Assembly (NCBI RefSeq): GCF_012910715.1
Contig: NZ_JABBHF010000003.1
Span: forward strand, 372,001-436,000
DNA length: 64,000 nt
DNA from: Flavivirga algicola
Lineage (GTDB): Bacteria > Bacteroidota > Bacteroidia > Flavobacteriales > Flavobacteriaceae
Direction of reading: 5' to 3'
Positions 1 through 64,000 of this stretch are shown one piece after another. Every line of letters begins with the position of its first letter. Position 1 is the first letter of the stretch. The translations under genes were made by a program, and so were the position numbers. The notes beneath the pieces are model-generated. The model was not told the DNA's origin and did not search any database. It saw nothing but the letters and a program-made list of their open reading frames with translations.

Positions 1-1553
1 CTGGTCATTTAGGGTTAAGTAATTTTATCATGTTCTTCGATTCTAACGATATTCAGTTATCTACATCAACAGACGAGGTGACTACTGAAGATACAGCTAT
101 GAAATATGAAGCTTGGGGTTGGAAAGTTGTTACTATCGATGGACATAACCATGACGAGATAAGAAAAGCATTAACAGATGCCAATAACGAAACTGAAAAA
201 CCAACACTTATAATTGGTAAAACTATTATGGGTAAAGGTTGTGTGGCAGCCGATGGTAGTATGTTTGAAGGATACTGTGAGTTACACGGGCAACCTATTG
301 GTAATACAGGAGCAGATTATACAAAAACCTTATTGAATTTAGGTGCTAACCCAGAAGCTCCTTTTGATAAATATGAAGATGTTAGTGCTTTCTACGAAAC
401 ACTCGTAAAAGAAAAGACGGTAAAGGCAGCTAAGAAGAAAGCAGAAATTGAGGTATGGAGAAAGGAAAACGAAACACTTTCAAATAAATTAGACTTCTTC
501 TTATCGGGAGAACTACCCGAATTAGATTTTGAATCTGTAGAACACAAAGCTGGTATAGCAACAAGAGCGGCGTCGTCTAATGTACTTGGGTATTTGGCCG
601 AGCATGTAGAAAATATGATTGTGTCATCTGCAGATTTATCCAATAGTGATAAAACAGATGGTTTCTTAAAGAAAACATCGGCACTTCAAAAGGGTGATTT
701 TAGCGGTTCGTTCTTACAGGCAGGTGTTGCCGAGTTAACCATGGCTTGTATTGCTAACGGACTTGCACTTCACGGTGGTATTATTCCAGTAGTAGCAACA
801 TTCTTTGTGTTTTCAGATTATATGAAACCAGCCATTCGTTTAAGCGGTATTCAAGAATTACCAGTTAAATATGTTTGGACGCACGACGCGTTCCGTGTTG
901 GAGAAGATGGTCCTACACATCAACCGATTGAGCAAGAAGCACAAATAAGATTATTAGAAAAACTTAAAAACCATAGTGGTAAAAATAGTTTCTTGGCATT
1001 ACGTCCAGCAGATTCAGCTGAAACAGCAGTTGCATGGAAAATGGCTTTAGAAAATACTAATACACCTTCTGGTTTAATATTATCCAGACAAGGCATTAAA
1101 GATGTTCCAGCTCAAGGTGAGTCAAGATATCAAGAAGCTTTAGCAGCAGAAAAAGGAGGTTACTTAGTAAAAGAAGTTGAGAATCCAGATGCCGTGTTAA
1201 TCGCTAACGGGTCTGAAGTGTCAACTTTGGTCGAAGCAGCAAAATTACTTGAAGAAAGAGAGAATATTAAAGTAAATATAGCTTCAATAATCTCAGAAGG
1301 TGTGTTTAGACTTCAATCTAAAGAGTATCAAGATAGTGTGATTCCAAAGAACAAACCTTTATACGGTTTAACTGCTGGTTTACCAGTAAACTTAGAAGGG
1401 CTTGTTGGTGAAAACGGTAAGGTTTTCGGAGTAGATCATTTTGGATATTCAGCACCTGCAGGTGTTTTAGATGAAAAGTTTGGCTTTACAGGAGAAAAAG
1501 TATGCCAAAATGTAATTGAATATTTAAATGAAGCATCTGTGGCTAAAATTTAA
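1..1553 (+). CDS. tkt: Transketolase, 3' part (5' end outside window)
   Basis: Thiamine-diphosphate transketolase of the non-oxidative pentose phosphate pathway, moving two-carbon ketol units between sugar phosphates in the cytoplasm. The reading frame is open to base 3 and already reads GHLGLSNFIMFFDSN, the conserved stretch of the TPP-binding domain, so the ATG at 30 is internal and roughly the first 150 residues lie outside the window. The TPP-domain remainder (EAWGWKVVTIDGHNHD) is followed by the pyrimidine-binding domain (AGVAELTMACIANGLALHGG, THDAFRVGEDGPTHQPIEQ) and the C-terminal domain (LIANGSEVSTLVEAAKLL). It sits 31 bases before a transaldolase-type gene, so two pentose-phosphate steps are probably co-transcribed. 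Confidence 0.96.
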   Translation, partial: GHLGLSNFIMFFDSNDIQLSTSTDEVTTEDTAMKYEAWGWKVVTIDGHNHDEIRKALTDANNETEKPTLIIGKTIMGKGCVAADGSMFEGYCELHGQPIGNTGADYTKTLLNLGANPEAPFDKYEDVSAFYETLVKEKTVKAAKKKAEIEVWRKENETLSNKLDFFLSGELPELDFESVEHKAGIATRAASSNVLGYLAEHVENMIVSSADLSNSDKTDGFLKKTSALQKGDFSGSFLQAGVAELTMACIANGLALHGGIIPVVATFFVFSDYMKPAIRLSGIQELPVKYVWTHDAFRVGEDGPTHQPIEQEAQIRLLEKLKNHSGKNSFLALRPADSAETAVAWKMALENTNTPSGLILSRQGIKDVPAQGESRYQEALAAEKGGYLVKEVENPDAVLIANGSEVSTLVEAAKLLEERENIKVNIASIISEGVFRLQSKEYQDSVIPKNKPLYGLTAGLPVNLEGLVGENGKVFGVDHFGYSAPAGVLDEKFGFTGEKVCQNVIEYLNEASVAKI

Positions 1554-1584
1554 TCATATAAATAAAACAAAAAAATACAAGTAG

Positions 1585-2241
1585 ATGAAATTTTTTATAG
1601 ATACAGCTAACCTAAATGATATTGCAGAAGCTCAAGCTTTAGGTGTTTTAGATGGTGTGACGACCAATCCATCATTAATGGCAAAAGAAGGTATTACGGG
1701 TGCTGAAAATATTTTAGCACACTACCAAAAAATTTGTGATTTAGTTGATGGTGATGTTAGTGCAGAAGTGATATCTACCGATTTTGAAGGGATGGTATCT
1801 GAAGGAGAGAAATTAGCAGCTTTACATCCGCAAATCGTTGTGAAATTACCATTAATAGCAGATGGTATTAAAGCCTGTAAATATTTTTCAGATAAAGGGA
1901 TAAGAACCAATGTTACCTTGGTTTTTTCTGCAGGACAAGCATTGTTAGCTGCAAAAGCGGGAGCGACTTATGTATCGCCATTTATTGGTAGATTGGATGA
2001 CATTTCTACCGATGGTTTGAATTTGATTGCAGAAATCAGACAAATTTATGATAACTATGCTTTCGATACTCAAATTTTAGCGGCTTCAGTACGTCATACC
2101 ATGCACGTAATAGATTGCGCTAAATTGGGATCTGATGTTATGACAGGACCATTGTCGTCAATTAAAGGATTACTTAAGCACCCTTTAACAGATATTGGTT
2201 TAGCTAAATTTTTAGAAGATTATAAAAAAGGAAATCAGTAG
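1585..2241 (+). CDS. fsa: TalC/Fsa-family transaldolase (fructose-6-phosphate aldolase-like)
   Basis: Small class I aldolase of the TalC/FSA family (218 residues, the usual length). It acts as a transaldolase in the pentose phosphate pathway or as a fructose-6-phosphate aldolase; sequence alone does not separate the two. The start [10 protein letters not shown] and [14 protein letters not shown] are family hallmarks. The Schiff-base lysine is K87 in VVKLPL, and [29 protein letters not shown] and [12 protein letters not shown] follow in order. The preceding transketolase supports the transaldolase role. A strong hairpin terminator lies 24 bases downstream. Confidence 0.94.
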
Positions 2242-2264
2242 TTTCCTTTAATTACTCCATAAAT

Positions 2265-2300
2265 AAAAAGTGTCTCAAATACTTATTTGAGACACTTTTT
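2265..2300. terminator. Bidirectional hairpin terminator after fsa
   Basis: Bases 2265-2281 and 2284-2300 are a perfect 17-base inverted repeat with A5 on the left and T5 on the right, so it can end transcription on either strand. It lies between fsa (+) and a convergent membrane-protein gene (-). Confidence 0.9.
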
Positions 2301-2326
2301 ATTTGAATTAGTCTGAGTCGATATTA

Positions 2327-2746
2327 TTATTCTATAGCAAATTTACCATAAACTAAACTTGCCAAAACACCCATTATAGCGAAATGGACTATGTAAATTA
2401 GAGCGTTGGCAAGGGTGCCAGATAAATCTAAAAGGTTAGATGTGGAATGATCGATAAGTCCGCTGCCTAAACCTATTAAAATGCCTATCCATATACCAAA
2501 TTGAATACCGTGAGAGAAACCATGTGTACCCCGTGCCCATTTCGAATATAAGGTGGAAAATGCAAAACCAACGACTAAGCAGCCAATAGCCAGCATAGCC
2601 ATATCTGGCATTTCTTTCATAAGGCCAGAAGTAACCGTATGATTGGCTAACATGGGGTCTCCTATAATTCCCCAAAGTAGCCAGCCACCTAGAAATCCCC
2701 ATATGGCAGTAATAATTGTCGAAATTAAATTTGTTTTTGTGAACAT
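2327..2746 (-). CDS. Small four-helix integral membrane protein, function unknown
   Basis: 139 residues with four hydrophobic helices, at about residues 7-28, 47-66, 81-99 and 112-132. Glycines are frequent in the helices (GFLGGWLLWGIIG, GIWIGILIGLGSGLI). I see no catalytic motif and do not recognise the family; the helix layout recalls small DUF-type flavobacterial membrane proteins. It converges on fsa and shares the hairpin at 2265-2300. It is preceded on its own strand by a 364-base AT-rich gap, so it is probably transcribed alone. A real gene is likely because the membrane topology is coherent; the function is open. Confidence 0.72.
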   Translation of the reverse strand: MFTKTNLISTIITAIWGFLGGWLLWGIIGDPMLANHTVTSGLMKEMPDMAMLAIGCLVVGFAFSTLYSKWARGTHGFSHGIQFGIWIGILIGLGSGLIDHSTSNLLDLSGTLANALIYIVHFAIMGVLASLVYGKFAIE

Positions 2747-3110
2747 AATATTATTTTTAATTAGTTAGTATGTAATTAAATATAATAAAAATTATTAAAT
2801 TCTTATTTTTTATATAAAAAAATTGTTAAAAATTCAAATTATAAGATTTTAGAGGCGTGGTTTAAAGATTTCTTTTTTAGAGAGGCACTGTTGTAAAAAC
2901 AGGAACTATAATCAATTTTAATAAGTCGAAATTTATTTGTTTAGCAAAAGACTAAAGGTTTTTTAATTAGAGTTTGTTAGGTAGAAATTAAAAGAATATA
3001 AAAATGTAAAATTTAACATTTAAACTTGTAACATTTCTAGTGTTATCAAGTCTAGTTTATATCGACTAACCCAATAATTTGTAAATTTGTATTCTAAGAA
3101 ATCAAATATT
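2747..3110. other. AT-rich intergenic region between divergent genes
   Basis: About 360 bases without a convincing ORF. The left part is very AT-rich with A/T runs; it must hold the promoter of the minus-strand membrane protein. A TAnnTTTG box for the GAF gene lies at the right end. No repeat or RNA gene was recognised. Confidence 0.6.
3082..3089 (+). promoter_or_regulatory. Bacteroidota -7 box (TAAATTTG) of the GAF gene
   Basis: Matches the Bacteroidota -7 consensus TAnnTTTG, 21 bases before the ATG at 3111. It overlaps an upstream in-frame TTG at 3087, which argues against TTG and for 3111 as the start. No well-spaced upstream TTG (-33) is visible. Confidence 0.55.
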
Positions 3111-5483
3111 ATGGATATTAACGATAATATTGAATCTCCTTTAAATTTAAAAGTGAGCTTTAATTTGCTGCTCAAGCATTATGAAACTTTGGCAAAAAGT
3201 GATGATGAATTTGTCGCGGCCAGAGCAAAACGTATTTTAGATACAGCTCAAGCCTACCCAGAATTAAAAGAAGGTTTTAGTGATTTTTCGATATTGAAAG
3301 AAAGAGCAAAAGAAATAGCGATTATTCTTGAAGATTCGTTTAGTCCAGTGCTTACTAAGAATGAAATAAAAACGGCATCCGTTCCTTTTCACAATTTAAT
3401 TTTTAATTCGTCAGAACGATTTAAAAGTATTATTAAAACTGCTGGTGATGATTTTGAGCTTCAAATAAAAAATATGCCGAAGGATGACACATACATTATT
3501 GCATGTACTATCATTTTGAACTTCTGTTATGGCCATAATTTAAATTTTAAAAGACCATTTTATTACGAAATACCAGATGCTAATGGTATACTTCGCTATT
3601 ATAAAATATTGTATAATGCAGATTTTTGTGAAATCGTTCCAACTAAAGCAGCTAAAAAGATTACACAGGAAGATTACGATGAATTACTAGATAATTTTGA
3701 AAATATAGATCTTTGGAAAGAGAAATTTCCACCAAACAGCTATATATTCAGAGGGTTTGTCATATCAAATATTTTTGATGTTACAGACGACCAATCTATA
3801 TCCAATATCAAGTCTAATCTTATAGGTGAAGACAAGAGAAATGATGAAGGTTTTATGGAAGACTTTCATGAAATCTTTAGATCCCTTTTAGGGATAAATG
3901 ATCTAAAAGTTGGTTTTTCAATCTTTAACGATGAAGAGCAAACATTTGAGCGCGTTTATGGTGTTGGAATAGACAGTTTTTTAATTAATAATTTAGAAAG
4001 TGTTTGCTGCGAAGGTGCTTTATGTAGTTGGTCTTACGATAGGTTGCTAAATGAAAATAAATACTTTTCCATTTCAGATGTGGAAAAGGCGTATAAACAA
4101 TCTAAAGGGAAAGCGCCACATATTGCTGTATTGCACGAACAAGGTATTAAAAGTGCCATTTTTGCACCCATAGCTAACGATAAAGGTTTGATGGGTATAT
4201 TAGAAATAGTATCAAGTAAACCTCAGGTTCTTAATAGTATAAATGCCAATAAGTTAATTGATGTTATGCCATTTATTATATCGGCAGTTGAAAGATCAAA
4301 AAGCGAAGAGGAAAATTTAATAGAAGCGATTATTCAAAAAGAATGTACCTCTATTCATCCAAGTGTGCATTGGCGATTTGAAAAAGAAGCGAAGAATTTT
4401 ATTAAATCTGAAATGAATGGTGAGCAGGCTATTTTTAAAAAGATAGCTTTTGAAAATATTTATCCACTTTACGGACAGATTGATATTAAAGGATCATCAG
4501 AGGCTAGAAATAAAGCAACTCAACAAGATTTAACCCTTCAATTAAATGCTGTTAAAAACATATTTGAAAGCGCTTCAGAAATAGAGAGACTGCCTATTTA
4601 TGAGCAGTTTATATATCAAGCCAATAATTATTTAAACGATTTAGGAGCTCATTTTCAAGTAGATAGTGAGCAGCAAATCTCTGAGTTCTTTACACAGGAT
4701 ATAGAGCCCGTTCTTAAGCATTTGTATACCATAGATGAGCTAAAAGAACTAATTGATGCTTATTTTGGTAGTATTGATGATAAGGTAAATGTACTTTATA
4801 GACATAGAAAAGACTACGATGATACCATTGCATTGATTAATAAAGAAATGGCATCCCTTTTAGATGCAAAACAAGTAGAGGCACAACAAATGTATCCGCA
4901 TTATTTTGAGCGTTTTAAAACAGATGGTGTTGAACATAATATGTATGTTGGTGAATCTATTACTAGAGAAGATAGCTTTAATCTTATCTATTTGTATAAT
5001 TTACGTTTGTGGCAACTTCAGGTTATGTGTGAAATGGAAAACTCGTATTATCAAATGCAACCAGATTTTCCTGTATCATTAGATGTTGCATCAATGATAT
5101 TGGTTTTCAATCAGCCATTATCCATAAGTTTTAGAATGGATGAAAAGCAGTTTGATGTTGACGGTACTTACAATGCGCGTTACGAAATCGTGAAGAAACG
5201 TGTAGATAAAGCTTATATAAAGGGCACTACAGAACGTGTTACCCAAAAAGGAAAAATTAGTATCGTATATTCGCAAAAACAAGATGAAAGGGAGTATTTA
5301 AGATATATTAAATTTTTGCAATCCAGACATTATTTAGATACAGATGTTGAAATAGTTGAGCTTCAAGATTTACAAGCTGTTACAGGGCTAAAAGCCATTC
5401 GGGTAAGTGTGTTGTATCATAAAGATGAAAATGATAAAGCATTTTACACATACGATGATTTAATGAAGGAAATTAGAGCTTAA
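3111..5483 (+). CDS. Large GAF domain-containing protein
   Basis: A 790-residue soluble protein. ATG 3111 (MDINDNIESP) is preferred over the in-frame TTG at 3087 because a promoter box covers the TTG. The N-terminal third is helical; a GAF-like domain follows around residues 255-395, with a small-molecule-sensor pattern (VGFSIFNDEEQTFERVYGVG ... IKSAIFAPIANDKGLMGILE). The last 380 residues are mostly helical with no enzymatic motif, histidine-kinase box or DNA-binding domain visible. It is therefore a sensory protein without an obvious output domain. It stands alone, with minus-strand genes after it. The ligand is unknown. Confidence 0.85.
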   Translation: MDINDNIESPLNLKVSFNLLLKHYETLAKSDDEFVAARAKRILDTAQAYPELKEGFSDFSILKERAKEIAIILEDSFSPVLTKNEIKTASVPFHNLIFNSSERFKSIIKTAGDDFELQIKNMPKDDTYIIACTIILNFCYGHNLNFKRPFYYEIPDANGILRYYKILYNADFCEIVPTKAAKKITQEDYDELLDNFENIDLWKEKFPPNSYIFRGFVISNIFDVTDDQSISNIKSNLIGEDKRNDEGFMEDFHEIFRSLLGINDLKVGFSIFNDEEQTFERVYGVGIDSFLINNLESVCCEGALCSWSYDRLLNENKYFSISDVEKAYKQSKGKAPHIAVLHEQGIKSAIFAPIANDKGLMGILEIVSSKPQVLNSINANKLIDVMPFIISAVERSKSEEENLIEAIIQKECTSIHPSVHWRFEKEAKNFIKSEMNGEQAIFKKIAFENIYPLYGQIDIKGSSEARNKATQQDLTLQLNAVKNIFESASEIERLPIYEQFIYQANNYLNDLGAHFQVDSEQQISEFFTQDIEPVLKHLYTIDELKELIDAYFGSIDDKVNVLYRHRKDYDDTIALINKEMASLLDAKQVEAQQMYPHYFERFKTDGVEHNMYVGESITREDSFNLIYLYNLRLWQLQVMCEMENSYYQMQPDFPVSLDVASMILVFNQPLSISFRMDEKQFDVDGTYNARYEIVKKRVDKAYIKGTTERVTQKGKISIVYSQKQDEREYLRYIKFLQSRHYLDTDVEIVELQDLQAVTGLKAIRVSVLYHKDENDKAFYTYDDLMKEIRA

Positions 5484-5611
5484 CTTTCAAAACTAAATCA
5501 AATAAAGGTTGAAATTAAGACCTCGAAGTCATGCCTCATTATCAGATTGTCTATTTTATTAAACGATTTCTCCTTAAGCCAAAAAAACATTTTTTATATC
5601 GATTGGAGTAA

Positions 5612-6172
5612 TCACGCAATACTAAGTTGATACTTGTCAAGTAGCCCAGCAATATTGTCTTTCGAGAATTTTGCGTGCTTCATTTTATTGTTATCAGGAT
5701 CTAACGATATGTTGTAAGCCGATTTAAAGTCTACCCGCTCCAGTATGGTGCTTTGAAATAGGGTGTTTTTTAAGTTACAGTTTTGAAACGTCGAACCTGT
5801 TAAATTGGTTTCCGTAAAATCAACACCCGTTAAATTACAGTCTTTAAAGAGCATTTTTTTTAGAGTTAAATTATAAAATACAGAGAGTTCCAGATTACAA
5901 TTGTTAAAAGAGACAGATAAAAATAAATCATCACAGTCATTAAAGTGTATGCCTAACAATTTACAATTGGAAAAATAAACATCGTTAAGTACCGCGTGCT
6001 TTATTTTGGTTAAACTAAAATGACAACCTATAAACTCGCAATCTGTAAAAGACATATTCGATAGATCTGCATTGGCAAAATTACAGTTTATAAATCTACA
6101 GTCTTCATATTCTCCTTTCTCTAAAGGGTTTTTAGAGAAATTTTGATCTTCAAAATCTTTATTTTCAATCAA
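5612..6172 (-). CDS. Pentapeptide-repeat protein
   Basis: 186 residues built almost wholly of pentapeptide repeats of the A(D/N)LSN / CNLTG type (CRFINCNFANADLSNMSF, DCNLTGVDFTETNLTG, FQNCNLKNTLFQ). These fold into a right-handed quadrilateral beta-helix. Many centre positions are F or L with Cys in the preceding slots. A non-repetitive tail (MKHAKFSKDNIAGLLDKYQL) probably forms the dimerisation helix. Length and tail recall Qnr/MfpA-type DNA mimics, but no Qnr-specific loop could be confirmed, so this is only a fold match. It starts 17 bases after the HD-PycTM gene, so the two are very likely one operon. Confidence 0.88.
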   Translation of the reverse strand: MIENKDFEDQNFSKNPLEKGEYEDCRFINCNFANADLSNMSFTDCEFIGCHFSLTKIKHAVLNDVYFSNCKLLGIHFNDCDDLFLSVSFNNCNLELSVFYNLTLKKMLFKDCNLTGVDFTETNLTGSTFQNCNLKNTLFQSTILERVDFKSAYNISLDPDNNKMKHAKFSKDNIAGLLDKYQLSIA

Positions 6173-6189
6173 ATTATTTTAAGGTTTTA

Positions 6190-7398
6190 TTATAAGACGT
6201 TGGCTCTGGAGAAAAACTGAAATGCAATAGCAAATGAAATAACACTCACTATAATACCCACCATGAATACACTATAAGTTAAACGAAGTATTTTATATTT
6301 TTTGTCTAAAACCAGTCCTAGGAAATATAAATCTTTTTTCATGGAAGAATAAAGATATTCTCTGTCTTGCATCATTTCTCCCATGGCCCATTCGAAATCT
6401 TTAAGGCTCATTTTATGAAAATTCCCAAAAAACAATAAATTAACTTTTTTATTGGCAACATCTTCCTTGGTAAATTTACCACTAGTCACATTGGGTCTGG
6501 TAGCTAAAATGGATAGTACGATAGATATAACTGTAAATACTACAAAAATAATTGTAGGGACAATTAAATAATGGTTGGATTCATTATCTAATTTCGAAAC
6601 CAAATTAGAAAGCACTAAAGATACGATGATGGCATTGACCGATAGTAAAATATTAGCCTTGGTGTCTGCAATATTGCTTAATGTGATATGGTTTTTGAGA
6701 GTCACCCTAAACATGGTCTCAATACCACGTTCTGGTAACGCTACTTTATTTTTTTTAAAGCTTAGTTCTTCTTTTTTATGCTTTAGTTTGGAATTCTCTT
6801 GCTTTAATTTATTCTGTGCTTTTAGTAATTGGGCTAGATTTTTACTCTTAGTTTTGTCCCATTTAGCAGAAGCTTCGCTTGTGTAAAAACGATGACTGTT
6901 AGATAAAAAGTCAATATTCATACTCAGCCATTCTTCTTCGCTAAGTTTTTTATCACAAGCAAGTTCCCATTCTTTTCTAAGTAACTCGGTGATGTCACTA
7001 AATCTTTTGCTTCCAATATGGGCGCAATCGGCATCCCTAATTATTTTTTCTAACCCATTCTTTGGCTCATAGCCCATTTTAGTAGCTAAAATCAAATCGG
7101 ATATAATTTTTATATCGTTTTCAGGTACATTATGACCTTTCAAAAATGCACTCGTAATTTTCACACTTTCTGCTTCATGATTGTCAATGTTTTTTGTGTA
7201 ACCAGTATCATGAAACCAAGCACTTAATAATAAAAGGGATTTGTTTGTTTCTTCTAAATTGCTAAGTTCAGCCAATTCATTAGCCTTTTTAACGACATCT
7301 TGTGTATGTGATAAATTGTGATAAACAAATTTGCTATCAAGATGCTCATTTAAATATTGGATGACATATTTTTCCGCTTCAGCAATAAGATTTTCCAT
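6190..7398 (-). CDS. HD-domain phosphohydrolase fused to a PycTM (DUF5706) membrane effector domain
   Basis: 402 residues in two modules. The N-terminal HD phosphohydrolase has candidate metal ligands H31, H63-D64 (WFHDTGY) and D124 (RDADCAH). A Lys-rich coiled coil (about 190-225) links it to a C-terminal domain with SNIADTKANILLSVNAIIVS at the start of its first membrane helix, a signature of the DUF5706/Pycsar-effector family. Helices lie at about 249-268, 277-300 and 374-396. Known of the family: PycTM proteins act as membrane-damaging effectors in cCMP/cUMP (Pycsar) anti-phage systems. Inferred here: the HD domain may hydrolyse the nucleotide sensed by the membrane part. No cyclase gene is adjacent. 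A pentapeptide-repeat gene follows 17 bases downstream. Confidence 0.88.
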   Translation of the reverse strand: MENLIAEAEKYVIQYLNEHLDSKFVYHNLSHTQDVVKKANELAELSNLEETNKSLLLLSAWFHDTGYTKNIDNHEAESVKITSAFLKGHNVPENDIKIISDLILATKMGYEPKNGLEKIIRDADCAHIGSKRFSDITELLRKEWELACDKKLSEEEWLSMNIDFLSNSHRFYTSEASAKWDKTKSKNLAQLLKAQNKLKQENSKLKHKKEELSFKKNKVALPERGIETMFRVTLKNHITLSNIADTKANILLSVNAIIVSLVLSNLVSKLDNESNHYLIVPTIIFVVFTVISIVLSILATRPNVTSGKFTKEDVANKKVNLLFFGNFHKMSLKDFEWAMGEMMQDREYLYSSMKKDLYFLGLVLDKKYKILRLTYSVFMVGIIVSVISFAIAFQFFSRANVL

Positions 7399-7592
7399 AG
7401 AAAAGAAATGATTTTTAGTAAAAATACTAAACTTTAATTAATGTAAACTAAACGCTATAATTTGTCGTATATTTCAATATTACTTTACATGGGAGCTAAT
7501 AGATGGATGCCTGTAAGGTATTAAACTTAATTTAGACTAGTATTAAGGTGAAGGCATATTAATATTAATTAAAAAAGAAAGGAAACATTACT

Positions 7593-8054
7593 ATGCTAAC
7601 TTGGAAAGATGTAATCAATTTTTCTGTAAAGGGAAACCCCACTCCAGACAGACGTGTTGAGAAAACAAATGATGAATGGTACAAGCTATTAACTCCAGAA
7701 CAATTTAGGATTACCAGACAAAAAGGAACTGAGCGTCCGCATAGCGGTGCCCTTTGTAGTATACATGATGCGGGTAAATATAACTGTATATGCTGTGATG
7801 CGCCTTTGTTTGATTCTACTATAAAATTTAGCTCAGGGACTGGTTGGCCCAGTTTTACACAGCCTATTAAGGAAAATGCGATTAAGTACGAAAGAGATAC
7901 AGCATTTGGTATGGTACGTGTAGAGGTTATGTGTAATACTTGCGATGCGCATTTGGGGCATGTGTTTCCAGATGGTCCAGAACCTAGTGGATTGCGATAT
8001 TGTATAAATTCCGAATCGATGCAATTGGAAAAAGAGACGGCCAATGACAAATAA
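7593..8054 (+). CDS. msrB: Peptide-methionine (R)-S-oxide reductase MsrB
   Basis: Repairs methionine-R-sulfoxide in proteins. The 153 residues show the two zinc CxxC pairs (CICCDA and CNTCDA), the substrate motif SGTGWPSF, and the catalytic Cys in RYCINSESMQL. No signal peptide is seen, so it is cytoplasmic. An unusually good Shine-Dalgarno-like AAGAAAGGAAA lies upstream of ATG 7593, rare in Bacteroidota. It overlaps msrA by 11 bases and opens a five-gene redox-repair operon. Confidence 0.96.
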   Translation: MLTWKDVINFSVKGNPTPDRRVEKTNDEWYKLLTPEQFRITRQKGTERPHSGALCSIHDAGKYNCICCDAPLFDSTIKFSSGTGWPSFTQPIKENAIKYERDTAFGMVRVEVMCNTCDAHLGHVFPDGPEPSGLRYCINSESMQLEKETANDK

Positions 8055-8583
8055 AAATTTGCAATTAGCCACATTTGGTGGTGGCTGTTTTTGGTGTACT
8101 GAAGCAGTGTTCCAAGAAGTAAAAGGTATTGAAAAAGTAGTGTCTGGTTATTCAGGAGGTCATGCACCTGGGCATCCAACGTATCGTGAAATTTGTTCGG
8201 GTTTAACAGGACATGCTGAGGTGATACAGGTAACGTTTGATGCTAACATGATTTCTTATCAAGATATTTTGGTTGTTTTTATGACGACTCATGACCCAAC
8301 AACCTTGAATCGACAGGGTGCAGATAAAGGAACACAATACCGATCGGTAATTTATTATCATAATAAAAAGCAAAAAGAAATCGCTGAGCTTGTTTTAAAA
8401 GAGATGGGGCCTTATTATGATAACCAAGTGGTTACAGAAATAAGCCCTTTAGACGTATTTTATGAAGCAGAAGACTACCATCAAAACTACTACAGAAATA
8501 ACCAAGAACAAGGTTATTGTAGTTTTGTGATTACGCCTAAATTGACAAAACTGCGCAAGCTTCACGCAGATAAACTGAAATAA
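8044..8583 (+). CDS. msrA: Peptide-methionine (S)-S-oxide reductase MsrA
   Basis: Repairs methionine-S-sulfoxide. 179 residues with the catalytic GGGCFWCTEAVF motif, GYSGGHAPGHPTYREICSG, TGHAEVIQV, the conserved THDPTTLNRQG loop and the QYRS stretch. A candidate resolving Cys lies in GYCSFV near the C-terminus. All expected active-site residues are present, so it should be fully active, unlike the second MsrA-like gene downstream. Its start is inside the end of msrB, which points to translational coupling. Confidence 0.97.
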   Translation: MTNKNLQLATFGGGCFWCTEAVFQEVKGIEKVVSGYSGGHAPGHPTYREICSGLTGHAEVIQVTFDANMISYQDILVVFMTTHDPTTLNRQGADKGTQYRSVIYYHNKKQKEIAELVLKEMGPYYDNQVVTEISPLDVFYEAEDYHQNYYRNNQEQGYCSFVITPKLTKLRKLHADKLK

Positions 8584-8606
8584 TTTAAAAAGAAAGGACC
8601 GTTATA

Positions 8607-9098
8607 ATGTCAAATCATTTAGGGCAAGCACAAGTGTTTAATGCTCCAGAATTTTATGTTAATGATTGGATTGATGCTCATGGAAATAAAACAGAAGCCA
8701 TAAAACTTTCAGATTTTAAAGGTAAGTTTAAAATTGTGTACTGTTTTCAAAGCTGGTGTCCAGGCTGTCATAGTAAAGGGTTACCCGATCTAAAAAAAAT
8801 GGTAGAAGCTTTAGCAGAGTTTCCAGATATCATTTTTTTAGCTGTACAGACTGTTTTTGAGGGTCACCATGCTAATACGTATCAAAAAATGGTAGAGACA
8901 CAAAAAAAGTATGATTTAAAAATACCGTTTGGACATGATGCTGGAGATGATGGTAAGTCGCGATCAAATATAATGACCAACTATCAAACAGGAGGAACCC
9001 CTTGGTTTATTTTTATTGATAAGCATGATCATGTGGTATTTTCAGATTTTCATTTGAATCCAGATGCTGCAATTAATTTTTTAAAAACCATTGATTAA
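8607..9098 (+). CDS. Thioredoxin-like (TlpA/peroxiredoxin-type) protein with WCPGC
   Basis: 163-residue thioredoxin-fold protein with the redox motif CFQSWCPGCHSKG around residues 48-60 and the cis-proline loop GGTPWFIFID. No signal peptide or lipobox is visible, so it is probably cytoplasmic. Its place between msrB-msrA and a second MsrA-like gene suggests it supplies electrons to the methionine sulfoxide reductases or acts as a peroxidase; this is inferred from context. The start carries the same AGAAAGGA ribosome-binding sequence as msrB, so the genes look co-regulated. Known TlpA/AhpC-TSA relatives vary widely in substrate. Confidence 0.86.
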   Translation: MSNHLGQAQVFNAPEFYVNDWIDAHGNKTEAIKLSDFKGKFKIVYCFQSWCPGCHSKGLPDLKKMVEALAEFPDIIFLAVQTVFEGHHANTYQKMVETQKKYDLKIPFGHDAGDDGKSRSNIMTNYQTGGTPWFIFIDKHDHVVFSDFHLNPDAAINFLKTID

Positions 9099-9184
9099 GT
9101 TAAAGAGGCTATTAAGCTTTCGACGCAACAAATTCTGTTATCATTTATTGAACACCTCCCCTTTTTTAGGAAAGGTAAATAGGC

Positions 9185-9733
9185 ATGGGTAATATAGAAA
9201 TTTATATGAACAACGAATTAGATAAAATAGCCATGGGTGGTGGTTGTCATTGGTGTACGGAAGCTGTATTTCAATCATTGGCTGGCGTTACAAAAGTTGA
9301 GCAAGGTTACGTGGCTTCAGTTGATGAAAATAGTAGTTTTTCAGAAGCCGTTATTATACATTTTAATCCCGATGATATTTCATTAAAAACACTCATTGAA
9401 ATTCATTTGCATACACATAAAAGTACAAGTAATCATTCTATGCGAGGTAAATATCGATCTGCTGTTTATTCATTCTCAGAAATACAAAAAAAGGAATCGG
9501 AATGTATTATTAAAGATTTTCAGATAGATTTCGAGTACAAGTTAATAACTAAAGTCTTTCCATTTCAATTTTTTAAACCCTCACGGGAAGCCATTCAAAA
9601 TTATTATCAAAAAAATCCTGACAAACCTTTTTGTAAAACATTTATAGACCCTAAATTAAGGTTGTTATTGCAAAAGTTTTCTGATCAAGTTAATAAAACC
9701 AAGGTAGCATTTATGGCTACGACTACAGTATAA
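9185..9733 (+). CDS. Divergent MsrA-like protein with degenerate active site
   Basis: 182 residues aligning with Msr[14 protein letters not shown] keeps the catalytic Cys and Glu but replaces the Phe of GCFWC by His. The substrate loop after QGY is shortened and lacks the GG...PTY and TGHAE signatures. The Asp of the THDPT motif is replaced (THKSTSN). KYRSAVY and a C-terminal Cys (PFCKTF) remain. It may have changed substrate or lost efficiency. It sits downstream of a canonical msrA in the same operon, after an 86-base gap. An in-frame ATG at 9212 ([13 protein letters not shown]) is an alternative start; 9185 is preferred because AGGAAAGG lies upstream. Confidence 0.85.
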
Positions 9734-9744
9734 AGATTTTTAAA

Positions 9745-10968
9745 ATGAAACGTTCGAAATTAGATATTCAAAATAATAAAGGCTTAAAGCTTCAGGCCTA
9801 TTTAGAGTTGCCAGCAAATCAAAAGCCAAATTATTTTGCCATTTTTGCACACTGTTTTACATGTACAAGTTCACTTAGTGCTGTTAAAAATATCAGCCGT
9901 TCTTTAACAAACCACGGTTTTGGGGTCGTGAGATTCGATTTTACAGGTCTGGGTAAAAGTGAAGGCGAATTTGCTGAGAGTCATTTTTCAGCTAATGTAG
10001 ACGATTTAATAGCTGTGAGCCATTATATGGAATCTAATTATGAAGCACCTTCCTTATTGATTGGACATTCGTTGGGTGGGGCTGCGGTATTGTCGGCCGC
10101 TTCCCAATTAGAAAATATTATGGCCGTTGCAACTATTGGAGCCCCAGCGACAGTGAGTCATGTAAAACATTTATTTTCTCATGGTATTGATGAGGTTAAG
10201 GAAAAAGGAGAGGTAGAAGTTAATATTGGAGGTCGTCCTTTTAAAATCAATAAAGATTTTGTTGAGGATTTCGATAAAACCGACTTACCCGCTATTGTAA
10301 AGAAGTTACGGAAGCCATTGTTAATTTTACATGCCCCTACCGATACTGTAGTTGGTATAAAAAATGCAGAGCAATTATATCACCATGCACACCATCCAAA
10401 AAGTTTTGTAACACTTGATGCTGCCGATCATCTATTATCCAATCCAAACGATAGTAAATATGTAGGGAATGTAATCGGAACCTGGGTCCAGCGTTATTTC
10501 GAACCCAAAGAAAACAGCATGCTTGAAACTAAAGGAGAACAACTAGTAGGTCATTTAAATTTAGTGGAGGACAATTTTACAACCTCAATTCAGACTAAAA
10601 ACCATTTTATGATAGCAGATGAGCCTACCTCAATTGGTGGTGACGATTTTGGGCCTTCTCCCTATGAGTATCTCAATGCTGGTTTGGTTGCTTGCACAGC
10701 AATGACCTTAAAGATGTATGCACAACGTAAACAATGGGATTTACAAGAAGTGTTTGTGTATGTAACACATTCCAGAAAACATAGTGATGATCTAGGTGTA
10801 GAAACAGACACTCCAACTTATTTAGACCATATAAGCAAAAAGTTAAAATTTATTGGAGATTTGGATGAAAAACAAAAACAGCGTTTAAAAGAAATTGCAT
10901 CAAAATGCCCTGTACATAAGACTATTGCAAGTCAGGTTGTTTTTAATACAACCATAATAAACGATTAA
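9745..10968 (+). CDS. Alpha/beta hydrolase-OsmC fusion protein
   Basis: 407 residues. The N-terminal alpha/beta hydrolase (about 1-255) has the oxyanion HCFTCTSS region, nucleophile elbow GHSLGG, and a likely acid/base pair in HAPTDTVVG and DAADHLL. The C-terminal OsmC/Ohr-like domain (about 270-407) has the two expected cysteines ([14 protein letters not shown] and SKCPVHK). OsmC domains reduce organic hydroperoxides; this fusion is known in Bacteroidota and Proteobacteria. It lies 11 bases after the degenerate msrA-like gene, so it is the last redox member of the operon. Hydrolase substrate unknown. Confidence 0.93.
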
Positions 10969-11000
10969 TTAGTATCTTTAATCATTCATAAAACCCTCGT

Positions 11001-14000
11001 ATGAATATTAACTATAAAGCTATCTTAACTTTAATTGCCTTGTTTGTATTTAGTGCTTGCGCTACTTATAAACCGCAATATGCTCAAACAGGTGAAGCTC
11101 ATGCTTACCCAGATAAAGAGATTGTACATTCCTTTTATTTGATAGGCGATGCAGGTAATTCCCCTCTGGGAACTTCTTCAAAAGCATTACAATCTTTTAA
11201 AATGGCATTAAGTAAAGCTTCAAAAAATAGCACAGCACTTTTTTTAGGAGACAACATATACCCAAAAGGTCTGCCTAAAAAAGGAAATGAGGGTAGGGAA
11301 TTTGCAGAACATCAGTTGAATATTCAAACAGAGGCTGTAAAAGATTTTAAAGGAAAAACGGTTTTTATTCCCGGGAACCATGACTGGTATAGTAACGGGC
11401 TTAAAGGCCTTAAAAGGCAGGAAAAATATATCGAAAACAGTTTAGGTAAAAATACATTTTTGCCAGAAAATGGTTGTCCTATTGAAAAAGTAAAAATCTC
11501 GGATGATATTGTTATGATTGTTGTGGATTCCGAATGGTATCTAACCGATTGGAACAAACATCCAACCATAAACGATAATTGCGAAATAAAAACGCGAACC
11601 AAGTTTTTTGATGAATTTGAAAGCGAAATAAAGAAGGCAAGAGGAAAAACTACCATTGTGGCTTTGCACCATCCCATGTTTACTAATGGTTCTCATGGTG
11701 GGCAATATGCTTTTGAAAGCCATATGAAACCCATTCCTGTTCTAGGAACGCTAAAAAATTTAATCCGCAAAACAGGAGGCGTAACAATTGTGGATATTCA
11801 AAATAAGATGTATAATGAGTTTAGAAAGCGCATTATTGCATTATCTCAGGAAAATGATAAAGTCGTTTTTGTATCTGGGCATGACCATAATTTACAATAT
11901 ATTGTGCAGGATAATTTACCTCAAATTATAAGTGGGTCAGGCTCCAAAGAAATGGCTACTCGCAATGTTGGAAACGGGCAATTTTCTTACGGAGCACAAG
12001 GCTATGCGCGACTAGATGTCTTTAAAGACGGTTCTTCACATGTTCGTTTTTATTCGACGGAAGAAGATGTTATAGTATTTCAAGCTCAAGTTTTAGAAGC
12101 GAAGGAAATAAAAGCAGTAAAAAACTATAAAGAACATACGGAAAAAGAAGTTATGGCCTCTGTTTATTCTAAAGAAGAAACTACCAAAGGAGGGGCTTAT
12201 AAGCTATTTTGGGGAGCACGTTATCGAGACGCATTTAGTACCAAAGTTAAGGCACCTACAGTGAGGTTGGATACACTTTTTGGTGGATTAACTCCAGTTA
12301 GAAAAGGAGGAGGGCATCAGTCAAAATCTTTACGATTAAAAGATGTGCAAGGTAGGGAATATGTCATGAGGGCGCTTCGTAAAAAGGCCCTTCAATATTT
12401 GCAGGCCGTGGCATTTAAGGATCAATATATTGAAGGGCAATTTGATGATTCCTACACGCAAGGCTTGCTACTGGATGTTTTTACAGGATCGCACCCTTAT
12501 GCACCTTTTACCATAGGAACATTATCTGATGCTGTTGGCATTTATCATACAAATCCAGTGCTTTATTATGTGCCGAAGCAATCTGCATTAGGTCAATTTA
12601 ATAGTGAATTTGGAAACGAACTTTATATGATAGAAGAACGTACAGATTCAGGTCATGGAGATAAAGCGAGTTTTGGTTTTTCAGACGAATTAATAAGTAC
12701 AGACGATTTACTAAAAGAATTAAAAGAAGATGAAGACCATATTTTAGATGAAGCCGCTTATATAAGAGCACGTTTGTTTGATATGTTGATTGGTGATTGG
12801 GATAGGCACGAAGACCAATGGCGTTGGGCAGAATTTAAAGAAAAAGGTAAAAAGATATACCGTCCCGTACCAAGAGACAGAGATCAAGCATTTTCTATTA
12901 TGGCAGATGGCGCCTTGCTCGGTTTTGCTACTACTGTAGTGCCTTCGTTGCGTTTGTTGAAAAGTTATGATGAAGATTTAAAAAGCTCTAAATGGTTTAA
13001 CTTGGAACCTTATCCATTAGATATGACTTTAATTAGTCAATCTAACAAAGATATTTGGGATGCACAGGTAAAACATATTGTAGATCACTTAACCGATGCT
13101 GTTATTGATCAGGCATTTTTAAATTTTCCACCAGAAGTCAATCAAGAAACGATTAGAGACATTAAACGAAAACTAATAGGAAGGCGTTATAATCTACAAA
13201 CCATTTCCGATACATATTATGACCATATTAATAAGTTTGCTGTTATTAAAGGAACCGATAAAGATGATTGGTTTCAAATAGAACGGATGCCTGGGGGATT
13301 CACTAAAGTAACGGCGTATAGAATAAAAAATGGTGAAAAAGCAGAGGTATTTCATCAACGAACGTATAGCTGTGCCAATACCAAAGAAATTTGGGTTTAT
13401 GGTTTAGATGATGATGATGTATTCGATGTTTCTGGTAAAGGAGATAAACTTATTAGAATACGATTAATAGGAGGGCAAAATAATGATACTTACGATATTA
13501 AAAATGGTAAGCGATTAGATATTTATGATTATAAATCTAAAACCAATACATTCGTTACTAAAAATGGGCGAAAAAGACTCACTGATGATTACGAAACAAA
13601 TGTGTATGATTATAAAAAGCTGAAAAATAGTAGTAATCAATTTATACCTACTTTTGGGGCTAACCCAGATGATGGACTTAAAATTGGGTTTGCTAATACG
13701 TTGACCAATTATGGTTTTATGCGTAACCCTTTCACATCCAGACATACTATTTCTGGAGCCTATTATTTCGCAACGCAGGGTTTCGATTTTGGGTATAATG
13801 GTGAATTTGCAAAAGTTATAGGAAACATGAATTTGGGCTTTCAGGCCCGGTTTACAAGTCCTAACTATGCGATTAATTTCTTTGGATTTGGTAATAATAC
13901 ACTAAACCCTGAAGCCGACGATAATGATGGCCTAGATGTAGGATTAGATTATAATCGTGTGAAGTTAAAAACGCTAAAATTTGAGCCATCATTAATTTGG

Positions 14001-14705
14001 CGAGGCCGTTTAGGAGCTAGTTTTAAAATAGGGTTGTTATATGAATCTTATGAAGTAGAAGAGACAATAGGGCGGTTTATTAATGATCAATTTATTGGAG
14101 ATGATGTAGAAGTTGAAAACGATTTTTATGGCATAGATGCCAAATATCAATATGAAAATTACGATAATCAAGCATTTCCAACTTTAGGAATGATGGTAGC
14201 GCTCCAAACTGGATACAAAAATAATGTGAACAAATCCAAAGGCTTTGCATATATCATCCCTGAACTTGGTTTCGATTATAAACTAATGCCTAGCGGACAA
14301 CTGGTATTGGCAACAAAATTAAAAGGTCATATTAATTTTGGAGATGATTTCGAATTTTATCAAGGAGCTAATATTGGAGCAAATAATGGTTTAAGAGGCT
14401 ATAGAAATGAACGATTTACAGGAAAGAGCTCTTTTGTACAAAGTACCGATATACGATTAAATTTGCGTAAGTTAAAAACAGGGGTGCTCCCTTTAAATAT
14501 AGGGTTTTATGGGGGTGTAGATTATGGTCGTGTTTGGGTTGATGACACATTCTTATTAAATCCAAATGATCATTCAAATACTTGGAATACCTCTGTTGGT
14601 GGTGGTATTTTTGCTAATGCAGCAGATATGGTTACTTTAAACCTATCGGCATTTAATAGTGATGATGGTTTGCGTTTAGCCTTTAGGTTAGGGTTTGGGT
14701 TCTAA
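11001..14705 (+). CDS. Outer-membrane metallophosphoesterase / kinase-like / beta-barrel fusion
   Basis: 1234-residue lipoprotein (lipobox FSAC, Cys20). Residues 40-350 are a calcineurin-type metallophosphoesterase with IGDAG (48-52), GDN (83-85), GNHDW (125-129), HHPM (223-226) and GHDHN (293-297). Residues about 430-700 contain KSLRLKDVQGREYVMRALRKK, IGDWDRHEDQW (597-607) and PRDRDQAF (624-631), spaced like the lysine strand, catalytic loop and metal-binding motif of FAM20/CotH/HipA-type kinases; this assignment is inferred. A short Asp-rich beta segment (GLDDDDVFDVSG) follows, then from about 860 a surface-antigen (BamA/TamA-like) barrel ending in Phe, typical of outer-membrane insertion. 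It starts 32 bases after the OsmC fusion. Substrate unknown. Confidence 0.85.
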   Translation: MNINYKAILTLIALFVFSACATYKPQYAQTGEAHAYPDKEIVHSFYLIGDAGNSPLGTSSKALQSFKMALSKASKNSTALFLGDNIYPKGLPKKGNEGREFAEHQLNIQTEAVKDFKGKTVFIPGNHDWYSNGLKGLKRQEKYIENSLGKNTFLPENGCPIEKVKISDDIVMIVVDSEWYLTDWNKHPTINDNCEIKTRTKFFDEFESEIKKARGKTTIVALHHPMFTNGSHGGQYAFESHMKPIPVLGTLKNLIRKTGGVTIVDIQNKMYNEFRKRIIALSQENDKVVFVSGHDHNLQYIVQDNLPQIISGSGSKEMATRNVGNGQFSYGAQGYARLDVFKDGSSHVRFYSTEEDVIVFQAQVLEAKEIKAVKNYKEHTEKEVMASVYSKEETTKGGAYKLFWGARYRDAFSTKVKAPTVRLDTLFGGLTPVRKGGGHQSKSLRLKDVQGREYVMRALRKKALQYLQAVAFKDQYIEGQFDDSYTQGLLLDVFTGSHPYAPFTIGTLSDAVGIYHTNPVLYYVPKQSALGQFNSEFGNELYMIEERTDSGHGDKASFGFSDELISTDDLLKELKEDEDHILDEAAYIRARLFDMLIGDWDRHEDQWRWAEFKEKGKKIYRPVPRDRDQAFSIMADGALLGFATTVVPSLRLLKSYDEDLKSSKWFNLEPYPLDMTLISQSNKDIWDAQVKHIVDHLTDAVIDQAFLNFPPEVNQETIRDIKRKLIGRRYNLQTISDTYYDHINKFAVIKGTDKDDWFQIERMPGGFTKVTAYRIKNGEKAEVFHQRTYSCANTKEIWVYGLDDDDVFDVSGKGDKLIRIRLIGGQNNDTYDIKNGKRLDIYDYKSKTNTFVTKNGRKRLTDDYETNVYDYKKLKNSSNQFIPTFGANPDDGLKIGFANTLTNYGFMRNPFTSRHTISGAYYFATQGFDFGYNGEFAKVIGNMNLGFQARFTSPNYAINFFGFGNNTLNPEADDNDGLDVGLDYNRVKLKTLKFEPSLIWRGRLGASFKIGLLYESYEVEETIGRFINDQFIGDDVEVENDFYGIDAKYQYENYDNQAFPTLGMMVALQTGYKNNVNKSKGFAYIIPELGFDYKLMPSGQLVLATKLKGHINFGDDFEFYQGANIGANNGLRGYRNERFTGKSSFVQSTDIRLNLRKLKTGVLPLNIGFYGGVDYGRVWVDDTFLLNPNDHSNTWNTSVGGGIFANAADMVTLNLSAFNSDDGLRLAFRLGFGF

Positions 14706-15020
14706 TCCTGAACTCGTTTCTGGATCTCATTATTTTCCTTTGCCTTAAAAAAATAGGTGAGATTTTATCAATATTACTTTACTACTATATTCAGTCCGAC
14801 TCATTTTAAAATTAAGACTGTATAATTTTAGCCTTTCTATATAAATAGAATGCATAGCTGACTGTTTATAACGAATCTCAAATAAACTAGAAGGGATTAA
14901 GACAACCACAAGGGTATCTTGCAATTTTTCTACGTTTATCAAAAAAATAGAAGCGTTAATCAAAATAGATTAATACCTCTGTGAATAATATATATTTTCG
15001 GAGAAACAAAACATAAAATT
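14706..15020. other. Intergenic gap between the large outer-membrane gene and the serine hydrolase
   Basis: 315 bases. The only ORF is 72 codons on the minus strand with a TTG start and no recognisable content; it is not called. No strong terminator hairpin or promoter box was found, although the promoter of the serine-hydrolase unit should lie here. Confidence 0.5.
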
Positions 15021-16133
15021 ATGACTTCAATCTCATCTAAAATTGTACTACTTACTGTTTTTTTAGTTCTAGGATACACTAAAATTTCAAGAGCACAAGG
15101 AAACCTTCGTGACGAAATAAAAAATGATAAAATAGCTGCTCTTTTGGAAGAAAAGCTTGCTTTTTTTCCCAATCAGACAGAAATATCACTTGCATTGATA
15201 GATAACAAACAAAGTGAGTTTTTTGGAATTATTCGAAAAAGTGATACCCTGCAAACCAAAACTAATCAAAATGCTATTTTTGAAATAGGTTCTGTTACAA
15301 AAGTATTTACGTCTACGCTTTTAGCAGCATTGGTTATCGAGGAAAAATTATCATTAAATGATCGCGTCGTAGATTTACTTCCTTTTAAGCTGGAAACACC
15401 ATCTGAGGATCAAGAAAACATAACATTAAAAACACTTGCCAATCATACGTCAGGTTTACCAGCACTTCCTCAAAATATAATGCCTTTGATAGCTCTTGAT
15501 GAGAGTGATCCGTACCATTCTTATACTTCCGATAAATTACACGAGTATTTAAAAACAGATTTCAAAACAGAATCTAGGGTAGGTGAAAAAAGTACTTACT
15601 CTAATCTAGGTGCAGGTTTATTAGGTCATTTGTTAACTCTAAAAACCAAAAAGAGCTATGAGGCATTGTTGCAAGAAAAAATATTCAAACCCTTAGGGAT
15701 GAATAGTTCCACTACGGTTTTAAAACAAGTTTCAGAAATAAGTCTAGTTAGAGGACTAGGTCCACAAGGGCAAGTAGTGTCCAACTGGAATTTTGATGTT
15801 CTTGAAGGTGCGGGTGCAATAAAATCAAGTGTAACCGATTTGGAAAAATTTGTAAGGATGCACATGGGGAATTCCAGTGTTTATAATTTAACACAAAATG
15901 TTACGCATATAGAAAACAAGCAAGTTTCCTTAGGGTTAGGTTGGCACATTATTAGTCAAGGTGATCAGAAAATCCTTTTTCACAATGGAGGAACAGAGGG
16001 ATATACTTCCTGTGTTCTTATTAATAAAGAAACACAAAAAAGTGTTATTATGCTCACCAATATTTCTACTTTTCACCCGAAAAGAAACGTTATTGATACC
16101 TTGTGTTTTGAGATTCTCAATCTCATCAATTAA
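15021..16133 (+). CDS. Secreted class C beta-lactamase-like serine hydrolase
   Basis: 370 residues with a Sec signal peptide (cleavage after SRAQ, about residue 26), so periplasmic. Penicillin-binding/class C beta-lactamase fold: S91-V-T-K94 (SxxK nucleophile), Y193-S-N195 (YxN), and HNGGTEG at 321-327 in place of KTG. The HxG form is usual in DD-peptidases, esterases and other non-lactamase members, so a true beta-lactamase is not implied. The downstream LytS/LytTR pair (86-base gap, same strand) may control cell-envelope genes including this one. Substrate unknown. Confidence 0.9.
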   Translation: MTSISSKIVLLTVFLVLGYTKISRAQGNLRDEIKNDKIAALLEEKLAFFPNQTEISLALIDNKQSEFFGIIRKSDTLQTKTNQNAIFEIGSVTKVFTSTLLAALVIEEKLSLNDRVVDLLPFKLETPSEDQENITLKTLANHTSGLPALPQNIMPLIALDESDPYHSYTSDKLHEYLKTDFKTESRVGEKSTYSNLGAGLLGHLLTLKTKKSYEALLQEKIFKPLGMNSSTTVLKQVSEISLVRGLGPQGQVVSNWNFDVLEGAGAIKSSVTDLEKFVRMHMGNSSVYNLTQNVTHIENKQVSLGLGWHIISQGDQKILFHNGGTEGYTSCVLINKETQKSVIMLTNISTFHPKRNVIDTLCFEILNLIN

Positions 16134-16219
16134 ATAAATCAAGCATAAAGAATTCAAAAACTATTAAATTGCCGAATAATTTCACTTTGAAGTATTCATG
16201 ACAGAAGTGGTTTGAACTT

Positions 16220-17275
16220 ATGATAAAGAAAACATTGCAAAGTTGGATTTTTATTGCACACTTGATTTTTTGGAGTGCACATTGGAGTCTTGCATTTCTG
16301 GGTTTTGAAAATCTTTCTTGGAATGGTTTTTCTACCGAGAACAACTTATTGTACATCGCTTTTACTTATGGGATTTTAAGTAACATGTTGCTGTTTTATT
16401 GGCAATACTTTTTTACAGTTCCCTATTTTTTTATAAAAAATGAAGTTTCAAAATTCCTGCTATCAACCATACTCTTTTTTATTTTCGTTAGTAGTATTGA
16501 AGGTTATTTAAATTACCACTACACTGTTACTAACAATGTTTTAGATGAACCATTTACTTTCTTTGAATTCTTTGTTATTTGGTTGTTTCCAGACTTCATT
16601 TTTAATGTCTTTTATACCTTTTTAGGCTTTTTATTTCGGTTTCCTTTAGAGTATTTCAAATCTGAAAAAATGAAACATGAACTTTTGAAAGAAACACACA
16701 ATAGCGAACTTAAATATTTGAAAGCACAGCTCAACCCTCATTTCTTATTTAACGGCATTAATAGTATTTATCATCTAATAGGAAAAAATAGCACACTCGC
16801 AAAAAACACGTTGCTTCAATTTTCTAACTTGCTCCGCTATCAATTGTATGAAAGTGGTACCCAAAAGATAGCTTTAAAAAAAGAACTAGACTATATTTCA
16901 CAATATATAGAGATAGAAAAAATTAGGAAAGGGGGTGACATTACGTTGAAATATGATATTTCTAATGAAAATAAACAACAACAGATTGCTCCATTGCTAC
17001 TCATCCCGTTTATTGAAAATGCCTTCAAACATCTAAGTGATTATGATGATCCTGAAGAAAATACAGTAAGTATATTAATAAAAGAGGTCGAAGGGGCGTT
17101 AATTTGTAAGATAGAAAATACTTTTGATACGTTAGAAAATACGAAAAGCGTTGGAGGTATCGGATTAAAAAATGTTCAACGAAGATTAGCCCTTTTGTAC
17201 CCAGATCAATACAGCTTACAGAGTTTTAAGGATGGAAATATCTATAAAGTGTCTCTAAAAATATATTTTAAATGA
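16220..17275 (+). CDS. LytS/YehU-type sensor histidine kinase
   Basis: 351 residues. The N-terminal half has four hydrophobic helices (about 10-30, 43-63, 78-95, 113-137) with little periplasmic exposure. The cytoplasmic part is a His_kinase domain with the phosphoacceptor H174 in LNPHFLFN, and an ATPase lobe with PFIENAFKH and GGIGLKNVQRRL. This class pairs with LytTR response regulators; the partner begins inside its stop codon (ATGA overlap). The stimulus is not evident. Confidence 0.94.
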   Translation: MIKKTLQSWIFIAHLIFWSAHWSLAFLGFENLSWNGFSTENNLLYIAFTYGILSNMLLFYWQYFFTVPYFFIKNEVSKFLLSTILFFIFVSSIEGYLNYHYTVTNNVLDEPFTFFEFFVIWLFPDFIFNVFYTFLGFLFRFPLEYFKSEKMKHELLKETHNSELKYLKAQLNPHFLFNGINSIYHLIGKNSTLAKNTLLQFSNLLRYQLYESGTQKIALKKELDYISQYIEIEKIRKGGDITLKYDISNENKQQQIAPLLLIPFIENAFKHLSDYDDPEENTVSILIKEVEGALICKIENTFDTLENTKSVGGIGLKNVQRRLALLYPDQYSLQSFKDGNIYKVSLKIYFK

Positions 17276-17967
17276 CTGTATTAAAATGCCTCATTGTAGA
17301 TGATGAACCTATAGCTAGAGAAGCTTTGAAAGGATATTGTTACGATATCGTATCATTGGAGGTTATTGGGGTTTGTAAAAATGCCAGACAGGCTCAAGTG
17401 TTTTTGCAAGAAAATCACGTAGACCTTTTATTTCTTGATATTCAAATGCCTATCATTACGGGGATAGAATGGCTTAAAAAACAAAAAGACACACCCCCAG
17501 TTATTATGACAACGGCTTATTCCGAACACGCATTAGAAAGCTACAACTTCAATGTGATCGATTATCTTGTAAAACCTATTTCATTTGAGCGTTTCAAGCA
17601 AGCCGTAGGCAAAGCACGTGATCTTATGTATAACAAAGCTCCAGAAAGCTATTTGTTTGTTAAACAAGATAAGGAAATTAAAAAAGTAAAATTGAATACT
17701 ATTCTATTTGTAGAAGCACAACAAAATTATGTTAAGATTGTAACTACCGCCGAAACCCTTATTACCCATAGTACCCTCAAAGGTATTAAGCTTTCTTTGC
17801 CAGAAGAAGATTTTATAAAAACACATAAATCATTTTTAGTAGCGTTGCATAAAATTGACAAGATTTCAGAAAATAAGGTTTTTGTAAAAGAGCACATATT
17901 ACCCTTGAGTACCCGTCTTAAAAAAGAAGTAACTACAAAAGTTAAATCGAATAATTATCTTAAATAG
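17272..17967 (+). CDS. LytTR-family response regulator
   Basis: 231 residues: CheY-like receiver (1-120; acidic pocket VDDEP, phosphoacceptor D56 in FLDIQMP, T/S site TTAYSEHA, Lys in YLVKPI) followed by a LytTR DNA-binding domain (about 135-231; LFVEAQQNYVKI, THSTLKGIKL, KTHKSFLV). The start overlaps the kinase stop by four bases. LytTR proteins bind paired direct repeats in promoters; I could not assign such a site here with confidence. Confidence 0.95.
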   Translation: MTVLKCLIVDDEPIAREALKGYCYDIVSLEVIGVCKNARQAQVFLQENHVDLLFLDIQMPIITGIEWLKKQKDTPPVIMTTAYSEHALESYNFNVIDYLVKPISFERFKQAVGKARDLMYNKAPESYLFVKQDKEIKKVKLNTILFVEAQQNYVKIVTTAETLITHSTLKGIKLSLPEEDFIKTHKSFLVALHKIDKISENKVFVKEHILPLSTRLKKEVTTKVKSNNYLK

Positions 17968-18009
17968 AATTAGTTAAACTGAATTCTAGTGCCTCTGTAG
18001 TTTCCTAAA

Positions 18010-18852
18010 CTATTTCAATTTAAACTCATACAAATTTCCACCTTCGCCATGAGCTCTTTCGTCTGTAATATAAACGGTATTGTTGTCTTTAAAGCAAATA
18101 CTCTCTTTTTGCGATATGTTTTTAAAATTATAGGTTCTAAGTTTGCCGCTAAAGAAATCATCAGACTTGAAATCGGTAAATACCAAGAATGATTTTTGGG
18201 TTAATAAAACCATTTGTTTGCCATCGTTACTTATATCGGCAGAAGTTACCCAACAATGTACATCGTCACAAGAACTAAAGGTACTAACCAGTTGTGCTAC
18301 ATGATTTCCCTTTTTTGCAGGGATTTTATATAAATATGTTTTTCCAAAATTGTTTTTCACACGACTTTTGGTGAATAAATAGAGGCTATCATTATAATGG
18401 AAAAATGCTTCACAGTCAAAATGTAATTTTTTCTTTTTGGGAGGAAATTTTTTCTGATTCGAATATTTAAAAGAAATACGTTCAACCTTGGCTTTTTTTG
18501 AGTTTTTTAAAGTTTCGGTACTCACTTTTAAGATAGCTAAATTTTTGCGTTTGTTCTCATTATTTCCAAAATCGCCTATGTAAAGATTACCTTTTTTGTC
18601 TGACGCCAAATCTTCCCAATCATGATTTTTTGCATTAATTTTCAACTCTTTTTTAATAGTTCCCTTTTTGTTTAAACCATAAATTTTAGAGACATTCCCA
18701 CCGTCATTCAGCATCCATAGTAAATCTGAGTTTGGTACTGTTTCTATGCCTGAAACCTCATCTAAGGTTTTTGGTAAATTAGCAATTATGTATACACTAT
18801 CCTGGTTGCACGAAGCTGTTAATAGTATTGCTAATAAAAGAAATTTATTCAT
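18010..18852 (-). CDS. Lipoprotein with beta-propeller-like repeats
   Basis: 280 residues with a lipoprotein signal (MNKFLLLAILLTASC), hence periplasmic or outer-membrane anchored. ATG 18852 is chosen over 18867, which would add MMITH before the signal. The body has repeated LYIGDFGNNENKRKN, LLWMLNDGGN and VYITDERAHG elements with alternating strands, resembling SdiA-regulated/phytase-like propellers. IGDFGNN and the conserved WEDLA support this family. No catalytic residues were assigned. It is convergent with the response regulator and divergent from the GDPD gene. Confidence 0.82.
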   Translation of the reverse strand: MNKFLLLAILLTASCNQDSVYIIANLPKTLDEVSGIETVPNSDLLWMLNDGGNVSKIYGLNKKGTIKKELKINAKNHDWEDLASDKKGNLYIGDFGNNENKRKNLAILKVSTETLKNSKKAKVERISFKYSNQKKFPPKKKKLHFDCEAFFHYNDSLYLFTKSRVKNNFGKTYLYKIPAKKGNHVAQLVSTFSSCDDVHCWVTSADISNDGKQMVLLTQKSFLVFTDFKSDDFFSGKLRTYNFKNISQKESICFKDNNTVYITDERAHGEGGNLYEFKLK

Positions 18853-18890
18853 GTGGGTGATCATCATTTATAATGCTAAATTTACAGAGA

Positions 18891-18898
18891 TATTTTTG
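18891..18898 (+). promoter_or_regulatory. -7 box (TATTTTTG) of the GDPD gene
   Basis: TAnnTTTG match 16 bases before ATG 18915. It lies inside a longer reading frame starting at 18873, which supports the shorter protein. No spaced TTG upstream. Confidence 0.5.
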
Positions 18899-18914
18899 GT
18901 ATAAAAACTTATTA

Positions 18915-19604
18915 ATGAATAAAACATGTTTAAGAATAGGTCATAGAGGAGCGAAAGGGTATGTTGCCGAAAATACTATAGAATCTATTCAACACGCTTT
19001 AAGTCTTGATGTTGATGGTATTGAAATTGATATTCACCAATGTGCTTCGGGTGAATTAGTTGTGTTTCATGACTTTACCCTAGACAGGGTAACTAACGGA
19101 AGCGGTGAGATTTCAGAACATATACTTTCAGAATTGAAACATTTAAAAGTGAAGGAGCAATACAGTATTCCAACTCTAGAAGACGTTTTGAATCTCATTG
19201 ACAAAAAATGCCTTTTGAATATTGAATTAAAAGGAAAAAATACGGTAGAAGAAACAAGTAGGTTAATCGATTTTTATGTAGACAAGAAGGGTTGGAAATA
19301 TCAAGATTTTATAGTGTCCAGCTTTCAACAGGATTTATTGGCTTCGGTTTATAAAATCAATAAAAAAATACCATTAGGCGTATTAACAGATACCGATTTA
19401 GATCAAGCTATCGCTTTTGGGAAGACAATACATGCTGTAGCTATACACCCAGATTATACGATGTTGACCAAAACACATATTTCTACAATAAAAAGTTTAG
19501 GGTTTAAGGTCTTTACTTATACTGTTAACGATAAAAAAACGATTTCTCGCATGAAAAAACATAAAGTAGATGGGGTGATTTCTGATTTTCCAGATAGAAT
19601 ATGA
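18915..19604 (+). CDS. Glycerophosphodiester phosphodiesterase
   Basis: 229 residues. Hydrolyses glycerophosphodiesters to glycerol-3-phosphate and an alcohol. GDPD hallmarks: IGHRGAKGYVAENT at the N-terminus (catalytic His), DGIEIDIHQ (metal-binding acidic pair), VFHDFTLDRVTNGSG (second catalytic His), and NIELKG. No signal peptide is seen in the chosen start (MNKTCLRIG), so it is probably cytoplasmic. ATG 18915 is favoured because a -7 box sits just upstream and the longer N-terminus (MLNLQRYFWYKN) looks non-native. The stop overlaps the next ATG (ATGA). Confidence 0.93.
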   Translation: MNKTCLRIGHRGAKGYVAENTIESIQHALSLDVDGIEIDIHQCASGELVVFHDFTLDRVTNGSGEISEHILSELKHLKVKEQYSIPTLEDVLNLIDKKCLLNIELKGKNTVEETSRLIDFYVDKKGWKYQDFIVSSFQQDLLASVYKINKKIPLGVLTDTDLDQAIAFGKTIHAVAIHPDYTMLTKTHISTIKSLGFKVFTYTVNDKKTISRMKKHKVDGVISDFPDRI

Positions 19605-20809
19605 TAGAAAAAGACATTATTATTGTTGGAGGTGGCGCAGCAGGTTTTTTTGCGGCCATTAATATCGCTGAGCAAAACCCGAGTTTGAAAGTAGCCATCC
19701 TTGAACGTGGTAAGGAAGGGCTTCAAAAAGTGAAAATATCTGGTGGTGGTCGTTGCAATGTAACACATGCAGAATTTATTCCTTCAGAATTGGTACAAAA
19801 TTATCCGAGAGGTGAAAAAGAATTACTGGGACCTTTCCATCAATTTATGACTGGCGATACCATAGAATGGTTTGAAAAACGTGGTGTGATATTAAAAATT
19901 GAAGACGATGGCCGTATATTCCCTGAGTCCAATTCGTCTCAAACCATTATTGACTGTTTTTTAAGTGAGGCAGAGAAAAAAGGAGTCGAGGTATTGTACA
20001 ACCATCCGGTAAAATCCATTAAAAAGAAGCGTAATCTATGGGAATTAGAAACAACTGAAGGAGGATTTGTTTCAGAAAAAGTTGTGATGACAACAGGTAG
20101 TAACCCAAAAATGTGGAACCTATTGGAAGGTTTAGGACATACTATTTCGCAACCCGTACCTTCACTTTTTACTTTCGATATTAAAGACCCCCGAATAAAA
20201 GATATTCCAGGAGTCGTGGCTCAAAATGTAAGTGTTAAAGTTGTTGATAGTGATTTAGAGTCTGAGGGACCGTTGCTCATTACGCATGTTGGTATGAGTG
20301 CGCCAGCCATTTTAAAATTATCTGCATTTGGTGCCTTAGAATTGGCAAAACGCGATTATAAATTTCAAATTAAAATCAATTTTATAAAGTACGCCTTTGA
20401 AGATTGTTTAGCAGATTTAAAAGTATTCAAACAAGACTTAGCAAAAAAAACGGTGTTTAAATTTTCTCAATACGAATTACCAAAAAGGTTATGGCAACAA
20501 TTGGTGTTAGCATCCCATATTTCAATTTCAACGACATGGGCAGACCTAAATAGGCAACAATTAGAAGCTTTGGCATCGCAATTAACGGAGGCTGTTTTTA
20601 AAGTTACAGGAAAAAGTACCTTTAAGGAAGAGTTTGTTACGGCTGGAGGAATAGATTTAAGAGAGGTGAATTTTAAAACTTTTGAAAGTAAGCTACACAA
20701 AAACCTGTATTTTGCAGGTGAAATTTTAAATATTGATGCCATCACAGGAGGATTTAATTTCCAAAATGCCTGGACAGGAGCTTATATCGTAGCTAAATCT
20801 GTTTATTAA
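19601..20809 (+). CDS. NAD(P)/FAD-dependent oxidoreductase, HI0933/BaiN-like
   Basis: 402-residue flavoprotein of the HI0933/YhiN family. An FAD Rossmann motif lies at the N-terminus (IIIVGGGAAGFFAAINIAE), followed by the family signature KVKISGGGRCNVTHAE, an FAD-contact region (FAGEILNIDAITGGFN) and the C-terminal NAWTGAYIVAKS. The physiological substrate is not settled for the family; one gut homologue, BaiN, acts on bile-acid derivatives, which is irrelevant here. It is translationally coupled to the GDPD gene by a four-base overlap. Confidence 0.92.
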   Translation: MIEKDIIIVGGGAAGFFAAINIAEQNPSLKVAILERGKEGLQKVKISGGGRCNVTHAEFIPSELVQNYPRGEKELLGPFHQFMTGDTIEWFEKRGVILKIEDDGRIFPESNSSQTIIDCFLSEAEKKGVEVLYNHPVKSIKKKRNLWELETTEGGFVSEKVVMTTGSNPKMWNLLEGLGHTISQPVPSLFTFDIKDPRIKDIPGVVAQNVSVKVVDSDLESEGPLLITHVGMSAPAILKLSAFGALELAKRDYKFQIKINFIKYAFEDCLADLKVFKQDLAKKTVFKFSQYELPKRLWQQLVLASHISISTTWADLNRQQLEALASQLTEAVFKVTGKSTFKEEFVTAGGIDLREVNFKTFESKLHKNLYFAGEILNIDAITGGFNFQNAWTGAYIVAKSVY

Positions 20810-20817
20810 TTCAAGGA

Positions 20818-20849
20818 TTGGTCAGTTTGGTATATGTTTTATATATTTG
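20818..20849 (+). promoter_or_regulatory. TTG-N21-TATATTTG promoter and AT-rich palindrome of the toxin-antitoxin unit
   Basis: TTG at 20818-20820 and TATATTTG at 20842-20849 give the flavobacterial promoter form TTG-N17-23-TAnnTTTG, 18 bases before ATG 20868. The -7 box lies in an ATATAT-TTG-ATATATAT inverted repeat (20841-20857), a plausible operator for autoregulation by the antitoxin. Confidence 0.6.
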
Positions 20850-20867
20850 ATATATATAATCTATATT

Positions 20868-21119
20868 ATGGGAAAAACAAAAAAACTGATAGAATTAGAC
20901 GATAAAGCTATCGAGATCCTTGAAAAACAGGCGAAACTCCAAAAGCGTTCACTTAAAAATTATATTGAATATACATTAGAAGATACTGCAGCACGATTTA
21001 GCGAACCTTCAGAAGCGTATAAAACTATGATGGATGATATGATAAAAAGAGACGAAGAAGGAAGTTTGAAAACAACATCTGTTGCTGAGGTTTTAGCTCG
21101 CTATGGAAGAAAATTATAG
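20868..21119 (+). CDS. Antitoxin of a type II toxin-antitoxin pair
   Basis: 83 residues from MGKTKKLIEL. The N-terminal strand-helix-helix (KKLIELDDKAIEILEKQAKLQKRSL then KNYIEYTLED) resembles a ribbon-helix-helix DNA-binding domain; the charged C-terminal tail should wrap the toxin. An upstream in-frame start at 20847 is rejected because it overlaps the -7 box and adds only MIYIIYI. The stop overlaps the toxin start by 17 bases. It probably represses its own promoter. Confidence 0.85.
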   Translation: MGKTKKLIELDDKAIEILEKQAKLQKRSLKNYIEYTLEDTAARFSEPSEAYKTMMDDMIKRDEEGSLKTTSVAEVLARYGRKL

Positions 21120-21375
21120 ATTTTCGTCAGAAGCTAAGCTAGAACTTCACAGAGCTTTATGCTATTTTAAGTTGATGAATAAAGATGGTATGTTTATGGA
21201 TGAATTAATTAGTCAACTGAGGCTCATTACTTCTATGCCAACAGCATTTCAAATTAAGTACAAAAACATTAGAGTGCTTGGGTTTAACAAATTTAACTAC
21301 TCAATCCATTATGTTATTAAAGAGGGAGGTAATATTATAATTTATCATATATTCAATCAAAAACAAGATTTTTAA
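21103..21375 (+). CDS. RelE/ParE-superfamily toxin
   Basis: 90 residues with the ParE/RelE pattern: two N-terminal helices (FSSEAKLELHRALCYFKLMN and DELISQLRLI) and then strands (AFQIKYKNIRVLGFNKFNYSIHYVIKEGG and IIIYHIFNQKQ). Aromatic and basic residues near the C-terminus could act in ribosome-dependent mRNA cleavage (RelE type) or gyrase binding (ParE type); the sequence does not decide which. Translation is coupled to the antitoxin by a 17-base overlap. A DUF1697 gene begins at the very next base after its stop. Confidence 0.85.
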   Translation: MEENYRFSSEAKLELHRALCYFKLMNKDGMFMDELISQLRLITSMPTAFQIKYKNIRVLGFNKFNYSIHYVIKEGGNIIIYHIFNQKQDF

Positions 21376-21921
21376 ATGAAAAAATACATCGCACTTTTAA
21401 GAGGCATTAATGTTAGCGGACAAAAAAAAATCCCCATGGCAGAGTTGCGAGAGTTGCTCACTAATTCTGGTTTAGAAGAAGTACAGACCTATATTCAAAG
21501 TGGGAATGTTATTTTTAAATCAACAGAGAAAGATAGCCAAAAATTGGAATTGAAAATACATAAGGCTATCAAAACACATTTCGGTTTTGAAGTTCCCATT
21601 CTTATAAAGACACCAGAAGACTTACAAAAGGTTTTTGACGATTGCCCTTTTCCTGAAGAAAAGAAAATAAACAGTTATTTTACGTTGTTATATGCTATTC
21701 CAGATAAAGACTTAATTGCTGAAGCTTCGAAAATGTCATATTCAAACGAAGAATTTGTTATAACAGACACCTGTATTTATTTCTATTGTTCAATGGGTTA
21801 CGGAAAGGCGAAATACAACAACAATTTTTTTGAGCGTAAACTAAAAACAACGTCCACAGCTAGAAACTATAAAACAATGGTAAAGCTTTTGGAATTGGTA
21901 TCATCTTCAAACGTGTCTTAA
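21376..21921 (+). CDS. DUF1697 family protein
   Basis: 181 residues, the usual DUF1697 length. Signature N-terminus MKKYIALLRGINVSGQKKIPM; YIQSGNVIFKS; C-terminal KTTSTARNYKTMVKLLEL. The family is widespread, cytoplasmic and biochemically uncharacterised. It begins with zero spacing after the toxin stop, so it depends on the toxin-antitoxin transcript; whether it belongs to that function is unknown. It overlaps the convergent lipoprotein gene by four bases. Confidence 0.93.
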   Translation: MKKYIALLRGINVSGQKKIPMAELRELLTNSGLEEVQTYIQSGNVIFKSTEKDSQKLELKIHKAIKTHFGFEVPILIKTPEDLQKVFDDCPFPEEKKINSYFTLLYAIPDKDLIAEASKMSYSNEEFVITDTCIYFYCSMGYGKAKYNNNFFERKLKTTSTARNYKTMVKLLELVSSSNVS

Positions 21922-22289
21922 TTTCTTGTGAATTCCATCAAAGGGCCGTCTATTTCTGGATGATCAGATAAAAATAAGTTTCCATTTTTGAAATAGTAAT
22001 CATATTCTACAGATAGAATTTTTATTTTCTTTGCTTTCAATGTAAAAGTATAATCTCCTGTATCTAGTATTTGTAGATTTTCATCAGGATTATTAAGAAC
22101 ACTTATTTTCTTGTTTGATAAATCAAAATTCCAAACATGTTCCCCTATTTGAAAATCGACAGGCATGCATTCACAGGTAACATCTATTAAGTGCCAAGTG
22201 CCATTTAAGGTATTTTGATTTGTATTGTCATCATTTGAACAAGATGAAATAAATCCGATTAGAGAAAAAAGTAGTATGATTTTTTTCAT
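21918..22289 (-). CDS. Small lipocalin-like lipoprotein
   Basis: 123 residues with lipobox GFISSC (Cys17), followed by SNDDN, an acidic linker typical of surface-sorted Bacteroidota lipoproteins. The mature part (LNGTWHLIDVTCECMP ... VWNFDLSNKKISVLNN ... GDYTFTLK) is an antiparallel beta pattern like the lipocalin_4/DUF5004-type beta-barrels. Two extra cysteines (CEC) could bind a metal or form a disulfide; this is inferred. No partner is evident. Confidence 0.8.
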   Translation of the reverse strand: MKKIILLFSLIGFISSCSNDDNTNQNTLNGTWHLIDVTCECMPVDFQIGEHVWNFDLSNKKISVLNNPDENLQILDTGDYTFTLKAKKIKILSVEYDYYFKNGNLFLSDHPEIDGPLMEFTRN

Positions 22290-22383
22290 AATATTTTCAA
22301 GGTTTATTTTTACTAGATACTAAATAGCCTATTTGGTTGCGTCAAATTGTAATTTACAAATAGGTGACCAATTGGATATTTCC

Positions 22384-22391
22384 TATTTTTG
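22384..22391 (+). promoter_or_regulatory. -7 box (TATTTTTG) of the mevalonate operon
   Basis: TAnnTTTG match 44 bases before mvaD ATG 22436. No TTG at the preferred spacing upstream. Confidence 0.45.
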
Positions 22392-22435
22392 CCAAATATT
22401 AATTCTCGATATTATAAAGGTAGATTTAAATTAGA

Positions 22436-23545
22436 ATGCTAGAAAAACGATTTATCCCTAAAGTTTATGCAAACTCAGTTGAAAACGGAAGTTTTACATG
22501 GTCATCGCCAAGTAATATCGCTTTAGTTAAATACTGGGGTAAAAAAGAACACCAAATTCCAGGAAACCCATCAATTAGTTTTACACTCGATAGCTGTAAA
22601 ACAACTACAATCTTAAGTTTTTCTAAAAAGGATAATCAAGATGATTACTCTTTTGATATTTTTCTTGATGGTGATAAAAAAGATGATTTCAAACCAAAAA
22701 TCGAAACTTTTTTCAAACGAATAGAAGTGTATCTACCATTTTTAAAAGCCTATCATTTTAAAATTGAAACATCAAATACCTTTCCTCATAGTTCTGGTAT
22801 CGCGTCTTCTGCAAGTGGTATGAGCGCTTTGGCCTTATGTTTAATGAGCATTGAGAAATCATTAATAGAATCTGATACTTCTTTAAAAACGGCAGAAAGG
22901 TTTTTGAACGACGATTTCTTCATTCAAAAAGCGTCGTTTTTAGCGCGATTGGGTTCTGGAAGTGCATGTAGAAGTTTAGAAGGTGATTTAGTAGTTTGGG
23001 GTAAACATGGAGAAATTGATGGTAGCTCGGACTTATTCGGTATCAAGTATCCTTTTGAAGTGCATAAAAATTTTAAGAATTACCAAGACACTGTTTTGTT
23101 GGTTGATAAAGGTGAAAAACAAGTAAGTAGCACGGTTGGGCATAACTTAATGCACGGTCACCCGTTTGCGCAAAAACGCTTTAAACAAGCACATAGAAAT
23201 CTATCTAGTTTAATAAGCGTATTTAAGAATGGCGACTTGGATACATTTATAGGCATTGTTGAAAGCGAAGCATTAACGCTTCATGCCATGATGATGACCA
23301 GTATGCCATATTTTATTTTGATGAAGCCTAATACCTTAGAAATAATCAATAAAATTTGGACGTTTAGGCAAGCAACAAACTCAAAAATTTGTTTTACCCT
23401 GGATGCGGGTGCTAATGTACACGTCTTGTACCCAGAAAGTGAATGTGAACAAGTTTGTGAATTCATTAAGAATGAATTAGTTGTATTTTGTCAAAAAGGT
23501 CAGTATATTAACGATAAAATTGGATTTGGAGCGAAACAATTGTAA
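22436..23545 (+). CDS. mvaD: Diphosphomevalonate decarboxylase
   Basis: 369 residues; converts mevalonate-5-diphosphate to isopentenyl diphosphate with ATP. Family motifs: SPSNIALVKYWGKKE near the N-terminus, NPSISFTLDSC, and the GHMP ATP-binding loop PHSSGIASSASGMSALA, then RLGSGSACRSLEGD. Length fits the flavobacterial form. It heads a mevalonate/prenyl operon with mevalonate kinase 28 bases downstream. The pathway's other enzymes (HMG-CoA synthase/reductase, phosphomevalonate kinase) are not in this window. Confidence 0.96.
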   Translation: MLEKRFIPKVYANSVENGSFTWSSPSNIALVKYWGKKEHQIPGNPSISFTLDSCKTTTILSFSKKDNQDDYSFDIFLDGDKKDDFKPKIETFFKRIEVYLPFLKAYHFKIETSNTFPHSSGIASSASGMSALALCLMSIEKSLIESDTSLKTAERFLNDDFFIQKASFLARLGSGSACRSLEGDLVVWGKHGEIDGSSDLFGIKYPFEVHKNFKNYQDTVLLVDKGEKQVSSTVGHNLMHGHPFAQKRFKQAHRNLSSLISVFKNGDLDTFIGIVESEALTLHAMMMTSMPYFILMKPNTLEIINKIWTFRQATNSKICFTLDAGANVHVLYPESECEQVCEFIKNELVVFCQKGQYINDKIGFGAKQL

Positions 23546-23573
23546 TTTTGCTAAACCAAATCAAAAGTGATTT

Positions 23574-24503
23574 ATGAAAGGACCTCTTTTTTACTCAAAA
23601 ATACTACTCTTTGGAGAGTATGGTATCATTAAAGATTCCAAAGGGTTATCTATTCCTTATAACTTTTATAATGGTGCATTAAAGACGGATGAAAATCCTT
23701 CAGAGACGGCTATTGAGTCTAATAAAAGTTTAAAGGGTTTTGTCAGCCACTTGGAAAATGTCGATTCAAAACTAGTGACTTTTGATTTAGCATTGCTAAA
23801 TCAACATGTCCATGCAGGCATGTATTTCGATTCATCAATTCCGCAAGGCTATGGTGTAGGAAGCAGTGGCGCTTTGGTTGCCGCTATCTACGATAAATAT
23901 GCCCAAGACAAAATTACAGTTTTAGAGAATTTAACCCGAGAAAAACTTCTGAAGCTAAAAGCCATTTTTTCAGCTATGGAGTCCTTTTTTCATGGCAAAT
24001 CTTCTGGATTGGATCCATTAAATAGTTATTTAAGTATTCCTATTCTCATAAATTCTAAAGATAATATTGAAGCCACAGGTATACCTTCGCAAAAGAATGA
24101 AGGTAAAAATGCTGTATTTCTATTAGATAGTGGTATTATAGGGGAAACAGCACCTATGGTGAGCATTTTTATGGAAAATATGAAGCAAGAAGGTTTCCGT
24201 AGTATGCTTAAAGACCAGTTTATAAAACATACCGATGCTTGTATTGACGATTTTTTAAATGGAAATATTAAATCGTTATTTAAAAATACGAAGCGCTTGT
24301 CAAAAGTCGTTTTAAGCCACTTTAAACCCATGATTCCACAGCAGTTTCATGAGCTTTGGAAAAAAGGTATTGAAACAAACGAATATTATTTAAAGCTTTG
24401 TGGTTCTGGAGGTGGCGGCTATATTTTAGGGTTTACTGAGGATATTGATAGAGCAAAACAATCACTTAGTGACTATAAATTAGAGGTCGTTTACAATTTC
24501 TAA
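23574..24503 (+). CDS. mvk: Mevalonate kinase-like GHMP kinase
   Basis: 309 residues. N-terminal SKILLFGEYGIIKDSKGLSI has the GEY/GEH motif of mevalonate kinases, the ATP loop is PQGYGVGSSGALVAAIY, and the C-terminal GHMP motif is KLCGSGGGGYILGF. HGKSSGLDPLNSYLS is the internal conserved segment. Placement after mvaD supports mevalonate kinase (mevalonate to mevalonate-5-phosphate). A phosphomevalonate kinase role cannot be fully excluded, since the GHMP families are similar. Confidence 0.9.
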   Translation: MKGPLFYSKILLFGEYGIIKDSKGLSIPYNFYNGALKTDENPSETAIESNKSLKGFVSHLENVDSKLVTFDLALLNQHVHAGMYFDSSIPQGYGVGSSGALVAAIYDKYAQDKITVLENLTREKLLKLKAIFSAMESFFHGKSSGLDPLNSYLSIPILINSKDNIEATGIPSQKNEGKNAVFLLDSGIIGETAPMVSIFMENMKQEGFRSMLKDQFIKHTDACIDDFLNGNIKSLFKNTKRLSKVVLSHFKPMIPQQFHELWKKGIETNEYYLKLCGSGGGGYILGFTEDIDRAKQSLSDYKLEVVYNF

Positions 24504-24542
24504 CTTTCGTGTATCGTTATTGTTCTGAATTTTTATATTGAG

Positions 24543-24570
24543 CCTTTCTTTGCGCTCAAGGTAAACTAAA
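24543..24570. repeat. Degenerate copy of a dispersed intergenic repeat
   Basis: Between the mevalonate kinase and prenyltransferase genes; its core TGCGCTCAAGGTAAA matches 13 of 15 bases with TGCGCTCAGAGTAAA at 53273-53287. Similar TCGACTGCGCTCA-type elements are common between genes in Flavobacteriaceae. Confidence 0.5.
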
Positions 24571-24609
24571 GCGAAGTGTGTTTCATAATTTCAAATATTT
24601 GGTCTTTTT

Positions 24610-25512
24610 ATGCTAAGCAGAAGGCAAAAACATATTTTACTTAAGTTTTTTAGCTTATTTTCTGTTGTAAGAGGCTACAATATTTTAATTATTATTATTG
24701 CCCAATATTTAACATCCATCTATATTTTAGCCTATAATAAAACATTAAAACAAGTTGTTTTAGATCTTAATTTATTCATGATTGTTTTGGCATCTGCCGC
24801 AACTATAGCAGGGGGCTATATTATAAATAATTTTTATGATTCGGAGAAAGATTTAATCAATAGGCCTATTAAATCCAGATTGGACAGATTAGTGAGTCAA
24901 AACACAAAACTCTCTTTTTATTTTGTTTTGAACTTTTTAGCAGTTATTATGGCTAGCTATGTTTCTTTTAAAGCAGTCCTTTTCTTTTCTATTTACATCT
25001 TTGGTATTTGGTTTTATTCCCATAAATTAAAAAAGTTACCGTTTATAGGAAACCTAACATCTGCTGTTTTAACCATAACACCATTTTTCGCCATTTTTAT
25101 GTATTATAAAAATTTCGAAACGGTCATTTTTGTGCATGCTATGTTTTTGTTTTTAATTATTTCTATGCGGGAGCTTACCAAAGATTTGGAAAACATAAAA
25201 GGCGATTTGGCTCAGAATTATAAAACTATTCCCATTGCCTATGGTGAAAAAATGTCTAAGTTGATGTTGACTATTTTATCTGTTTTAACCCTGGCCCCAA
25301 CATACTTGTTGTTGTTTAGGTTTGAATTAGGGCATATGTATCTGTATTTTTATTTAAGTACATTATTATTGTTGGGTTTTTTGGTAGTGCTATGGAAATC
25401 TAACACAAAGACACATTACCTGATACTTCATAATACGCTAAAATTCATAATTGTACTAGGTGTTTTTAGTATTTTGTTAATTGATATTACAATCGTTTTA
25501 AATAGAATTTAA
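24610..25512 (+). CDS. UbiA-family prenyltransferase (geranylgeranylglycerol-phosphate geranylgeranyltransferase-like)
   Basis: 300 residues, about eight to nine membrane helices. The two Asp-rich motifs of UbiA enzymes are present: NNFYDSEKDLINRP in the first half and DLENIKGDLAQNYKTIPIAYG in the second. Bacteroidota homologues are usually named after the archaeal digeranylgeranylglyceryl-phosphate synthase. Location with mevalonate genes fits a prenyl-diphosphate user, but the acceptor is not known. The stop shares one base with the next ATG (TAATG), so the nitrilase is translationally coupled. Confidence 0.9.
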   Translation: MLSRRQKHILLKFFSLFSVVRGYNILIIIIAQYLTSIYILAYNKTLKQVVLDLNLFMIVLASAATIAGGYIINNFYDSEKDLINRPIKSRLDRLVSQNTKLSFYFVLNFLAVIMASYVSFKAVLFFSIYIFGIWFYSHKLKKLPFIGNLTSAVLTITPFFAIFMYYKNFETVIFVHAMFLFLIISMRELTKDLENIKGDLAQNYKTIPIAYGEKMSKLMLTILSVLTLAPTYLLLFRFELGHMYLYFYLSTLLLLGFLVVLWKSNTKTHYLILHNTLKFIIVLGVFSILLIDITIVLNRI

Positions 25513-26474
25513 TGAGAGACAATATATTAAAAGTAGCACTTGCTCAGGTTTCGCCAGTTTGGTTGAATAAAACAGAAACTCTAAAAAAAGTGGAGCAATC
25601 TATGGTCGATGCATCCAAAGAAAGTGTAGAACTAATTGTTTTTGGAGAGGGGTTGGTACCAGGATACCCATTTTGGTTAGCATTAACAGGGGGCGCAGAA
25701 TGGAATAAGGCAGTAAATAAAGAATTGCATGCGCATTATGTTTCTCATGCAGTTTGTATAGAAAAAGGAGATTTAGAATCCATTTGTGCACTATCAAAAG
25801 CGCATAAAATGGCTGTTTATTTGGGGGTTATAGAACGTCCATTAGATCGTGGTGGACATAGCGTATATGCTTCTTTAGTATACATAAATTCAGAAGGAAG
25901 TATTCAGTCAGTGCATAGAAAATTACAACCAACTTATGATGAGCGCTTAACATGGTCGCCAGGCGATGGCCATGGTTTGCAAGTGCATCCTTTAAAGCAA
26001 TTTACTGTTGGCGGATTAAATTGCTGGGAAAATTGGATGCCATTGCCAAGAGCTGCTCTGTATGGTTTGGGTGAAGATTTGCATATTGCCGTTTGGCCAG
26101 GGAGTGATCATAATACAAAAGATATTACCCGTTTTATAGCGCGGGAATCACGTTCATTTGTCATATCGGTATCTAGTTTAATGGCTAAGAGTGATTTCCC
26201 AGAAGACACGCCGCATTTGAATAAAATATTAGAAAAAGCTCCAGATATTTTGGCCAATGGTGGTAGTTGTATAGCAGGGCCAGATGGAGCGTGGATTGTC
26301 GAACCTGTATTGCATAAAGAAGGTTTAATTATAGAAACAATCGATTTTAATCGCGTATTGGAAGAGCGTCAAAATTTTGATCCCGTTGGACATTATTCAA
26401 GACCAGATGTAACCAAGCTCAGTATTAATAGAACACGTCAATCTACAGTTAAGTTTGAGGACAAAAACAAATAG
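25512..26474 (+). CDS. Nitrilase (carbon-nitrogen hydrolase)
   Basis: 320 residues. Catalytic triad E46 (FGEGLVPGYP), K137 (HRKLQPTYDER) and C171 (GGLNCWENWMPLPR). The CWENWMP form is that of branch-1 true nitrilases, which turn nitriles into acids and ammonia. GDGHGLQV and the C-terminal segment DPVGHYSRPD agree. It has no signal peptide. It starts on the last base of the prenyltransferase stop, although no metabolic link is obvious. The natural substrate is unknown. Confidence 0.93.
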   Translation: MRDNILKVALAQVSPVWLNKTETLKKVEQSMVDASKESVELIVFGEGLVPGYPFWLALTGGAEWNKAVNKELHAHYVSHAVCIEKGDLESICALSKAHKMAVYLGVIERPLDRGGHSVYASLVYINSEGSIQSVHRKLQPTYDERLTWSPGDGHGLQVHPLKQFTVGGLNCWENWMPLPRAALYGLGEDLHIAVWPGSDHNTKDITRFIARESRSFVISVSSLMAKSDFPEDTPHLNKILEKAPDILANGGSCIAGPDGAWIVEPVLHKEGLIIETIDFNRVLEERQNFDPVGHYSRPDVTKLSINRTRQSTVKFEDKNK

Positions 26475-26507
26475 ACATTCCTAAGCTGTCAATCATAAAT
26501 TTAACTA

Positions 26508-26515
26508 TATCTTTG
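26508..26515 (+). promoter_or_regulatory. -7 box (TATCTTTG) of the pseudouridine synthase gene
   Basis: TAnnTTTG match 15 bases before ATG 26531. It overlaps an in-frame alternative start at 26513, which supports 26531. Confidence 0.55.
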
Positions 26516-26530
26516 CAAAAAAACAGAGTC

Positions 26531-27376
26531 ATGGCTAAGCAACAAGGAGGACAAAGAAAAGGGAAAACTTCGGTTGGAAGTTCTAAAAAAGACTTCAAGA
26601 AAAGTTTTGCAAAAGGAAAAGCCCCCTTTAAAAAGAATGATGGTCATCAAAATAAAAAACCATCCAACCCTAGCGAGATTAGATTAAACAAATACGTAGC
26701 CAATTCTGGAGTATGTTCTCGCAGAGAAGCCGATGTTCATATTGCTACAGGTTTAGTTTCTGTAAATGGAAAAGTCATTACAGAAATGGGTTATAAAGTT
26801 AAGATAGGAGATGAGGTACGTTATGATGGTGCTCGTATTAACCCAGAGAAAAAAGCTTATGTGTTGCTTAACAAGCCAAAAGGTTTTGCTACAACGACTA
26901 GTGAAGGTAAGGGGCGAACCGTTATGGATTTAGTTGCTAATGCTACAACTTCAAAAATAAAACCCATTGGTCGTTTAGGTAGGAATTCTAAAGGCTTATT
27001 GTTATTTACCAATGATGATACTATTGTAGACAAGTTTACAAACTCTAAAAATGGAGTAGCTCGTTTGTTTCATATAGAGTTGAATAAAAACTTAAAACTA
27101 GAAGATTTAAAAAAGATTCAAACAGGTTTTAAAGTAGAAGGAAAACTAATTGCAGTTGAAGAAATTAGCTATATTCAGGGAGCTTCAAAGAAAGAAATAG
27201 GTCTTAAGGTTAAAAACACAGGAAACACGATCATTCGTACAATATTTGATTATTTAAAATATGAGATTGAAAATTTAGATTGTGTTGCCATAGGACACCT
27301 TACTAAAAAGGATATTCCTCGCGGTTCGTGGAAGCATCTCACTGAACAGGAATTAAATACTTTAAAAATGCTTTAA
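26531..27376 (+). CDS. rluB: RsuA/RluB-family rRNA pseudouridine synthase
   Basis: 281 residues. A basic, Gly/Lys-rich leader (MAKQQGGQRKGKT, then many K residues to about 50) is followed by an S4 RNA-binding domain (RLNKYVANSGVCSRREADVHI, GLVSVNGKVI) and the synthase domain (YVLLNKPKGFATTT, IGRLGRNSKGLLLFTND). The catalytic Asp of RluB/RsuA enzymes, expected in GRLDxxTxGLLL, is replaced here: the motif reads GRLGRNSKGLLL, a notable loss. The fold assignment is firm but activity is uncertain. Symbol by family only. Confidence 0.86.
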   Translation: MAKQQGGQRKGKTSVGSSKKDFKKSFAKGKAPFKKNDGHQNKKPSNPSEIRLNKYVANSGVCSRREADVHIATGLVSVNGKVITEMGYKVKIGDEVRYDGARINPEKKAYVLLNKPKGFATTTSEGKGRTVMDLVANATTSKIKPIGRLGRNSKGLLLFTNDDTIVDKFTNSKNGVARLFHIELNKNLKLEDLKKIQTGFKVEGKLIAVEEISYIQGASKKEIGLKVKNTGNTIIRTIFDYLKYEIENLDCVAIGHLTKKDIPRGSWKHLTEQELNTLKML

Positions 27377-27702
27377 TAGCAACGATTGCAATTATTGCGC
27401 AAAAATTCCAATAAATAATAACCCTTTTTTTCTTTATAATAACATTATTCCGTTGTTTTTATAATAAGCAGGAGTATGAAGTGATTAAACGTAGGTTTGT
27501 TTTCTTGCAGGTCATTTAAATAATCTTTTGTTAATCTTTAGTTAAAACCCGTTTTTTGAAATCTAAAAAAAATGCTGGTGCGTAACTTATAATATAATAA
27601 CTATCAATAGTTTTAGACGTAAAGCTATAGGTATATTATGAACTTAACCTACAGGTTGATTCCTGCAAATTATTTTATTTTAATTTTTTAAATTTTATCA
27701 AA
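27377..27702. other. Intergenic region upstream of the small secreted protein
   Basis: 326 AT-rich bases with no ORF of note and no clear TAnnTTTG box. A small palindrome AACCT-AC-AGGTT is at 27646-27657. No RNA element was recognised, although a 5' leader is possible. Confidence 0.45.
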
Positions 27703-28074
27703 ATGAGAACAAAGTTTTTATTTATGTTATGTAGTTTTATGATGCTGTTTTTTACATTGTCAAGTTTTAAAACAGAAGTGCCTTTAAATGGAGTGCAATT
27801 GGTTATTCAAGATTCTAAGGAGGTTGATGCCGTTTATGATGGTCATGATGGTAGCGCCTATATTTTTACGGTTCAAAGTAATGGTGAAACCCATAAGTTG
27901 GCATTTCAGAAAATTGACGATGCTGTTTCAGGTAGTTTCGATTTAGGTTCACAAGCTTTGGTTGGCAAAAGTTTTAAGGTAACTTATACAACCGAAGTTG
28001 CATTAACGAAAGATGCAGATGGTAATGATGTTGAAACAGACGTTAATACGATTACCCAATTAGAAGAGTTGTAA
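27703..28074 (+). CDS. Small secreted protein, function unknown
   Basis: 123 residues with a Sec signal (MRTKFLFMLCSFMMLFFTLSSFKTE), then an acidic beta-rich domain (VYDGHDGSAYIFTVQSNGE, LAFQKIDDAVSG, ALVGKSFKVTYTTE). VGKSFK plus a hydrophobic strand also ends the 74-residue protein at 28794-29018, so the two could share a fold. A strong terminator follows within 30 bases, so it is probably a single-gene transcript. No enzyme motif. Confidence 0.8.
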   Translation: MRTKFLFMLCSFMMLFFTLSSFKTEVPLNGVQLVIQDSKEVDAVYDGHDGSAYIFTVQSNGETHKLAFQKIDDAVSGSFDLGSQALVGKSFKVTYTTEVALTKDADGNDVETDVNTITQLEEL

Positions 28075-28101
28075 ACAGCAATAATTAAGTATATACTTTT
28101 A

Positions 28102-28126
28102 GGCTGCCCTTTGGGCAGCCTTTTTT
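28102..28126 (+). terminator. Strong intrinsic terminator
   Basis: GGCTGCCC-TTT-GGGCAGCC (28102-28120) followed by six T. An 8-bp GC-rich stem with a T tract is a textbook rho-independent terminator for the small secreted protein gene. Confidence 0.93.
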
Positions 28127-28487
28127 ATGAACTCATCTAAAAAGTATTTTTTCTTTCTCTAAAATTTTCACAAAAAATAATATAAAAAAAACCTAAAATT
28201 AAATTTTTTATATTTCATTTGTAATAGCACTTAGCTAAACATTATGAAATGTGTTTACACGTTCGGGCTTTTGAAAATTAGGAAGTCAAATTCAAAAGTA
28301 GTTTGCTGGATAAACCACCGAATTTTAGAGCTAACTTCCGTTTATTCCAAAATATCTATTCTTAATAGATATACATCTGCTTTGTTTGTTTGTGAAAGAA
28401 AATTCCTAATAAATATTTATTTATTTCAAAAATTAATTTGTATATTAACAGTACCAATATATGTTAAAACTTAACCAATTTTAAAAA
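28127..28487. other. Gap before the small acidic protein genes
   Basis: 361 bases. A 76-codon plus-strand ORF (28244-28474) starts with ATG but has no recognisable domain, a basic/aromatic low-complexity composition and no partner, so it is not called. No repeat match or RNA gene was recognised. Confidence 0.45.
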
Positions 28488-28769
28488 ATGAAACGCATTA
28501 TTGTAGATTATCAAAAACTTAATAAAGATATTTTGAATCTTTTAGTTGAAAAATTCCCCGATGGATATGATGATGACCATATTATTTCGTTTAGAAATGC
28601 ACATAATGATTTAATTGAAGCTGTTGAAGTAAAAACTGATGATACTATCTATCTAGTTAAAGTAGGGACACGTTTAGCAAAAGCTATGGCAGACTTTGGG
28701 GACGAAGAAGATACTCCCAGTGTAAATCCTCCAGTACCAGATACAAATTTTGATAAAGAAGATAAATAA
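28488..28769 (+). CDS. Small acidic cytoplasmic protein, conserved-looking
   Basis: 93 residues. The N-terminal half folds plausibly as alpha/beta (IIVDYQKLNKDILNLLVEKF, then IISFRNAHNDLIEAVEVKT); the C-terminal 25 residues are Asp/Glu/Pro-rich and probably disordered (DFGDEEDTPSVNPPVPD). Flavobacterial genomes commonly carry similar short proteins of unknown function. It is followed 24 bases later by another small protein gene, suggesting a two-gene unit. Confidence 0.75.
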   Translation: MKRIIVDYQKLNKDILNLLVEKFPDGYDDDHIISFRNAHNDLIEAVEVKTDDTIYLVKVGTRLAKAMADFGDEEDTPSVNPPVPDTNFDKEDK

Positions 28770-28793
28770 ACGTATTTATTAAATTATTTGTAA

Positions 28794-29018
28794 ATGGAAA
28801 CAGCAATTTTTAAACATTATGAAGACGGCTATTACACGTTTTTATTTGATGATGGCGTACAGTTAGATTTTGAAGAGATTCATCCTAAAGCACTTTATCA
28901 TTATGACTTAAAAAATGATAATTCTTATGTTGGTAAATCTTTTAAGTTGTCGTTTATAGAAGTTTTTGATGATAGGGATCAGGCTCTTTATAGAATAGAA
29001 CGCTTAAAACTCGTTTGA
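28794..29018 (+). CDS. Small acidic beta-rich protein, function unknown
   Basis: 74 residues, no signal peptide: ETAIFKHYEDGYYTFLFDDG is followed by YVGKSFKLSFIEVFDD and a C-terminal basic strand. VGKSFKLSF matches the VGKSFKVTY segment of the secreted protein at 27703-28074. It overlaps the convergent glycosyltransferase gene by 31 bases. Same strand and tight spacing to the 93-residue gene. Confidence 0.72.
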   Translation: METAIFKHYEDGYYTFLFDDGVQLDFEEIHPKALYHYDLKNDNSYVGKSFKLSFIEVFDDRDQALYRIERLKLV

Positions 29019-30469
29019 GGCATTTCTTTTTTGATAAAGATTTCCCAAAAAAAGACACCATAAACAATCATATATTCTATACCAATAACCCAGAGGTTCT
29101 CTGATTTGTCTGCTTTATTAAGGTTTATATAAGCTAAATAACTTAGTATAATAACAAAACTCCAGACCACAGGGAACTTATATTTGGTGAAAATGGATAG
29201 TATTAAAAGGGTGGCTATATACCAGGGATGTACTGTAGTCGCAGTAAAGTAGTAAAATGATAGAACCAATAGCATAGCGGTTATAAGTTCGATATTTGTT
29301 TTGTTTTTTCTGAAAAAGGTCATTATTAAAACAAACAAAATAACTATTATTGGTGTTACCTTACCAATAATAGCAATTTCATTATAACCTCTAAATAAGT
29401 AACCTATTTCTCTGGCTAAATAATAAGCACTGGCATTAAACTCAAAATTTTGGAACCACAACCCAACCGTTTGGGCATAATTGTTTACAAATTCAGAGGA
29501 GTAAAAAGGCGCAAATAATAATAGAGTTGTAGTTATAACAATTGCGTAAAATGATATCAATTTTGTCATTCTGAACCATAGTGGAGAATCTTTTTTGGAA
29601 TCTTGAATATTGGCGTCAAGTATGGTTAAAGAAGGATTCGGGTTCTTGTCGTTTGGTTCATTCGAAATAAGGTACCCTTTTATAAACCACTGAAAAAACA
29701 GAGGCAAAAATATTAATGGAATTAACTTAACCGAAATCGACAAAGCTAAAACGACCGCAGCCCATTGCCATTTCCCAGAATATAATAAATATAAGCTCCA
29801 AATAAGAAAAAAGATCATAACACCTTCAAAGTGTAGATTTCCAGTAAGTTCAATAATTATAAACGGATTTAAAATATACCAAAAGATATTGTGTGCAGGA
29901 ATGTTTAATTTTTTCAGTAATTTCTTGCCAAAATAAAGGGTGCCAAAATCGGCAGCAATGATAAGTAAACGCATTACGATGGCAGACCCCAAAATGCTTT
30001 TGCCTGCAAATAAGCCAGCTATAAAGAAGCAAAGTTGATTTATGGGTGGGTAATTGGTAAAATGACTCGCATTCAAGTTCCCCATGCCCCCATATAATTC
30101 CTGAGCTTGGGCAACAGGGAATTCGCCTTTACCCATAAAAGATTCTACAGTGTAAAGGTATGGGTTAAAGCCTTCTAAAATCATACGACCATCCCATATA
30201 AAGCGATAAAAATCTTGTGATAAATTAGGTATAGCTAATATAAACACAGCTCGAAATCCAAAAGCGATCCATGTTAAAAAAGAGATGTTGTGCTTTAATA
30301 ATTGCACCAATTTATAAAATAGAAAAAACAATGCCGCGTATAGCATGATAAGCTTTGTGTAGTCCGTTCTGGTTAAATTATAAGCAAAGGAGGTGTAAAA
30401 TAAAAAGCACGAAACCACTAGCAATAAAGGTATCCTGTTTATTTTAAAAAAGGCAGAGTTTATAAGCAT
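28988..30469 (-). CDS. Polytopic GT-C-type glycosyltransferase (likely mannosyltransferase)
   Basis: 493 residues with about ten to twelve membrane helices. Near the first large loop it has LSQDFYRFIWDGRMILEG, the acidic-R-WDG pattern of polyprenol-phosphate-sugar dependent GT-C transferases, then NYPPINQ and a tail with YYFTATTVHPWYIATL. A DPM-like synthase (32121-32813) in the same gene cluster could supply the lipid-linked sugar. Donor and acceptor are not identified. A -7 box sits only five bases upstream of its ATG, so transcription could start almost at the start codon. Confidence 0.82.
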   Translation of the reverse strand: MLINSAFFKINRIPLLLVVSCFLFYTSFAYNLTRTDYTKLIMLYAALFFLFYKLVQLLKHNISFLTWIAFGFRAVFILAIPNLSQDFYRFIWDGRMILEGFNPYLYTVESFMGKGEFPVAQAQELYGGMGNLNASHFTNYPPINQLCFFIAGLFAGKSILGSAIVMRLLIIAADFGTLYFGKKLLKKLNIPAHNIFWYILNPFIIIELTGNLHFEGVMIFFLIWSLYLLYSGKWQWAAVVLALSISVKLIPLIFLPLFFQWFIKGYLISNEPNDKNPNPSLTILDANIQDSKKDSPLWFRMTKLISFYAIVITTTLLLFAPFYSSEFVNNYAQTVGLWFQNFEFNASAYYLAREIGYLFRGYNEIAIIGKVTPIIVILFVLIMTFFRKNKTNIELITAMLLVLSFYYFTATTVHPWYIATLLILSIFTKYKFPVVWSFVIILSYLAYINLNKADKSENLWVIGIEYMIVYGVFFWEIFIKKEMPQTSFKRSIL

Positions 30470-30473
30470 ATAC

Positions 30474-30481
30474 CAAATATA
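30474..30481 (-). promoter_or_regulatory. -7 box (TATATTTG) next to the GT-C gene start
   Basis: Reverse-strand TATATTTG ends five bases before ATG 30469, so the message would be leaderless or nearly so. No spaced TTG behind it. It suggests the GT-C gene is also transcribed apart from the GT2 genes 164 bases upstream. Confidence 0.35.
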
Positions 30482-30633
30482 AATATTATTTGTTGGTCGG
30501 TTTTAAGATAGATTTATTTGGGGAGCTTTAAATATTGTAAGAGCTAACACCAAAGTTAGGCGTTAAATGCACCAAAATATTTGGGTGTTGTATAGAGTAA
30601 CTTAATAATATCCAATAGAAAAACTAAGTGTTA

Positions 30634-32124
30634 CTATACTTTAGAAGTTAGCGATTTAATAAATACATAGCCAAAACCTAAAAATAACATCAAGTGAAAA
30701 GGAAAAAGTCCGAAGTCGCCACCTTGATCACCAACAATAAAAGCACTGTACATGCCAAAACCGAAGTAGGCCATAAGTAGTCCTTCAAAAATAACGTGTA
30801 CAGAGACTGTCTTTTTTATGTATTTGTTGTTTTTCCAACTGTCTTTTAATGTGTTGATGTTAAATTTTGGGGTTCTTATAAATTCACTCTTTTTTCCTAA
30901 ATGCCCTTCTAAAACAGCAATGGAGTTATGTAATGAGAAACCCATGGCTATGGAGAAAAATACAAAGAACATTCCGATGTAGCGAATAAAGTTTTTTATG
31001 CCACTACCATAAATGTTTTTGTACATGATCCAGTAACAAACAAAAAATATGATAGTACTAAGTACAAAGAAACTCATGACATAAAAATAAGGCTTTAAAT
31101 GTGCATATTCATTTTTTATGTATAGCATAGGAATACTTAGTATGGCTACTATTAAGATGTTTAAAAACATCGTGCTGTTAAGCAAATGCAATAGTCCGTG
31201 TACTTTTGTTTTAGGGGATATGTTTTGGTTTTTGAGTACCTTCCACATCATTTTTCTAAAGTTTTCGGCACCTCCCTTGTTCCATCGAAATTGTTGCGAA
31301 CGCGCTGCACTTATTACTACAGGAAGTTCGGCAGGGGTTTCCACATCTTCAAGGTATTTGAATTTCCAATTTTTTAATTGGGCACGGTAGCTTAAATCGA
31401 GATCTTCGGTTAGGGTGTCACCTTCCCAGTTACCAGCATCAATAATACATGCTTTGCGCCATACGCCAGCAGTACCATTAAAATTAATAAAATGCCCTTT
31501 ACTATTTCTGCCAACTTGTTCTAAGGTAAAATGAGCATCTAGAGCAAAGGCCTGAATTCTGGTAAGAATGGAATAATTACGATTAATATGCCCCCAGCGC
31601 GTTTGTACGACACCAATATTTTCATCCTTAAAATAAGGAACCGTACGTTTTAGCCAATCTTTTTTAGGGAGAAAATCAGAATCAAAAATAGCTATAAATT
31701 CACCTTTGGCGATTTCAAGCCCTTCTTTAAGGGCACCAGCTTTAAAACCACTGCGATCAGTTCTGGTAATATGCTTAATGTCTAATCCAGATGATTTTAA
31801 GTGTTCTATTTGTTGACGTGTGGTTTCTATGGTTTCATCTGTAGAATCATCTAAAACCTGTATTTCTAATTTATTTTTTGGATAATCTATATCTGCAATA
31901 TTATCTAACAGACGTTCCATGACATACATTTCGTTATAAACGGGCAGTTGTATGGTTACGTATGGGATTTCATCAGGGTTTGAAAGATCAAATTTAGAAC
32001 AATCATCAGATTTTTTTTGAGCACTGATGTAATTAAAAAGAAGATTTAATTGCGCCAATGCGTATAAAAATATAAGCAAAAGTGCAATGGTATATATTAT
32101 GATAACGATAGTATGGGAAATCAT
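30634..32124 (-). CDS. Cellulose-synthase-like processive glycosyltransferase (GT2)
   Basis: 496 residues: one N-terminal helix, a cytoplasmic GT-A domain and several C-terminal helices. Processive GT2 residues are present: LPVYNEMYVMERLLDNI, LDDSTDET, FDSDFLPKKDWL (DxD), TLTEDLDLSYR (TED) and QQFRWNKGGAE (QxxRW). The closest plant-type analogue by motif is CslA/CslC (glucomannan or beta-glucan), so it may make a beta-linked exopolysaccharide. It overlaps the DPM-like gene by four bases. Confidence 0.92.
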   Translation of the reverse strand: MISHTIVIIIYTIALLLIFLYALAQLNLLFNYISAQKKSDDCSKFDLSNPDEIPYVTIQLPVYNEMYVMERLLDNIADIDYPKNKLEIQVLDDSTDETIETTRQQIEHLKSSGLDIKHITRTDRSGFKAGALKEGLEIAKGEFIAIFDSDFLPKKDWLKRTVPYFKDENIGVVQTRWGHINRNYSILTRIQAFALDAHFTLEQVGRNSKGHFINFNGTAGVWRKACIIDAGNWEGDTLTEDLDLSYRAQLKNWKFKYLEDVETPAELPVVISAARSQQFRWNKGGAENFRKMMWKVLKNQNISPKTKVHGLLHLLNSTMFLNILIVAILSIPMLYIKNEYAHLKPYFYVMSFFVLSTIIFFVCYWIMYKNIYGSGIKNFIRYIGMFFVFFSIAMGFSLHNSIAVLEGHLGKKSEFIRTPKFNINTLKDSWKNNKYIKKTVSVHVIFEGLLMAYFGFGMYSAFIVGDQGGDFGLFPFHLMLFLGFGYVFIKSLTSKV

Positions 32125-32813
32125 TTTTTAATACTGTATTTAAAAATCCAACCTAAAATTTTTATGCCTGCAAATATAGCACCTTTTACCGTACCTGAAA
32201 CTTTTGAAACACCTATTCTGTTTCTATAATTAACTGGTATTTCAGTATATGTAAATTTTTGTTTTAATGCTTTTAATTGCATTTCTACTGTCCAACCATA
32301 CGTTTTGTCTTCCATGTTAAGTGCTAAAAGCTTCTCATATTTAATAGCTCTAAAAGGACCTAAATCTGTAAATTTTGCACGAAAAAACAATGTCATTAAA
32401 GTAGTTGCCAGCCAATTTCCAAAAATTTGCGGTATCGTCATGGCACCTTGTTCTCTAAGTCGCTTAACACGTGCACCAATTACAAAATCGATATTGTCAT
32501 TTATTATGGGAGCTACAATTTTAGTTAATTCTTCGGGGTAATCACTATAATCTCCATCTAAAAAAACAACAATGTCAGGCTTCTTTTCTTGATGTGCGAT
32601 ATAATCCATGCCTTTTAAACAAGCATAGCCATAACCTTTATTGGTTTCAGTTAAAACAGTTGCACCAGCTTTTCTTGCATTAACTTCTGTAGCATCAGTT
32701 GAGTTATTGCTAACTACAATAACTTCATCAACACTAGTTGGAATATCATTAATAACATGGGTGATCGATTCTGCTTCGTTATAAGCAGGTATGATAACTT
32801 TTATATGAGTCAT
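32121..32813 (-). CDS. DPM1-like GT2 glycosyltransferase
   Basis: 230 residues. GT-A fold with VIIPAYNEAESITHVI, FLDGDYSDYPEELTKIV (DxD-like) and TDLGPFRAIKYEKLL, which match dolichol-phosphate mannose synthase-like enzymes. It lacks the long C-terminal membrane region, apart from a hydrophobic end. It likely makes a polyprenyl-phosphate sugar in the cytoplasm. It is translationally coupled to both neighbours by four-base overlaps. Confidence 0.92.
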   Translation of the reverse strand: MTHIKVIIPAYNEAESITHVINDIPTSVDEVIVVSNNSTDATEVNARKAGATVLTETNKGYGYACLKGMDYIAHQEKKPDIVVFLDGDYSDYPEELTKIVAPIINDNIDFVIGARVKRLREQGAMTIPQIFGNWLATTLMTLFFRAKFTDLGPFRAIKYEKLLALNMEDKTYGWTVEMQLKALKQKFTYTEIPVNYRNRIGVSKVSGTVKGAIFAGIKILGWIFKYSIKK

Positions 32814-33364
32814 TGAAGATCAGATAGTTTATTTTCTTTCCTAAAGGACTTAAAATCTGTCCACTCCTTAATTTTTTTATCAGCTATGTATTTTCTTGCT
32901 GAAACCAATTTTTCATTTTTATACATCAAACAATAGCCATTTTTTTGATTGTCTTTTAATTGGCATTTATGATTGATTTTTTCCATGTCATCATAAAAAA
33001 TCCACCAACTATTTTTTTTCCCATTAATAAAATGACCTTCAGATTTTTTATTGCCGTTTTCGACGTAAAAGTACCAATATTTTATAGGTTTATCTTGCTG
33101 AAAATGACCTTCTTTTTCAACACGCCCATTTGAGTAGTAAAACGTCCAATATTTTACTTTCTGATTGTTGTGTATCCACCCTTCTGATTTAATATTCCCA
33201 TTGTCGTAATATGTTTTTTTATAGGACTTTTGGGCTGATGCTGATAAGGTGAAAAGGCAAATCATAGAAAAAATAAGAAGTGTATGTTTTCTCGTAAGGT
33301 AATTGAAAAAATGACTGTCAGTCCGAGCTTGTCGATGACTATTCTCGGTTATCAGAGTACTCAT
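32810..33364 (-). CDS. Secreted YwqK/MORN-like repeat protein
   Basis: 184 residues. Four MORN-like repeats (YYDNGNIKSEGWIHN, YYSNGRVEKEGHF, YVENGNKKSEGHF, then a worn copy) with WxFY strands, as in YwqK-family proteins. A signal-like stretch, KHTLLIFSMICLFTLSASAQ, begins only at about residue 26. The preceding residues (SHRQARTDSHFF) come from a dispersed intergenic repeat, so the real start may lie further in, though no good ATG precedes the signal. ATG 33364 overlaps the stop of a decayed GIY-YIG gene. It is first of the glycosyltransferase operon. Confidence 0.75.
   Translation of the reverse strand: MSTLITENSHRQARTDSHFFNYLTRKHTLLIFSMICLFTLSASAQKSYKKTYYDNGNIKSEGWIHNNQKVKYWTFYYSNGRVEKEGHFQQDKPIKYWYFYVENGNKKSEGHFINGKKNSWWIFYDDMEKINHKCQLKDNQKNGYCLMYKNEKLVSARKYIADKKIKEWTDFKSFRKENKLSDLQ
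33311..33340. repeat. Dispersed intergenic repeat, left copy
   Basis: GTCAGTCCGAGCTTGTCGA-type element, a degenerate form of repeats common in Flavobacteriaceae. Its core AGCTTGTCGA matches AGCCTGTCGA of the right copy at 33666-33690 in inverted orientation. It is read as coding in the N-terminus of the YwqK-like gene. Confidence 0.55.
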
Positions 33365-33655
33365 ATTCTGTATAATTTTTTAGAAAATTCGATTAAATCT
33401 TTCCAATTTTCATTAATTAATGCTTCTTTTTTTTCGTTGAGACCACCCTTTGATTTGTTTTTTAATTTTAATGGCTTCTGTGGGATTAGTAAATTGTAAA
33501 TACCATTTAAGCTTCATTGGTCGTCTTGAATGCGTATAACTATCTTTTTAATGACCAGGTTTGTGTTAATTAATTCTTTTTTCTAAATCATTGATCATGC
33601 CCATATAGTAGGTTTTGTCTGAACAGGGTAGTATGTAAACATAATAAAATTTCAT
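33361..33655 (-). pseudogene. Decayed GIY-YIG nuclease (URI family) gene
   Basis: Reading the minus strand from ATG 33655 gives MKFYYVYILPCSDKTYYMG, GMINDLEKRIN, SYTHSRRPMKLKWY, TEAIKIKKQIKGWSQRKK and, after one frame change, EALINENWKDLIEFSKKL. This is a full-length (about 97-residue) GIY-YIG single-domain protein of the YhbQ/URI type. It carries three lesions: in-frame TAA after RIN, in-frame TAA after HKPGH, and one extra A in an A8 run (33427-33434). Each could be a single-base change, so decay looks fairly recent. It is flanked by inverted copies of the dispersed repeat. No ORF caller would report it. Confidence 0.88.
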
Positions 33656-33769
33656 TCTATAAAATATGCTTCGACAGGCTTAGCATAACTGCGTAATTTC
33701 GATTTTTCATTTAGTTGATATATAATTTATCGAAATATAAAAAGCTCTTAATTGACACTGAAAACTTAT
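33656..33769. other. Short gap with repeat between pseudogene and ferredoxin-like gene
   Basis: Holds the right repeat copy at 33666-33690; the rest is AT-rich with nothing recognisable. Confidence 0.5.
33666..33690. repeat. Dispersed intergenic repeat, right copy
   Basis: GCTTCGACAGGCTTAGCATAA element. Its reverse complement shares the AGCCTGTCGA core with the copy at 33311-33340. The pair brackets the GIY-YIG pseudogene in inverted orientation. Confidence 0.6.
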
Positions 33770-35359
33770 TTACTTTTTGTTAACTAAATCCATTAAGTCC
33801 ACATCATTCCCTAGTAATATTTCGGTTGGATTGATGCGTCCTTCCATAGTGTCATTTTCTAATTTTAAAACCCCCCTTGGACATACTGCACTACAAATAC
33901 CGCAACCTACGCAACTAGAACGTACTATATTTTCTCCTTTTTGGGCATAAGCACGAACATCAATTCCCATTTCACAACTGTTAGAACAGTTACCGCATGA
34001 AATGCATTGTCCGCCGTTAGTTGTAATTCTAAATTTAGAGAATAATCGTTGCTGGAATCCTAATATGGCAGCCATGGGACAGCCAAAACGACACCAGGCT
34101 CTACTTCCTAAAATAGGATAAAACCCTGTGCCAATAACCCCAGAAAAGATAGAACCTATATAGATACCATAAGCAGAACGTAAATCACTCCCTTTTATAA
34201 AAAATACATTTTCGCTGGTGCCCGTAAAGTGCATAATTACTAATAAAGCTATAACAACAAAGTAACCTATAGCTCCATATTTGGCATCTTTACCAAGTTC
34301 ACGACGTTTAAAATACATGACACCCACAAAAATTAGGGTTAAGAACCCAACAACCAAACTTATAAATAGACCTTTAGTAAGCCAAAAGTTATTATGGTCA
34401 TAACCTAAATAAGTATATATCATGGCTACCGTCATAACTACAGAAAATACCAGTACTGTATGAATTAACCAACGTTCTAATTTCCAGGCAGACATTTTTT
34501 TAGAAGATAATTGTCTAAAAGAATCGCCCGCAGTTTCGGCTAACCCGCCACAACCACAAACCCAAGAGCAGTACCAACGTTTTCCATACTTATAGGTCAA
34601 TATGGGAGTGATGACAAAAATGGAAATGATACCAAATAATAAAAAACCTAATCCAATATTTCCATTGGAGAGAAATGCTTTTACCGACCATTCATCAAAA
34701 ATATAATAGTTAAGAGGCCACACGCTTTTTAAATCGTAATAAGGCAGGTCAGAATTCATAACATACATAAATTCTGGAATCAAAAAGGCAAAACCTAGTT
34801 GAAAAAACATGACAGAAACCGTTCGTAATTGCTGATATCTATTATGTCTGTATTTAAGTATGAATTTATACCCAAAAGCTAAAATGGCAACCGTATATAA
34901 TGTTCCGTAGACAAACCATTGGCTGGCATTTCTTCCACTTAAAAGGTTGCTTAAAGGGTCAAAAAGTGAAATCAAACCTGTGTTTTCTGCACCATCTTTC
35001 CCTAGTCCCAAATATTGAGGATAAAAATATAATACGATATAAAATGCTGTTAAAATAACACCCAAAATCCAACCCCAGATACCACGGGACGATATAGATT
35101 TAAACCAAACCCCATCATTTTTTATACCTTCTAATTTGGTTAAATAAGCGTCCCTCGAATAAATTATTGTCCCAATAACAATAAAGCCTAATGATAAAGT
35201 CAAGAATAATCCTTTGTTAGGGAAATTGGTGTTAAATAAGGCAAGTGCTAATATAAATAGCCCCAAAATACCAATCGCTAAAGCTACTTTTTGTTTGTTC
35301 GAAATGTCTACAGCGTCTGGTTTTGCCAAAGACATACTATGATTTAATTTATTGCTCAT
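33770..35359 (-). CDS. Polytopic 4Fe-4S ferredoxin-like membrane protein (NapH/NosR-like)
   Basis: 529 residues. About ten helices, with the NapH/NosR/CcoG-like cysteine segments WYCSWVCGCGGLAETAG and AWCRFGCPMAAILG at membrane faces. Two 4Fe-4S clusters follow near the C-terminus (QCISCGNCSNSCEMGI and SCVGCGICSAVCPRG). Such proteins pass electrons between the quinone pool and periplasmic or cytoplasmic partners. The FAD-dependent oxidoreductase nine bases upstream is the likely electron partner. Partner and pathway cannot be fixed from sequence. Confidence 0.88.
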   Translation of the reverse strand: MSNKLNHSMSLAKPDAVDISNKQKVALAIGILGLFILALALFNTNFPNKGLFLTLSLGFIVIGTIIYSRDAYLTKLEGIKNDGVWFKSISSRGIWGWILGVILTAFYIVLYFYPQYLGLGKDGAENTGLISLFDPLSNLLSGRNASQWFVYGTLYTVAILAFGYKFILKYRHNRYQQLRTVSVMFFQLGFAFLIPEFMYVMNSDLPYYDLKSVWPLNYYIFDEWSVKAFLSNGNIGLGFLLFGIISIFVITPILTYKYGKRWYCSWVCGCGGLAETAGDSFRQLSSKKMSAWKLERWLIHTVLVFSVVMTVAMIYTYLGYDHNNFWLTKGLFISLVVGFLTLIFVGVMYFKRRELGKDAKYGAIGYFVVIALLVIMHFTGTSENVFFIKGSDLRSAYGIYIGSIFSGVIGTGFYPILGSRAWCRFGCPMAAILGFQQRLFSKFRITTNGGQCISCGNCSNSCEMGIDVRAYAQKGENIVRSSCVGCGICSAVCPRGVLKLENDTMEGRINPTEILLGNDVDLMDLVNKK

Positions 35360-35368
35360 GATATATTT

Positions 35369-36667
35369 TTATACAGTTTGTAATTCATTTTTAAATGCAG
35401 AATAAATATCAGCTTCGTAAGCTTTATAGAATTCTGGATCGAAATTAGCTTCAGCTAAATGTTCGATAACATAATTAACATCTCTTCCCTCCGTAAGCCA
35501 TTTATCAAATATGTCGTGTCGCATTCTAATACCAAAAGTATTGATGCCTAAAAAAGTATTTGTGCTAGTGTCATAACAGACCGTGATACATTTAGTGTCA
35601 TCGGTATGTTTCCAATGAAAATGAGCTTCATTTTCTCTGGGATTTGCGAATACCCATCCGTAAGTTTGATATTCAATATCTAAAAATTTAGCAGAATTAA
35701 ACCAGTGTCCAGGATTGTACTGTATACGATTGCCACAAATAGTTTGTGCAACAGTTTCACCCATCATGCGCCCAGTGTACCATACGGCTTCAACCGGACG
35801 GCGACCATTAATGCCTTCATGTTGTTCGGCACAATCACCAATAGCGTATATATCTTGAACATTGGTTTCTAAAAATCTATTTACTTTAACACCACGCCCT
35901 GTTTCAATATCAGAATTTTTTATAAAGTCAATATTAGGAGATACACCAGCGGTAAGACCAACAACACCACAAGCAATTTCCTCACCAGTTTCTTGTATGA
36001 TTACAGATTTAGCTTTGCCATTTTCATCAGAAATGATCTCTTTTAAATTACTTCCCAGTCTTAAATCAATATGATGGTTCTTTATATGTCTGTTGATCAT
36101 GGCAGATTCTCCTTCTGGCAAAACGCCATTCCAAAAGCTATCTTCTCTAACTAAAAAGGTAACAGGTATGTTACGACTGTTAAGCATCTCTGCAAGTTCG
36201 ATGCCTATCAAGCCTCCGCCAACAATTACCGCTCGTTTACATACCTTATTATTAGGGGCATATATCTCTAAATTCTCTAGATCTTGTTTGTGGTACATTC
36301 CCATAACACCGTCTAAATCCTGACCAGGCCATCCAAATTTATTAGGCTTACTACCTGTAGCGATAATGAGTTTATCATATTGTAGTGTGCCTCCATCAGA
36401 GAAATGAAGCATTTTTCCTTTAGTTTCAATATGCTTAACATATCCTTTTTTTAGATTAATTCTGTTCTTTTCCCAAAACCAATTTTCATACGGCTGCGTA
36501 TGTTCAAATTTCATGTGCCCCATGTATACATACATTAAAGCTGTACGTGAAAAGAAATAATCTGTTTCTGCAGATACAATGGTAATTTGCTTATCTGATA
36601 ATTTGCGAATATGTCTAGCGGCTGTTACACCAGATATTCCGTTTCCTATAATAACAATATGTTCCAT
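35369..36667 (-). CDS. FAD-dependent NAD(P)/FAD oxidoreductase
   Basis: 432 residues of the pyridine nucleotide-disulfide oxidoreductase fold. FAD site IVIIGNGISGVTAARHI; second Rossmann motif RAVIVGGGLIGIELAEMLN for NAD(P)H; FAD-contact motif DIYAIGDCAEQ. It resembles nitrite reductase/rubredoxin reductase-type enzymes and lacks a CxxxxC disulfide. The C-terminal 120 residues (FANPRENEAHFHWKHTDDT and beyond) are an extra domain. Cytoplasmic. First of a two-gene operon with the 4Fe-4S membrane protein, suggesting NAD(P)H-to-membrane electron flow. Confidence 0.9.
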   Translation of the reverse strand: MEHIVIIGNGISGVTAARHIRKLSDKQITIVSAETDYFFSRTALMYVYMGHMKFEHTQPYENWFWEKNRINLKKGYVKHIETKGKMLHFSDGGTLQYDKLIIATGSKPNKFGWPGQDLDGVMGMYHKQDLENLEIYAPNNKVCKRAVIVGGGLIGIELAEMLNSRNIPVTFLVREDSFWNGVLPEGESAMINRHIKNHHIDLRLGSNLKEIISDENGKAKSVIIQETGEEIACGVVGLTAGVSPNIDFIKNSDIETGRGVKVNRFLETNVQDIYAIGDCAEQHEGINGRRPVEAVWYTGRMMGETVAQTICGNRIQYNPGHWFNSAKFLDIEYQTYGWVFANPRENEAHFHWKHTDDTKCITVCYDTSTNTFLGINTFGIRMRHDIFDKWLTEGRDVNYVIEHLAEANFDPEFYKAYEADIYSAFKNELQTV

Positions 36668-36953
36668 AATTTGTTAGCTTTTTTATATTGTCAAATACAA
36701 TTCACCAAAATACCATAGATTAATTGCGCAGATTTGATGGGGTATTTTATGAATTTTGATTGTTGTTGAGGTTTATGTCGAAACTAAATATAAGAACTTA
36801 ATGTGAGGATGTATATTTAGAATTAATATAAATTATTTTTAATTGTAAGTTTTTAAATGAAATTTAGACGCGAAAAATTTTATATTTTTTTTGAAAGTTT
36901 GTTAAAATCATTCAGACTGAAGCAACGTTGAAAAACCAAATAAACACATAAAA

Positions 36954-37667
36954 ATGAAGAATATAAGTATTATAGTATTAATGTTTTTTGCAAGCGTATC
37001 GCTTTCGGCACAAGACTTAAGTGCTTTTTTTAAAAAGGCAGATAGTTTTTTTAAAACTAACGTTACCAATGGTAAAGTAGCGTATTCTAAAATTAATGCC
37101 AACCAAGAACCCCTTAATGAGATTTTAAAATTGGCAGAAACCATTTCAGTATCAAAAAACGATGCGAATAATTATCAGGCATTCTGGATAAATGCTTACA
37201 ACCTATCAGTAATAAAAGGTATTATAGACAACTATCCAACAAAATCGCCTTTAGACCATACAGGTTTTTTTGATAAGACAACCTATAATTTAGGAGGCAA
37301 GAAAATTACTTTAAATGATATAGAACACAAGCTATTAAGAGCGCAATTTAATGATGCCCGTTTTCATTTTGTGTTAGTCTGTGGTGCTTTGGGATGCCCA
37401 CCTTTAATTAATAAAGCATATTTGCCCAGTACCTTAGATACCCAAATGGATACTCAAACAAAGAAAGCATTGAATGGTAGCTTTTTAAAAGTAAATATTA
37501 AAAAGAAACGTGTACAAGCGTCTCAGATTATGGAATGGTATAAAGGTGATTTTACGATGAATGGTAAAACGGAAATAGATTTTATCAATACATACAGAAC
37601 AGAAAAAATACCTGACAATTTTAAGCTAAGTTATTTTCCATATAACTGGAGCGTAAACAAACAATAA
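36954..37667 (+). CDS. Secreted DUF547 protein (first copy)
   Basis: 237 residues with a signal peptide (LSAQD cleavage region near residue 20). DUF547 signature: YQAFWINAYNLSVIKGIIDNYP, LNDIEHKLLR and FHFVLVCGALGCPPLIN, ending in FPYNWSVNK. DUF547 is an uncharacterised family. A second copy (44530-45402) is next to an arsenosugar-type transferase; the two share FWINAYN, NDIEH/DEIEH and a C-x-CP core. It starts an operon with an outer-membrane barrel 36 bases downstream. Function unknown. Confidence 0.88.
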   Translation: MKNISIIVLMFFASVSLSAQDLSAFFKKADSFFKTNVTNGKVAYSKINANQEPLNEILKLAETISVSKNDANNYQAFWINAYNLSVIKGIIDNYPTKSPLDHTGFFDKTTYNLGGKKITLNDIEHKLLRAQFNDARFHFVLVCGALGCPPLINKAYLPSTLDTQMDTQTKKALNGSFLKVNIKKKRVQASQIMEWYKGDFTMNGKTEIDFINTYRTEKIPDNFKLSYFPYNWSVNKQ

Positions 37668-37703
37668 GAACATAAATAACAAATCAAAAAAAAGATAAAT
37701 CAA

Positions 37704-38579
37704 ATGAAAAAAATAATAGCATTACTAGCAATCACAGCGATATCCTTTTCAGGATTTTCACAAGAAACCGATGAAGATCAAGCAAAGAGTAATATCCAAA
37801 CATATACACCATCAAAATTATTAAAGAAAGGACAATGGGATATTAAATGGTTTAATAATTTGTACACACAAACTAAAGCAGCAAATAATAGTGGTGATGT
37901 TACTAAAAACCTTCCAAGAGAAACTTATTTTACGTCAAGTATAGATATCTTTACAGGGGTATCAGAAAACAGTAAAATAAATGTTGGATTACTAGCAGAA
38001 ATAAGATCTAATGTTATTGGTGATAGAAGTGCATTGGATGTGTTTTCTTTTGATGGCGAAGCTGGTACAGCACGTTCAGGTTTAACGTCTATAGCTCCGG
38101 TAATAAAATTTAACCCGCTTAAAAATGTTAGTAATTTTACAGTTCAAACAGCATTCCATATACCGCTTATTAGCGACGAATCAGATGGTAGCGGTGTGTT
38201 TTTAGATCAAACAGCATACACTTTTCAAAATCGTTTTTTCTATGATTATACATTCCCAAGCGGAGATTGGCAATTATTTACAGAATTAAATACTGAATAT
38301 AACTTTGGTGAAGATAAAAGTTTTGCTAATGAGACATTCGTATTTGCTCCAGGGGTGTTCTTGAGTTATTTTCCAAGTCAAAAGTCTACTGTTTTAGGAT
38401 TTGTACAACATTTACAAAGAGTGGGGGATTTTGATCAAGATTTTACGGCATTAGGGTTTGGTGGAAAATATCAATTGACTCAAGCTTTAAATTTAGAAAT
38501 TCTCTATAGTAATTTTGTTAGAGGTCAGAATACAGGTTTAGGTCAATCTTTTAACATAGGTTTAAGAGCATTGTTTTAA
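37704..38579 (+). CDS. Outer-membrane beta-barrel protein, function unknown
   Basis: 291 residues with signal peptide (FSGFSQETDED, cleavage near residue 20). The mature chain is an alternating-strand barrel (TYFTSSIDIFTGVSENSKIN, FTVQTAFHIPLISDE, WQLFTELNTEYNFGED) ending in FNIGLRALF with terminal Phe, the outer-membrane insertion signal. Probably 10-12 strands. It is in one operon with the DUF547 protein and may be its partner. No catalytic residue seen. Confidence 0.8.
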   Translation: MKKIIALLAITAISFSGFSQETDEDQAKSNIQTYTPSKLLKKGQWDIKWFNNLYTQTKAANNSGDVTKNLPRETYFTSSIDIFTGVSENSKINVGLLAEIRSNVIGDRSALDVFSFDGEAGTARSGLTSIAPVIKFNPLKNVSNFTVQTAFHIPLISDESDGSGVFLDQTAYTFQNRFFYDYTFPSGDWQLFTELNTEYNFGEDKSFANETFVFAPGVFLSYFPSQKSTVLGFVQHLQRVGDFDQDFTALGFGGKYQLTQALNLEILYSNFVRGQNTGLGQSFNIGLRALF

Positions 38580-38607
38580 TGGTTAATCTTAAATTAGAGG
38601 TTTAAAG

Positions 38608-39621
38608 ATGTTTTTTATGAATATTATTAGATCTCTAATTGTTTTATCCTTTTTAGTTTTTCAGTCTTGTACTGGTCAGCGTTCTAAAATTAACGGTGTT
38701 AGTTTTGTAGCTGCCAACCAAGAAGTCAACCAGAGTCATGTTAAACCTGTTGTTAATGTAAATGCTAATTATGCAGCTGTGATGCCTTTCGGGTTTATTA
38801 AAAATTTAAACCACCCAGAAATAGTATTTAATACGAATAGACAATGGTTTGGAGAAACCAAAGAAGGTGCAAAACAATATATTGAAGAACTTTATAAGTC
38901 GAATATAAAAGTAATGTTAAAACCTCAAATATGGGTTTGGCATGGAGAATTTACAGGCTATATAGTGATGAAGAATGAAGCAGATTGGGGCGTGCTAGAA
39001 ACATCATACTCAAAGTTTATTTTAGAATATGCTCAATTAGCCCAAGAAATGAAAGTTGATATATTTTGTATTGGCACCGAGCTTGAAAAATTTATTGAAA
39101 ATAGGCCAGATTATTGGAAAAAGTTAATAGTTGAAGTAAAAAGGTTATACAAAGGTAAATTAACTTATGCTGCTAATTGGGATGAATTTAAACGTACGCC
39201 TTTTTGGAATGATATGGATTATATTGGGGTTGATGCCTATTTTCCAGTAAGTAATAGTAAGACACCAACGTTTAATGAGTGTTTGGAAGGTTGGAAGAAC
39301 CACATGCAAACTATATTGGGGGTTTATAATAAAAATAAGAAACCCATTTTGTTTACAGAATTTGGATATAGAAGTGTAGATTATTCAGGAAAAGAACCTT
39401 GGAAAAGTGATAGAAGTATGACACAAGTAAATCTTGAAGCTCAAACAAATACAACTCGGGCGCTTTTTGAAACATTTTGGAAAGAAGACTGGTTTGCAGG
39501 TGGGTTTATTTGGAAATGGTTTCATAATCATAGAAAATCTGGAGGAGAGAAAGATTCACAATTTACACCTCAAAATAAACCTGTGGAAGATTTAATAAGA
39601 GTACAGTATCATTTAAAATGA
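38608..39621 (+). CDS. GH113-like glycoside hydrolase lipoprotein
   Basis: 337 residues with lipobox VFQSC (Cys21 from this ATG; ATG 38617 is an equally likely start). TIM-barrel pattern with acid/base Glu in CIGTELEKF (E158) and nucleophile Glu in LFTEFGYRS (E251), spaced as in clan GH-A. GH113 members are beta-mannanases, though many Bacteroidota homologues are uncharacterised; substrate is inferred. Surface-anchored location is likely. It overlaps the next lipoprotein gene by four bases. Confidence 0.82.
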   Translation: MFFMNIIRSLIVLSFLVFQSCTGQRSKINGVSFVAANQEVNQSHVKPVVNVNANYAAVMPFGFIKNLNHPEIVFNTNRQWFGETKEGAKQYIEELYKSNIKVMLKPQIWVWHGEFTGYIVMKNEADWGVLETSYSKFILEYAQLAQEMKVDIFCIGTELEKFIENRPDYWKKLIVEVKRLYKGKLTYAANWDEFKRTPFWNDMDYIGVDAYFPVSNSKTPTFNECLEGWKNHMQTILGVYNKNKKPILFTEFGYRSVDYSGKEPWKSDRSMTQVNLEAQTNTTRALFETFWKEDWFAGGFIWKWFHNHRKSGGEKDSQFTPQNKPVEDLIRVQYHLK

Positions 39622-40343
39622 ACACTATAAGATACATTATTGTATGTTTTTTGATTTTAGTTTCTTGTTCAAATGAAGAAGAAACCGCATCAACATTATC
39701 GGCTTATACTCAAGGAAGAATAACCGAAATAGGAGCTGTTATAGCTTGTGCTGCTAGTGATGGTGTAAATAATGATATTTTAACTTTTTACTATCCAGAA
39801 ACGGGAGCAACAGATATACGATTTTACCAAACCAATGATGTGAATGTTGATCATAGTAATTTCTCAAACTATTCCAGAACATTACTAAATAGTTCTCCTT
39901 TTTTTAATGGCTATTTGGGGAAATTCACACAGGCTTTTGATAACGAGAAATGGGTTATAGTAACATTCGAATTAGAAGGAGAAATAAAAATTTCAAACCC
40001 TATTCGAACCAAACAAATTTCAAAGCCCACTATTTGGATGGATGATGTAGATATTGATCAAAACGAATCGGGAATGCCTCATTTTACATGGATTGATGAT
40101 GTTGTTGGAGATAATGCTATTTATTTTCAGGTTATTTCTGATGCTCAAAATAACCTGTTATCTGGGACCTATACCTTCGAAAATCATTTTCAATATTACA
40201 ATATTGACAATGTTGTTTTGAATATTACAACGCAAACACCTCCGGATTTAACTTTAAATGCTAATTATAATTTTACCCTAATGGATGTAAGTGAAGATAA
40301 TTGGGTGAATTTAGTAATCAATAAAAAATTTATTGCACAGTGA
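39618..40343 (+). CDS. Lipoprotein of unknown function
   Basis: 241 residues, signal MNTIRYIIVCFLILVSC with Cys17, followed by SNEEETA. The mature part is beta-rich (TEIGAVIACAASDGVNN; KWVIVTFELEGEIKIS; FTWIDDVVGDNAIYFQVISD), like a fibronectin/immunoglobulin-type sandwich. Coupled by four-base overlaps to the GH113-like gene and to the barrel gene after it, so it may be a surface partner of both. Confidence 0.72.
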   Translation: MNTIRYIIVCFLILVSCSNEEETASTLSAYTQGRITEIGAVIACAASDGVNNDILTFYYPETGATDIRFYQTNDVNVDHSNFSNYSRTLLNSSPFFNGYLGKFTQAFDNEKWVIVTFELEGEIKISNPIRTKQISKPTIWMDDVDIDQNESGMPHFTWIDDVVGDNAIYFQVISDAQNNLLSGTYTFENHFQYYNIDNVVLNITTQTPPDLTLNANYNFTLMDVSEDNWVNLVINKKFIAQ

Positions 40344-41611
40344 AAAAGCTAGCAACACTAGTATTAATATTCTTTTTTACATTTTCCTTTGCACAAGAAA
40401 ACAGTATTGGTGAAATAAGTATAGAGGGCAATAAAAGAACGAAAGCAGCCTTTCTTAAAAGATTGGCTTTTGTAAAAGAGGGTTCGGTTTTAGATTCTAC
40501 TAAAATAACCTCAGACGTAAGGCGACTAAAACTATTGGCTTCGGTAGCTAATGTTGAGTATAAATTAGAATTTGAAGCTAACGGAAAATATCATTTAACC
40601 TATATAATAGAGGAGAATTTTGCCATTATTCCTGGGTTGAATATATCTACGGATAATAATGGGGAATTTGCTTTTAGAACATCGATATTCGATTTTAATT
40701 TTTTGGGTAGGAATCAAATTATAGGTGGTTTTTATGCCAGAGATGTATTCGATTCCTATGGCGCTTTTTGGGAAGCTCCAAATTTGTTTACCCGTAAATT
40801 AGGAATCGGCATAAATTATCAAAACTTAATATCTCAAGAACCTGTTTTTTTTGATAATGGGGATGATGTAAATTATAAATTTGCTAACAAAGCATTTGAA
40901 ATTAAACTTCAATATGAGCCAAATTTTCATAATCGTTTGGAGTTAGGTTTAAATATAGGTTCAGAAGATTATAATTTTTTAGAAGGCAACTTGCCAAACG
41001 GAATTCCTAGACAACTCCACGCCAACAAAGTAGCTGTTGTAGGGGAGTATGAATATAATAATATTAATATTTTCTATCAATATCAAAGTGGATTTAGAAG
41101 TATACTAACCTATAGAATCGTTACAGGTACCAGTGGAGAAAACGATCTTTTAAGGAATTTTTTTATTGGCAGAAATGACTTTGAATATTTTAAAAGAATA
41201 GGAAACAGGGGGAATTGGGCGAATAGGTTGCGGTTAGCCTATGCATCTAATGATACCAGTCCTTTTGCACCTTTTGCTGTAGATAATCAATTAAATATCA
41301 GAGGGGCGGGTAATACCATAGATCGAGGTACTGCTGCTATAGTTTTTAATACAGAATATAGACAGACACTATACGAGAAAAACTGGTTTGTATTACAGGC
41401 TAATGCTTTTGTTGATACTGGAACTTGGAGAACTCCTGGAGGTGATTTGAGTGAGTTAATTGATGGCAGTACTATTAAATTTTATCCAGGTTTAGGTATT
41501 CGGTTTATTCATAAAAGAATCTTTAACGCTGTTTTTAGATTAGATTATGGTTATGGAATAGGCGATAAAGCTACCAATGGAATTGTTTTTGGAATAGGTC
41601 AATATTTTTAA
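40340..41611 (+). CDS. BamA/TamA-like outer-membrane protein, copy 1
   Basis: 423 residues starting at GTG (in a GTGA overlap with the preceding gene). Signal peptide to about FAQEN, one POTRA-like segment (EISIEGNKRTKAAFLKRLAF, DVRRLKLLASVANVEYKLE) and an Omp85-type barrel (RNQIIGGFYARDVFD, TPFAPFAVDNQLNIRGAGN) ending in FGIGQYF. It is shorter than BamA, with fewer POTRAs. A close paralogue follows 42 bases later. Role: assembly or secretion of an outer-membrane cargo, possibly the GH113 or lipoprotein neighbours; inferred from position. Confidence 0.86.
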   Translation: MKKLATLVLIFFFTFSFAQENSIGEISIEGNKRTKAAFLKRLAFVKEGSVLDSTKITSDVRRLKLLASVANVEYKLEFEANGKYHLTYIIEENFAIIPGLNISTDNNGEFAFRTSIFDFNFLGRNQIIGGFYARDVFDSYGAFWEAPNLFTRKLGIGINYQNLISQEPVFFDNGDDVNYKFANKAFEIKLQYEPNFHNRLELGLNIGSEDYNFLEGNLPNGIPRQLHANKVAVVGEYEYNNINIFYQYQSGFRSILTYRIVTGTSGENDLLRNFFIGRNDFEYFKRIGNRGNWANRLRLAYASNDTSPFAPFAVDNQLNIRGAGNTIDRGTAAIVFNTEYRQTLYEKNWFVLQANAFVDTGTWRTPGGDLSELIDGSTIKFYPGLGIRFIHKRIFNAVFRLDYGYGIGDKATNGIVFGIGQYF

Positions 41612-41653
41612 TTTTTAATGTTTTATTTTTAACACATAATTTCACCTCATTGA

Positions 41654-42910
41654 ATGTTTAAAAGAACAATCATATTATTATTTCTTATTTCAGGGTTGTG
41701 TTCTTATGGACAAGAGAAAATTGTTCATGACCTAAAAATTCAAGGCAATAAAAATTTAAAAGCCTCATTTATAAAAAGTATATCTACGGTTAAACCAGGT
41801 AGTAAGCTAGATTCTTTAGTAATAGCTCAAGATATTTTACGTTTAAAACGATTACCTTCGGTATCTCACGCTTATTATCAAGTATTCTCTTCTGAAGGCA
41901 ATCAATACAATGTGTTTTATAATATTGAAGAGAACTTTACTTTAATACCCTCATTAAATGTTTACACGACGGATGATGATGAATTTGCATACAGATTAGG
42001 GCTTCATGAGTTTAATCTGCTGGGAAGGAATATCATATTCGGTGGTTTTTATCAAAAAGATATTTATAGTTCCTATGCTGTAAATTTTAGAGCCCCTTAT
42101 TTGTTTTCGAATAAATTGGGACTGGCTGTGAATCATCAGGATTTAACCACGCAAGAACCTGTTTTTTTTGAAGGAGAAACTGCCAGTTATAAGTATAGAA
42201 ATAAGTCGTTTGAAGTTTTGGGATTGTATGAGTTTGATTTTAAAAATAGATTAGAACTAGGAGGTAATTATTTCGTAGAAGACTATAAATTTAAAGGTGA
42301 AAACACTAATAACAGACCAGAACTAAATGTACATAAATGGTTGATAAAAGGCATTTATGAGTATAATAATTTGGATTATTATTATCAATATGTTTCAGGG
42401 TTTAGGAGTCAGTTTAATTTTCAATATGTAACATCAACCAATAGTATGTTACCAGATTTTTTTATTGGTTGGAATGATTTCTTTTATTTTAAGCGTGTAG
42501 GTGCAAAAGGTAATTGGGCCAATAGATTAAGGATAGGATTGTCTACAAATGATAATACGCCTTTTGCCCCTTTTTCTGTAGATAATAATTTGAATGTAAG
42601 AGGTGTTGGGAATACCATCGACAGGGGTACTGGGGTTATAGTGCTTAATACTGAGTATCGTCAAACCTTGTATGAAAAAAACTGGTTTATATTACAAGGA
42701 AATGCTTTTGTAGATAGTGGTACTTGGCGAAACCCAGGAGGTGATTTTGGTGATTTTAGTAAAGCAGATAACGTAAAAGTATATCCAGGTTTAGGACTCC
42801 GTTTTATTCATAAAAAAGTATATAATGCCATTTTTAGAATTGATTATGGTTATGGCATTACTAAAAATGCTACCAAGGGATTTGTGTTCGGTATTGGACA
42901 ATACTTTTAA
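41654..42910 (+). CDS. BamA/TamA-like outer-membrane protein, copy 2
   Basis: 418 residues with the architecture of the gene just upstream: signal, one POTRA-like region (LKIQGNKNLKASFIKSIST) and barrel (TPFAPFSVDNNLNVRGVGN, LNTEYRQTLYEKNWFILQG) ending in FGIGQYF. The C-terminal 120 residues are very similar to copy 1, while N-terminal residues and loops differ. A clear tandem duplication. It ends the operon; a gap of 199 bases follows. Confidence 0.86.
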   Translation: MFKRTIILLFLISGLCSYGQEKIVHDLKIQGNKNLKASFIKSISTVKPGSKLDSLVIAQDILRLKRLPSVSHAYYQVFSSEGNQYNVFYNIEENFTLIPSLNVYTTDDDEFAYRLGLHEFNLLGRNIIFGGFYQKDIYSSYAVNFRAPYLFSNKLGLAVNHQDLTTQEPVFFEGETASYKYRNKSFEVLGLYEFDFKNRLELGGNYFVEDYKFKGENTNNRPELNVHKWLIKGIYEYNNLDYYYQYVSGFRSQFNFQYVTSTNSMLPDFFIGWNDFFYFKRVGAKGNWANRLRIGLSTNDNTPFAPFSVDNNLNVRGVGNTIDRGTGVIVLNTEYRQTLYEKNWFILQGNAFVDSGTWRNPGGDFGDFSKADNVKVYPGLGLRFIHKKVYNAIFRIDYGYGITKNATKGFVFGIGQYF

Positions 42911-43084
42911 TCTATATTAAGTTCCAGTCCTGATATCCAACTGATGCTTACATGGAATTTTAATAATGTGGTTTTAACTCCAGGCTTCAAGATGTAAAAT
43001 AGGTGTATGTTTAGATAGCGTTAAGCCAATATAAAATGTAAAAGAATTTTTAAAAGATTAATTTTTTTAGCTTTTAAAAAAAAT

Positions 43085-43092
43085 TACTTTTG
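43085..43092 (+). promoter_or_regulatory. -7 box (TACTTTTG) of the metallophosphoesterase gene
   Basis: TAnnTTTG match 17 bases before ATG 43110; no spaced TTG upstream. Confidence 0.5.
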
Positions 43093-43109
43093 CCAGAAAG
43101 AATTACTTA

Positions 43110-43841
43110 ATGAGAATATTTGCAATAGGAGACATTCATGGTGGTTTAAAAGCATTAATTCAAGTATTAAACAAAATTGAAGTTAAAGACGGGGATACGC
43201 TTATTTTTATGGGGGATTATGTTGATGGTTGGAGTGAATCGGCTCAAGTTATTCAATTTTTAATAGAGTTGTCTCAAAAAATAAATTGTGTTTTTATAAA
43301 AGGGAATCATGATGTTTGGTGCGAGAACTGGCTAAGATCAAACGATGTTAACCCTGTTTGGTATATGCATGGTGGAAAAGAGACTATAGACAGCTATGCT
43401 TCTTTTTCTTTAGATGAAAAAAAGAATCATTTAGAGTTTTTTGAAAATATGCCATTATATCATATCGATGATGAAAACCGTTTATTTGTTCATGCCGGTT
43501 TTACATCCATGCATGGTGCTAAAAAAGAAGTATTTCAAGAAACGCTTTATTTTGATAGAACACTTTGGGAAATGGCTTTAACATTGGATGGTAATATAAA
43601 AGAAGACTCCATTTTGTACCCCAAACGTTTAAAACATTATAGTGAAATTTATATAGGACATACCCCTACGACTAACTTTAATTCAGATATGCCAATGCAT
43701 GCTGCTAATGTTTGGAATATTGATACAGGTGCAGCATTTAAAGGTAAGGTGTCTGCAATGAATTTAAATTCAAAAGATGTTTTTCAAAGTGATAATCTAC
43801 CAGCCTTATACCCTGATGAAAAAGGGAGAAATAAGGATTGA
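43110..43841 (+). CDS. Ser/Thr-phosphatase-like metallophosphoesterase
   Basis: 243 residues, cytoplasmic. PPP-type metal motifs: GDIHGG (residue 7), GDYVDG, GNHDVW, HAGFTSM and a later GHTP. This arrangement is like bacterial PrpA/Ap4A-hydrolase-type phosphatases. It ends three bases before the convergent TIGR04283-like transferase. Substrate unknown. Confidence 0.91.
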   Translation: MRIFAIGDIHGGLKALIQVLNKIEVKDGDTLIFMGDYVDGWSESAQVIQFLIELSQKINCVFIKGNHDVWCENWLRSNDVNPVWYMHGGKETIDSYASFSLDEKKNHLEFFENMPLYHIDDENRLFVHAGFTSMHGAKKEVFQETLYFDRTLWEMALTLDGNIKEDSILYPKRLKHYSEIYIGHTPTTNFNSDMPMHAANVWNIDTGAAFKGKVSAMNLNSKDVFQSDNLPALYPDEKGRNKD

Positions 43842-43844
43842 TAA

Positions 43845-44537
43845 TTAATAAATATACTTTTTGTAATAACGATTTAGCTCTTTAGCATCGGCGCCCATCC
43901 ACTTTTTTAAATGAATTCTCCAATAATGGTATTGTAGTCTCCAAACACCATTTACACAATAACATCTTGCAGAGGTAGTCAGCCATTTTTGAATCACAAC
44001 AAATTGTTTACGATCGTACAATTTTGCGATGAGGTCGTTGTCCTCATAAATAGTGAAATTTTCATTAAAACCACCAATATTATTAAAAAGGGTTGCTGTT
44101 ATAAATTGACTTTGGTCCCCGCCCCGACAAATTTTCCAGGGTAAGCGTGTGAGTTGCCCAGCAAGTTTAAGCCACAAATGATTACTATTAAATTTCATTC
44201 TAAAACATCCAGCTTCATTACCTTTTTTAACCTCGTTTATAATAAGCGTATCGAAATCTTTTGGGGGGAATGAATCGGCATGCAAAAAATAAAGGATACT
44301 GCCAGTGGCATTTTTAGCCCCAAGATTCATTTGTTTGGCACGACCTTTTGATGAATTTAGGAGCTTTACAGACTTATGTTTGGAAACGATGTCTAGTGAT
44401 TTGTCTGTACTTCCTCCATCGGCAATAATTATTTCAGCTATATTTTCTTTTGATGAGTTTTCTAAAAGATGAGTGAGCAGATGTCCAATGTGGTCTGCTT
44501 CGTTTAGCATGGGAATTATTATTGACATCTTACTCAT
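43845..44537 (-). CDS. TIGR04283-like GT2 transferase (arsenosugar cluster)
   Basis: 230-residue GT2 with MSIIIPMLNEADHIGHLL, IIADGGSTDKSLDI, KGRAKQMNLGAKNATGSILYFLHADSFPP (DxD-like HADS) and RGGDQSQFI. These are hallmarks of the family called 'transferase 2, rSAM/selenodomain-associated' (TIGR04283), found with ArsS-type radical SAM proteins and now named arsenosugar glycosyltransferase. It overlaps the DUF547 gene by eight bases, forming the distal half of the arsenosugar cluster. Sugar and acceptor are unproven. Confidence 0.9.
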   Translation of the reverse strand: MSKMSIIIPMLNEADHIGHLLTHLLENSSKENIAEIIIADGGSTDKSLDIVSKHKSVKLLNSSKGRAKQMNLGAKNATGSILYFLHADSFPPKDFDTLIINEVKKGNEAGCFRMKFNSNHLWLKLAGQLTRLPWKICRGGDQSQFITATLFNNIGGFNENFTIYEDNDLIAKLYDRKQFVVIQKWLTTSARCYCVNGVWRLQYHYWRIHLKKWMGADAKELNRYYKKYIY

Positions 44538-45402
44538 TTAAATTCCAATTATAGTCTTTAAACTTCTTTTTTGCTTTATTAGAAATCTTAGTTTCTGAAT
44601 ATTGATTAAGAAAATCGATTAATGAACCGTTTTGTTTAAAATCTTTAGCAAACCATTGAAACAGTTTTGAGATTTTAATTGAGTTTTTAGATAAGTTATT
44701 CTTAGTGGGGTCATTTAAAAATTCTTTTGTAGCATTGGTGAGTTGTGTTTCTAAATTGCTAGCTGTAAACGCTTTGTTTTGTAATTTAGGACAAGAAAAT
44801 GAAGCACAATTAATGGCAAAATGAATTCTAGGTTCGTTCATTTTACGTAAAATTTGGTGTTCAATTTCATCTAAATTATACCATTTGTCACCTAATTTCC
44901 AATGGCGTTGTTTCCACGGATCTTTTAAGTCCTTTATGCTTTTTAGTGGATAATTACGTAAAATTAAATCTACAGTAAAGGCATTGTAGGCGTTGATCCA
45001 AAAAGCGAGTTTTTGTTCTTTAGAACGTGTTTTAAAACTTTCATGTTGATACATTAAGTTTAAAACATGAAGATAACCATAGAAATCCTTTCGTTCTTTT
45101 TTGAGTTCTTTATAATTAACGTTGCCATCTTTTGAAACATACTTTTGTAAAAGATCGTTCCATAACTCATGCTCGTCTAAAATTCTTTTTGTTAAAACTT
45201 GATCGAATTTTTCAGTTTTTATAGCGGTTTCTATAGGTTGTTCATCAGTATCTTTTATAGTTTTACTAGGTGTCGTACTAACGGTATCAATTTTAACTTG
45301 AGCTGCTGGAACAGGTGTAGGTTTTGTTATTTCTTTAGCAACTTTTTTAGAACCTGCGCAGGAAAAAAATAAAAAGACAATGATATACGTTAGTTGCTTC
45401 AT
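44530..45402 (-). CDS. DUF547 lipoprotein (second copy)
   Basis: 290 residues. Lipobox FLFFSC with Cys15; a Lys/Thr/Pro-rich linker to about residue 70; then DUF547 (KLAFWINAYNAFTVDLILRNYP, LDEIEHQILRKMNEPRIHFA, NCASFSCPKLQNKAF). The same family as 36954-37667. It is next to the TIGR04283-like transferase, an arrangement seen in Flavobacteriaceae arsenosugar loci. Function unknown; probably envelope-located. Confidence 0.9.
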   Translation of the reverse strand: MKQLTYIIVFLFFSCAGSKKVAKEITKPTPVPAAQVKIDTVSTTPSKTIKDTDEQPIETAIKTEKFDQVLTKRILDEHELWNDLLQKYVSKDGNVNYKELKKERKDFYGYLHVLNLMYQHESFKTRSKEQKLAFWINAYNAFTVDLILRNYPLKSIKDLKDPWKQRHWKLGDKWYNLDEIEHQILRKMNEPRIHFAINCASFSCPKLQNKAFTASNLETQLTNATKEFLNDPTKNNLSKNSIKISKLFQWFAKDFKQNGSLIDFLNQYSETKISNKAKKKFKDYNWNLNE

Positions 45403-45550
45403 TTTAAATTGAATAATTATAAATCTATAACTAATAAACGCTTCAAGATAAATTTAAGTCTGTAATTTACATTATTACTTACATCGTTCGAAGATACATT
45501 CTAAAAAAAATGAAGGACTGGTGTAACCTTTTTATAAATTGAAGGTCTTT

Positions 45551-46105
45551 ATGCCAAACCACAACAAAATAGAATTGAAAAAGCTAACCGACGAAGAATT
45601 AATGCTTGATGTATCTCAAGGTAATTTAGATGCTATGGCTCATATTTTTGAACGCTATAATAAGCGGTTGTACAATTTTTATTTTCAAATGGTAAGAGAC
45701 AAAGCTATCTGTGAAGATTTAACCCAAACTGTGTTTTATAAAGTGATGCGTTACAGAGAATCTTATAAAGGAGGTCAATTTGTATCATGGATTTTTAGGA
45801 TTGCAAGAAATGAATTTTCAGATTATTACCAGAGCTCCAAAAAGACTTCAAAGAATACTGATATAGAGCTTGTAACCAGCAAAAGTGAAGATAGCTTAAT
45901 TGAAAAAAATGATAATGAGACACATTTACACGAAGTTTTAAACACATTGAATAAGGATGAAAGGGAATTAATTGTGTTAAATAGATTTCAAGGTCTAAAG
46001 TATGATAAAATAGCTGAAATAGTAGGAAGTAGTGAAGGTGCTGTAAAGGTGAAAGTACATCGAATTATAAAAAAATTAAAAACTGTTTATTTTAAAACCA
46101 TATAA
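45551..46105 (+). CDS. ECF-type RNA polymerase sigma factor
   Basis: 184 residues. Region 2: DAMAHIFERYNKRLYNFYFQ, CEDLTQTVFYKVMR, FVSWIFRIARNEFSDYY. Region 4: TLNKDERELIVLNRF, KIAEIVGSSEGAVKVKVHRI. ATG 45551 is chosen over the in-frame TTG at 45539. Its anti-sigma partner starts two bases after the stop. It opens a five-gene block with DUF4097 proteins and a lipoprotein, likely an envelope-stress regulon. It sits between the two arsenosugar halves, on the opposite strand. Confidence 0.95.
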   Translation: MPNHNKIELKKLTDEELMLDVSQGNLDAMAHIFERYNKRLYNFYFQMVRDKAICEDLTQTVFYKVMRYRESYKGGQFVSWIFRIARNEFSDYYQSSKKTSKNTDIELVTSKSEDSLIEKNDNETHLHEVLNTLNKDERELIVLNRFQGLKYDKIAEIVGSSEGAVKVKVHRIIKKLKTVYFKTI

Positions 46106-46107
46106 TC

Positions 46108-46899
46108 ATGAATTGTAAAGATATAGAACAGGATATACTAGATTTTATTGATGGTGAATTAGCTACAGATAAGGCTGATAAAATTAAGAAACATATAGGT
46201 ACATGTGCTAATTGCAAGGCGTTTTATGATGAAACAGTTGCGCTTTTTGGAGCATTCAATAAAGAAGAACAACAAGTGCCAAGTGAAAGCCTACGGGAAG
46301 GTTTTTATAAGCTTCTTGAGGAAGAAAAACAGCTGTTAAATCCAAAAGTTGTCCAGTTTAATAAACAAGAAAAAGCGTTTCCGTGGAAACGTGCATTTCA
46401 AGTGGCAGCTTCTATAATATTTCTATTTATGGGGTATTTTTTAGGAAGCCATAAGACAGGAAAAGATGCAAATAAACAAATAATAGCATTGCAAAAAGAA
46501 ACGAATGAATTAAAAGAAGGGATGGTTTTGGCAATGATTGAAAACCAGTCCGTAAGTAAACGAATTCAAGCAGTAAACTATACTGAAGGTTTTGAAAAAC
46601 CAGATGTTAAAATATTAGAAGCTTTAATTGAACGTATGCAATATGATGGAAATATGAATGTGCGGCTGGCTGCAGCAGAAGCGCTGTCAGAATTTCCAGA
46701 ATCAATCATGGTAAAAGATGCGTTTATTGAAGCTCTAACAACGCAGAAGAGCCCAAGTTTACAAATTGCCATTATTCAATTTTTGGTAAAGATCCAAGAG
46801 AAGCGCGCTATCGCTCCAATGAAACAACTATTAGAGCATTCGGACACACCAGATTTTGTAAAGGAGCAGGTAAACGATGGTATTTTGCAAATTATTTAA
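46108..46899 (+). CDS. Anti-sigma factor with zinc finger and HEAT repeats
   Basis: 263 residues. N-terminal zf-HC2 (HIGTCANCK; HxxxCxxC) binds the sigma factor. One membrane helix at about residues 94-111 (VAASIIFLFMGYFLG). The outer part is helical with HEAT-like repeats (MNVRLAAAEALSEFPES, PSLQIAIIQFLVKIQEKR, AIAPMKQLLEH). HEAT repeats give a protein-binding surface, so it may sense a periplasmic partner such as the DUF4097 proteins downstream (inferred). Two bases from the sigma gene. Confidence 0.92.
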   Translation: MNCKDIEQDILDFIDGELATDKADKIKKHIGTCANCKAFYDETVALFGAFNKEEQQVPSESLREGFYKLLEEEKQLLNPKVVQFNKQEKAFPWKRAFQVAASIIFLFMGYFLGSHKTGKDANKQIIALQKETNELKEGMVLAMIENQSVSKRIQAVNYTEGFEKPDVKILEALIERMQYDGNMNVRLAAAEALSEFPESIMVKDAFIEALTTQKSPSLQIAIIQFLVKIQEKRAIAPMKQLLEHSDTPDFVKEQVNDGILQII

Positions 46900-46921
46900 T
46901 CAAAAATTAAAATCAAAAAAC

Positions 46922-47692
46922 ATGAAACGAACAGGAATTATTATAAATCTAATGGCTTTTTTGAGCTTTGTATTCTCTTATGCACAGGAGGATTATACCA
47001 AAAACTTAAATGGAATCTCTAAAGTTTATATAGAAACAGGAACTAAAGTTAAGATAACAGCAGGTTCAAGTAATGTGTTAAAGTTCAATAATATTGGACA
47101 TAATAAAACAAATAATGAACGTGCTGAAGGATTAAAAGCTGTCTATTCGGGAGGGGCAGACAATACTGGATTTGGATTTTCAATGAGTCAAGAAGGAAGT
47201 GTATTACGTGTTAAAGATTTAAAATCGTGGATGCAACGCAAAGATCTTCAAATAGAGCTTCCTAAAACAATAGATATTCATATAGATTGTGGAAATCTAG
47301 GTTCTGTAACTTTTGAAGGATTCTCTTCTGAAATTGAAGTTAACAGTACTGTAGGTAATATTACGTTTAATGACGTCACAGGCCCCATTACCGCACATTC
47401 AGAAACAGGAACTATTAATGTTGATTTTGTTAATGTTAATCAATCATCACCAATTACAGTCCATAGTTCAACAGGAAGTGTTGATGTGTCCTTACCATCA
47501 AATACAAAAGCCGATTTAGAATTACGTTCTACCATGGGAACAGTTTACACTGATTTTGAGTTGAAAACTGATGCTCCAGACGGTATGAAAGTAGTTGGGG
47601 CTAATCGCAAAATTGAAAGTAAGCTCAATGGGGGAGGCGTAAACATAGTGCTTAGATCATCAACCGGAAACGTATACCTCAGAAAAAAATAA
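46922..47692 (+). CDS. DUF4097 secreted beta-helix protein, copy 1
   Basis: 256 residues. Signal peptide (MKRTGIIINLMAFLSFVFSYAQ); ATG 46922 is preferred to an upstream in-frame start at 46877 inside the anti-sigma gene. DUF4097-type solenoid strands: VTFEGFSSEIEVNSTVGNIT, THSTGSV-like turns (VHSSTGSVDVSLPS, LRSSTGNVYLRKK). These parallel beta-helix proteins are typically linked to sigma/anti-sigma units. Extracytoplasmic; binding partner unknown. Confidence 0.87.
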   Translation: MKRTGIIINLMAFLSFVFSYAQEDYTKNLNGISKVYIETGTKVKITAGSSNVLKFNNIGHNKTNNERAEGLKAVYSGGADNTGFGFSMSQEGSVLRVKDLKSWMQRKDLQIELPKTIDIHIDCGNLGSVTFEGFSSEIEVNSTVGNITFNDVTGPITAHSETGTINVDFVNVNQSSPITVHSSTGSVDVSLPSNTKADLELRSTMGTVYTDFELKTDAPDGMKVVGANRKIESKLNGGGVNIVLRSSTGNVYLRKK

Positions 47693-47715
47693 ACAATCAA
47701 AAAACGAACAGTAAA

Positions 47716-48438
47716 ATGAAACACCTGATAGTAATGGCACTATTAAGCGTGGTAACGCTTAACGCCCAAAAACAAGTAGAAGTAAAAGAACAAGTCTTTA
47801 AAAATCAAGAGGTTTTTATCAACTTTAAGTTCGCTCAAGATATTAAAGTTAAGCATGGAAATACTGATGAAATTATAGTGAAAGCATCAGTAAATATTGA
47901 TGAAGGTGCAGGCAATGACAAGTACAGTATCAAGAGCGAAAATAATTCAGGACAGTTAAAGTTATATTCAGATTTTGGAGATTATTTTAAAAGTAAAAAA
48001 CGAAACGTCTATTATTCTAATAAAGATGGAAAAAATGATAATTGTAACTGTTGCAGTACATCAGATATTAATTATGTGGTCATTGTACCCAAAAATGTAA
48101 GTCTCAAGATTAAAAGTATATCTGGAAGCGTTTTTATAAATACTTTTGAAGGTGATTTGGTAACTGATTTAATTTCGGGGGATATTACTATCAAAAAATA
48201 TAGTGGAGAATTACGATTAAAAACAATAAGTGGCGCATTAGATATTATAGTTGATAAGGCAAAGCTTCATGCAAAGTCTGTAACAGGTACTATATATTCT
48301 GATATGGATTTTGAAAAAACTAAATTTGGGAAGCACAGCAAGTCATTTAACAACAAGGTTTCAAAACAAATTAATGGAGGAACGCTTCCGTTGGTAATGG
48401 AAACCGTTTCAGGGAATATTTACATAAGGAAAGGTTAA
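47716..48438 (+). CDS. DUF4097 secreted beta-helix protein, copy 2
   Basis: 240 residues with signal (MKHLIVMALLSVVTLNAQ). Solenoid strands like the preceding protein (LKIKSISGSVFINTFEGDLV, LISGDITIKKYSGELRLKTI, ETVSGNIYIRKG). A cysteine cluster (NCNCCSTSD) near residue 112 is unusual and may bind metal or form disulfides. Paralogue of copy 1, 23 bases downstream of it. Confidence 0.86.
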   Translation: MKHLIVMALLSVVTLNAQKQVEVKEQVFKNQEVFINFKFAQDIKVKHGNTDEIIVKASVNIDEGAGNDKYSIKSENNSGQLKLYSDFGDYFKSKKRNVYYSNKDGKNDNCNCCSTSDINYVVIVPKNVSLKIKSISGSVFINTFEGDLVTDLISGDITIKKYSGELRLKTISGALDIIVDKAKLHAKSVTGTIYSDMDFEKTKFGKHSKSFNNKVSKQINGGTLPLVMETVSGNIYIRKG

Positions 48439-48444
48439 TATAAA

Positions 48445-49179
48445 ATGAAAATACTAAAGGGCTTTATTTTAATTGTATTCATGTTTTGCAGTGTTACCTG
48501 TAATTCAAAAAAAACTCAATTAGGGCAAGTAGAAATACTCTTTCAGGAAGATTCGCTTAAGTTCACAGAATCGCAAAAAATATTTATCAGAGAATTGATA
48601 AATAAGTCAGGAGAAGAAGTTCGTAATGTTTTGCCAAATCTTCCAGACAGTATAAAAGTTGTTGTTGAGAGTGTAAATTGGGATTTGGATCGCGTTGGAG
48701 GTGTAACAGGAAGAACCGAATGGAATTCGCCTCCAACAATTGCCGTTCAGCTTTCCAACAGTTATCATGGAGGCATTGTTGACTCTCTTGAATTGGGAAT
48801 TAGAAGTGTCGTGTTTCATGAATTCCATCATTTGGCACGAGGTTGGGCTATATATGATAATAAATTTGGATATGGAATTCCTAATGCTATGGTTAATGAG
48901 GGTTTAGCAGTTGTCTTTGCTGAAATACAAACGGGTTATATATGTGATGAAAATTCCTTTACTAATGAGACTGATAGTTGGGTGAAAGAAATTTTAGACC
49001 TTCCGCTTGATGCAAGTTATAATAAATGGGTTATGGGAGAACACCCAGATGGTAGAACTTCTATAGGGTATAGGGCAGGAAACTATCTTATTAGAAAAGC
49101 TATGAAAAAATCTGGTAAGAGTATTATAGAATTAAGCGCACTAAAACCTAATGAAATAATAAGTTTAGCAGGTTATTAA
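48445..49179 (+). CDS. HExxH zinc-metalloprotease-like lipoprotein
   Basis: 244 residues with lipobox (FCSVTC, Cys19). Conserved VVFHEFHHLARG contains HExxH, and AMVNEGLAVVFAE gives a candidate third Glu ligand 20-30 residues later, as in DUF2268-like peptidases. Last gene of the sigma-factor block, six bases after the DUF4097 gene. A membrane-anchored metalloprotease could take part in the same envelope response; substrate unknown. Confidence 0.83.
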   Translation: MKILKGFILIVFMFCSVTCNSKKTQLGQVEILFQEDSLKFTESQKIFIRELINKSGEEVRNVLPNLPDSIKVVVESVNWDLDRVGGVTGRTEWNSPPTIAVQLSNSYHGGIVDSLELGIRSVVFHEFHHLARGWAIYDNKFGYGIPNAMVNEGLAVVFAEIQTGYICDENSFTNETDSWVKEILDLPLDASYNKWVMGEHPDGRTSIGYRAGNYLIRKAMKKSGKSIIELSALKPNEIISLAGY

Positions 49180-49212
49180 AGGTTGCTAAACTTTGAAAAA
49201 ATGATGTGATTG

Positions 49213-49236
49213 GGTGGGTGTTTAGCAACACCCACC
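49213..49236. terminator. Hairpin covering the arsM stop codon
   Basis: GGTGGGTGTT-TAGC-AACACCCACC, a perfect 10-bp GC-rich stem. It covers the last arsM codons (minus strand) and its stop. On the minus strand a T-rich run follows about 13 bases later. A second inverted repeat (GTTGCTAAAC, 49182-49191 with 49220-49229) overlaps it. It may end the arsM operon and the convergent sigma operon. Confidence 0.6.
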
Positions 49237-50193
49237 ACCATCATAATGATACGTGGATTCTGATATATAAATATCGTCTCTGTTTAGTGCTTGTATGGCA
49301 CCAGCTGTTTTATCGCAAATAGCCAAAGGTTGGTTTTTTAACAAAACATGACCTGCATTATCATCAAAAAAATCTTCACCACCGTAATAAATAGCCGCTT
49401 TTCCTGTAAAGATGCAAGGGCCATCTGCAGGCATTGGATCTTTTATTGCGGCAACTTCAATAGATTCTATATAAATTAGCTCATCTGTTGGATAATGCTT
49501 GGAATCTAGTATTCTATATGGCTTTCTTGCCCTAATTTCGATAGTGCCAAAACCAGCATCTGTTAGTGCTTTTACGTATTCTGCAATGGGTAAACTACCA
49601 CTTAGGCATAAAGCACGTAGTCTTTCATCGTTACGTAATGTATCATTCATTGGTTGTTCGCATGTAGGATCGCTCATTACTAACCTCCCATGAGGTTTTA
49701 AAACACGATACATTTCTGCGATAGCTTTTTTTAGATCGTCTGCCTTAAAAATATTAAATAGACAATTTTGAGCAGCCACATCGATACTATTGTCTTCCAC
49801 GGGAAGATTCATAGCATCTCCTTTTTTAAGGTCAACAAATTCACTTTTAAACCAATTGTTTTGTGCTTCTGCCTCAACAAAATTCTTACGAGAAGCCTCT
49901 AACATCTCATCAACAACATCGATACCAACTACGCCTCCTTTTTGACGATTAAAATAGGCAAACTGTAACAGTTCCATGCCCCCACCAACACCAACATATA
50001 ACATTTTTGGGTTATTGGTTAAATCTCTTGCATGAACAGTACTCCCGCAACCATAGTTCATTTCTTGCATGATTTTTGGGATTTTTAACCCTGGTAATTC
50101 CCAAATTGGATTTGTCGTACAGCATAGCCCAACATCTGGTGTCAACGCGGCTTCTTTATATACATCTTGAGTGGTTTCTAAATAATTACTCAT
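49222..50193 (-). CDS. arsM: Arsenosugar-type arsenite S-adenosylmethionine methyltransferase
   Basis: 323 residues. SAM-binding motif YVGVGGGMELLQFAY; VGIDVVDEMLEASRKNF; cysteines at 24-25 and 49 (GLCC; NYGCGS), AAQNCLFNIF, SDPTCEQPM and ALCLSGSLP, fitting arsenic-binding ArsM. C-terminal residues are GGGCC, an unusual extra Cys pair that may bind arsenic. ArsM methylates As(III) to mono- and dimethylarsenicals, the feedstock of ArsS. Two bases after the PNP gene; cytoplasmic. Confidence 0.95.
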   Translation of the reverse strand: MSNYLETTQDVYKEAALTPDVGLCCTTNPIWELPGLKIPKIMQEMNYGCGSTVHARDLTNNPKMLYVGVGGGMELLQFAYFNRQKGGVVGIDVVDEMLEASRKNFVEAEAQNNWFKSEFVDLKKGDAMNLPVEDNSIDVAAQNCLFNIFKADDLKKAIAEMYRVLKPHGRLVMSDPTCEQPMNDTLRNDERLRALCLSGSLPIAEYVKALTDAGFGTIEIRARKPYRILDSKHYPTDELIYIESIEVAAIKDPMPADGPCIFTGKAAIYYGGEDFFDDNAGHVLLKNQPLAICDKTAGAIQALNRDDIYISESTYHYDGGGCC

Positions 50194-50195
50194 AA

Positions 50196-51008
50196 TTATA
50201 AGGTCTTAATAAGTTCTTTAAATAAGGTTATCATATTTGGTTCTGCTTTTGCAGCATTTTCAATGATATCCGAAATATTAACAGGTTCTAAGTTATCTGG
50301 GTCGCATTCATCTGTTAAAACTGACACAGCCGCTACTTTTAATTTTAAATGATTCGCCACAATAATCTCAGGTACGGTACTCATACCAACAGCATCAGAC
50401 CCAATAATTTTTAGCATCCGATATTCTGCTCTTGTTTCTAATTGAGGCCCCACTACACTTGCATAAACACCCTTGTGCAATTTTATATGGTTTGCTTTGG
50501 CAATGTTTTCAAACTTTGAATTGATTTCGGCATCATAGGGAGCGCTCATGTCTGTAAAACGTTCTCCTAATTCTTCAACACCTTTAAATGCCAAGGGAGA
50601 GCTGCCTTGCAAATTAATGTGGTCTTCAATAAGCATTAATTCCCCTTTTTTAAAGTTTAAATTAATGGCACCAGCCGCATTAGAAACCAGTAATGTTTTA
50701 ATACCCAGTTTTTCCATAATACGAACAGGATAAGTAACATCTTGTAATGTATAGCCTTCATATAAATGAAAACGTCCCTGCATAATGACCACTTTTTTAC
50801 CAGCAAGCTTACCATAAATTAGTTTTCCTTTGTGAAACTCGACTGTTGCTGTTGGGAAGTTCGGAATATGATTATAACTAACTTCTTTTATAATGTCTAT
50901 TTCGTTGATAAGTTGCCCTAATCCTGTGCCTAGTATAATGCCAATTTCAGGAGATTCAAAACCTTTTTCTTGTAGGTATTTAGTGGTTTCGTTTATGTAT
51001 TTAATCAT
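50196..51008 (-). CDS. Purine-nucleoside phosphorylase
   Basis: 270 residues; PNP family I trimer type. Signature GIILGTGLGQL, then MQGRFHLYEGY, LLVSNAAGAINL and MSTVPEIIVA. It phosphorolyses purine nucleosides. In an arsenosugar cluster it could cleave adenine from 5'-deoxy-5'-dimethylarsinoyl-adenosine to free a ribosyl unit; that role is inferred from context. Two bases upstream of arsM and 53 bases downstream of the TIGR04282-like gene. Confidence 0.94.
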   Translation of the reverse strand: MIKYINETTKYLQEKGFESPEIGIILGTGLGQLINEIDIIKEVSYNHIPNFPTATVEFHKGKLIYGKLAGKKVVIMQGRFHLYEGYTLQDVTYPVRIMEKLGIKTLLVSNAAGAINLNFKKGELMLIEDHINLQGSSPLAFKGVEELGERFTDMSAPYDAEINSKFENIAKANHIKLHKGVYASVVGPQLETRAEYRMLKIIGSDAVGMSTVPEIIVANHLKLKVAAVSVLTDECDPDNLEPVNISDIIENAAKAEPNMITLFKELIKTL

Positions 51009-51061
51009 CTTGTGTTTTTTGGAATTAATTTTAAAAAAAATACTATGGTAATGTAATGAAT

Positions 51062-51697
51062 TTATGCGTTATCTATTAAAGTTTTAACCTTTAATTGAAG
51101 CGCTTCATTGTGTTGGTAGAATGATGAATTTTCTAAATCTTCAAAAGTATCAATATCGTTTAATGCTTCCAGCAAAGTATAGGATATGTTTTCTCGATCT
51201 AATTCTTTAAGCGTTACTTCTAATAAATGAGATTCACTCCAGGGTTTATTACTAAATACGGTATGATGCATTTTTGTCATTCCTATGAGATAATAACCAC
51301 CATCAATAGCTGGCCCGAAAACGACCTCGTTACTCTTTAGTGCATTTAATCCTTTTTTAATATGTTCTGAATTAATATCGGGTAAATCAGATCCTATAAG
51401 TACAATACGCTCATAACCATCTTCAAAGCCTTTAGTAAAGGCGTTTTTCATGCGTTCTCCTAAATTGTCGCCATTTTGTATGGTCTTGTAATCGTTTTTC
51501 CATTTTGTTTTAATAACTGTATTAGAAAAATAGATTCGTTTGTCTATGGCTATTTTCTCTGTGGCAAATTCGGTGATTTTTACCAGTTCTTTATAGACTT
51601 CAAAAGCACCTTGAATACCAATAGTTTTGGCAAGTCTTGTTTTTACTTTGCCTAGTTTTATATTTTTAACAAAAACGACTATAAGTTCTTTATTCAT
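51062..51697 (-). CDS. TIGR04282-like transferase (arsenosugar cluster)
   Basis: 211 residues. CofC/MobA-like nucleotidyltransferase fold: LIVVFVKNIKLGKVKTRLAKTIG, IVLIGSDLPDI, VFGPAIDGGYYLIGM. It is the family known as 'transferase 1, rSAM/selenodomain-associated' (TIGR04282), a companion of TIGR04283 and ArsS. Possibly activates or transfers a sugar unit. Overlaps the rhodanese gene by eight bases. Confidence 0.92.
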   Translation of the reverse strand: MNKELIVVFVKNIKLGKVKTRLAKTIGIQGAFEVYKELVKITEFATEKIAIDKRIYFSNTVIKTKWKNDYKTIQNGDNLGERMKNAFTKGFEDGYERIVLIGSDLPDINSEHIKKGLNALKSNEVVFGPAIDGGYYLIGMTKMHHTVFSNKPWSESHLLEVTLKELDRENISYTLLEALNDIDTFEDLENSSFYQHNEALQLKVKTLIDNA

Positions 51698-52184
51698 ATA
51701 CTTTTACTCCTTTTTTTACCCACTTACTCCATGCATTAGAAAAGGCATGAATACTGTCCGTTTCTTTTTCTGACGAATTATAAATAGGTAAATTATTATT
51801 TTTCCATTCAAAAATACCACCATATAAGTTTTGTACATGGTTATAACCAGCTTTTTTGAGACTGTCTGCTATGGTTTCAGAGCGTATCCCTAAAGAGCAG
51901 TATACAACTATTTTAGTGTTTTTGTCAGGGATTTTTTTCTGAACATTTTCTATTTTAAACGTGTTATACCCAATATGGATGGCATTTTTTAGATGGCTTA
52001 CTTTGTATTCTGGTAGTTCTCTGGCATCTAAGAGCACAGGTGGTACTGTTTGTTTTTTTAATTGTTTTACATAAATATAGGGTGTACTTTCATCATTGTA
52101 TTTTTTTAATAATGATTTAAGGTTATTTTGAGAAAATCCCGAAATAGCAAAGCATACAAATATGTAAAAAAGTATTTTGTTCAT
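51690..52184 (-). CDS. Secreted rhodanese-like protein
   Basis: 164 residues, signal peptide (MNKILFYIFVCFAISGFSQ). Single rhodanese domain with the active Cys C96 in VVYCSLGIRSET and the LLDARELPEYKVSHLKNAIH strand. Rhodaneses carry sulfur as persulfide. Between arsS and the TIGR04282-like gene, a known arsenosugar context. It may handle sulfur or thiol-arsenic exchange in the periplasm (inferred). Confidence 0.9.
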   Translation of the reverse strand: MNKILFYIFVCFAISGFSQNNLKSLLKKYNDESTPYIYVKQLKKQTVPPVLLDARELPEYKVSHLKNAIHIGYNTFKIENVQKKIPDKNTKIVVYCSLGIRSETIADSLKKAGYNHVQNLYGGIFEWKNNNLPIYNSSEKETDSIHAFSNAWSKWVKKGVKVYE

Positions 52185-52187
52185 AAA

Positions 52188-53243
52188 TTAAGCAACTACG
52201 CCTTGGCAGCTACTTCCTGCTCCAGCGGTACAGCCATAACAGTGCTGAGAAATAACAATATGACGTCCTTCTAGTAGCGCTTCGTTATACTCAGAAATAT
52301 GTTTTACTTTGCTGTTTACTGGTAATTCCAGCATTTGATTAAAATCACAATCAAATAAATAGCCGTCCCAGCTAACAGATAGTGTATTGGTGCACATAAC
52401 ATTGCCCACAGCTGCTGGGTTATACGCTTCAACCAAAGAATACATGTAGTCTTCATAGTTTTCGGAAGCAATTAAATAATCTAAAAACCTGCTAATAGGC
52501 AAATTTGTAATGGCAAACAGATTATGAAACTGAATATTGAAATCTTCCTTTAATGCTTTTTTAAAATCCTTTTCCATGGATGCTTGATCGCCAGGTAAAA
52601 AAGCACCAGATGGGTTGTAGACTAAATCCAATCGAAGGCTGCTGTCTGGCATGCCGTAACCTATAGCATTTAGTTCTTGTAATGCCTTTATAGATTTGTC
52701 AAAAACACCATCTCCGCGCTGTTTATCTGTTTTTCCACGAGTCCAGTGTGGCATGGATGATACCACATGTACATTATGTTTTTTAAAGAATTCTGGTAGA
52801 TCGTAATATTTTTTATTGGCTCTTATTATAGTGAGGTTTGAGCGTACTATGAAATCCTTAATACCAGCTTTGGCAGCTTCTTCCACAAACCATCTGAAGT
52901 TGGGATTCATTTCTGGTGCACCTCCAGTTAGATCTAGGGTGTGCGCACCTGTGGTTTTAATGACATCCAAACACTGCTGCATCGTTTCTCTGGTCATGAT
53001 TTCCTTACGGTCTGGACCAGCGTCAACATGACAATGTTCGCAAACCTGATTACACATATAACCAACATTTATTTGAAGAATTTCTAACTTTTTAGCTTTT
53101 AAGGGAAATTGATTTGTTTCAGAAATTTTACTCTTAAACGTTGGTAATTCGCCATTTTGAAATATACCATTTGATAAAATTTCAAGCTGCCTGTTGCTAT
53201 TAGCTAAATCACTTTCGCGTTTATGTAGGGATTTTGTTGCCAT
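52188..53243 (-). CDS. arsS: Arsenosugar radical-SAM enzyme ArsS
   Basis: 351 residues. Radical SAM CxxxCxxC (C64, C68, C71 in GYMCNQVCEHCHVD), then LDLTGGAPEMNP. The C-terminal Cys-rich tail (HCYGCTAGAGSSCQG; C335, C338, C346) defines the family, which contains selenocysteine in some lineages. Here all are encoded as Cys. Known: ArsS adds the 5'-deoxyadenosyl group of SAM to dimethylarsinite, giving 5'-deoxy-5'-dimethylarsinoyl-adenosine. Three bases upstream of the rhodanese gene. Confidence 0.95.
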   Translation of the reverse strand: MATKSLHKRESDLANSNRQLEILSNGIFQNGELPTFKSKISETNQFPLKAKKLEILQINVGYMCNQVCEHCHVDAGPDRKEIMTRETMQQCLDVIKTTGAHTLDLTGGAPEMNPNFRWFVEEAAKAGIKDFIVRSNLTIIRANKKYYDLPEFFKKHNVHVVSSMPHWTRGKTDKQRGDGVFDKSIKALQELNAIGYGMPDSSLRLDLVYNPSGAFLPGDQASMEKDFKKALKEDFNIQFHNLFAITNLPISRFLDYLIASENYEDYMYSLVEAYNPAAVGNVMCTNTLSVSWDGYLFDCDFNQMLELPVNSKVKHISEYNEALLEGRHIVISQHCYGCTAGAGSSCQGVVA

Positions 53244-53268
53244 TAAATTGTTCTAAATTTTTATTAGG

Positions 53269-53287
53269 TCGACTGCGCTCAGAGTAA
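53269..53287. repeat. Degenerate copy of the dispersed repeat
   Basis: TCGACTGCGCTCAGAGTAAA-type element between arsS and the CMD-like gene; its TGCGCTCA core is shared with 24543-24570. Non-coding. Confidence 0.5.
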
Positions 53288-53328
53288 ATGATTCACTCAA
53301 TTTTGATGTTTCAAAATTGGTTTGCCGT

Positions 53329-53664
53329 TCACATTTCTAATTTATTCACTTTGTTCATCATCTGTACACCATGAACTAATGTAGCACCACTTTTTATAGC
53401 GGCTCCAACATGAAGTGCTTCCATCATTTCTTCTTTAGTAATACCACGTTGTAAGCCATCTTTTGTATAGGCATCTATACAGTAGGGGCATTGCTCTGTA
53501 TGCGAAACAGCCAAGGCTATCAAGGATTTTTCCCGAGCCGTAAGCGCTCCTTCTTCAAAAACTTTTCCGTAGTATTCAAAAAATTTATCTCCTAATTCTT
53601 GATTCCATTCACTTATTTTTCCGAATTTTTTTAGGTCAGCAGGGTCGTAATATGTCTTTTGCAT
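53329..53664 (-). CDS. Arsenosugar-associated carboxymuconolactone decarboxylase/peroxidase-like protein
   Basis: 111 residues. AhpD/CMD-like fold with the redox pair C59 and C62 in HTEQCPYCIDAYTKDG, and LTAREKSLIALAVS upstream. Small CMD-like proteins of this type are found with ArsS and were named arsenosugar biosynthesis-associated peroxidase-like proteins. It is 85 bases upstream of arsS, probably the first gene of the operon. A near -7 match (TATCTTTA) lies 53679-53686 on the minus strand. Confidence 0.9.
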   Translation of the reverse strand: MQKTYYDPADLKKFGKISEWNQELGDKFFEYYGKVFEEGALTAREKSLIALAVSHTEQCPYCIDAYTKDGLQRGITKEEMMEALHVGAAIKSGATLVHGVQMMNKVNKLEM

Positions 53665-53849
53665 AAAATTTAATTTTTACTAAAGATAAAAATCTATTGA
53701 AATTATGTCGAAAAATTTAAAAATACTTAACAAAAATATTCAACTATTAATTTGACTAAATTAATAGTTGAATAATAGGAAATGACTTGCTTTACGATAA
53801 GAAAAATATAAGGTGTTGGTAGTCAGTGGTTTTTTTGGATAAAAATAAT

Positions 53850-54992
53850 TTATTCCCTTATCAAACTTCTTGAAATTACAATTTTTTGAATTTCTGAAGT
53901 CCCTTCATATATCTGTGTGATTTTTGCATCCCGCATAAGACGTTCCACATGATATTCTTTTACAAAACCATTGCCTCCATGTATTTGTACAGCTTCAACA
54001 GTATGCTCCATCGCTACTTTAGAGGCATAAAGTTTAGCCACAGCGCTAGACTTGTCATAATTATTTCCTTGGTCCTTATCCCAGGCAGCTTTCATAACTA
54101 AGTGGCGAGCTGCTTCAATTTCGGTATACATATCGGCCAATTTAAAAGCAATGGCTTGATGGTTGCAGATCTCAGTACCAAAAGCTTTCCGTTCTTTGGA
54201 GTATTTTAAGGCCAATTCATAAGCGCCCGATGCAATTCCTAAAGCTTGCGAAGCAATACCGATGCGCCCTCCAGATAAGGTTTTCATAGCGAACCTAAAT
54301 CCAGAGCCATTAGCGCCTATTCTGTTTTTTTTAGGAACTTTTACATCATTAAATTGTAGTGTATGTGTATCGCTTCCGCGAATGCCTAATTTATCTTCTT
54401 TTGGTCCAATGTGAAAACCTTCTGTTCCTTTTTCAACAATAAAAGCGTTGATGCCATGGGAACCTTTATCTTTGTCAGTTTGCGCTATTACTAAATACAC
54501 ATCTGCTCGCCCTCCATTAGTAATCCAGTTTTTCGTACCATTAATGAGGTAATGGTCGCCTTTATCAATAGCGGTGGTTTTTTGTGAAGTGGCATCACTA
54601 CCAGCTTCAGGTTCGCTTAAGCAAAAAGCACCGAGAAATTCACCTGTTGCTAATTTCGTTAAATATTTTTGTTTTTGTTCTTCAGAACCATAAGCTTCCA
54701 ATCCATAACAAACCAACGAATTATTTACAGAAACCATCACTGAGGCCGAGGCATCAATTTTTGATAGCTCTTCCATAATAAGAACATAAGAGATGGCGTC
54801 CATGCCACTACCACCGTATTTAGGATCTACCATGATGCCCATAAACCCTAATTCGCCCATTTTTTTTACTAACTCATCGGGAAACTCTTGTTTGTTATCG
54901 CGTTCAATAACACCAGGAAGTAATTCGGTTTGTGCAAAATCGCGAGCAGCATCGCGTATCATAATATGTTCTTCAGAAAGATTAAAATCCAT
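53850..54992 (-). CDS. Acyl-CoA dehydrogenase
   Basis: 380 residues (MDFNLSEEHIMIRDAARDFA); ATG 54992 is preferred over an upstream in-frame start at 55034, which lies next to a -7 box at 55032-55039. Known motifs: FCLSEPEAGSDATS (FAD region), KNWITNGG, and YEGTSEIQKIVISR at the C-terminus with catalytic Glu in the QIYEGTSE segment. It oxidises acyl-CoA to enoyl-CoA in fatty-acid or branched-chain degradation; chain preference unknown. Monocistronic. Confidence 0.95.
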   Translation of the reverse strand: MDFNLSEEHIMIRDAARDFAQTELLPGVIERDNKQEFPDELVKKMGELGFMGIMVDPKYGGSGMDAISYVLIMEELSKIDASASVMVSVNNSLVCYGLEAYGSEEQKQKYLTKLATGEFLGAFCLSEPEAGSDATSQKTTAIDKGDHYLINGTKNWITNGGRADVYLVIAQTDKDKGSHGINAFIVEKGTEGFHIGPKEDKLGIRGSDTHTLQFNDVKVPKKNRIGANGSGFRFAMKTLSGGRIGIASQALGIASGAYELALKYSKERKAFGTEICNHQAIAFKLADMYTEIEAARHLVMKAAWDKDQGNNYDKSSAVAKLYASKVAMEHTVEAVQIHGGNGFVKEYHVERLMRDAKITQIYEGTSEIQKIVISRSLIRE

Positions 54993-55031
54993 AATTCTTC
55001 GATTTACTGTTGATTTGATAAAAAATATGTA

Positions 55032-55039
55032 CAAATATA
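55032..55039 (-). promoter_or_regulatory. -7 box (TATATTTG) of the acyl-CoA dehydrogenase gene
   Basis: Reverse-strand TAnnTTTG match 39 bases before ATG 54992, giving a leader of about 30-35 bases. Confidence 0.45.
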
Positions 55040-55086
55040 GCTTTTTAGTATCATATTTTTAATAAGTATTGTTATTTTTACACAAT

Positions 55087-56151
55087 ATGATAAAAAATAA
55101 GTATAAGGTTGTTGGTGTGATGTCAGGAACATCATTGGATGGTGTTGATGTTATTTACGTAGAGTTTGCATTAGATAATATATGGCATTTTAAAATAATA
55201 CATTCTGAGACTGTTAGTTATAATTCGAGTTGGGAAAAAACACTTCGCAATTTAGTTGCCTATAATATTGCTGAATTACAACTTATAGATAATGATTATA
55301 CAAATTACTTATCAAGTATTATAAAAGACTTCATCAATAAAAATAATATACAAACCATTGATGTTATTTGTTCACATGGACATACGGCTTTGCATCGGCC
55401 CGATAATGGAATAACTTATCAGATAGGAAATATGCCAACGATGGCAGCATCACTTAATGAAGCCGTGGTTTGTGATTTTAGGGTTCAAGATGTTGAACTT
55501 GGAGGACAAGGGGCGCCGTTGGTTCCAATAGGTGATAAACTATTGTTTTCTGAATACGATTTTTGTTTGAATCTGGGTGGATTTGCCAATATTTCCACTG
55601 AGTTGAATCATGAAAGAATAGCATATGATGTTTGTCCAGTCAATATAGTTTTAAATCACTATGTTAAACTCATTGGATTTGATTATGATGATGGGGGTAA
55701 AATAGCTGCAACAGGTAATTTGAATAATGAATTGCTCGATAAATTAAACAGTCTTGTGTTTTATGAAGAGGATTATCCAAAATCTTTAGGATTAGAATGG
55801 GTCAATGAAAATATTTTTCCCTTAATTGATACTTTTCAATTGGAAACTAAAGATATTCTAAAGACTTTTGTTGAGCATATAGCTATCCAAATAGCCAAGG
55901 AAATAAATAAAAAAAAGCAAGGTTCTGTGCTGGTTACAGGAGGGGGTGCTTACAATAATTATTTAATAACTCGGCTTAATGAGTATTCAGAACATAGAAT
56001 AATAATACCTTCAAATACGGTTGTGGAATTTAAAGAGGCACTGATCTTCGGGCTTTTAGGTGTACTTAAACTAAGAGGCGAAATTAATTGCTTGCAAAGT
56101 GTTACTGGAGCTACAAAAGACCATAGTTCTGGTAAAATATATCTACCTTAA
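55087..56151 (+). CDS. anmK: Anhydro-N-acetylmuramic acid kinase
   Basis: 354 residues; phosphorylates 1,6-anhydro-MurNAc during peptidoglycan recycling. Signature VVGVMSGTSLDGVDV at the N-terminus, CSHGHTALHRP and LNLGGFANIS; the C-terminal VTGGGAYNNYLI and GATKDHSSG fit. ATG 55087 is chosen over the in-frame TTG at 55069, which would add MLFLHN. Divergent from the acyl-CoA dehydrogenase gene. Confidence 0.95.
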   Translation: MIKNKYKVVGVMSGTSLDGVDVIYVEFALDNIWHFKIIHSETVSYNSSWEKTLRNLVAYNIAELQLIDNDYTNYLSSIIKDFINKNNIQTIDVICSHGHTALHRPDNGITYQIGNMPTMAASLNEAVVCDFRVQDVELGGQGAPLVPIGDKLLFSEYDFCLNLGGFANISTELNHERIAYDVCPVNIVLNHYVKLIGFDYDDGGKIAATGNLNNELLDKLNSLVFYEEDYPKSLGLEWVNENIFPLIDTFQLETKDILKTFVEHIAIQIAKEINKKKQGSVLVTGGGAYNNYLITRLNEYSEHRIIIPSNTVVEFKEALIFGLLGVLKLRGEINCLQSVTGATKDHSSGKIYLP

Positions 56152-56189
56152 AAATAATAAAAAATTTATCCTAAAGGATTTTAGTTTTT

Positions 56190-56197
56190 TATCTTTG
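56190..56197 (+). promoter_or_regulatory. -7 box (TATCTTTG) upstream of the dehydrogenase gene
   Basis: TAnnTTTG match about 112 bases before ATG 56310, so the leader would be long. A weak ATCCT-AA-AGGAT hairpin at 56168-56179 precedes it. Confidence 0.4.
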
Positions 56198-56309
56198 TTA
56201 CCATAATAATTTAAATCATTTTCTTCATGACTCAGCTTTAGCTACGCTTAATGTAACTTTTGGATTAAATTAAATGTAAGCTATATAGTGAATCAACTTA
56301 AAAATAGAA

Positions 56310-57536
56310 ATGAAAGAATTATTAAAAAAATACGAAAATAAAGATCCTGAAATTGTTTTTAATTGGAAAGATCCGGAAACATATGCCGAAGGCTGGACTG
56401 TTATAAATTCATTACGTGGAGGAGCCGCTGGAGGTGGAACACGTATGAGAAATGGATTAGATATGAATGAAGTTTTGTCTTTAGCTAAAACCATGGAGAT
56501 TAAATTCACAGTTTCGGGACCAGCCATTGGAGGTGCAAAGTCGGGAATAAACTTCGACCCCAAAGATTCTAGAAAAAAAGGTGTGTTAGAGCGCTGGTAT
56601 GCTGCTGTGTCCCCATTGCTAAAAAGCTATTATGGTACAGGAGGCGATTTAAATGTAGATGAAACACATGAAGTGATTCCGATTACGGAAGAAAGTGGTG
56701 TTTGGCATCCTCAGGAAGGCGTTTTTAACGGACATTTTAAGCCAACCGAAGCAGATAAGATAAATAGAATAGGGCAGTTGAGGCATGGCGTTATTAAAGT
56801 GATAGAAAGTCCTTATTATTCCCCAGATATATCAAGAAAGTATACCGTAGCAGATATGATTACTGGTTTTGGCGTTGCCGAAGCTGTTAAACAGTACTAT
56901 AATATTTATGGTGGCTCTGTTAAAGGAAAGCGAGCCGTGATTCAGGGTTTTGGAAACGTAGGTGCAGCTGCAGCTTTCTATTTATCACAAATGGGGGCTA
57001 AGATTGTTGGGATTATAGATATTTCTGGAGGCTTGATTAATGAAGAGGGTTTTACTTTTGAAGAAATTACAAATCTCTTTCTTGCGAAAAATGGGAATAC
57101 CTTAGTTAGCGATAATTTAATTCCGTTCGATGAGGCTAATGAAAAGATTTGGACCATAGAAACAGAGATTTTTGCACCTTGTGCAGCATCACGTTTAATT
57201 ACACTTCATCAAATAGATCAAATGATTGATAGTAGTTTAGAAGTTATTTCTTGCGGAGCCAATGTGCCTTTTGCGGATAAGGAAATTTTCTTCGGACCTA
57301 TTATGGAACACACAGACTATAGAGTGAGTTTAATCCCGGATTTTATTTCAAATTGTGGAATGGCCCGTGTATTTGCCTATTTTATGGAGAGAAAGGTGCA
57401 AATGACAGACGAGGCGATATTTAATGACACATCAAATACAATTAAAAAGGCACTGGAAAAAGTGTATAATAGAAATCAATTAAAAACAGAGATAAGTGCT
57501 ACTGCTTATGAAATAGCACTCAACCAATTAATATAA
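56310..57536 (+). CDS. Glu/Leu/Phe/Val dehydrogenase
   Basis: 408-residue NAD(P)-dependent amino-acid dehydrogenase. SGPAIGGAKSGINF carries the catalytic-lysine region (GGAKSGI rather than GGAKGGI, a Ser at the second glycine), GTGGDLNVDE follows, and the nucleotide site is VIQGFGNVGAAAAFYLS. Deaminates a branched-chain or glutamate-type substrate; the sequence does not fix which. Nine bases upstream of the nhaD gene. Confidence 0.93.
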   Translation: MKELLKKYENKDPEIVFNWKDPETYAEGWTVINSLRGGAAGGGTRMRNGLDMNEVLSLAKTMEIKFTVSGPAIGGAKSGINFDPKDSRKKGVLERWYAAVSPLLKSYYGTGGDLNVDETHEVIPITEESGVWHPQEGVFNGHFKPTEADKINRIGQLRHGVIKVIESPYYSPDISRKYTVADMITGFGVAEAVKQYYNIYGGSVKGKRAVIQGFGNVGAAAAFYLSQMGAKIVGIIDISGGLINEEGFTFEEITNLFLAKNGNTLVSDNLIPFDEANEKIWTIETEIFAPCAASRLITLHQIDQMIDSSLEVISCGANVPFADKEIFFGPIMEHTDYRVSLIPDFISNCGMARVFAYFMERKVQMTDEAIFNDTSNTIKKALEKVYNRNQLKTEISATAYEIALNQLI

Positions 57537-57545
57537 TATTTTTTT

Positions 57546-58937
57546 ATGGAAGCAACAATTATTTTAGTATTCGTAATGGGCTATTTAGCCATTACCCTAG
57601 AGCATAGTATTAAAATTGATAAACTTATTCCAGCATTGGTCATGATGGCTATTTGTTGGGCATTAATCGCATTAGGTTTAGAAAGCTTCCCACAATGGTT
57701 TGATTCTTCAAAACATGCTTTGTTAGATGGTTTTGGGGCATTTTCGTTAGATGAAAAGACACATCTTATGGAAGAAACCTTATTGCACCATTTAGGAAAA
57801 ACATCCGAAATATTAGTGTTTCTTTTAGGCGCTATGACTATTGTTGAAATTATTGACTACTTTGATGGATTCTCCACGATTAAAGGTTTTATAAAGACGA
57901 AGAAGAAGACTAAGATTTTATGGATATTCTCCATTCTGGCATTTATTCTTTCGGCTATTATAGATAACTTAACAGCAACGATTGTACTTATTTCGATACT
58001 TCAAAAAATTGTAAAAGATAGAGATGTACGTATTTGGTTTGCAGGCTTGATTATTATTGCTGCTAATGCTGGAGGTGCTTGGTCGCCTATTGGAGATGTA
58101 ACAACAACTATGTTATGGATTGGTAAAAAAGTAACAACAGGACATTTAATTGGCTATTTGTTTGTGCCTTCACTTTTGTGTATGGCTGTGCCGTCGTTAA
58201 TAGCCTCTTTTTTACCAGCCTTTAAAGGGGATTTAGAAGTTGAAGAGGTTCAGGAAAAAAAGAAATCAAAATTTAGTGGTACCATGCTTTATCTTGGATT
58301 GGGAGCTATCGTATTTGTACCAATTTTCAAAATGATAACACATTTGCCTCCTTATGTAGGTATGATGCTTTCATTAGGTGTAGTCGCTATTTTTGCCGAA
58401 ATTTATAGTAGCTCTAAATTTAGCATGACAGAGTTTGATGCAGAAGAGAGTGATGCACATGCACACCATAGCCCAGTGCACTATTCATTATCAAAGATAG
58501 AATTGCCTAGTATCTTATTCTTTTTAGGTATATTGATGGCTGTAGCAGCTTTAGAATCTTTAGGTATTTTGTTTGGATTTGCGTCATCATTACAGGAAAC
58601 GATGCCTCAAATGGGAACCGAATTACATTCTGGAGGTGTGTCAGATTTAGTTGTGTTATTGTTAGGTGTAGGATCTGCAGTTATAGATAATGTACCTTTG
58701 GTAGCTGCCAGTTTGGGGATGTTTTCTGAACCATTAGATCATGAATTATGGCATTTTATAGCTTTTTCTGCTGGAACTGGTGGTAGTATGTTGGTTATAG
58801 GATCTGCAGCTGGTGTTGTAGCTATGGGAATGGAAAAGATAGATTTTTTCTGGTACCTAAAAAAGATTTCTTGGTTAGCTTTAGTTGGTTTTCTTGTAGG
58901 ATCTGCGGCATTTATGGTAACCAGAACTATGTTTTAA
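57546..58937 (+). CDS. nhaD: NhaD-type sodium/proton antiporter
   Basis: 463 residues, about twelve helices (ion-transporter superfamily ArsB/NhaD). NhaD motifs: LSAIIDNLTATIVLISIL, IIAANAGGAWSPIGDVTTTMLW, and VIDNVPLVAASLGMF with FSAGTGGSMLVIGSAAGV in the second half. Exports Na+ in exchange for H+, fitting a marine organism. Despite the shared superfamily with ArsB it has NhaD signatures, so it is not an arsenite pump. Nine bases after the dehydrogenase gene. Confidence 0.94.
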   Translation: MEATIILVFVMGYLAITLEHSIKIDKLIPALVMMAICWALIALGLESFPQWFDSSKHALLDGFGAFSLDEKTHLMEETLLHHLGKTSEILVFLLGAMTIVEIIDYFDGFSTIKGFIKTKKKTKILWIFSILAFILSAIIDNLTATIVLISILQKIVKDRDVRIWFAGLIIIAANAGGAWSPIGDVTTTMLWIGKKVTTGHLIGYLFVPSLLCMAVPSLIASFLPAFKGDLEVEEVQEKKKSKFSGTMLYLGLGAIVFVPIFKMITHLPPYVGMMLSLGVVAIFAEIYSSSKFSMTEFDAEESDAHAHHSPVHYSLSKIELPSILFFLGILMAVAALESLGILFGFASSLQETMPQMGTELHSGGVSDLVVLLLGVGSAVIDNVPLVAASLGMFSEPLDHELWHFIAFSAGTGGSMLVIGSAAGVVAMGMEKIDFFWYLKKISWLALVGFLVGSAAFMVTRTMF

Positions 58938-59096
58938 ATAGAAAATATTCCTCGAATTTATTGAGGGTTTAAATATCAAATTGCTATACTCACGAAATCG
59001 AAAATTTACGAATTATACTGAAATAGAAATTATTAAGTAAAGCGAAAATCTAGTCAAAAGAATTTTTGCTATACTTTAATGGAAAAAGAAACGTTA

Positions 59097-59104
59097 TACA
59101 TTTG
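59097..59104 (+). promoter_or_regulatory. -7 box (TACATTTG) of the exbB operon
   Basis: TAnnTTTG match 18 bases before ATG 59123. The nearest upstream TTG (59066-59068) is 28 bases away, slightly too far. Confidence 0.5.
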
Positions 59105-59122
59105 CAATAAATTTAAAATTAT

Positions 59123-59824
59123 ATGCTTTATACACTATTACTAAACACGCAAGAGGGAGCGGAATTAATTACAGATGAAGAATCAGTTGAAAAAACGCTT
59201 TCAATTATAGAATTAATAAGTAGCGGAGGTGCTGCAGGGCAAGTTATTATAGCTGTACTTTTTTTATTACTTGTTGGAGCCATTTATATTTACTTTGAAC
59301 GCATTTTTGCTATCAAAGCTGCTTCAAAAGTAGATTCAAATTTTATGAATCAAATTAAAGACCATGTAAGTAATGGGAAAATTGATTCAGCCCAAATGTT
59401 GTGCGCTCAAGTAAATTCCCCAGTTTCTAGATTAATTGGCAAAGGGATTTCAAGAATTGGAAAACCGCTTGCCGATATTAATACAGCTATTGAGAATGCA
59501 GGACGTTTAGAGATTTACGGTTTAGAAAAGAATGTTAGTATTTTGGCAACCATTTCTGGTGCAGGCCCTATGATTGGATTTCTTGGAACAGTTATTGGTA
59601 TGATATTAGCAATATTTGAACTGGCCAATGCGGGAGGTACTATACAGATGGATGTTTTGGCAAGTGGACTTTATACTGCTATGACAACAACTGTTGCAGG
59701 GTTAATTGTTGGTATCGTTGCTTATATTGCGTATAACCATTTAGTGGTAAAGACCGATAAAGTTGTATATCAAATGGAAGCAAATTCTTTAGAGTTCTTG
59801 GATCATTTAAACGAACCTACGTAA
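59123..59824 (+). CDS. exbB: ExbB/TolQ-type proton channel subunit
   Basis: 233 residues, three helices (about 38-58, 150-170, 190-212). MotA/TolQ/ExbB signatures in the last two helices (ISGAGPMIGFLGTVIGMILA; GLYTAMTTTVAGLIVGIVAYIAY). Uses the proton gradient to drive TonB-dependent transport with ExbD. Start is 18 bases after the -7 box; exbD begins one base after its stop. Opens exbB-exbD-tonB-folC. Confidence 0.95.
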   Translation: MLYTLLLNTQEGAELITDEESVEKTLSIIELISSGGAAGQVIIAVLFLLLVGAIYIYFERIFAIKAASKVDSNFMNQIKDHVSNGKIDSAQMLCAQVNSPVSRLIGKGISRIGKPLADINTAIENAGRLEIYGLEKNVSILATISGAGPMIGFLGTVIGMILAIFELANAGGTIQMDVLASGLYTAMTTTVAGLIVGIVAYIAYNHLVVKTDKVVYQMEANSLEFLDHLNEPT

Positions 59825-59825
59825 T

Positions 59826-60218
59826 ATGAACTTTAGAGGAAGAAATAAAGTAACGCCAGAATTCAATATGTCTTCAATGACAGATATTGTATTCCTGCTT
59901 CTCATATTTTTTATGATTGCTTCAACGCTTGTAACAACTAATGCTATTGATATAGTATTGCCAAAAGCAAGTGGGAAAACCGAGAATAAAAAGTCTGTGG
60001 CTGTAAGTATAAAAAAAGATTTAACCTACTATATAGATCAAAAACGTGTTGGAGAAAGTGTATTGGAGAATGAGTTATTAGCAGCTTTGTCTTCGAAAGA
60101 AAAACCAACTATTGTTTTAAGAGCAGAAAAGTCGGTTCCTGTGGAGAATGTGGTTAAGGTTATGGATATAGCTAATAGAAATAAATTTAAAGTCATACTT
60201 GCGGTTAAACCTAAATAA
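59826..60218 (+). CDS. exbD: ExbD/TolR biopolymer transport protein
   Basis: 130 residues: one membrane helix with the conserved Asp (SSMTDIVFLLLIFFMIAST) and a periplasmic domain (KPTIVLRAEKSVPVENVVKVMDIANR). Partner of ExbB in energising TonB-dependent receptors. One base after exbB. Confidence 0.96.
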   Translation: MNFRGRNKVTPEFNMSSMTDIVFLLLIFFMIASTLVTTNAIDIVLPKASGKTENKKSVAVSIKKDLTYYIDQKRVGESVLENELLAALSSKEKPTIVLRAEKSVPVENVVKVMDIANRNKFKVILAVKPK

Positions 60219-60226
60219 GTTTAATA

Positions 60227-61078
60227 ATGGGGAAATACTTCAAAACCAAACATGAAAAAGATTCGGCAAAATTAACAACATTAATTGCTGTTATTTTGCT
60301 GCTGTTATTGTTTGTGGTTGGAACACCTTATATGGATCCTCCAGAAGAGTATGGCGTTGCTGTAAATTTTGGGAATTCAAATTTTGGAAAAGGTAAAGTC
60401 CAACCTTTAAAGCCTGTCAAGTCTGAACCCAGAGAAGTAGAAGAACCACCCCAACCTGATGTTTCTAAAACAGAACCTACAAAAGCTTCGGAAACAAAGG
60501 AAGAAGTATTAACACAGGAAAATGCAGAATCTATAGCTATAAAAAAACAAAAGGAGGCTGAAGCTAAAGCGAAAGCTATTGCAGATGCCAAGGCTAAAGC
60601 CGAAGCAGATAGAATTGCTAAAGAGAAACGGGAACGTGAAGAAAAAAAGAAAAAGTTAGATGCTTTAATAGGTGGTGTAAGTAAGTCTGAAGGAAGTGAA
60701 ACTGGTAGTGAAGGTAACGACAATAGAGCAGGAGATAAAGGGCAATTAGATGGTAATCCTTATGCGCCAAGTTATTTTGGAGGTAAAGGAACTGGCAGTG
60801 GTGGCGTTGGCTACGGATTAAACGGCAGAGGTACGGCATCATATAAGAAGTTAAAACAAGACTGTAATGAATCTGGACTTGTTATAGTCAAAATTGTTGT
60901 AAACAGAAGCGGAAATGTTATAGAAGCGGTTCCAGGTGTAAAAGGAACCACCAATACAGCACGATGTTTATTGGAGCCAGCAAAAAAAATAGCATTATCC
61001 CACAAGTGGCGAGCAGACTCTAAAGCGCCCGCAAAACAAATAGGTTTTGTAAAAGTAAACTTCAAATTAGGGCAATAA
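60227..61078 (+). CDS. tonB: TonB-like energy transducer
   Basis: 283 residues: one helix (about 17-35), a Pro/Glu-rich then long Lys/Ala/Glu-rich charged spacer (KKQKEAEAKAKAIADAKAKA), a Gly-rich linker (GGKGTGSGGVGYGLNGRG), and a C-terminal TonB-like domain (SGLVIVKIVVNRSGNV, FVKVNFKLG). It spans the periplasm and contacts outer-membrane TonB-box receptors. Eight bases after exbD. Confidence 0.93.
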   Translation: MGKYFKTKHEKDSAKLTTLIAVILLLLLFVVGTPYMDPPEEYGVAVNFGNSNFGKGKVQPLKPVKSEPREVEEPPQPDVSKTEPTKASETKEEVLTQENAESIAIKKQKEAEAKAKAIADAKAKAEADRIAKEKREREEKKKKLDALIGGVSKSEGSETGSEGNDNRAGDKGQLDGNPYAPSYFGGKGTGSGGVGYGLNGRGTASYKKLKQDCNESGLVIVKIVVNRSGNVIEAVPGVKGTTNTARCLLEPAKKIALSHKWRADSKAPAKQIGFVKVNFKLGQ

Positions 61079-61081
61079 CAT

Positions 61082-62305
61082 ATGACGTATCAAGATACAA
61101 TTAATTGGATGTTTTCTCAACTGCCAATGTATCAGCGACAAGGAAAAGTTGCATTTAAAAAAGATTTATCCAATACCCTAATATTAGCAGACTATCTAAA
61201 TAATCCCGAGAGAAACTTTAAATCCATACATGTCGCTGGAACCAATGGTAAAGGTTCCACAAGTCATATGTTGGCATCTGTTTTACAAGAAGCAGGGTAT
61301 AGAGTTGGATTGTACACATCACCACATTTAAAAGATTTTAGAGAACGTATTAAAATAAACGGTCATGTTATAAGTAAACAATATGTAACAGGTTTCATAA
61401 AGCGAAATAAAGTATTCTTAGAAGTTAATGCTTTATCGTTTTTTGAAATGACTGTAGGTATGGCTTTTGAATATTTTTCAAGAGAGAAAGTTGACATAGC
61501 TGTTATAGAAGTTGGTTTGGGTGGTCGCTTAGATTCAACAAATATTATTATTCCAGAAGTTTCAGTAATAACCAATATTGGGTTGGACCATACTCAGTTT
61601 TTAGGAGAAACATTGGAAGCTATTGCTTTTGAAAAGGGAGGTATTATAAAGCGAAATACGCCAGTTGTAATTGGAGAAACCCAAGAAGAGACGGTTTCGG
61701 TTTTTAAAGATTTAGCACATAGAAATAATTCCAAGATCGTATTTGCGGACCAAGAGGTGACTAAGGTATTTGAATCTGATTTATTAGGAAGCTACCAATC
61801 TAAAAATATTAAAACAGTTATTCAGGCAATAAAAAAATTAAAGGTTAAAGGGTTTGAGGTCTCTGAACAACATTTAAAAACGGGGCTGCTCAATACAGTT
61901 AATAATACAGGATTATTAGGAAGGTGGCAAGTAATAAACGAGGCTCCTAAAGTAGTTTGCGATACGGGGCATAACAGGGAAGGGTTGAGTTATGTTATGG
62001 GCCAAATTCAAACGCATAAAGAGAATTATAAGCATTTACATATTGTTCTAGGTGTTGTTAATGATAAAGATTTAAGTGCTATTGTCGATTTATTTCCTAA
62101 AAATGCTACTTATTATTTTTGTAAGCCTAATATCCCAAGAGGTTTAAATGCAAACACATTAAAGCGCATTTTTTCCGAGCATAGACTTTTGGGAGACGTT
62201 TACAATTCTGCTAAAGAGGCGTATATGAGTGCTTTAAAAAAATCAGATCTAAATGATTTTATCTTTATAGGAGGAAGCACATTTGTGGTTGCAGAAATAA
62301 TTTAA
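61082..62305 (+). CDS. folC: Bifunctional folylpolyglutamate synthase/dihydrofolate synthase
   Basis: 407 residues; adds glutamate to (dihydro)folate in one-carbon metabolism. ATP-binding loop HVAGTNGKGSTSHML, SPHLKDFRERIKING, EVGLGGRLDSTN, and the C-terminal VCDTGHNREGL with GVVNDKD. Cytoplasmic. Three bases after tonB, so co-transcribed with it, a common flavobacterial arrangement. Confidence 0.95.
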   Translation: MTYQDTINWMFSQLPMYQRQGKVAFKKDLSNTLILADYLNNPERNFKSIHVAGTNGKGSTSHMLASVLQEAGYRVGLYTSPHLKDFRERIKINGHVISKQYVTGFIKRNKVFLEVNALSFFEMTVGMAFEYFSREKVDIAVIEVGLGGRLDSTNIIIPEVSVITNIGLDHTQFLGETLEAIAFEKGGIIKRNTPVVIGETQEETVSVFKDLAHRNNSKIVFADQEVTKVFESDLLGSYQSKNIKTVIQAIKKLKVKGFEVSEQHLKTGLLNTVNNTGLLGRWQVINEAPKVVCDTGHNREGLSYVMGQIQTHKENYKHLHIVLGVVNDKDLSAIVDLFPKNATYYFCKPNIPRGLNANTLKRIFSEHRLLGDVYNSAKEAYMSALKKSDLNDFIFIGGSTFVVAEII

Positions 62306-62324
62306 AATTTTATTAAAAAAGTTT

Positions 62325-62353
62325 TTGCAATATTAAAAACTCCATTATATTTG
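62325..62353 (+). promoter_or_regulatory. TTG-N18-TATATTTG promoter of tRNA-Val
   Basis: TTG 62325-62327 and TATATTTG 62346-62353 with an 18-base spacer, a textbook flavobacterial promoter, 15 bases before the tRNA. Best-supported promoter of the window. Confidence 0.8.
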
Positions 62354-62367
62354 CAGTCCAATTTAGA

Positions 62368-62442
62368 GGGCGCGTAGCTCAGTTGGTTCAGAGCACTTGG
62401 TTTACACCCAAGGGGTCAGGGGTTCGAATCCCTTCGCGCCCA
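62368..62442 (+). tRNA. tRNA-Val (anticodon UAC)
   Basis: 75 bases. Acceptor stem GGGCGCG pairs with CGCGCCC; D-arm with AGTTGGTTCA loop; anticodon stem CTTGG/CCAAG around loop TTTACAC with anticodon TAC (62403-62405), decoding GUA/GUN valine; T-loop TTCGAAT. Discriminator A; the CCA is not encoded. Followed by a terminator. Confidence 0.97.
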
Positions 62443-62443
62443 C

Positions 62444-62476
62444 AAAATCCTAAAGCAAATGCTTTAGGATTTTTTT
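62444..62476 (+). terminator. Terminator of tRNA-Val
   Basis: Thirteen-base inverted repeat AAAATCCTAAAGC-AAAT-GCTTTAGGATTTT (62444-62473), followed by further T. Starts two bases after the tRNA. Confidence 0.9.
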
Positions 62477-62500
62477 GTTTATACTGGTAAAGTTTATGCT

Positions 62501-62533
62501 GGATCAAGGAGGATCAGGGATCAGGAAGGATCA
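62501..62533. repeat. Short cluster of GGATCA repeats
   Basis: Four GGATCA hexamers at 62501, 62511, 62518 and 62528 (spacings 10, 7, 10) in the 158-base gap after tRNA-Val. Non-coding; possibly a worn minisatellite or binding-site cluster. Confidence 0.5.
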
Positions 62534-62600
62534 ATCCCAAAAGTTGTGTTTAAGCAAAAATTTGTGTTAACCTGAAAAGGAGGAATTTATATTTTAAACT

Positions 62601-63035
62601 CTAATTATTTTCTACTTCTCCGTAATGAAACTTATAGGGACCATTTTTTTTGAATCCTAACTTTTCATAAAATTTTGCAGCACTAGTGTTTTCATTGGCA
62701 ACAAGCCAAACTTTAGTTTTTCCTTTATTGCCAATATGTTTTAAGAGCGATTTTGCAATTCCTTTTTTTCTGTGTTCAGGGTCTACAAAGAGTTCTTGAA
62801 TATAAACTAACGTATCCGAATGCCAAGGATATGAATAAGCAAACACCCCTCCAATTACCTTCCCTTCATGAATTGCCATAAAGCATCTTTCCGGTTCTAT
62901 ATTATAAAATCGTGTTAGATAATTGCATGCATCTTGTTTGTTCCAGTTTTCTTGATATTCTGGTGCAGCATAAACTTTTGCTAATAAACTGGCACACGCT
63001 TCTAAGTTATTTTCTTGACAGTTTGTAATCTTCAT
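62601..63035 (-). CDS. GNAT-family N-acetyltransferase (1)
   Basis: 144 residues. GNAT fold with acetyl-CoA loop region VDPEHRKKGIAKSLLKHIG (R/Q-x-x-G-x-G/A form), then VWLVANENTSAAKFYEKLGFKK, the typical end. Substrate not identifiable. Its start lies 29 bases inside the preceding GNAT gene, so the two are coupled. Confidence 0.9.
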   Translation of the reverse strand: MKITNCQENNLEACASLLAKVYAAPEYQENWNKQDACNYLTRFYNIEPERCFMAIHEGKVIGGVFAYSYPWHSDTLVYIQELFVDPEHRKKGIAKSLLKHIGNKGKTKVWLVANENTSAAKFYEKLGFKKNGPYKFHYGEVENN

Positions 63036-63453
63036 AATTCCTTTTTTCCATAATTACATATTTAATTCCGCCCTTGTCAAAGTAAGAATTGGTCTCTTTT
63101 AATCCAAATCTTTTGTAAAATGCACTTTTATTTACTCGGGCATTACACCATACTTTTTTATATTCGTTTTTTTCAGCATATTCTAGGATATAATTCAACA
63201 GAATTGTTCCATATCCTTGTCCTTGAAATGTGTTTAAGGTTGCAAATTTTCTAAACTGAATGTTGCTATTTTCTTCAAATAAGGATATAACAGAAATAAT
63301 TTTGTCCTGAATAAATAACCCGAAGTGTAAACCTTGAATATCGTTTTCCAGTTTTACATAATCGATGGGTTTATTGGGCCACATTGCTTGGTATCTTATT
63401 GATAAAGTTTTTTGGGAATCAATTTTTATAATTTTATAACCCTTATTTTTCAT
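63007..63453 (-). CDS. GNAT-family N-acetyltransferase (2)
   Basis: 148 residues from MKNKGYKII (an in-frame start at 63462 would add MCI). GNAT motifs: FATLNTFQGQGYGTILLNYIL (acetyl-CoA loop QGQGYG) and VWCNARVNKSAFYKRFGLKET. Substrate unknown. It follows the beta-lactamase gene by about 24 bases, so the three may be one transcription unit. Confidence 0.9.
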   Translation of the reverse strand: MKNKGYKIIKIDSQKTLSIRYQAMWPNKPIDYVKLENDIQGLHFGLFIQDKIISVISLFEENSNIQFRKFATLNTFQGQGYGTILLNYILEYAEKNEYKKVWCNARVNKSAFYKRFGLKETNSYFDKGGIKYVIMEKRNYEDYKLSRK

Positions 63454-63477
63454 TATGCACATTGTAGGTAACAGTTT

Positions 63478-64000
63478 TTACTTCGTCTGTATAGTGTAAA
63501 AGTCATAAGTAGCTTTTGCAATATCCGCTATAATTTTATCATTCGTTTTATTATTTTCATGCGAATTCGTTATAAAAACACTAATGTAAAAGTACTTCCC
63601 ATCTGGTAAGAAGACAATTCCAATATTATTTACAGCACCCATGATTCCAGTTTCCTTATTTGTACCAGAAGACCCAGATTTATGGGCGACAATAACCTCT
63701 TCAGGGAGCTGCCCTCTAATTCTGCCTAATGCAGTTGTTGTTTCTTTATTCGTTTTCCAAAAAAAATCGTAATTGCTTTTTGAAAGTAAGTTGTTTTTAT
63801 TCTCAAAAAATGTTTTCATGGTTTGGTTTGCAGCATTTGGGGTTGTCCAATTTTGGAACATATTTTCCCACTGTTCCTGCATCCCTTTTTCATCAAAAGT
63901 AATTTGTATATCTTCTATGCCACTCTTTTTTATGTATTCCTCAACCGTTTTAGGAGTTCCGATAAGTCGTATTAAAACATCACAGGCTGTATTATCGCTA
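63478..64000 (-). CDS. Class A beta-lactamase, subclass A2-like (N-terminus outside window)
   Basis: The frame is open to the window's right edge; visible residues begin SDNTACDVLIRLIG (the SDN motif of class A enzymes), then TPKTVEEYIKKSG, a Glu in FDEKGM (general-base position), NWTTPNAANQTMKTF, and the KTG equivalent KSG in VIVAHKSGSSGT. The ATG at 63882 is internal. SDNxACD..., QNWTTP and AHKSGSSG recall subclass A2 (CfxA/CepA/PER-like) of Bacteroidota. Catalytic SxxK and the signal peptide lie outside. Hydrolyses beta-lactams, probably periplasmic. Confidence 0.9.
   Translation of the reverse strand, partial: SDNTACDVLIRLIGTPKTVEEYIKKSGIEDIQITFDEKGMQEQWENMFQNWTTPNAANQTMKTFFENKNNLLSKSNYDFFWKTNKETTTALGRIRGQLPEEVIVAHKSGSSGTNKETGIMGAVNNIGIVFLPDGKYFYISVFITNSHENNKTNDKIIADIAKATYDFYTIQTK

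Follow-up and report, generated by a model that had tools for sequence, protein, structure and literature searches.

An arsenosugar-type gene cluster of Flavivirga algicola and a candidate route for the steps after ArsS

The Flavivirga algicola locus analysed here is a known kind of arsenosugar gene cluster, and we propose, with moderate confidence, that it makes an arsenosugar through ArsM, ArsS, phosphorolysis, NDP activation by TIGR04282 and transfer by TIGR04283. Arsenic compounds of this type are widespread in marine organisms. Comparison across hundreds of genomes yields a concrete, testable proposal for the unproven final steps of the pathway: it names two or three enzymes that would act after ArsS, together with their order, and every one of them can be assayed separately. 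The locus lies in a window of 64,000 nucleotides (contig NZ_JABBHF010000003.1, positions 372,001 to 436,000), in which eight minus-strand genes flank a plus-strand five-gene sigma block, at the coordinates claimed by an earlier reading of the DNA letters (the sequence-only reading):

53329-53664, minus strand: CMD/AhpD-like protein with CxxC (TIGR04169, arsenosugar-associated; 192 bits, cut-off 120)
52188-53243, minus strand: ArsS, radical SAM (TIGR04167; 441 bits, cut-off 300)
51690-52184, minus strand: rhodanese-domain protein (NF045521, rhoda_near_glyco; 200 bits, cut-off 145)
51062-51697, minus strand: TIGR04282, CofC-like, proposed nucleotidyltransferase (191 bits, cut-off 134)
50196-51008, minus strand: PNP, trimeric PunA type (TIGR01700; 296 bits, cut-off 293.35)
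49222-50193, minus strand: ArsM, arsenosugar-type arsenite methyltransferase (NF038099; 574 bits, cut-off 400)
48445-49179, plus strand: DUF2268 predicted Zn protease of the sigma block (PF10026, E 3e-14)
47716-48438 and 46877-47692, plus strand: two sigma-block genes with no Pfam match at E 1e-6
46108-46899, plus strand: neighbouring zf-HC2 anti-sigma factor with HEAT repeats (Pfam)
45551-46105, plus strand: neighbouring ECF-type sigma factor (Sigma70_r2 and r4, Pfam), starting at ATG 45551 or at TTG 45539
44530-45402, minus strand: DUF547 protein (Pfam PF04784, E 6e-30; probable lipoprotein signal by eye)
43845-44537, minus strand: TIGR04283 family-2 glycosyltransferase (228 bits, cut-off 182)

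Family profile scans agreed with the identities that had been assigned to all eight minus-strand genes. Matches to the ArsS, ArsM, TIGR04282, TIGR04283, TIGR04169 and rhodanese (NF045521) profiles exceeded the curated cut-offs, and the PNP narrowly cleared that for trimeric PNP; unlike this set of six, the PNP and the DUF547 protein have no arsenosugar-named family. Five of the eight genes passed NCBIfam families named 'arsenosugar biosynthesis', indicating that the cluster is of the known kind, as the sequence-only reading had it. Each half of the cluster looks like one operon, judging from 8-base overlaps (rhodanese with TIGR04282, and DUF547 with TIGR04283) and gaps of 2-3 bases (PNP to ArsM, and ArsS to rhodanese). 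ArsS contains the CxxxCxxC radical SAM motif and no in-frame TGA read as Sec, and the CMD domain weakly matched the ArsM-AhpD fusion family NF041537 (29.3 bits, under the cut-off). Pfam scans, at E limits of 1e-3, 1e-6 and 0.01, of 68 ORFs picked from the window so as not to overlap and to be 70 aa or longer returned none of the arsR, arsC and Acr3 families, as had been noted for the window, and Acr3 (TIGR00832) had no match at E 1e-3 across the 5.02 Mb genome. The Bacteroidetes-type promoter pattern gave 11 matches against 8.9 expected, and we make no promoter claim.

Cheng et al. 2021 is reportedly the ArsS paper. Based on the published chemistry of the two families, ArsM would methylate arsenite and ArsS would couple dimethylated arsenic to the 5'-deoxyadenosyl group of SAM, and both reactions have been shown by others, according to the available part of PMC12159101. 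We infer all steps after ArsS. PNP would release adenine from the ArsS product and leave 5-deoxy-5-(dimethylarsinoyl)-alpha-ribose-1-phosphate, TIGR04282 would act as a CofC-like nucleotidyltransferase converting this arsinoyl-ribose-1-phosphate to an NDP-sugar, and TIGR04283, a GT2 enzyme, would transfer the arsinoribosyl group onto an acceptor of the glycerol or lipid type. Most GT2 enzymes invert. An inverting GT2 would yield a beta-riboside; the riboside of natural arsenosugars is beta, according to the available part of PMC10456119. The CMD/AhpD-like CxxC protein most likely holds arsenic trivalent for ArsM and ArsS, and the DUF547 and rhodanese proteins may be envelope accessories. Read by eye, the rhodanese protein has an active-site Cys and a probable N-terminal export signal; such a signal speaks against arsenic-thiol chemistry in the cytosol. 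The sigma block would be an old neighbour outside the pathway, and PNP would be borrowed from purine salvage. The sequence-only reading had regarded the enzymes after ArsS as not established; in line with this, the available text of the open-licence literature searched describes no characterised enzyme acting after ArsS, and one proposal (PMC10456119). We also drew on the available parts of PMC12608789, PMC7345539, PMC7533571, PMC13171826, PMC11237643 and PMC8764529.

To follow the genes across the family, we used 129 Flavobacteriaceae genomes, drawn evenly and with almost one per genus. ArsS was found in 105, PNP in 124, TIGR04282 in 110, TIGR04283 in 98 and arsenosugar-type ArsM in 82. All 105 ArsS genomes had matches to TIGR04282 and PNP (three of the PNP matches are partial or contain an in-frame stop), 93 had TIGR04283 and 82 had the ArsM. 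PNP and both transferase-like genes thus co-occur with arsS in related genomes, the association on which the sequence-only reading had staked its proposal. The frequency of ArsS suggests that, besides algae and cyanobacteria, the heterotrophic bacteria of this family should be counted among the candidate arsenosugar sources. Among 392 evenly drawn Bacteroidota genomes, ArsS was present in 151 and TIGR04282 in 216: 148 had both, 3 had ArsS alone and 68 had TIGR04282 alone. An ArsS-alone exception, G129, has a weaker TIGR04282 match (65 bits) at its locus, L201. E limits were 1e-60 for ArsS and ArsM, 1e-30 for PNP and 1e-35 for TIGR04283; that for TIGR04282 was 1e-15 in the family sample and 1e-40 in the phylum sample.

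Linkage was counted from the best TIGR04282 and TIGR04283 match per genome, and further copies that scored close to the cut-off or under it were set aside. No more than 3 kb separates TIGR04282 from PNP in 110 of 110 Flavobacteriaceae genomes. At a distance of up to 20 kb, linkage was found for ArsM and PNP in 81 of 82 genomes, for TIGR04283 and PNP in 92 of 98, and for ArsS and TIGR04282 in 84 of 105. The tight TIGR04282-PNP and looser ArsS-TIGR04282 linkage indicates that the cluster consists of two modules able to sit apart, CMD-ArsS and TIGR04282-PNP-ArsM-DUF547-TIGR04283. We also examined 81 loci, namely the window and the best 80 of 581 confirmed ArsS loci; this choice biases the counts towards near kin, and loci truncated at an end are missing from the arrangement counts. 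In this set, PNP followed TIGR04282 within 3 kb in 73 of 73 loci showing both, and TIGR04283 lay at most three ORFs after DUF547 in 40 of 43 loci showing ArsM then DUF547, an arrangement far beyond chance; the CMD gene was visible in 80 of the 81. About 8 kb separates TIGR04282 from PNP in two Tamlana loci (L039 and L073), which were not found within the 129-genome sample and are not among the 73, as PNP is cut by the locus end or falls outside the 3 kb view.

The window PNP is the sole PNP found in the genome. PNP is single copy in 123 of the 124 PNP-positive Flavobacteriaceae genomes and present in 19 of the 24 that lack ArsS, indicating that it is a recruited housekeeping enzyme, borrowed from purine salvage; a dedicated arsenic gene is ruled out on the same grounds. 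The sequence-only reading had placed PNP in the pathway: its co-occurrence with arsS (105 of 105) stands, and a dedicated role does not. In G121, a genome without ArsS and TIGR04282, PNP lies alone between an acyl-CoA dehydrogenase/anmK pair and a phosphoesterase (L120), which are also the flanks of the window cluster; the arsenosugar genes are absent there around a kept housekeeping PNP.

The TDEC motif of the window PNP holds an Asp at what we take to be the site of human Asn243, the placing of Asn243 and Glu201 being our assumption. This residue is Asn in structures 8swu and 3la8, and Asp in 4lna, 8swt and 4m1e. Human PNP with a change at Asn243 together with Glu201Gln cleaves adenosine-type substrates, according to the available part of PMC2799393. 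The PNPs compared from genomes without ArsS have the Asp as well, and the window enzyme keeps the Glu at the second position, whereas the human variant is double; the Asp may therefore be permissive only for adenine-nucleoside cleavage. The Asp/Asn switch was ruled out as a diagnostic, since ArsS-less genomes carry Asp too.

Other phyla were covered through plasmid records, 51 of 72,556 of which contain ArsS (46 of the 51 from Burkholderia); we examined six of the 51. MTA phosphorylase uses a 5'-modified adenosine as substrate, and its gene lies near ArsS in three of four Pseudomonadota loci examined. A plasmid of Acinetobacter portensis (L104) shares with the window ArsS, DUF547, TIGR04283, TIGR04282 and a methyltransferase, all within about 9 kb, with a phosphate transporter and a sterol-desaturase-family gene in the same stretch as further likenesses. 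It differs in carrying an opposite-strand MTA phosphorylase where the window has PNP, and a TVP38/FAD oxidoreductase, and no rhodanese is annotated in the stretch. In Cupriavidus, an ArsM-like methyltransferase, an AhpD-like protein, a MerA-like oxidoreductase and an MTA phosphorylase are encoded near ArsS, along with TIGR04283- and TIGR04282-like ORFs recognised by profiles made in this analysis. Burkholderia glumae has adjacent TIGR04282, TIGR04283 and MTA phosphorylase genes about 6 kb from ArsS. The ArsS stretches of Thiodictyon, Pseudanabaena and Hymenobacter contain no phosphorylase. An MTA phosphorylase in the place of PNP, together with an ArsS product that is itself a 5'-modified adenosine, argues for phosphorolysis as the likely step after ArsS. 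Counting against this argument, none of 39 Bacteroidota loci outside Flavobacteriaceae has PNP or MTA phosphorylase around ArsS (17 of the 39 have TIGR04282).

That absence, the single housekeeping copy of PNP and its solitary position in G121 are what would be expected if a nucleosidase freed the arsenoriboside, which was then joined to an activated acceptor, with PNP clustered by chromosomal chance. The available part of PMC10456119 proposes such a route in Dunaliella, an adenosyl nucleosidase followed by phytyl diphosphate: the algal AsSugPhytol pathway likewise takes adenine off arsinoyl-adenosine and puts the riboside onto a lipid alcohol, by means that differ from the phosphorolysis and NDP-sugar proposed here. 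We consider a nucleosidase route unlikely for the window, given the invariable proximity of TIGR04282 and PNP in the 110 genomes and the MTA phosphorylases near ArsS in three Pseudomonadota; moreover, NCBIfam and Pfam scans of the cluster proteins returned no nucleosidase.

In the preferred reading, phosphorolysis is followed by activation of the sugar phosphate, for which TIGR04282 is the candidate. Its AF2 model (pLDDT 90.5) has guanylyltransferases (CofC/FbiD; 7p97, 2i5e, 6bwh) as its nearest solved relatives of known activity, and its invariant Asp104, Asp181 and Asp183 match the CofC/FbiD metal site, an equivalence drawn from spacing and a weak alignment (E 0.27). On this likeness in fold and in three metal-site Asp residues, it is likelier that TIGR04282 is a nucleotidyltransferase than that it is a 'glycosyltransferase', as NCBIfam names it. 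If that name were right, the enzyme would use ribose-1-phosphate directly or another donor, with no NDP-arsinoribose; the structural evidence disfavours this reading, to which we assign a small probability. The sequence-only reading had counted two transferases: TIGR04283 remains a glycosyltransferase, with a model (pLDDT 95.4) that has a GT-A fold and matches NDP-sugar GT2 enzymes, whereas TIGR04282 looks like a nucleotidyltransferase in its fold and invariant Asp residues. Against the CofC family TIGR03552, the TIGR04282 protein scored 35.6 bits, under the cut-off of 105, and we propose that it is not CofC itself and only works like it. CofC/FbiD enzymes act on a phospho-acid, in contrast to the sugar-1-phosphate proposed for TIGR04282. 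The nearest structures with a known function belong to enzymes that activate 3-phosphoglycerate, PEP or 2-phospholactate, and TIGR04282 might by analogy activate the acceptor (a phosphorylated C3 acid or glycerol phosphate) rather than the sugar. This seems to us the less probable still, because sugar activation fits better with the tie of TIGR04282 to a nucleoside phosphorylase gene and with the single case of its fusion to a GT2; in addition, position 154, which by our reading of a profile alignment lies near the carboxylate-binding Ser of CofC, is Ser in 45 and Gly in 36 of 81 sequences.

Five genera that lack ArsS and this ArsM keep rhodanese-TIGR04282-PNP-(DUF547)-TIGR04283 (L106-L110; two of these loci have no DUF547), indicating that the TIGR04282-PNP-TIGR04283 trio is not strictly arsenic-dedicated. 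We tentatively suggest, with less confidence than the pathway itself, that the trio is a self-standing route from purine nucleoside to activated pentofuranose (phosphorolysis yielding a pentose-1-phosphate, then NDP activation, then transfer onto an acceptor) into which ArsM and ArsS plug arsenic, and that ArsS-less lineages might make an ordinary, undescribed riboside. On that view TIGR04282 would carry the wrong family name and would be the first arsinoribose-1-phosphate nucleotidyltransferase.

The slot between ArsM and DUF547 is a variable position, and the sigma block in it is an old, patchily kept neighbour; nothing here ties the block to arsenic. The sequence-only reading had asked whether the block is a recent insertion, and a rival reading makes it a recent mobile insertion that split one operon. 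A genus-mate, G014, fits this rival in having no block and other genes at the slot (L117), but we rejected it as very improbable, because related blocks lie beside the same genes in four other genomes. All five block genes occupy the slot in L033 (outside the 129-genome sample), and four-gene blocks, in which DUF2268 was not found, lie beside DUF547 in G065, Aureisphaera (L057/L115) and G068; in G065 the block is some 15 kb from ArsM, yet beside DUF547-TIGR04283. The cluster-linked anti-sigma factors of these four genomes are 47-80% identical to that of the window. Anti-sigma homologues occur in 15 of the 129 Flavobacteriaceae genomes, and four of these (the window, G065, G068 and G122) have the gene close to the cluster. 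In an anti-sigma tree of 13 rows, a subset of all homologue matches, the five cluster-linked rows form a weakly supported group (82/81); the unlinked G110 is its sister, and support for all six together is 100/98. No repeat of at least 14 nt was found joining the two block edges, and Pfam returned no recombinase family for any of the block genes, of which two have no match at all. Among the 43 loci with this slot in the set of the window and the best 80 of 581, the full block is present in two and no cargo was recognised in 11; in the remainder the slot is occupied by a fatty-acid-hydroxylase-family gene, by a PHO4 phosphate permease or by something else. Counterparts of the permease and hydroxylase genes also stand next to the cluster in Acinetobacter, a hint, useful as a lead only, that arsenate may enter with phosphate and that the acceptor may be a lipid.

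Between the genes for ArsS, a radical SAM enzyme, and the rhodanese, 21 of the 80 loci (the best 80 of 581) carry a block encoding SusC, SusD, an SSF symporter and a metallophosphoesterase. The first gene of this block is a second TIGR04282-like gene, as in the following example.

L018:11806-18606, SusC-SusD-SSF symporter-metallophosphoesterase block with the second TIGR04282-like gene at its head (one of the 21 loci)

This second, block-associated TIGR04282 copy has lost the N-terminal G/R/L loop. The four-gene SusC-SusD-symporter-metallophosphoesterase block also adjoins ArsS in two further loci, L199 and L216. Among the 129 sampled Flavobacteriaceae genomes, the SSF symporter of the block was found in 22, all of which have ArsS, and in 21 of these 22 it lies within 10 kb of ArsS. 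The block may serve to import an arsenic or sugar compound.

In the same sample, the arsenosugar-type ArsM, an arsenite methyltransferase, is absent from 23 of the 105 genomes with ArsS; these genomes may rely on a different methyltransferase or import arsenic that is already methylated. Genes of a TadA-like deaminase family are present in 17 loci; their presence could be due to chance, or they could deaminate the ArsS product. One such gene and a fusion found at another locus are given below.

L016:9042-9515, TadA-like deaminase gene, directly upstream of CMD-ArsS
L189:7089-8372, single-gene fusion of an N-terminal TIGR04283 and a C-terminal TIGR04282 part

In Burkholderia glumae (L176:4649-5442) and Acinetobacter (L104:4325-4927), both Pseudomonadota, the vicinity of ArsS holds sigma-factor genes accompanied by genes for CcdA and thioredoxin; these sigma-factor genes apparently have no kinship with the sigma block of the window.

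Other genes in the window were as follows.

5612-7398, PycTM-domain (Pycsar effector) protein, adjoining a pentapeptide-repeat protein
20847-21375, possible ParE-like toxin (Pfam score slightly below the cut-off) with a small gene upstream
36954-37667, another gene of the DUF547 family, the second in the window, roughly 6 kb away from the arsenosugar cluster
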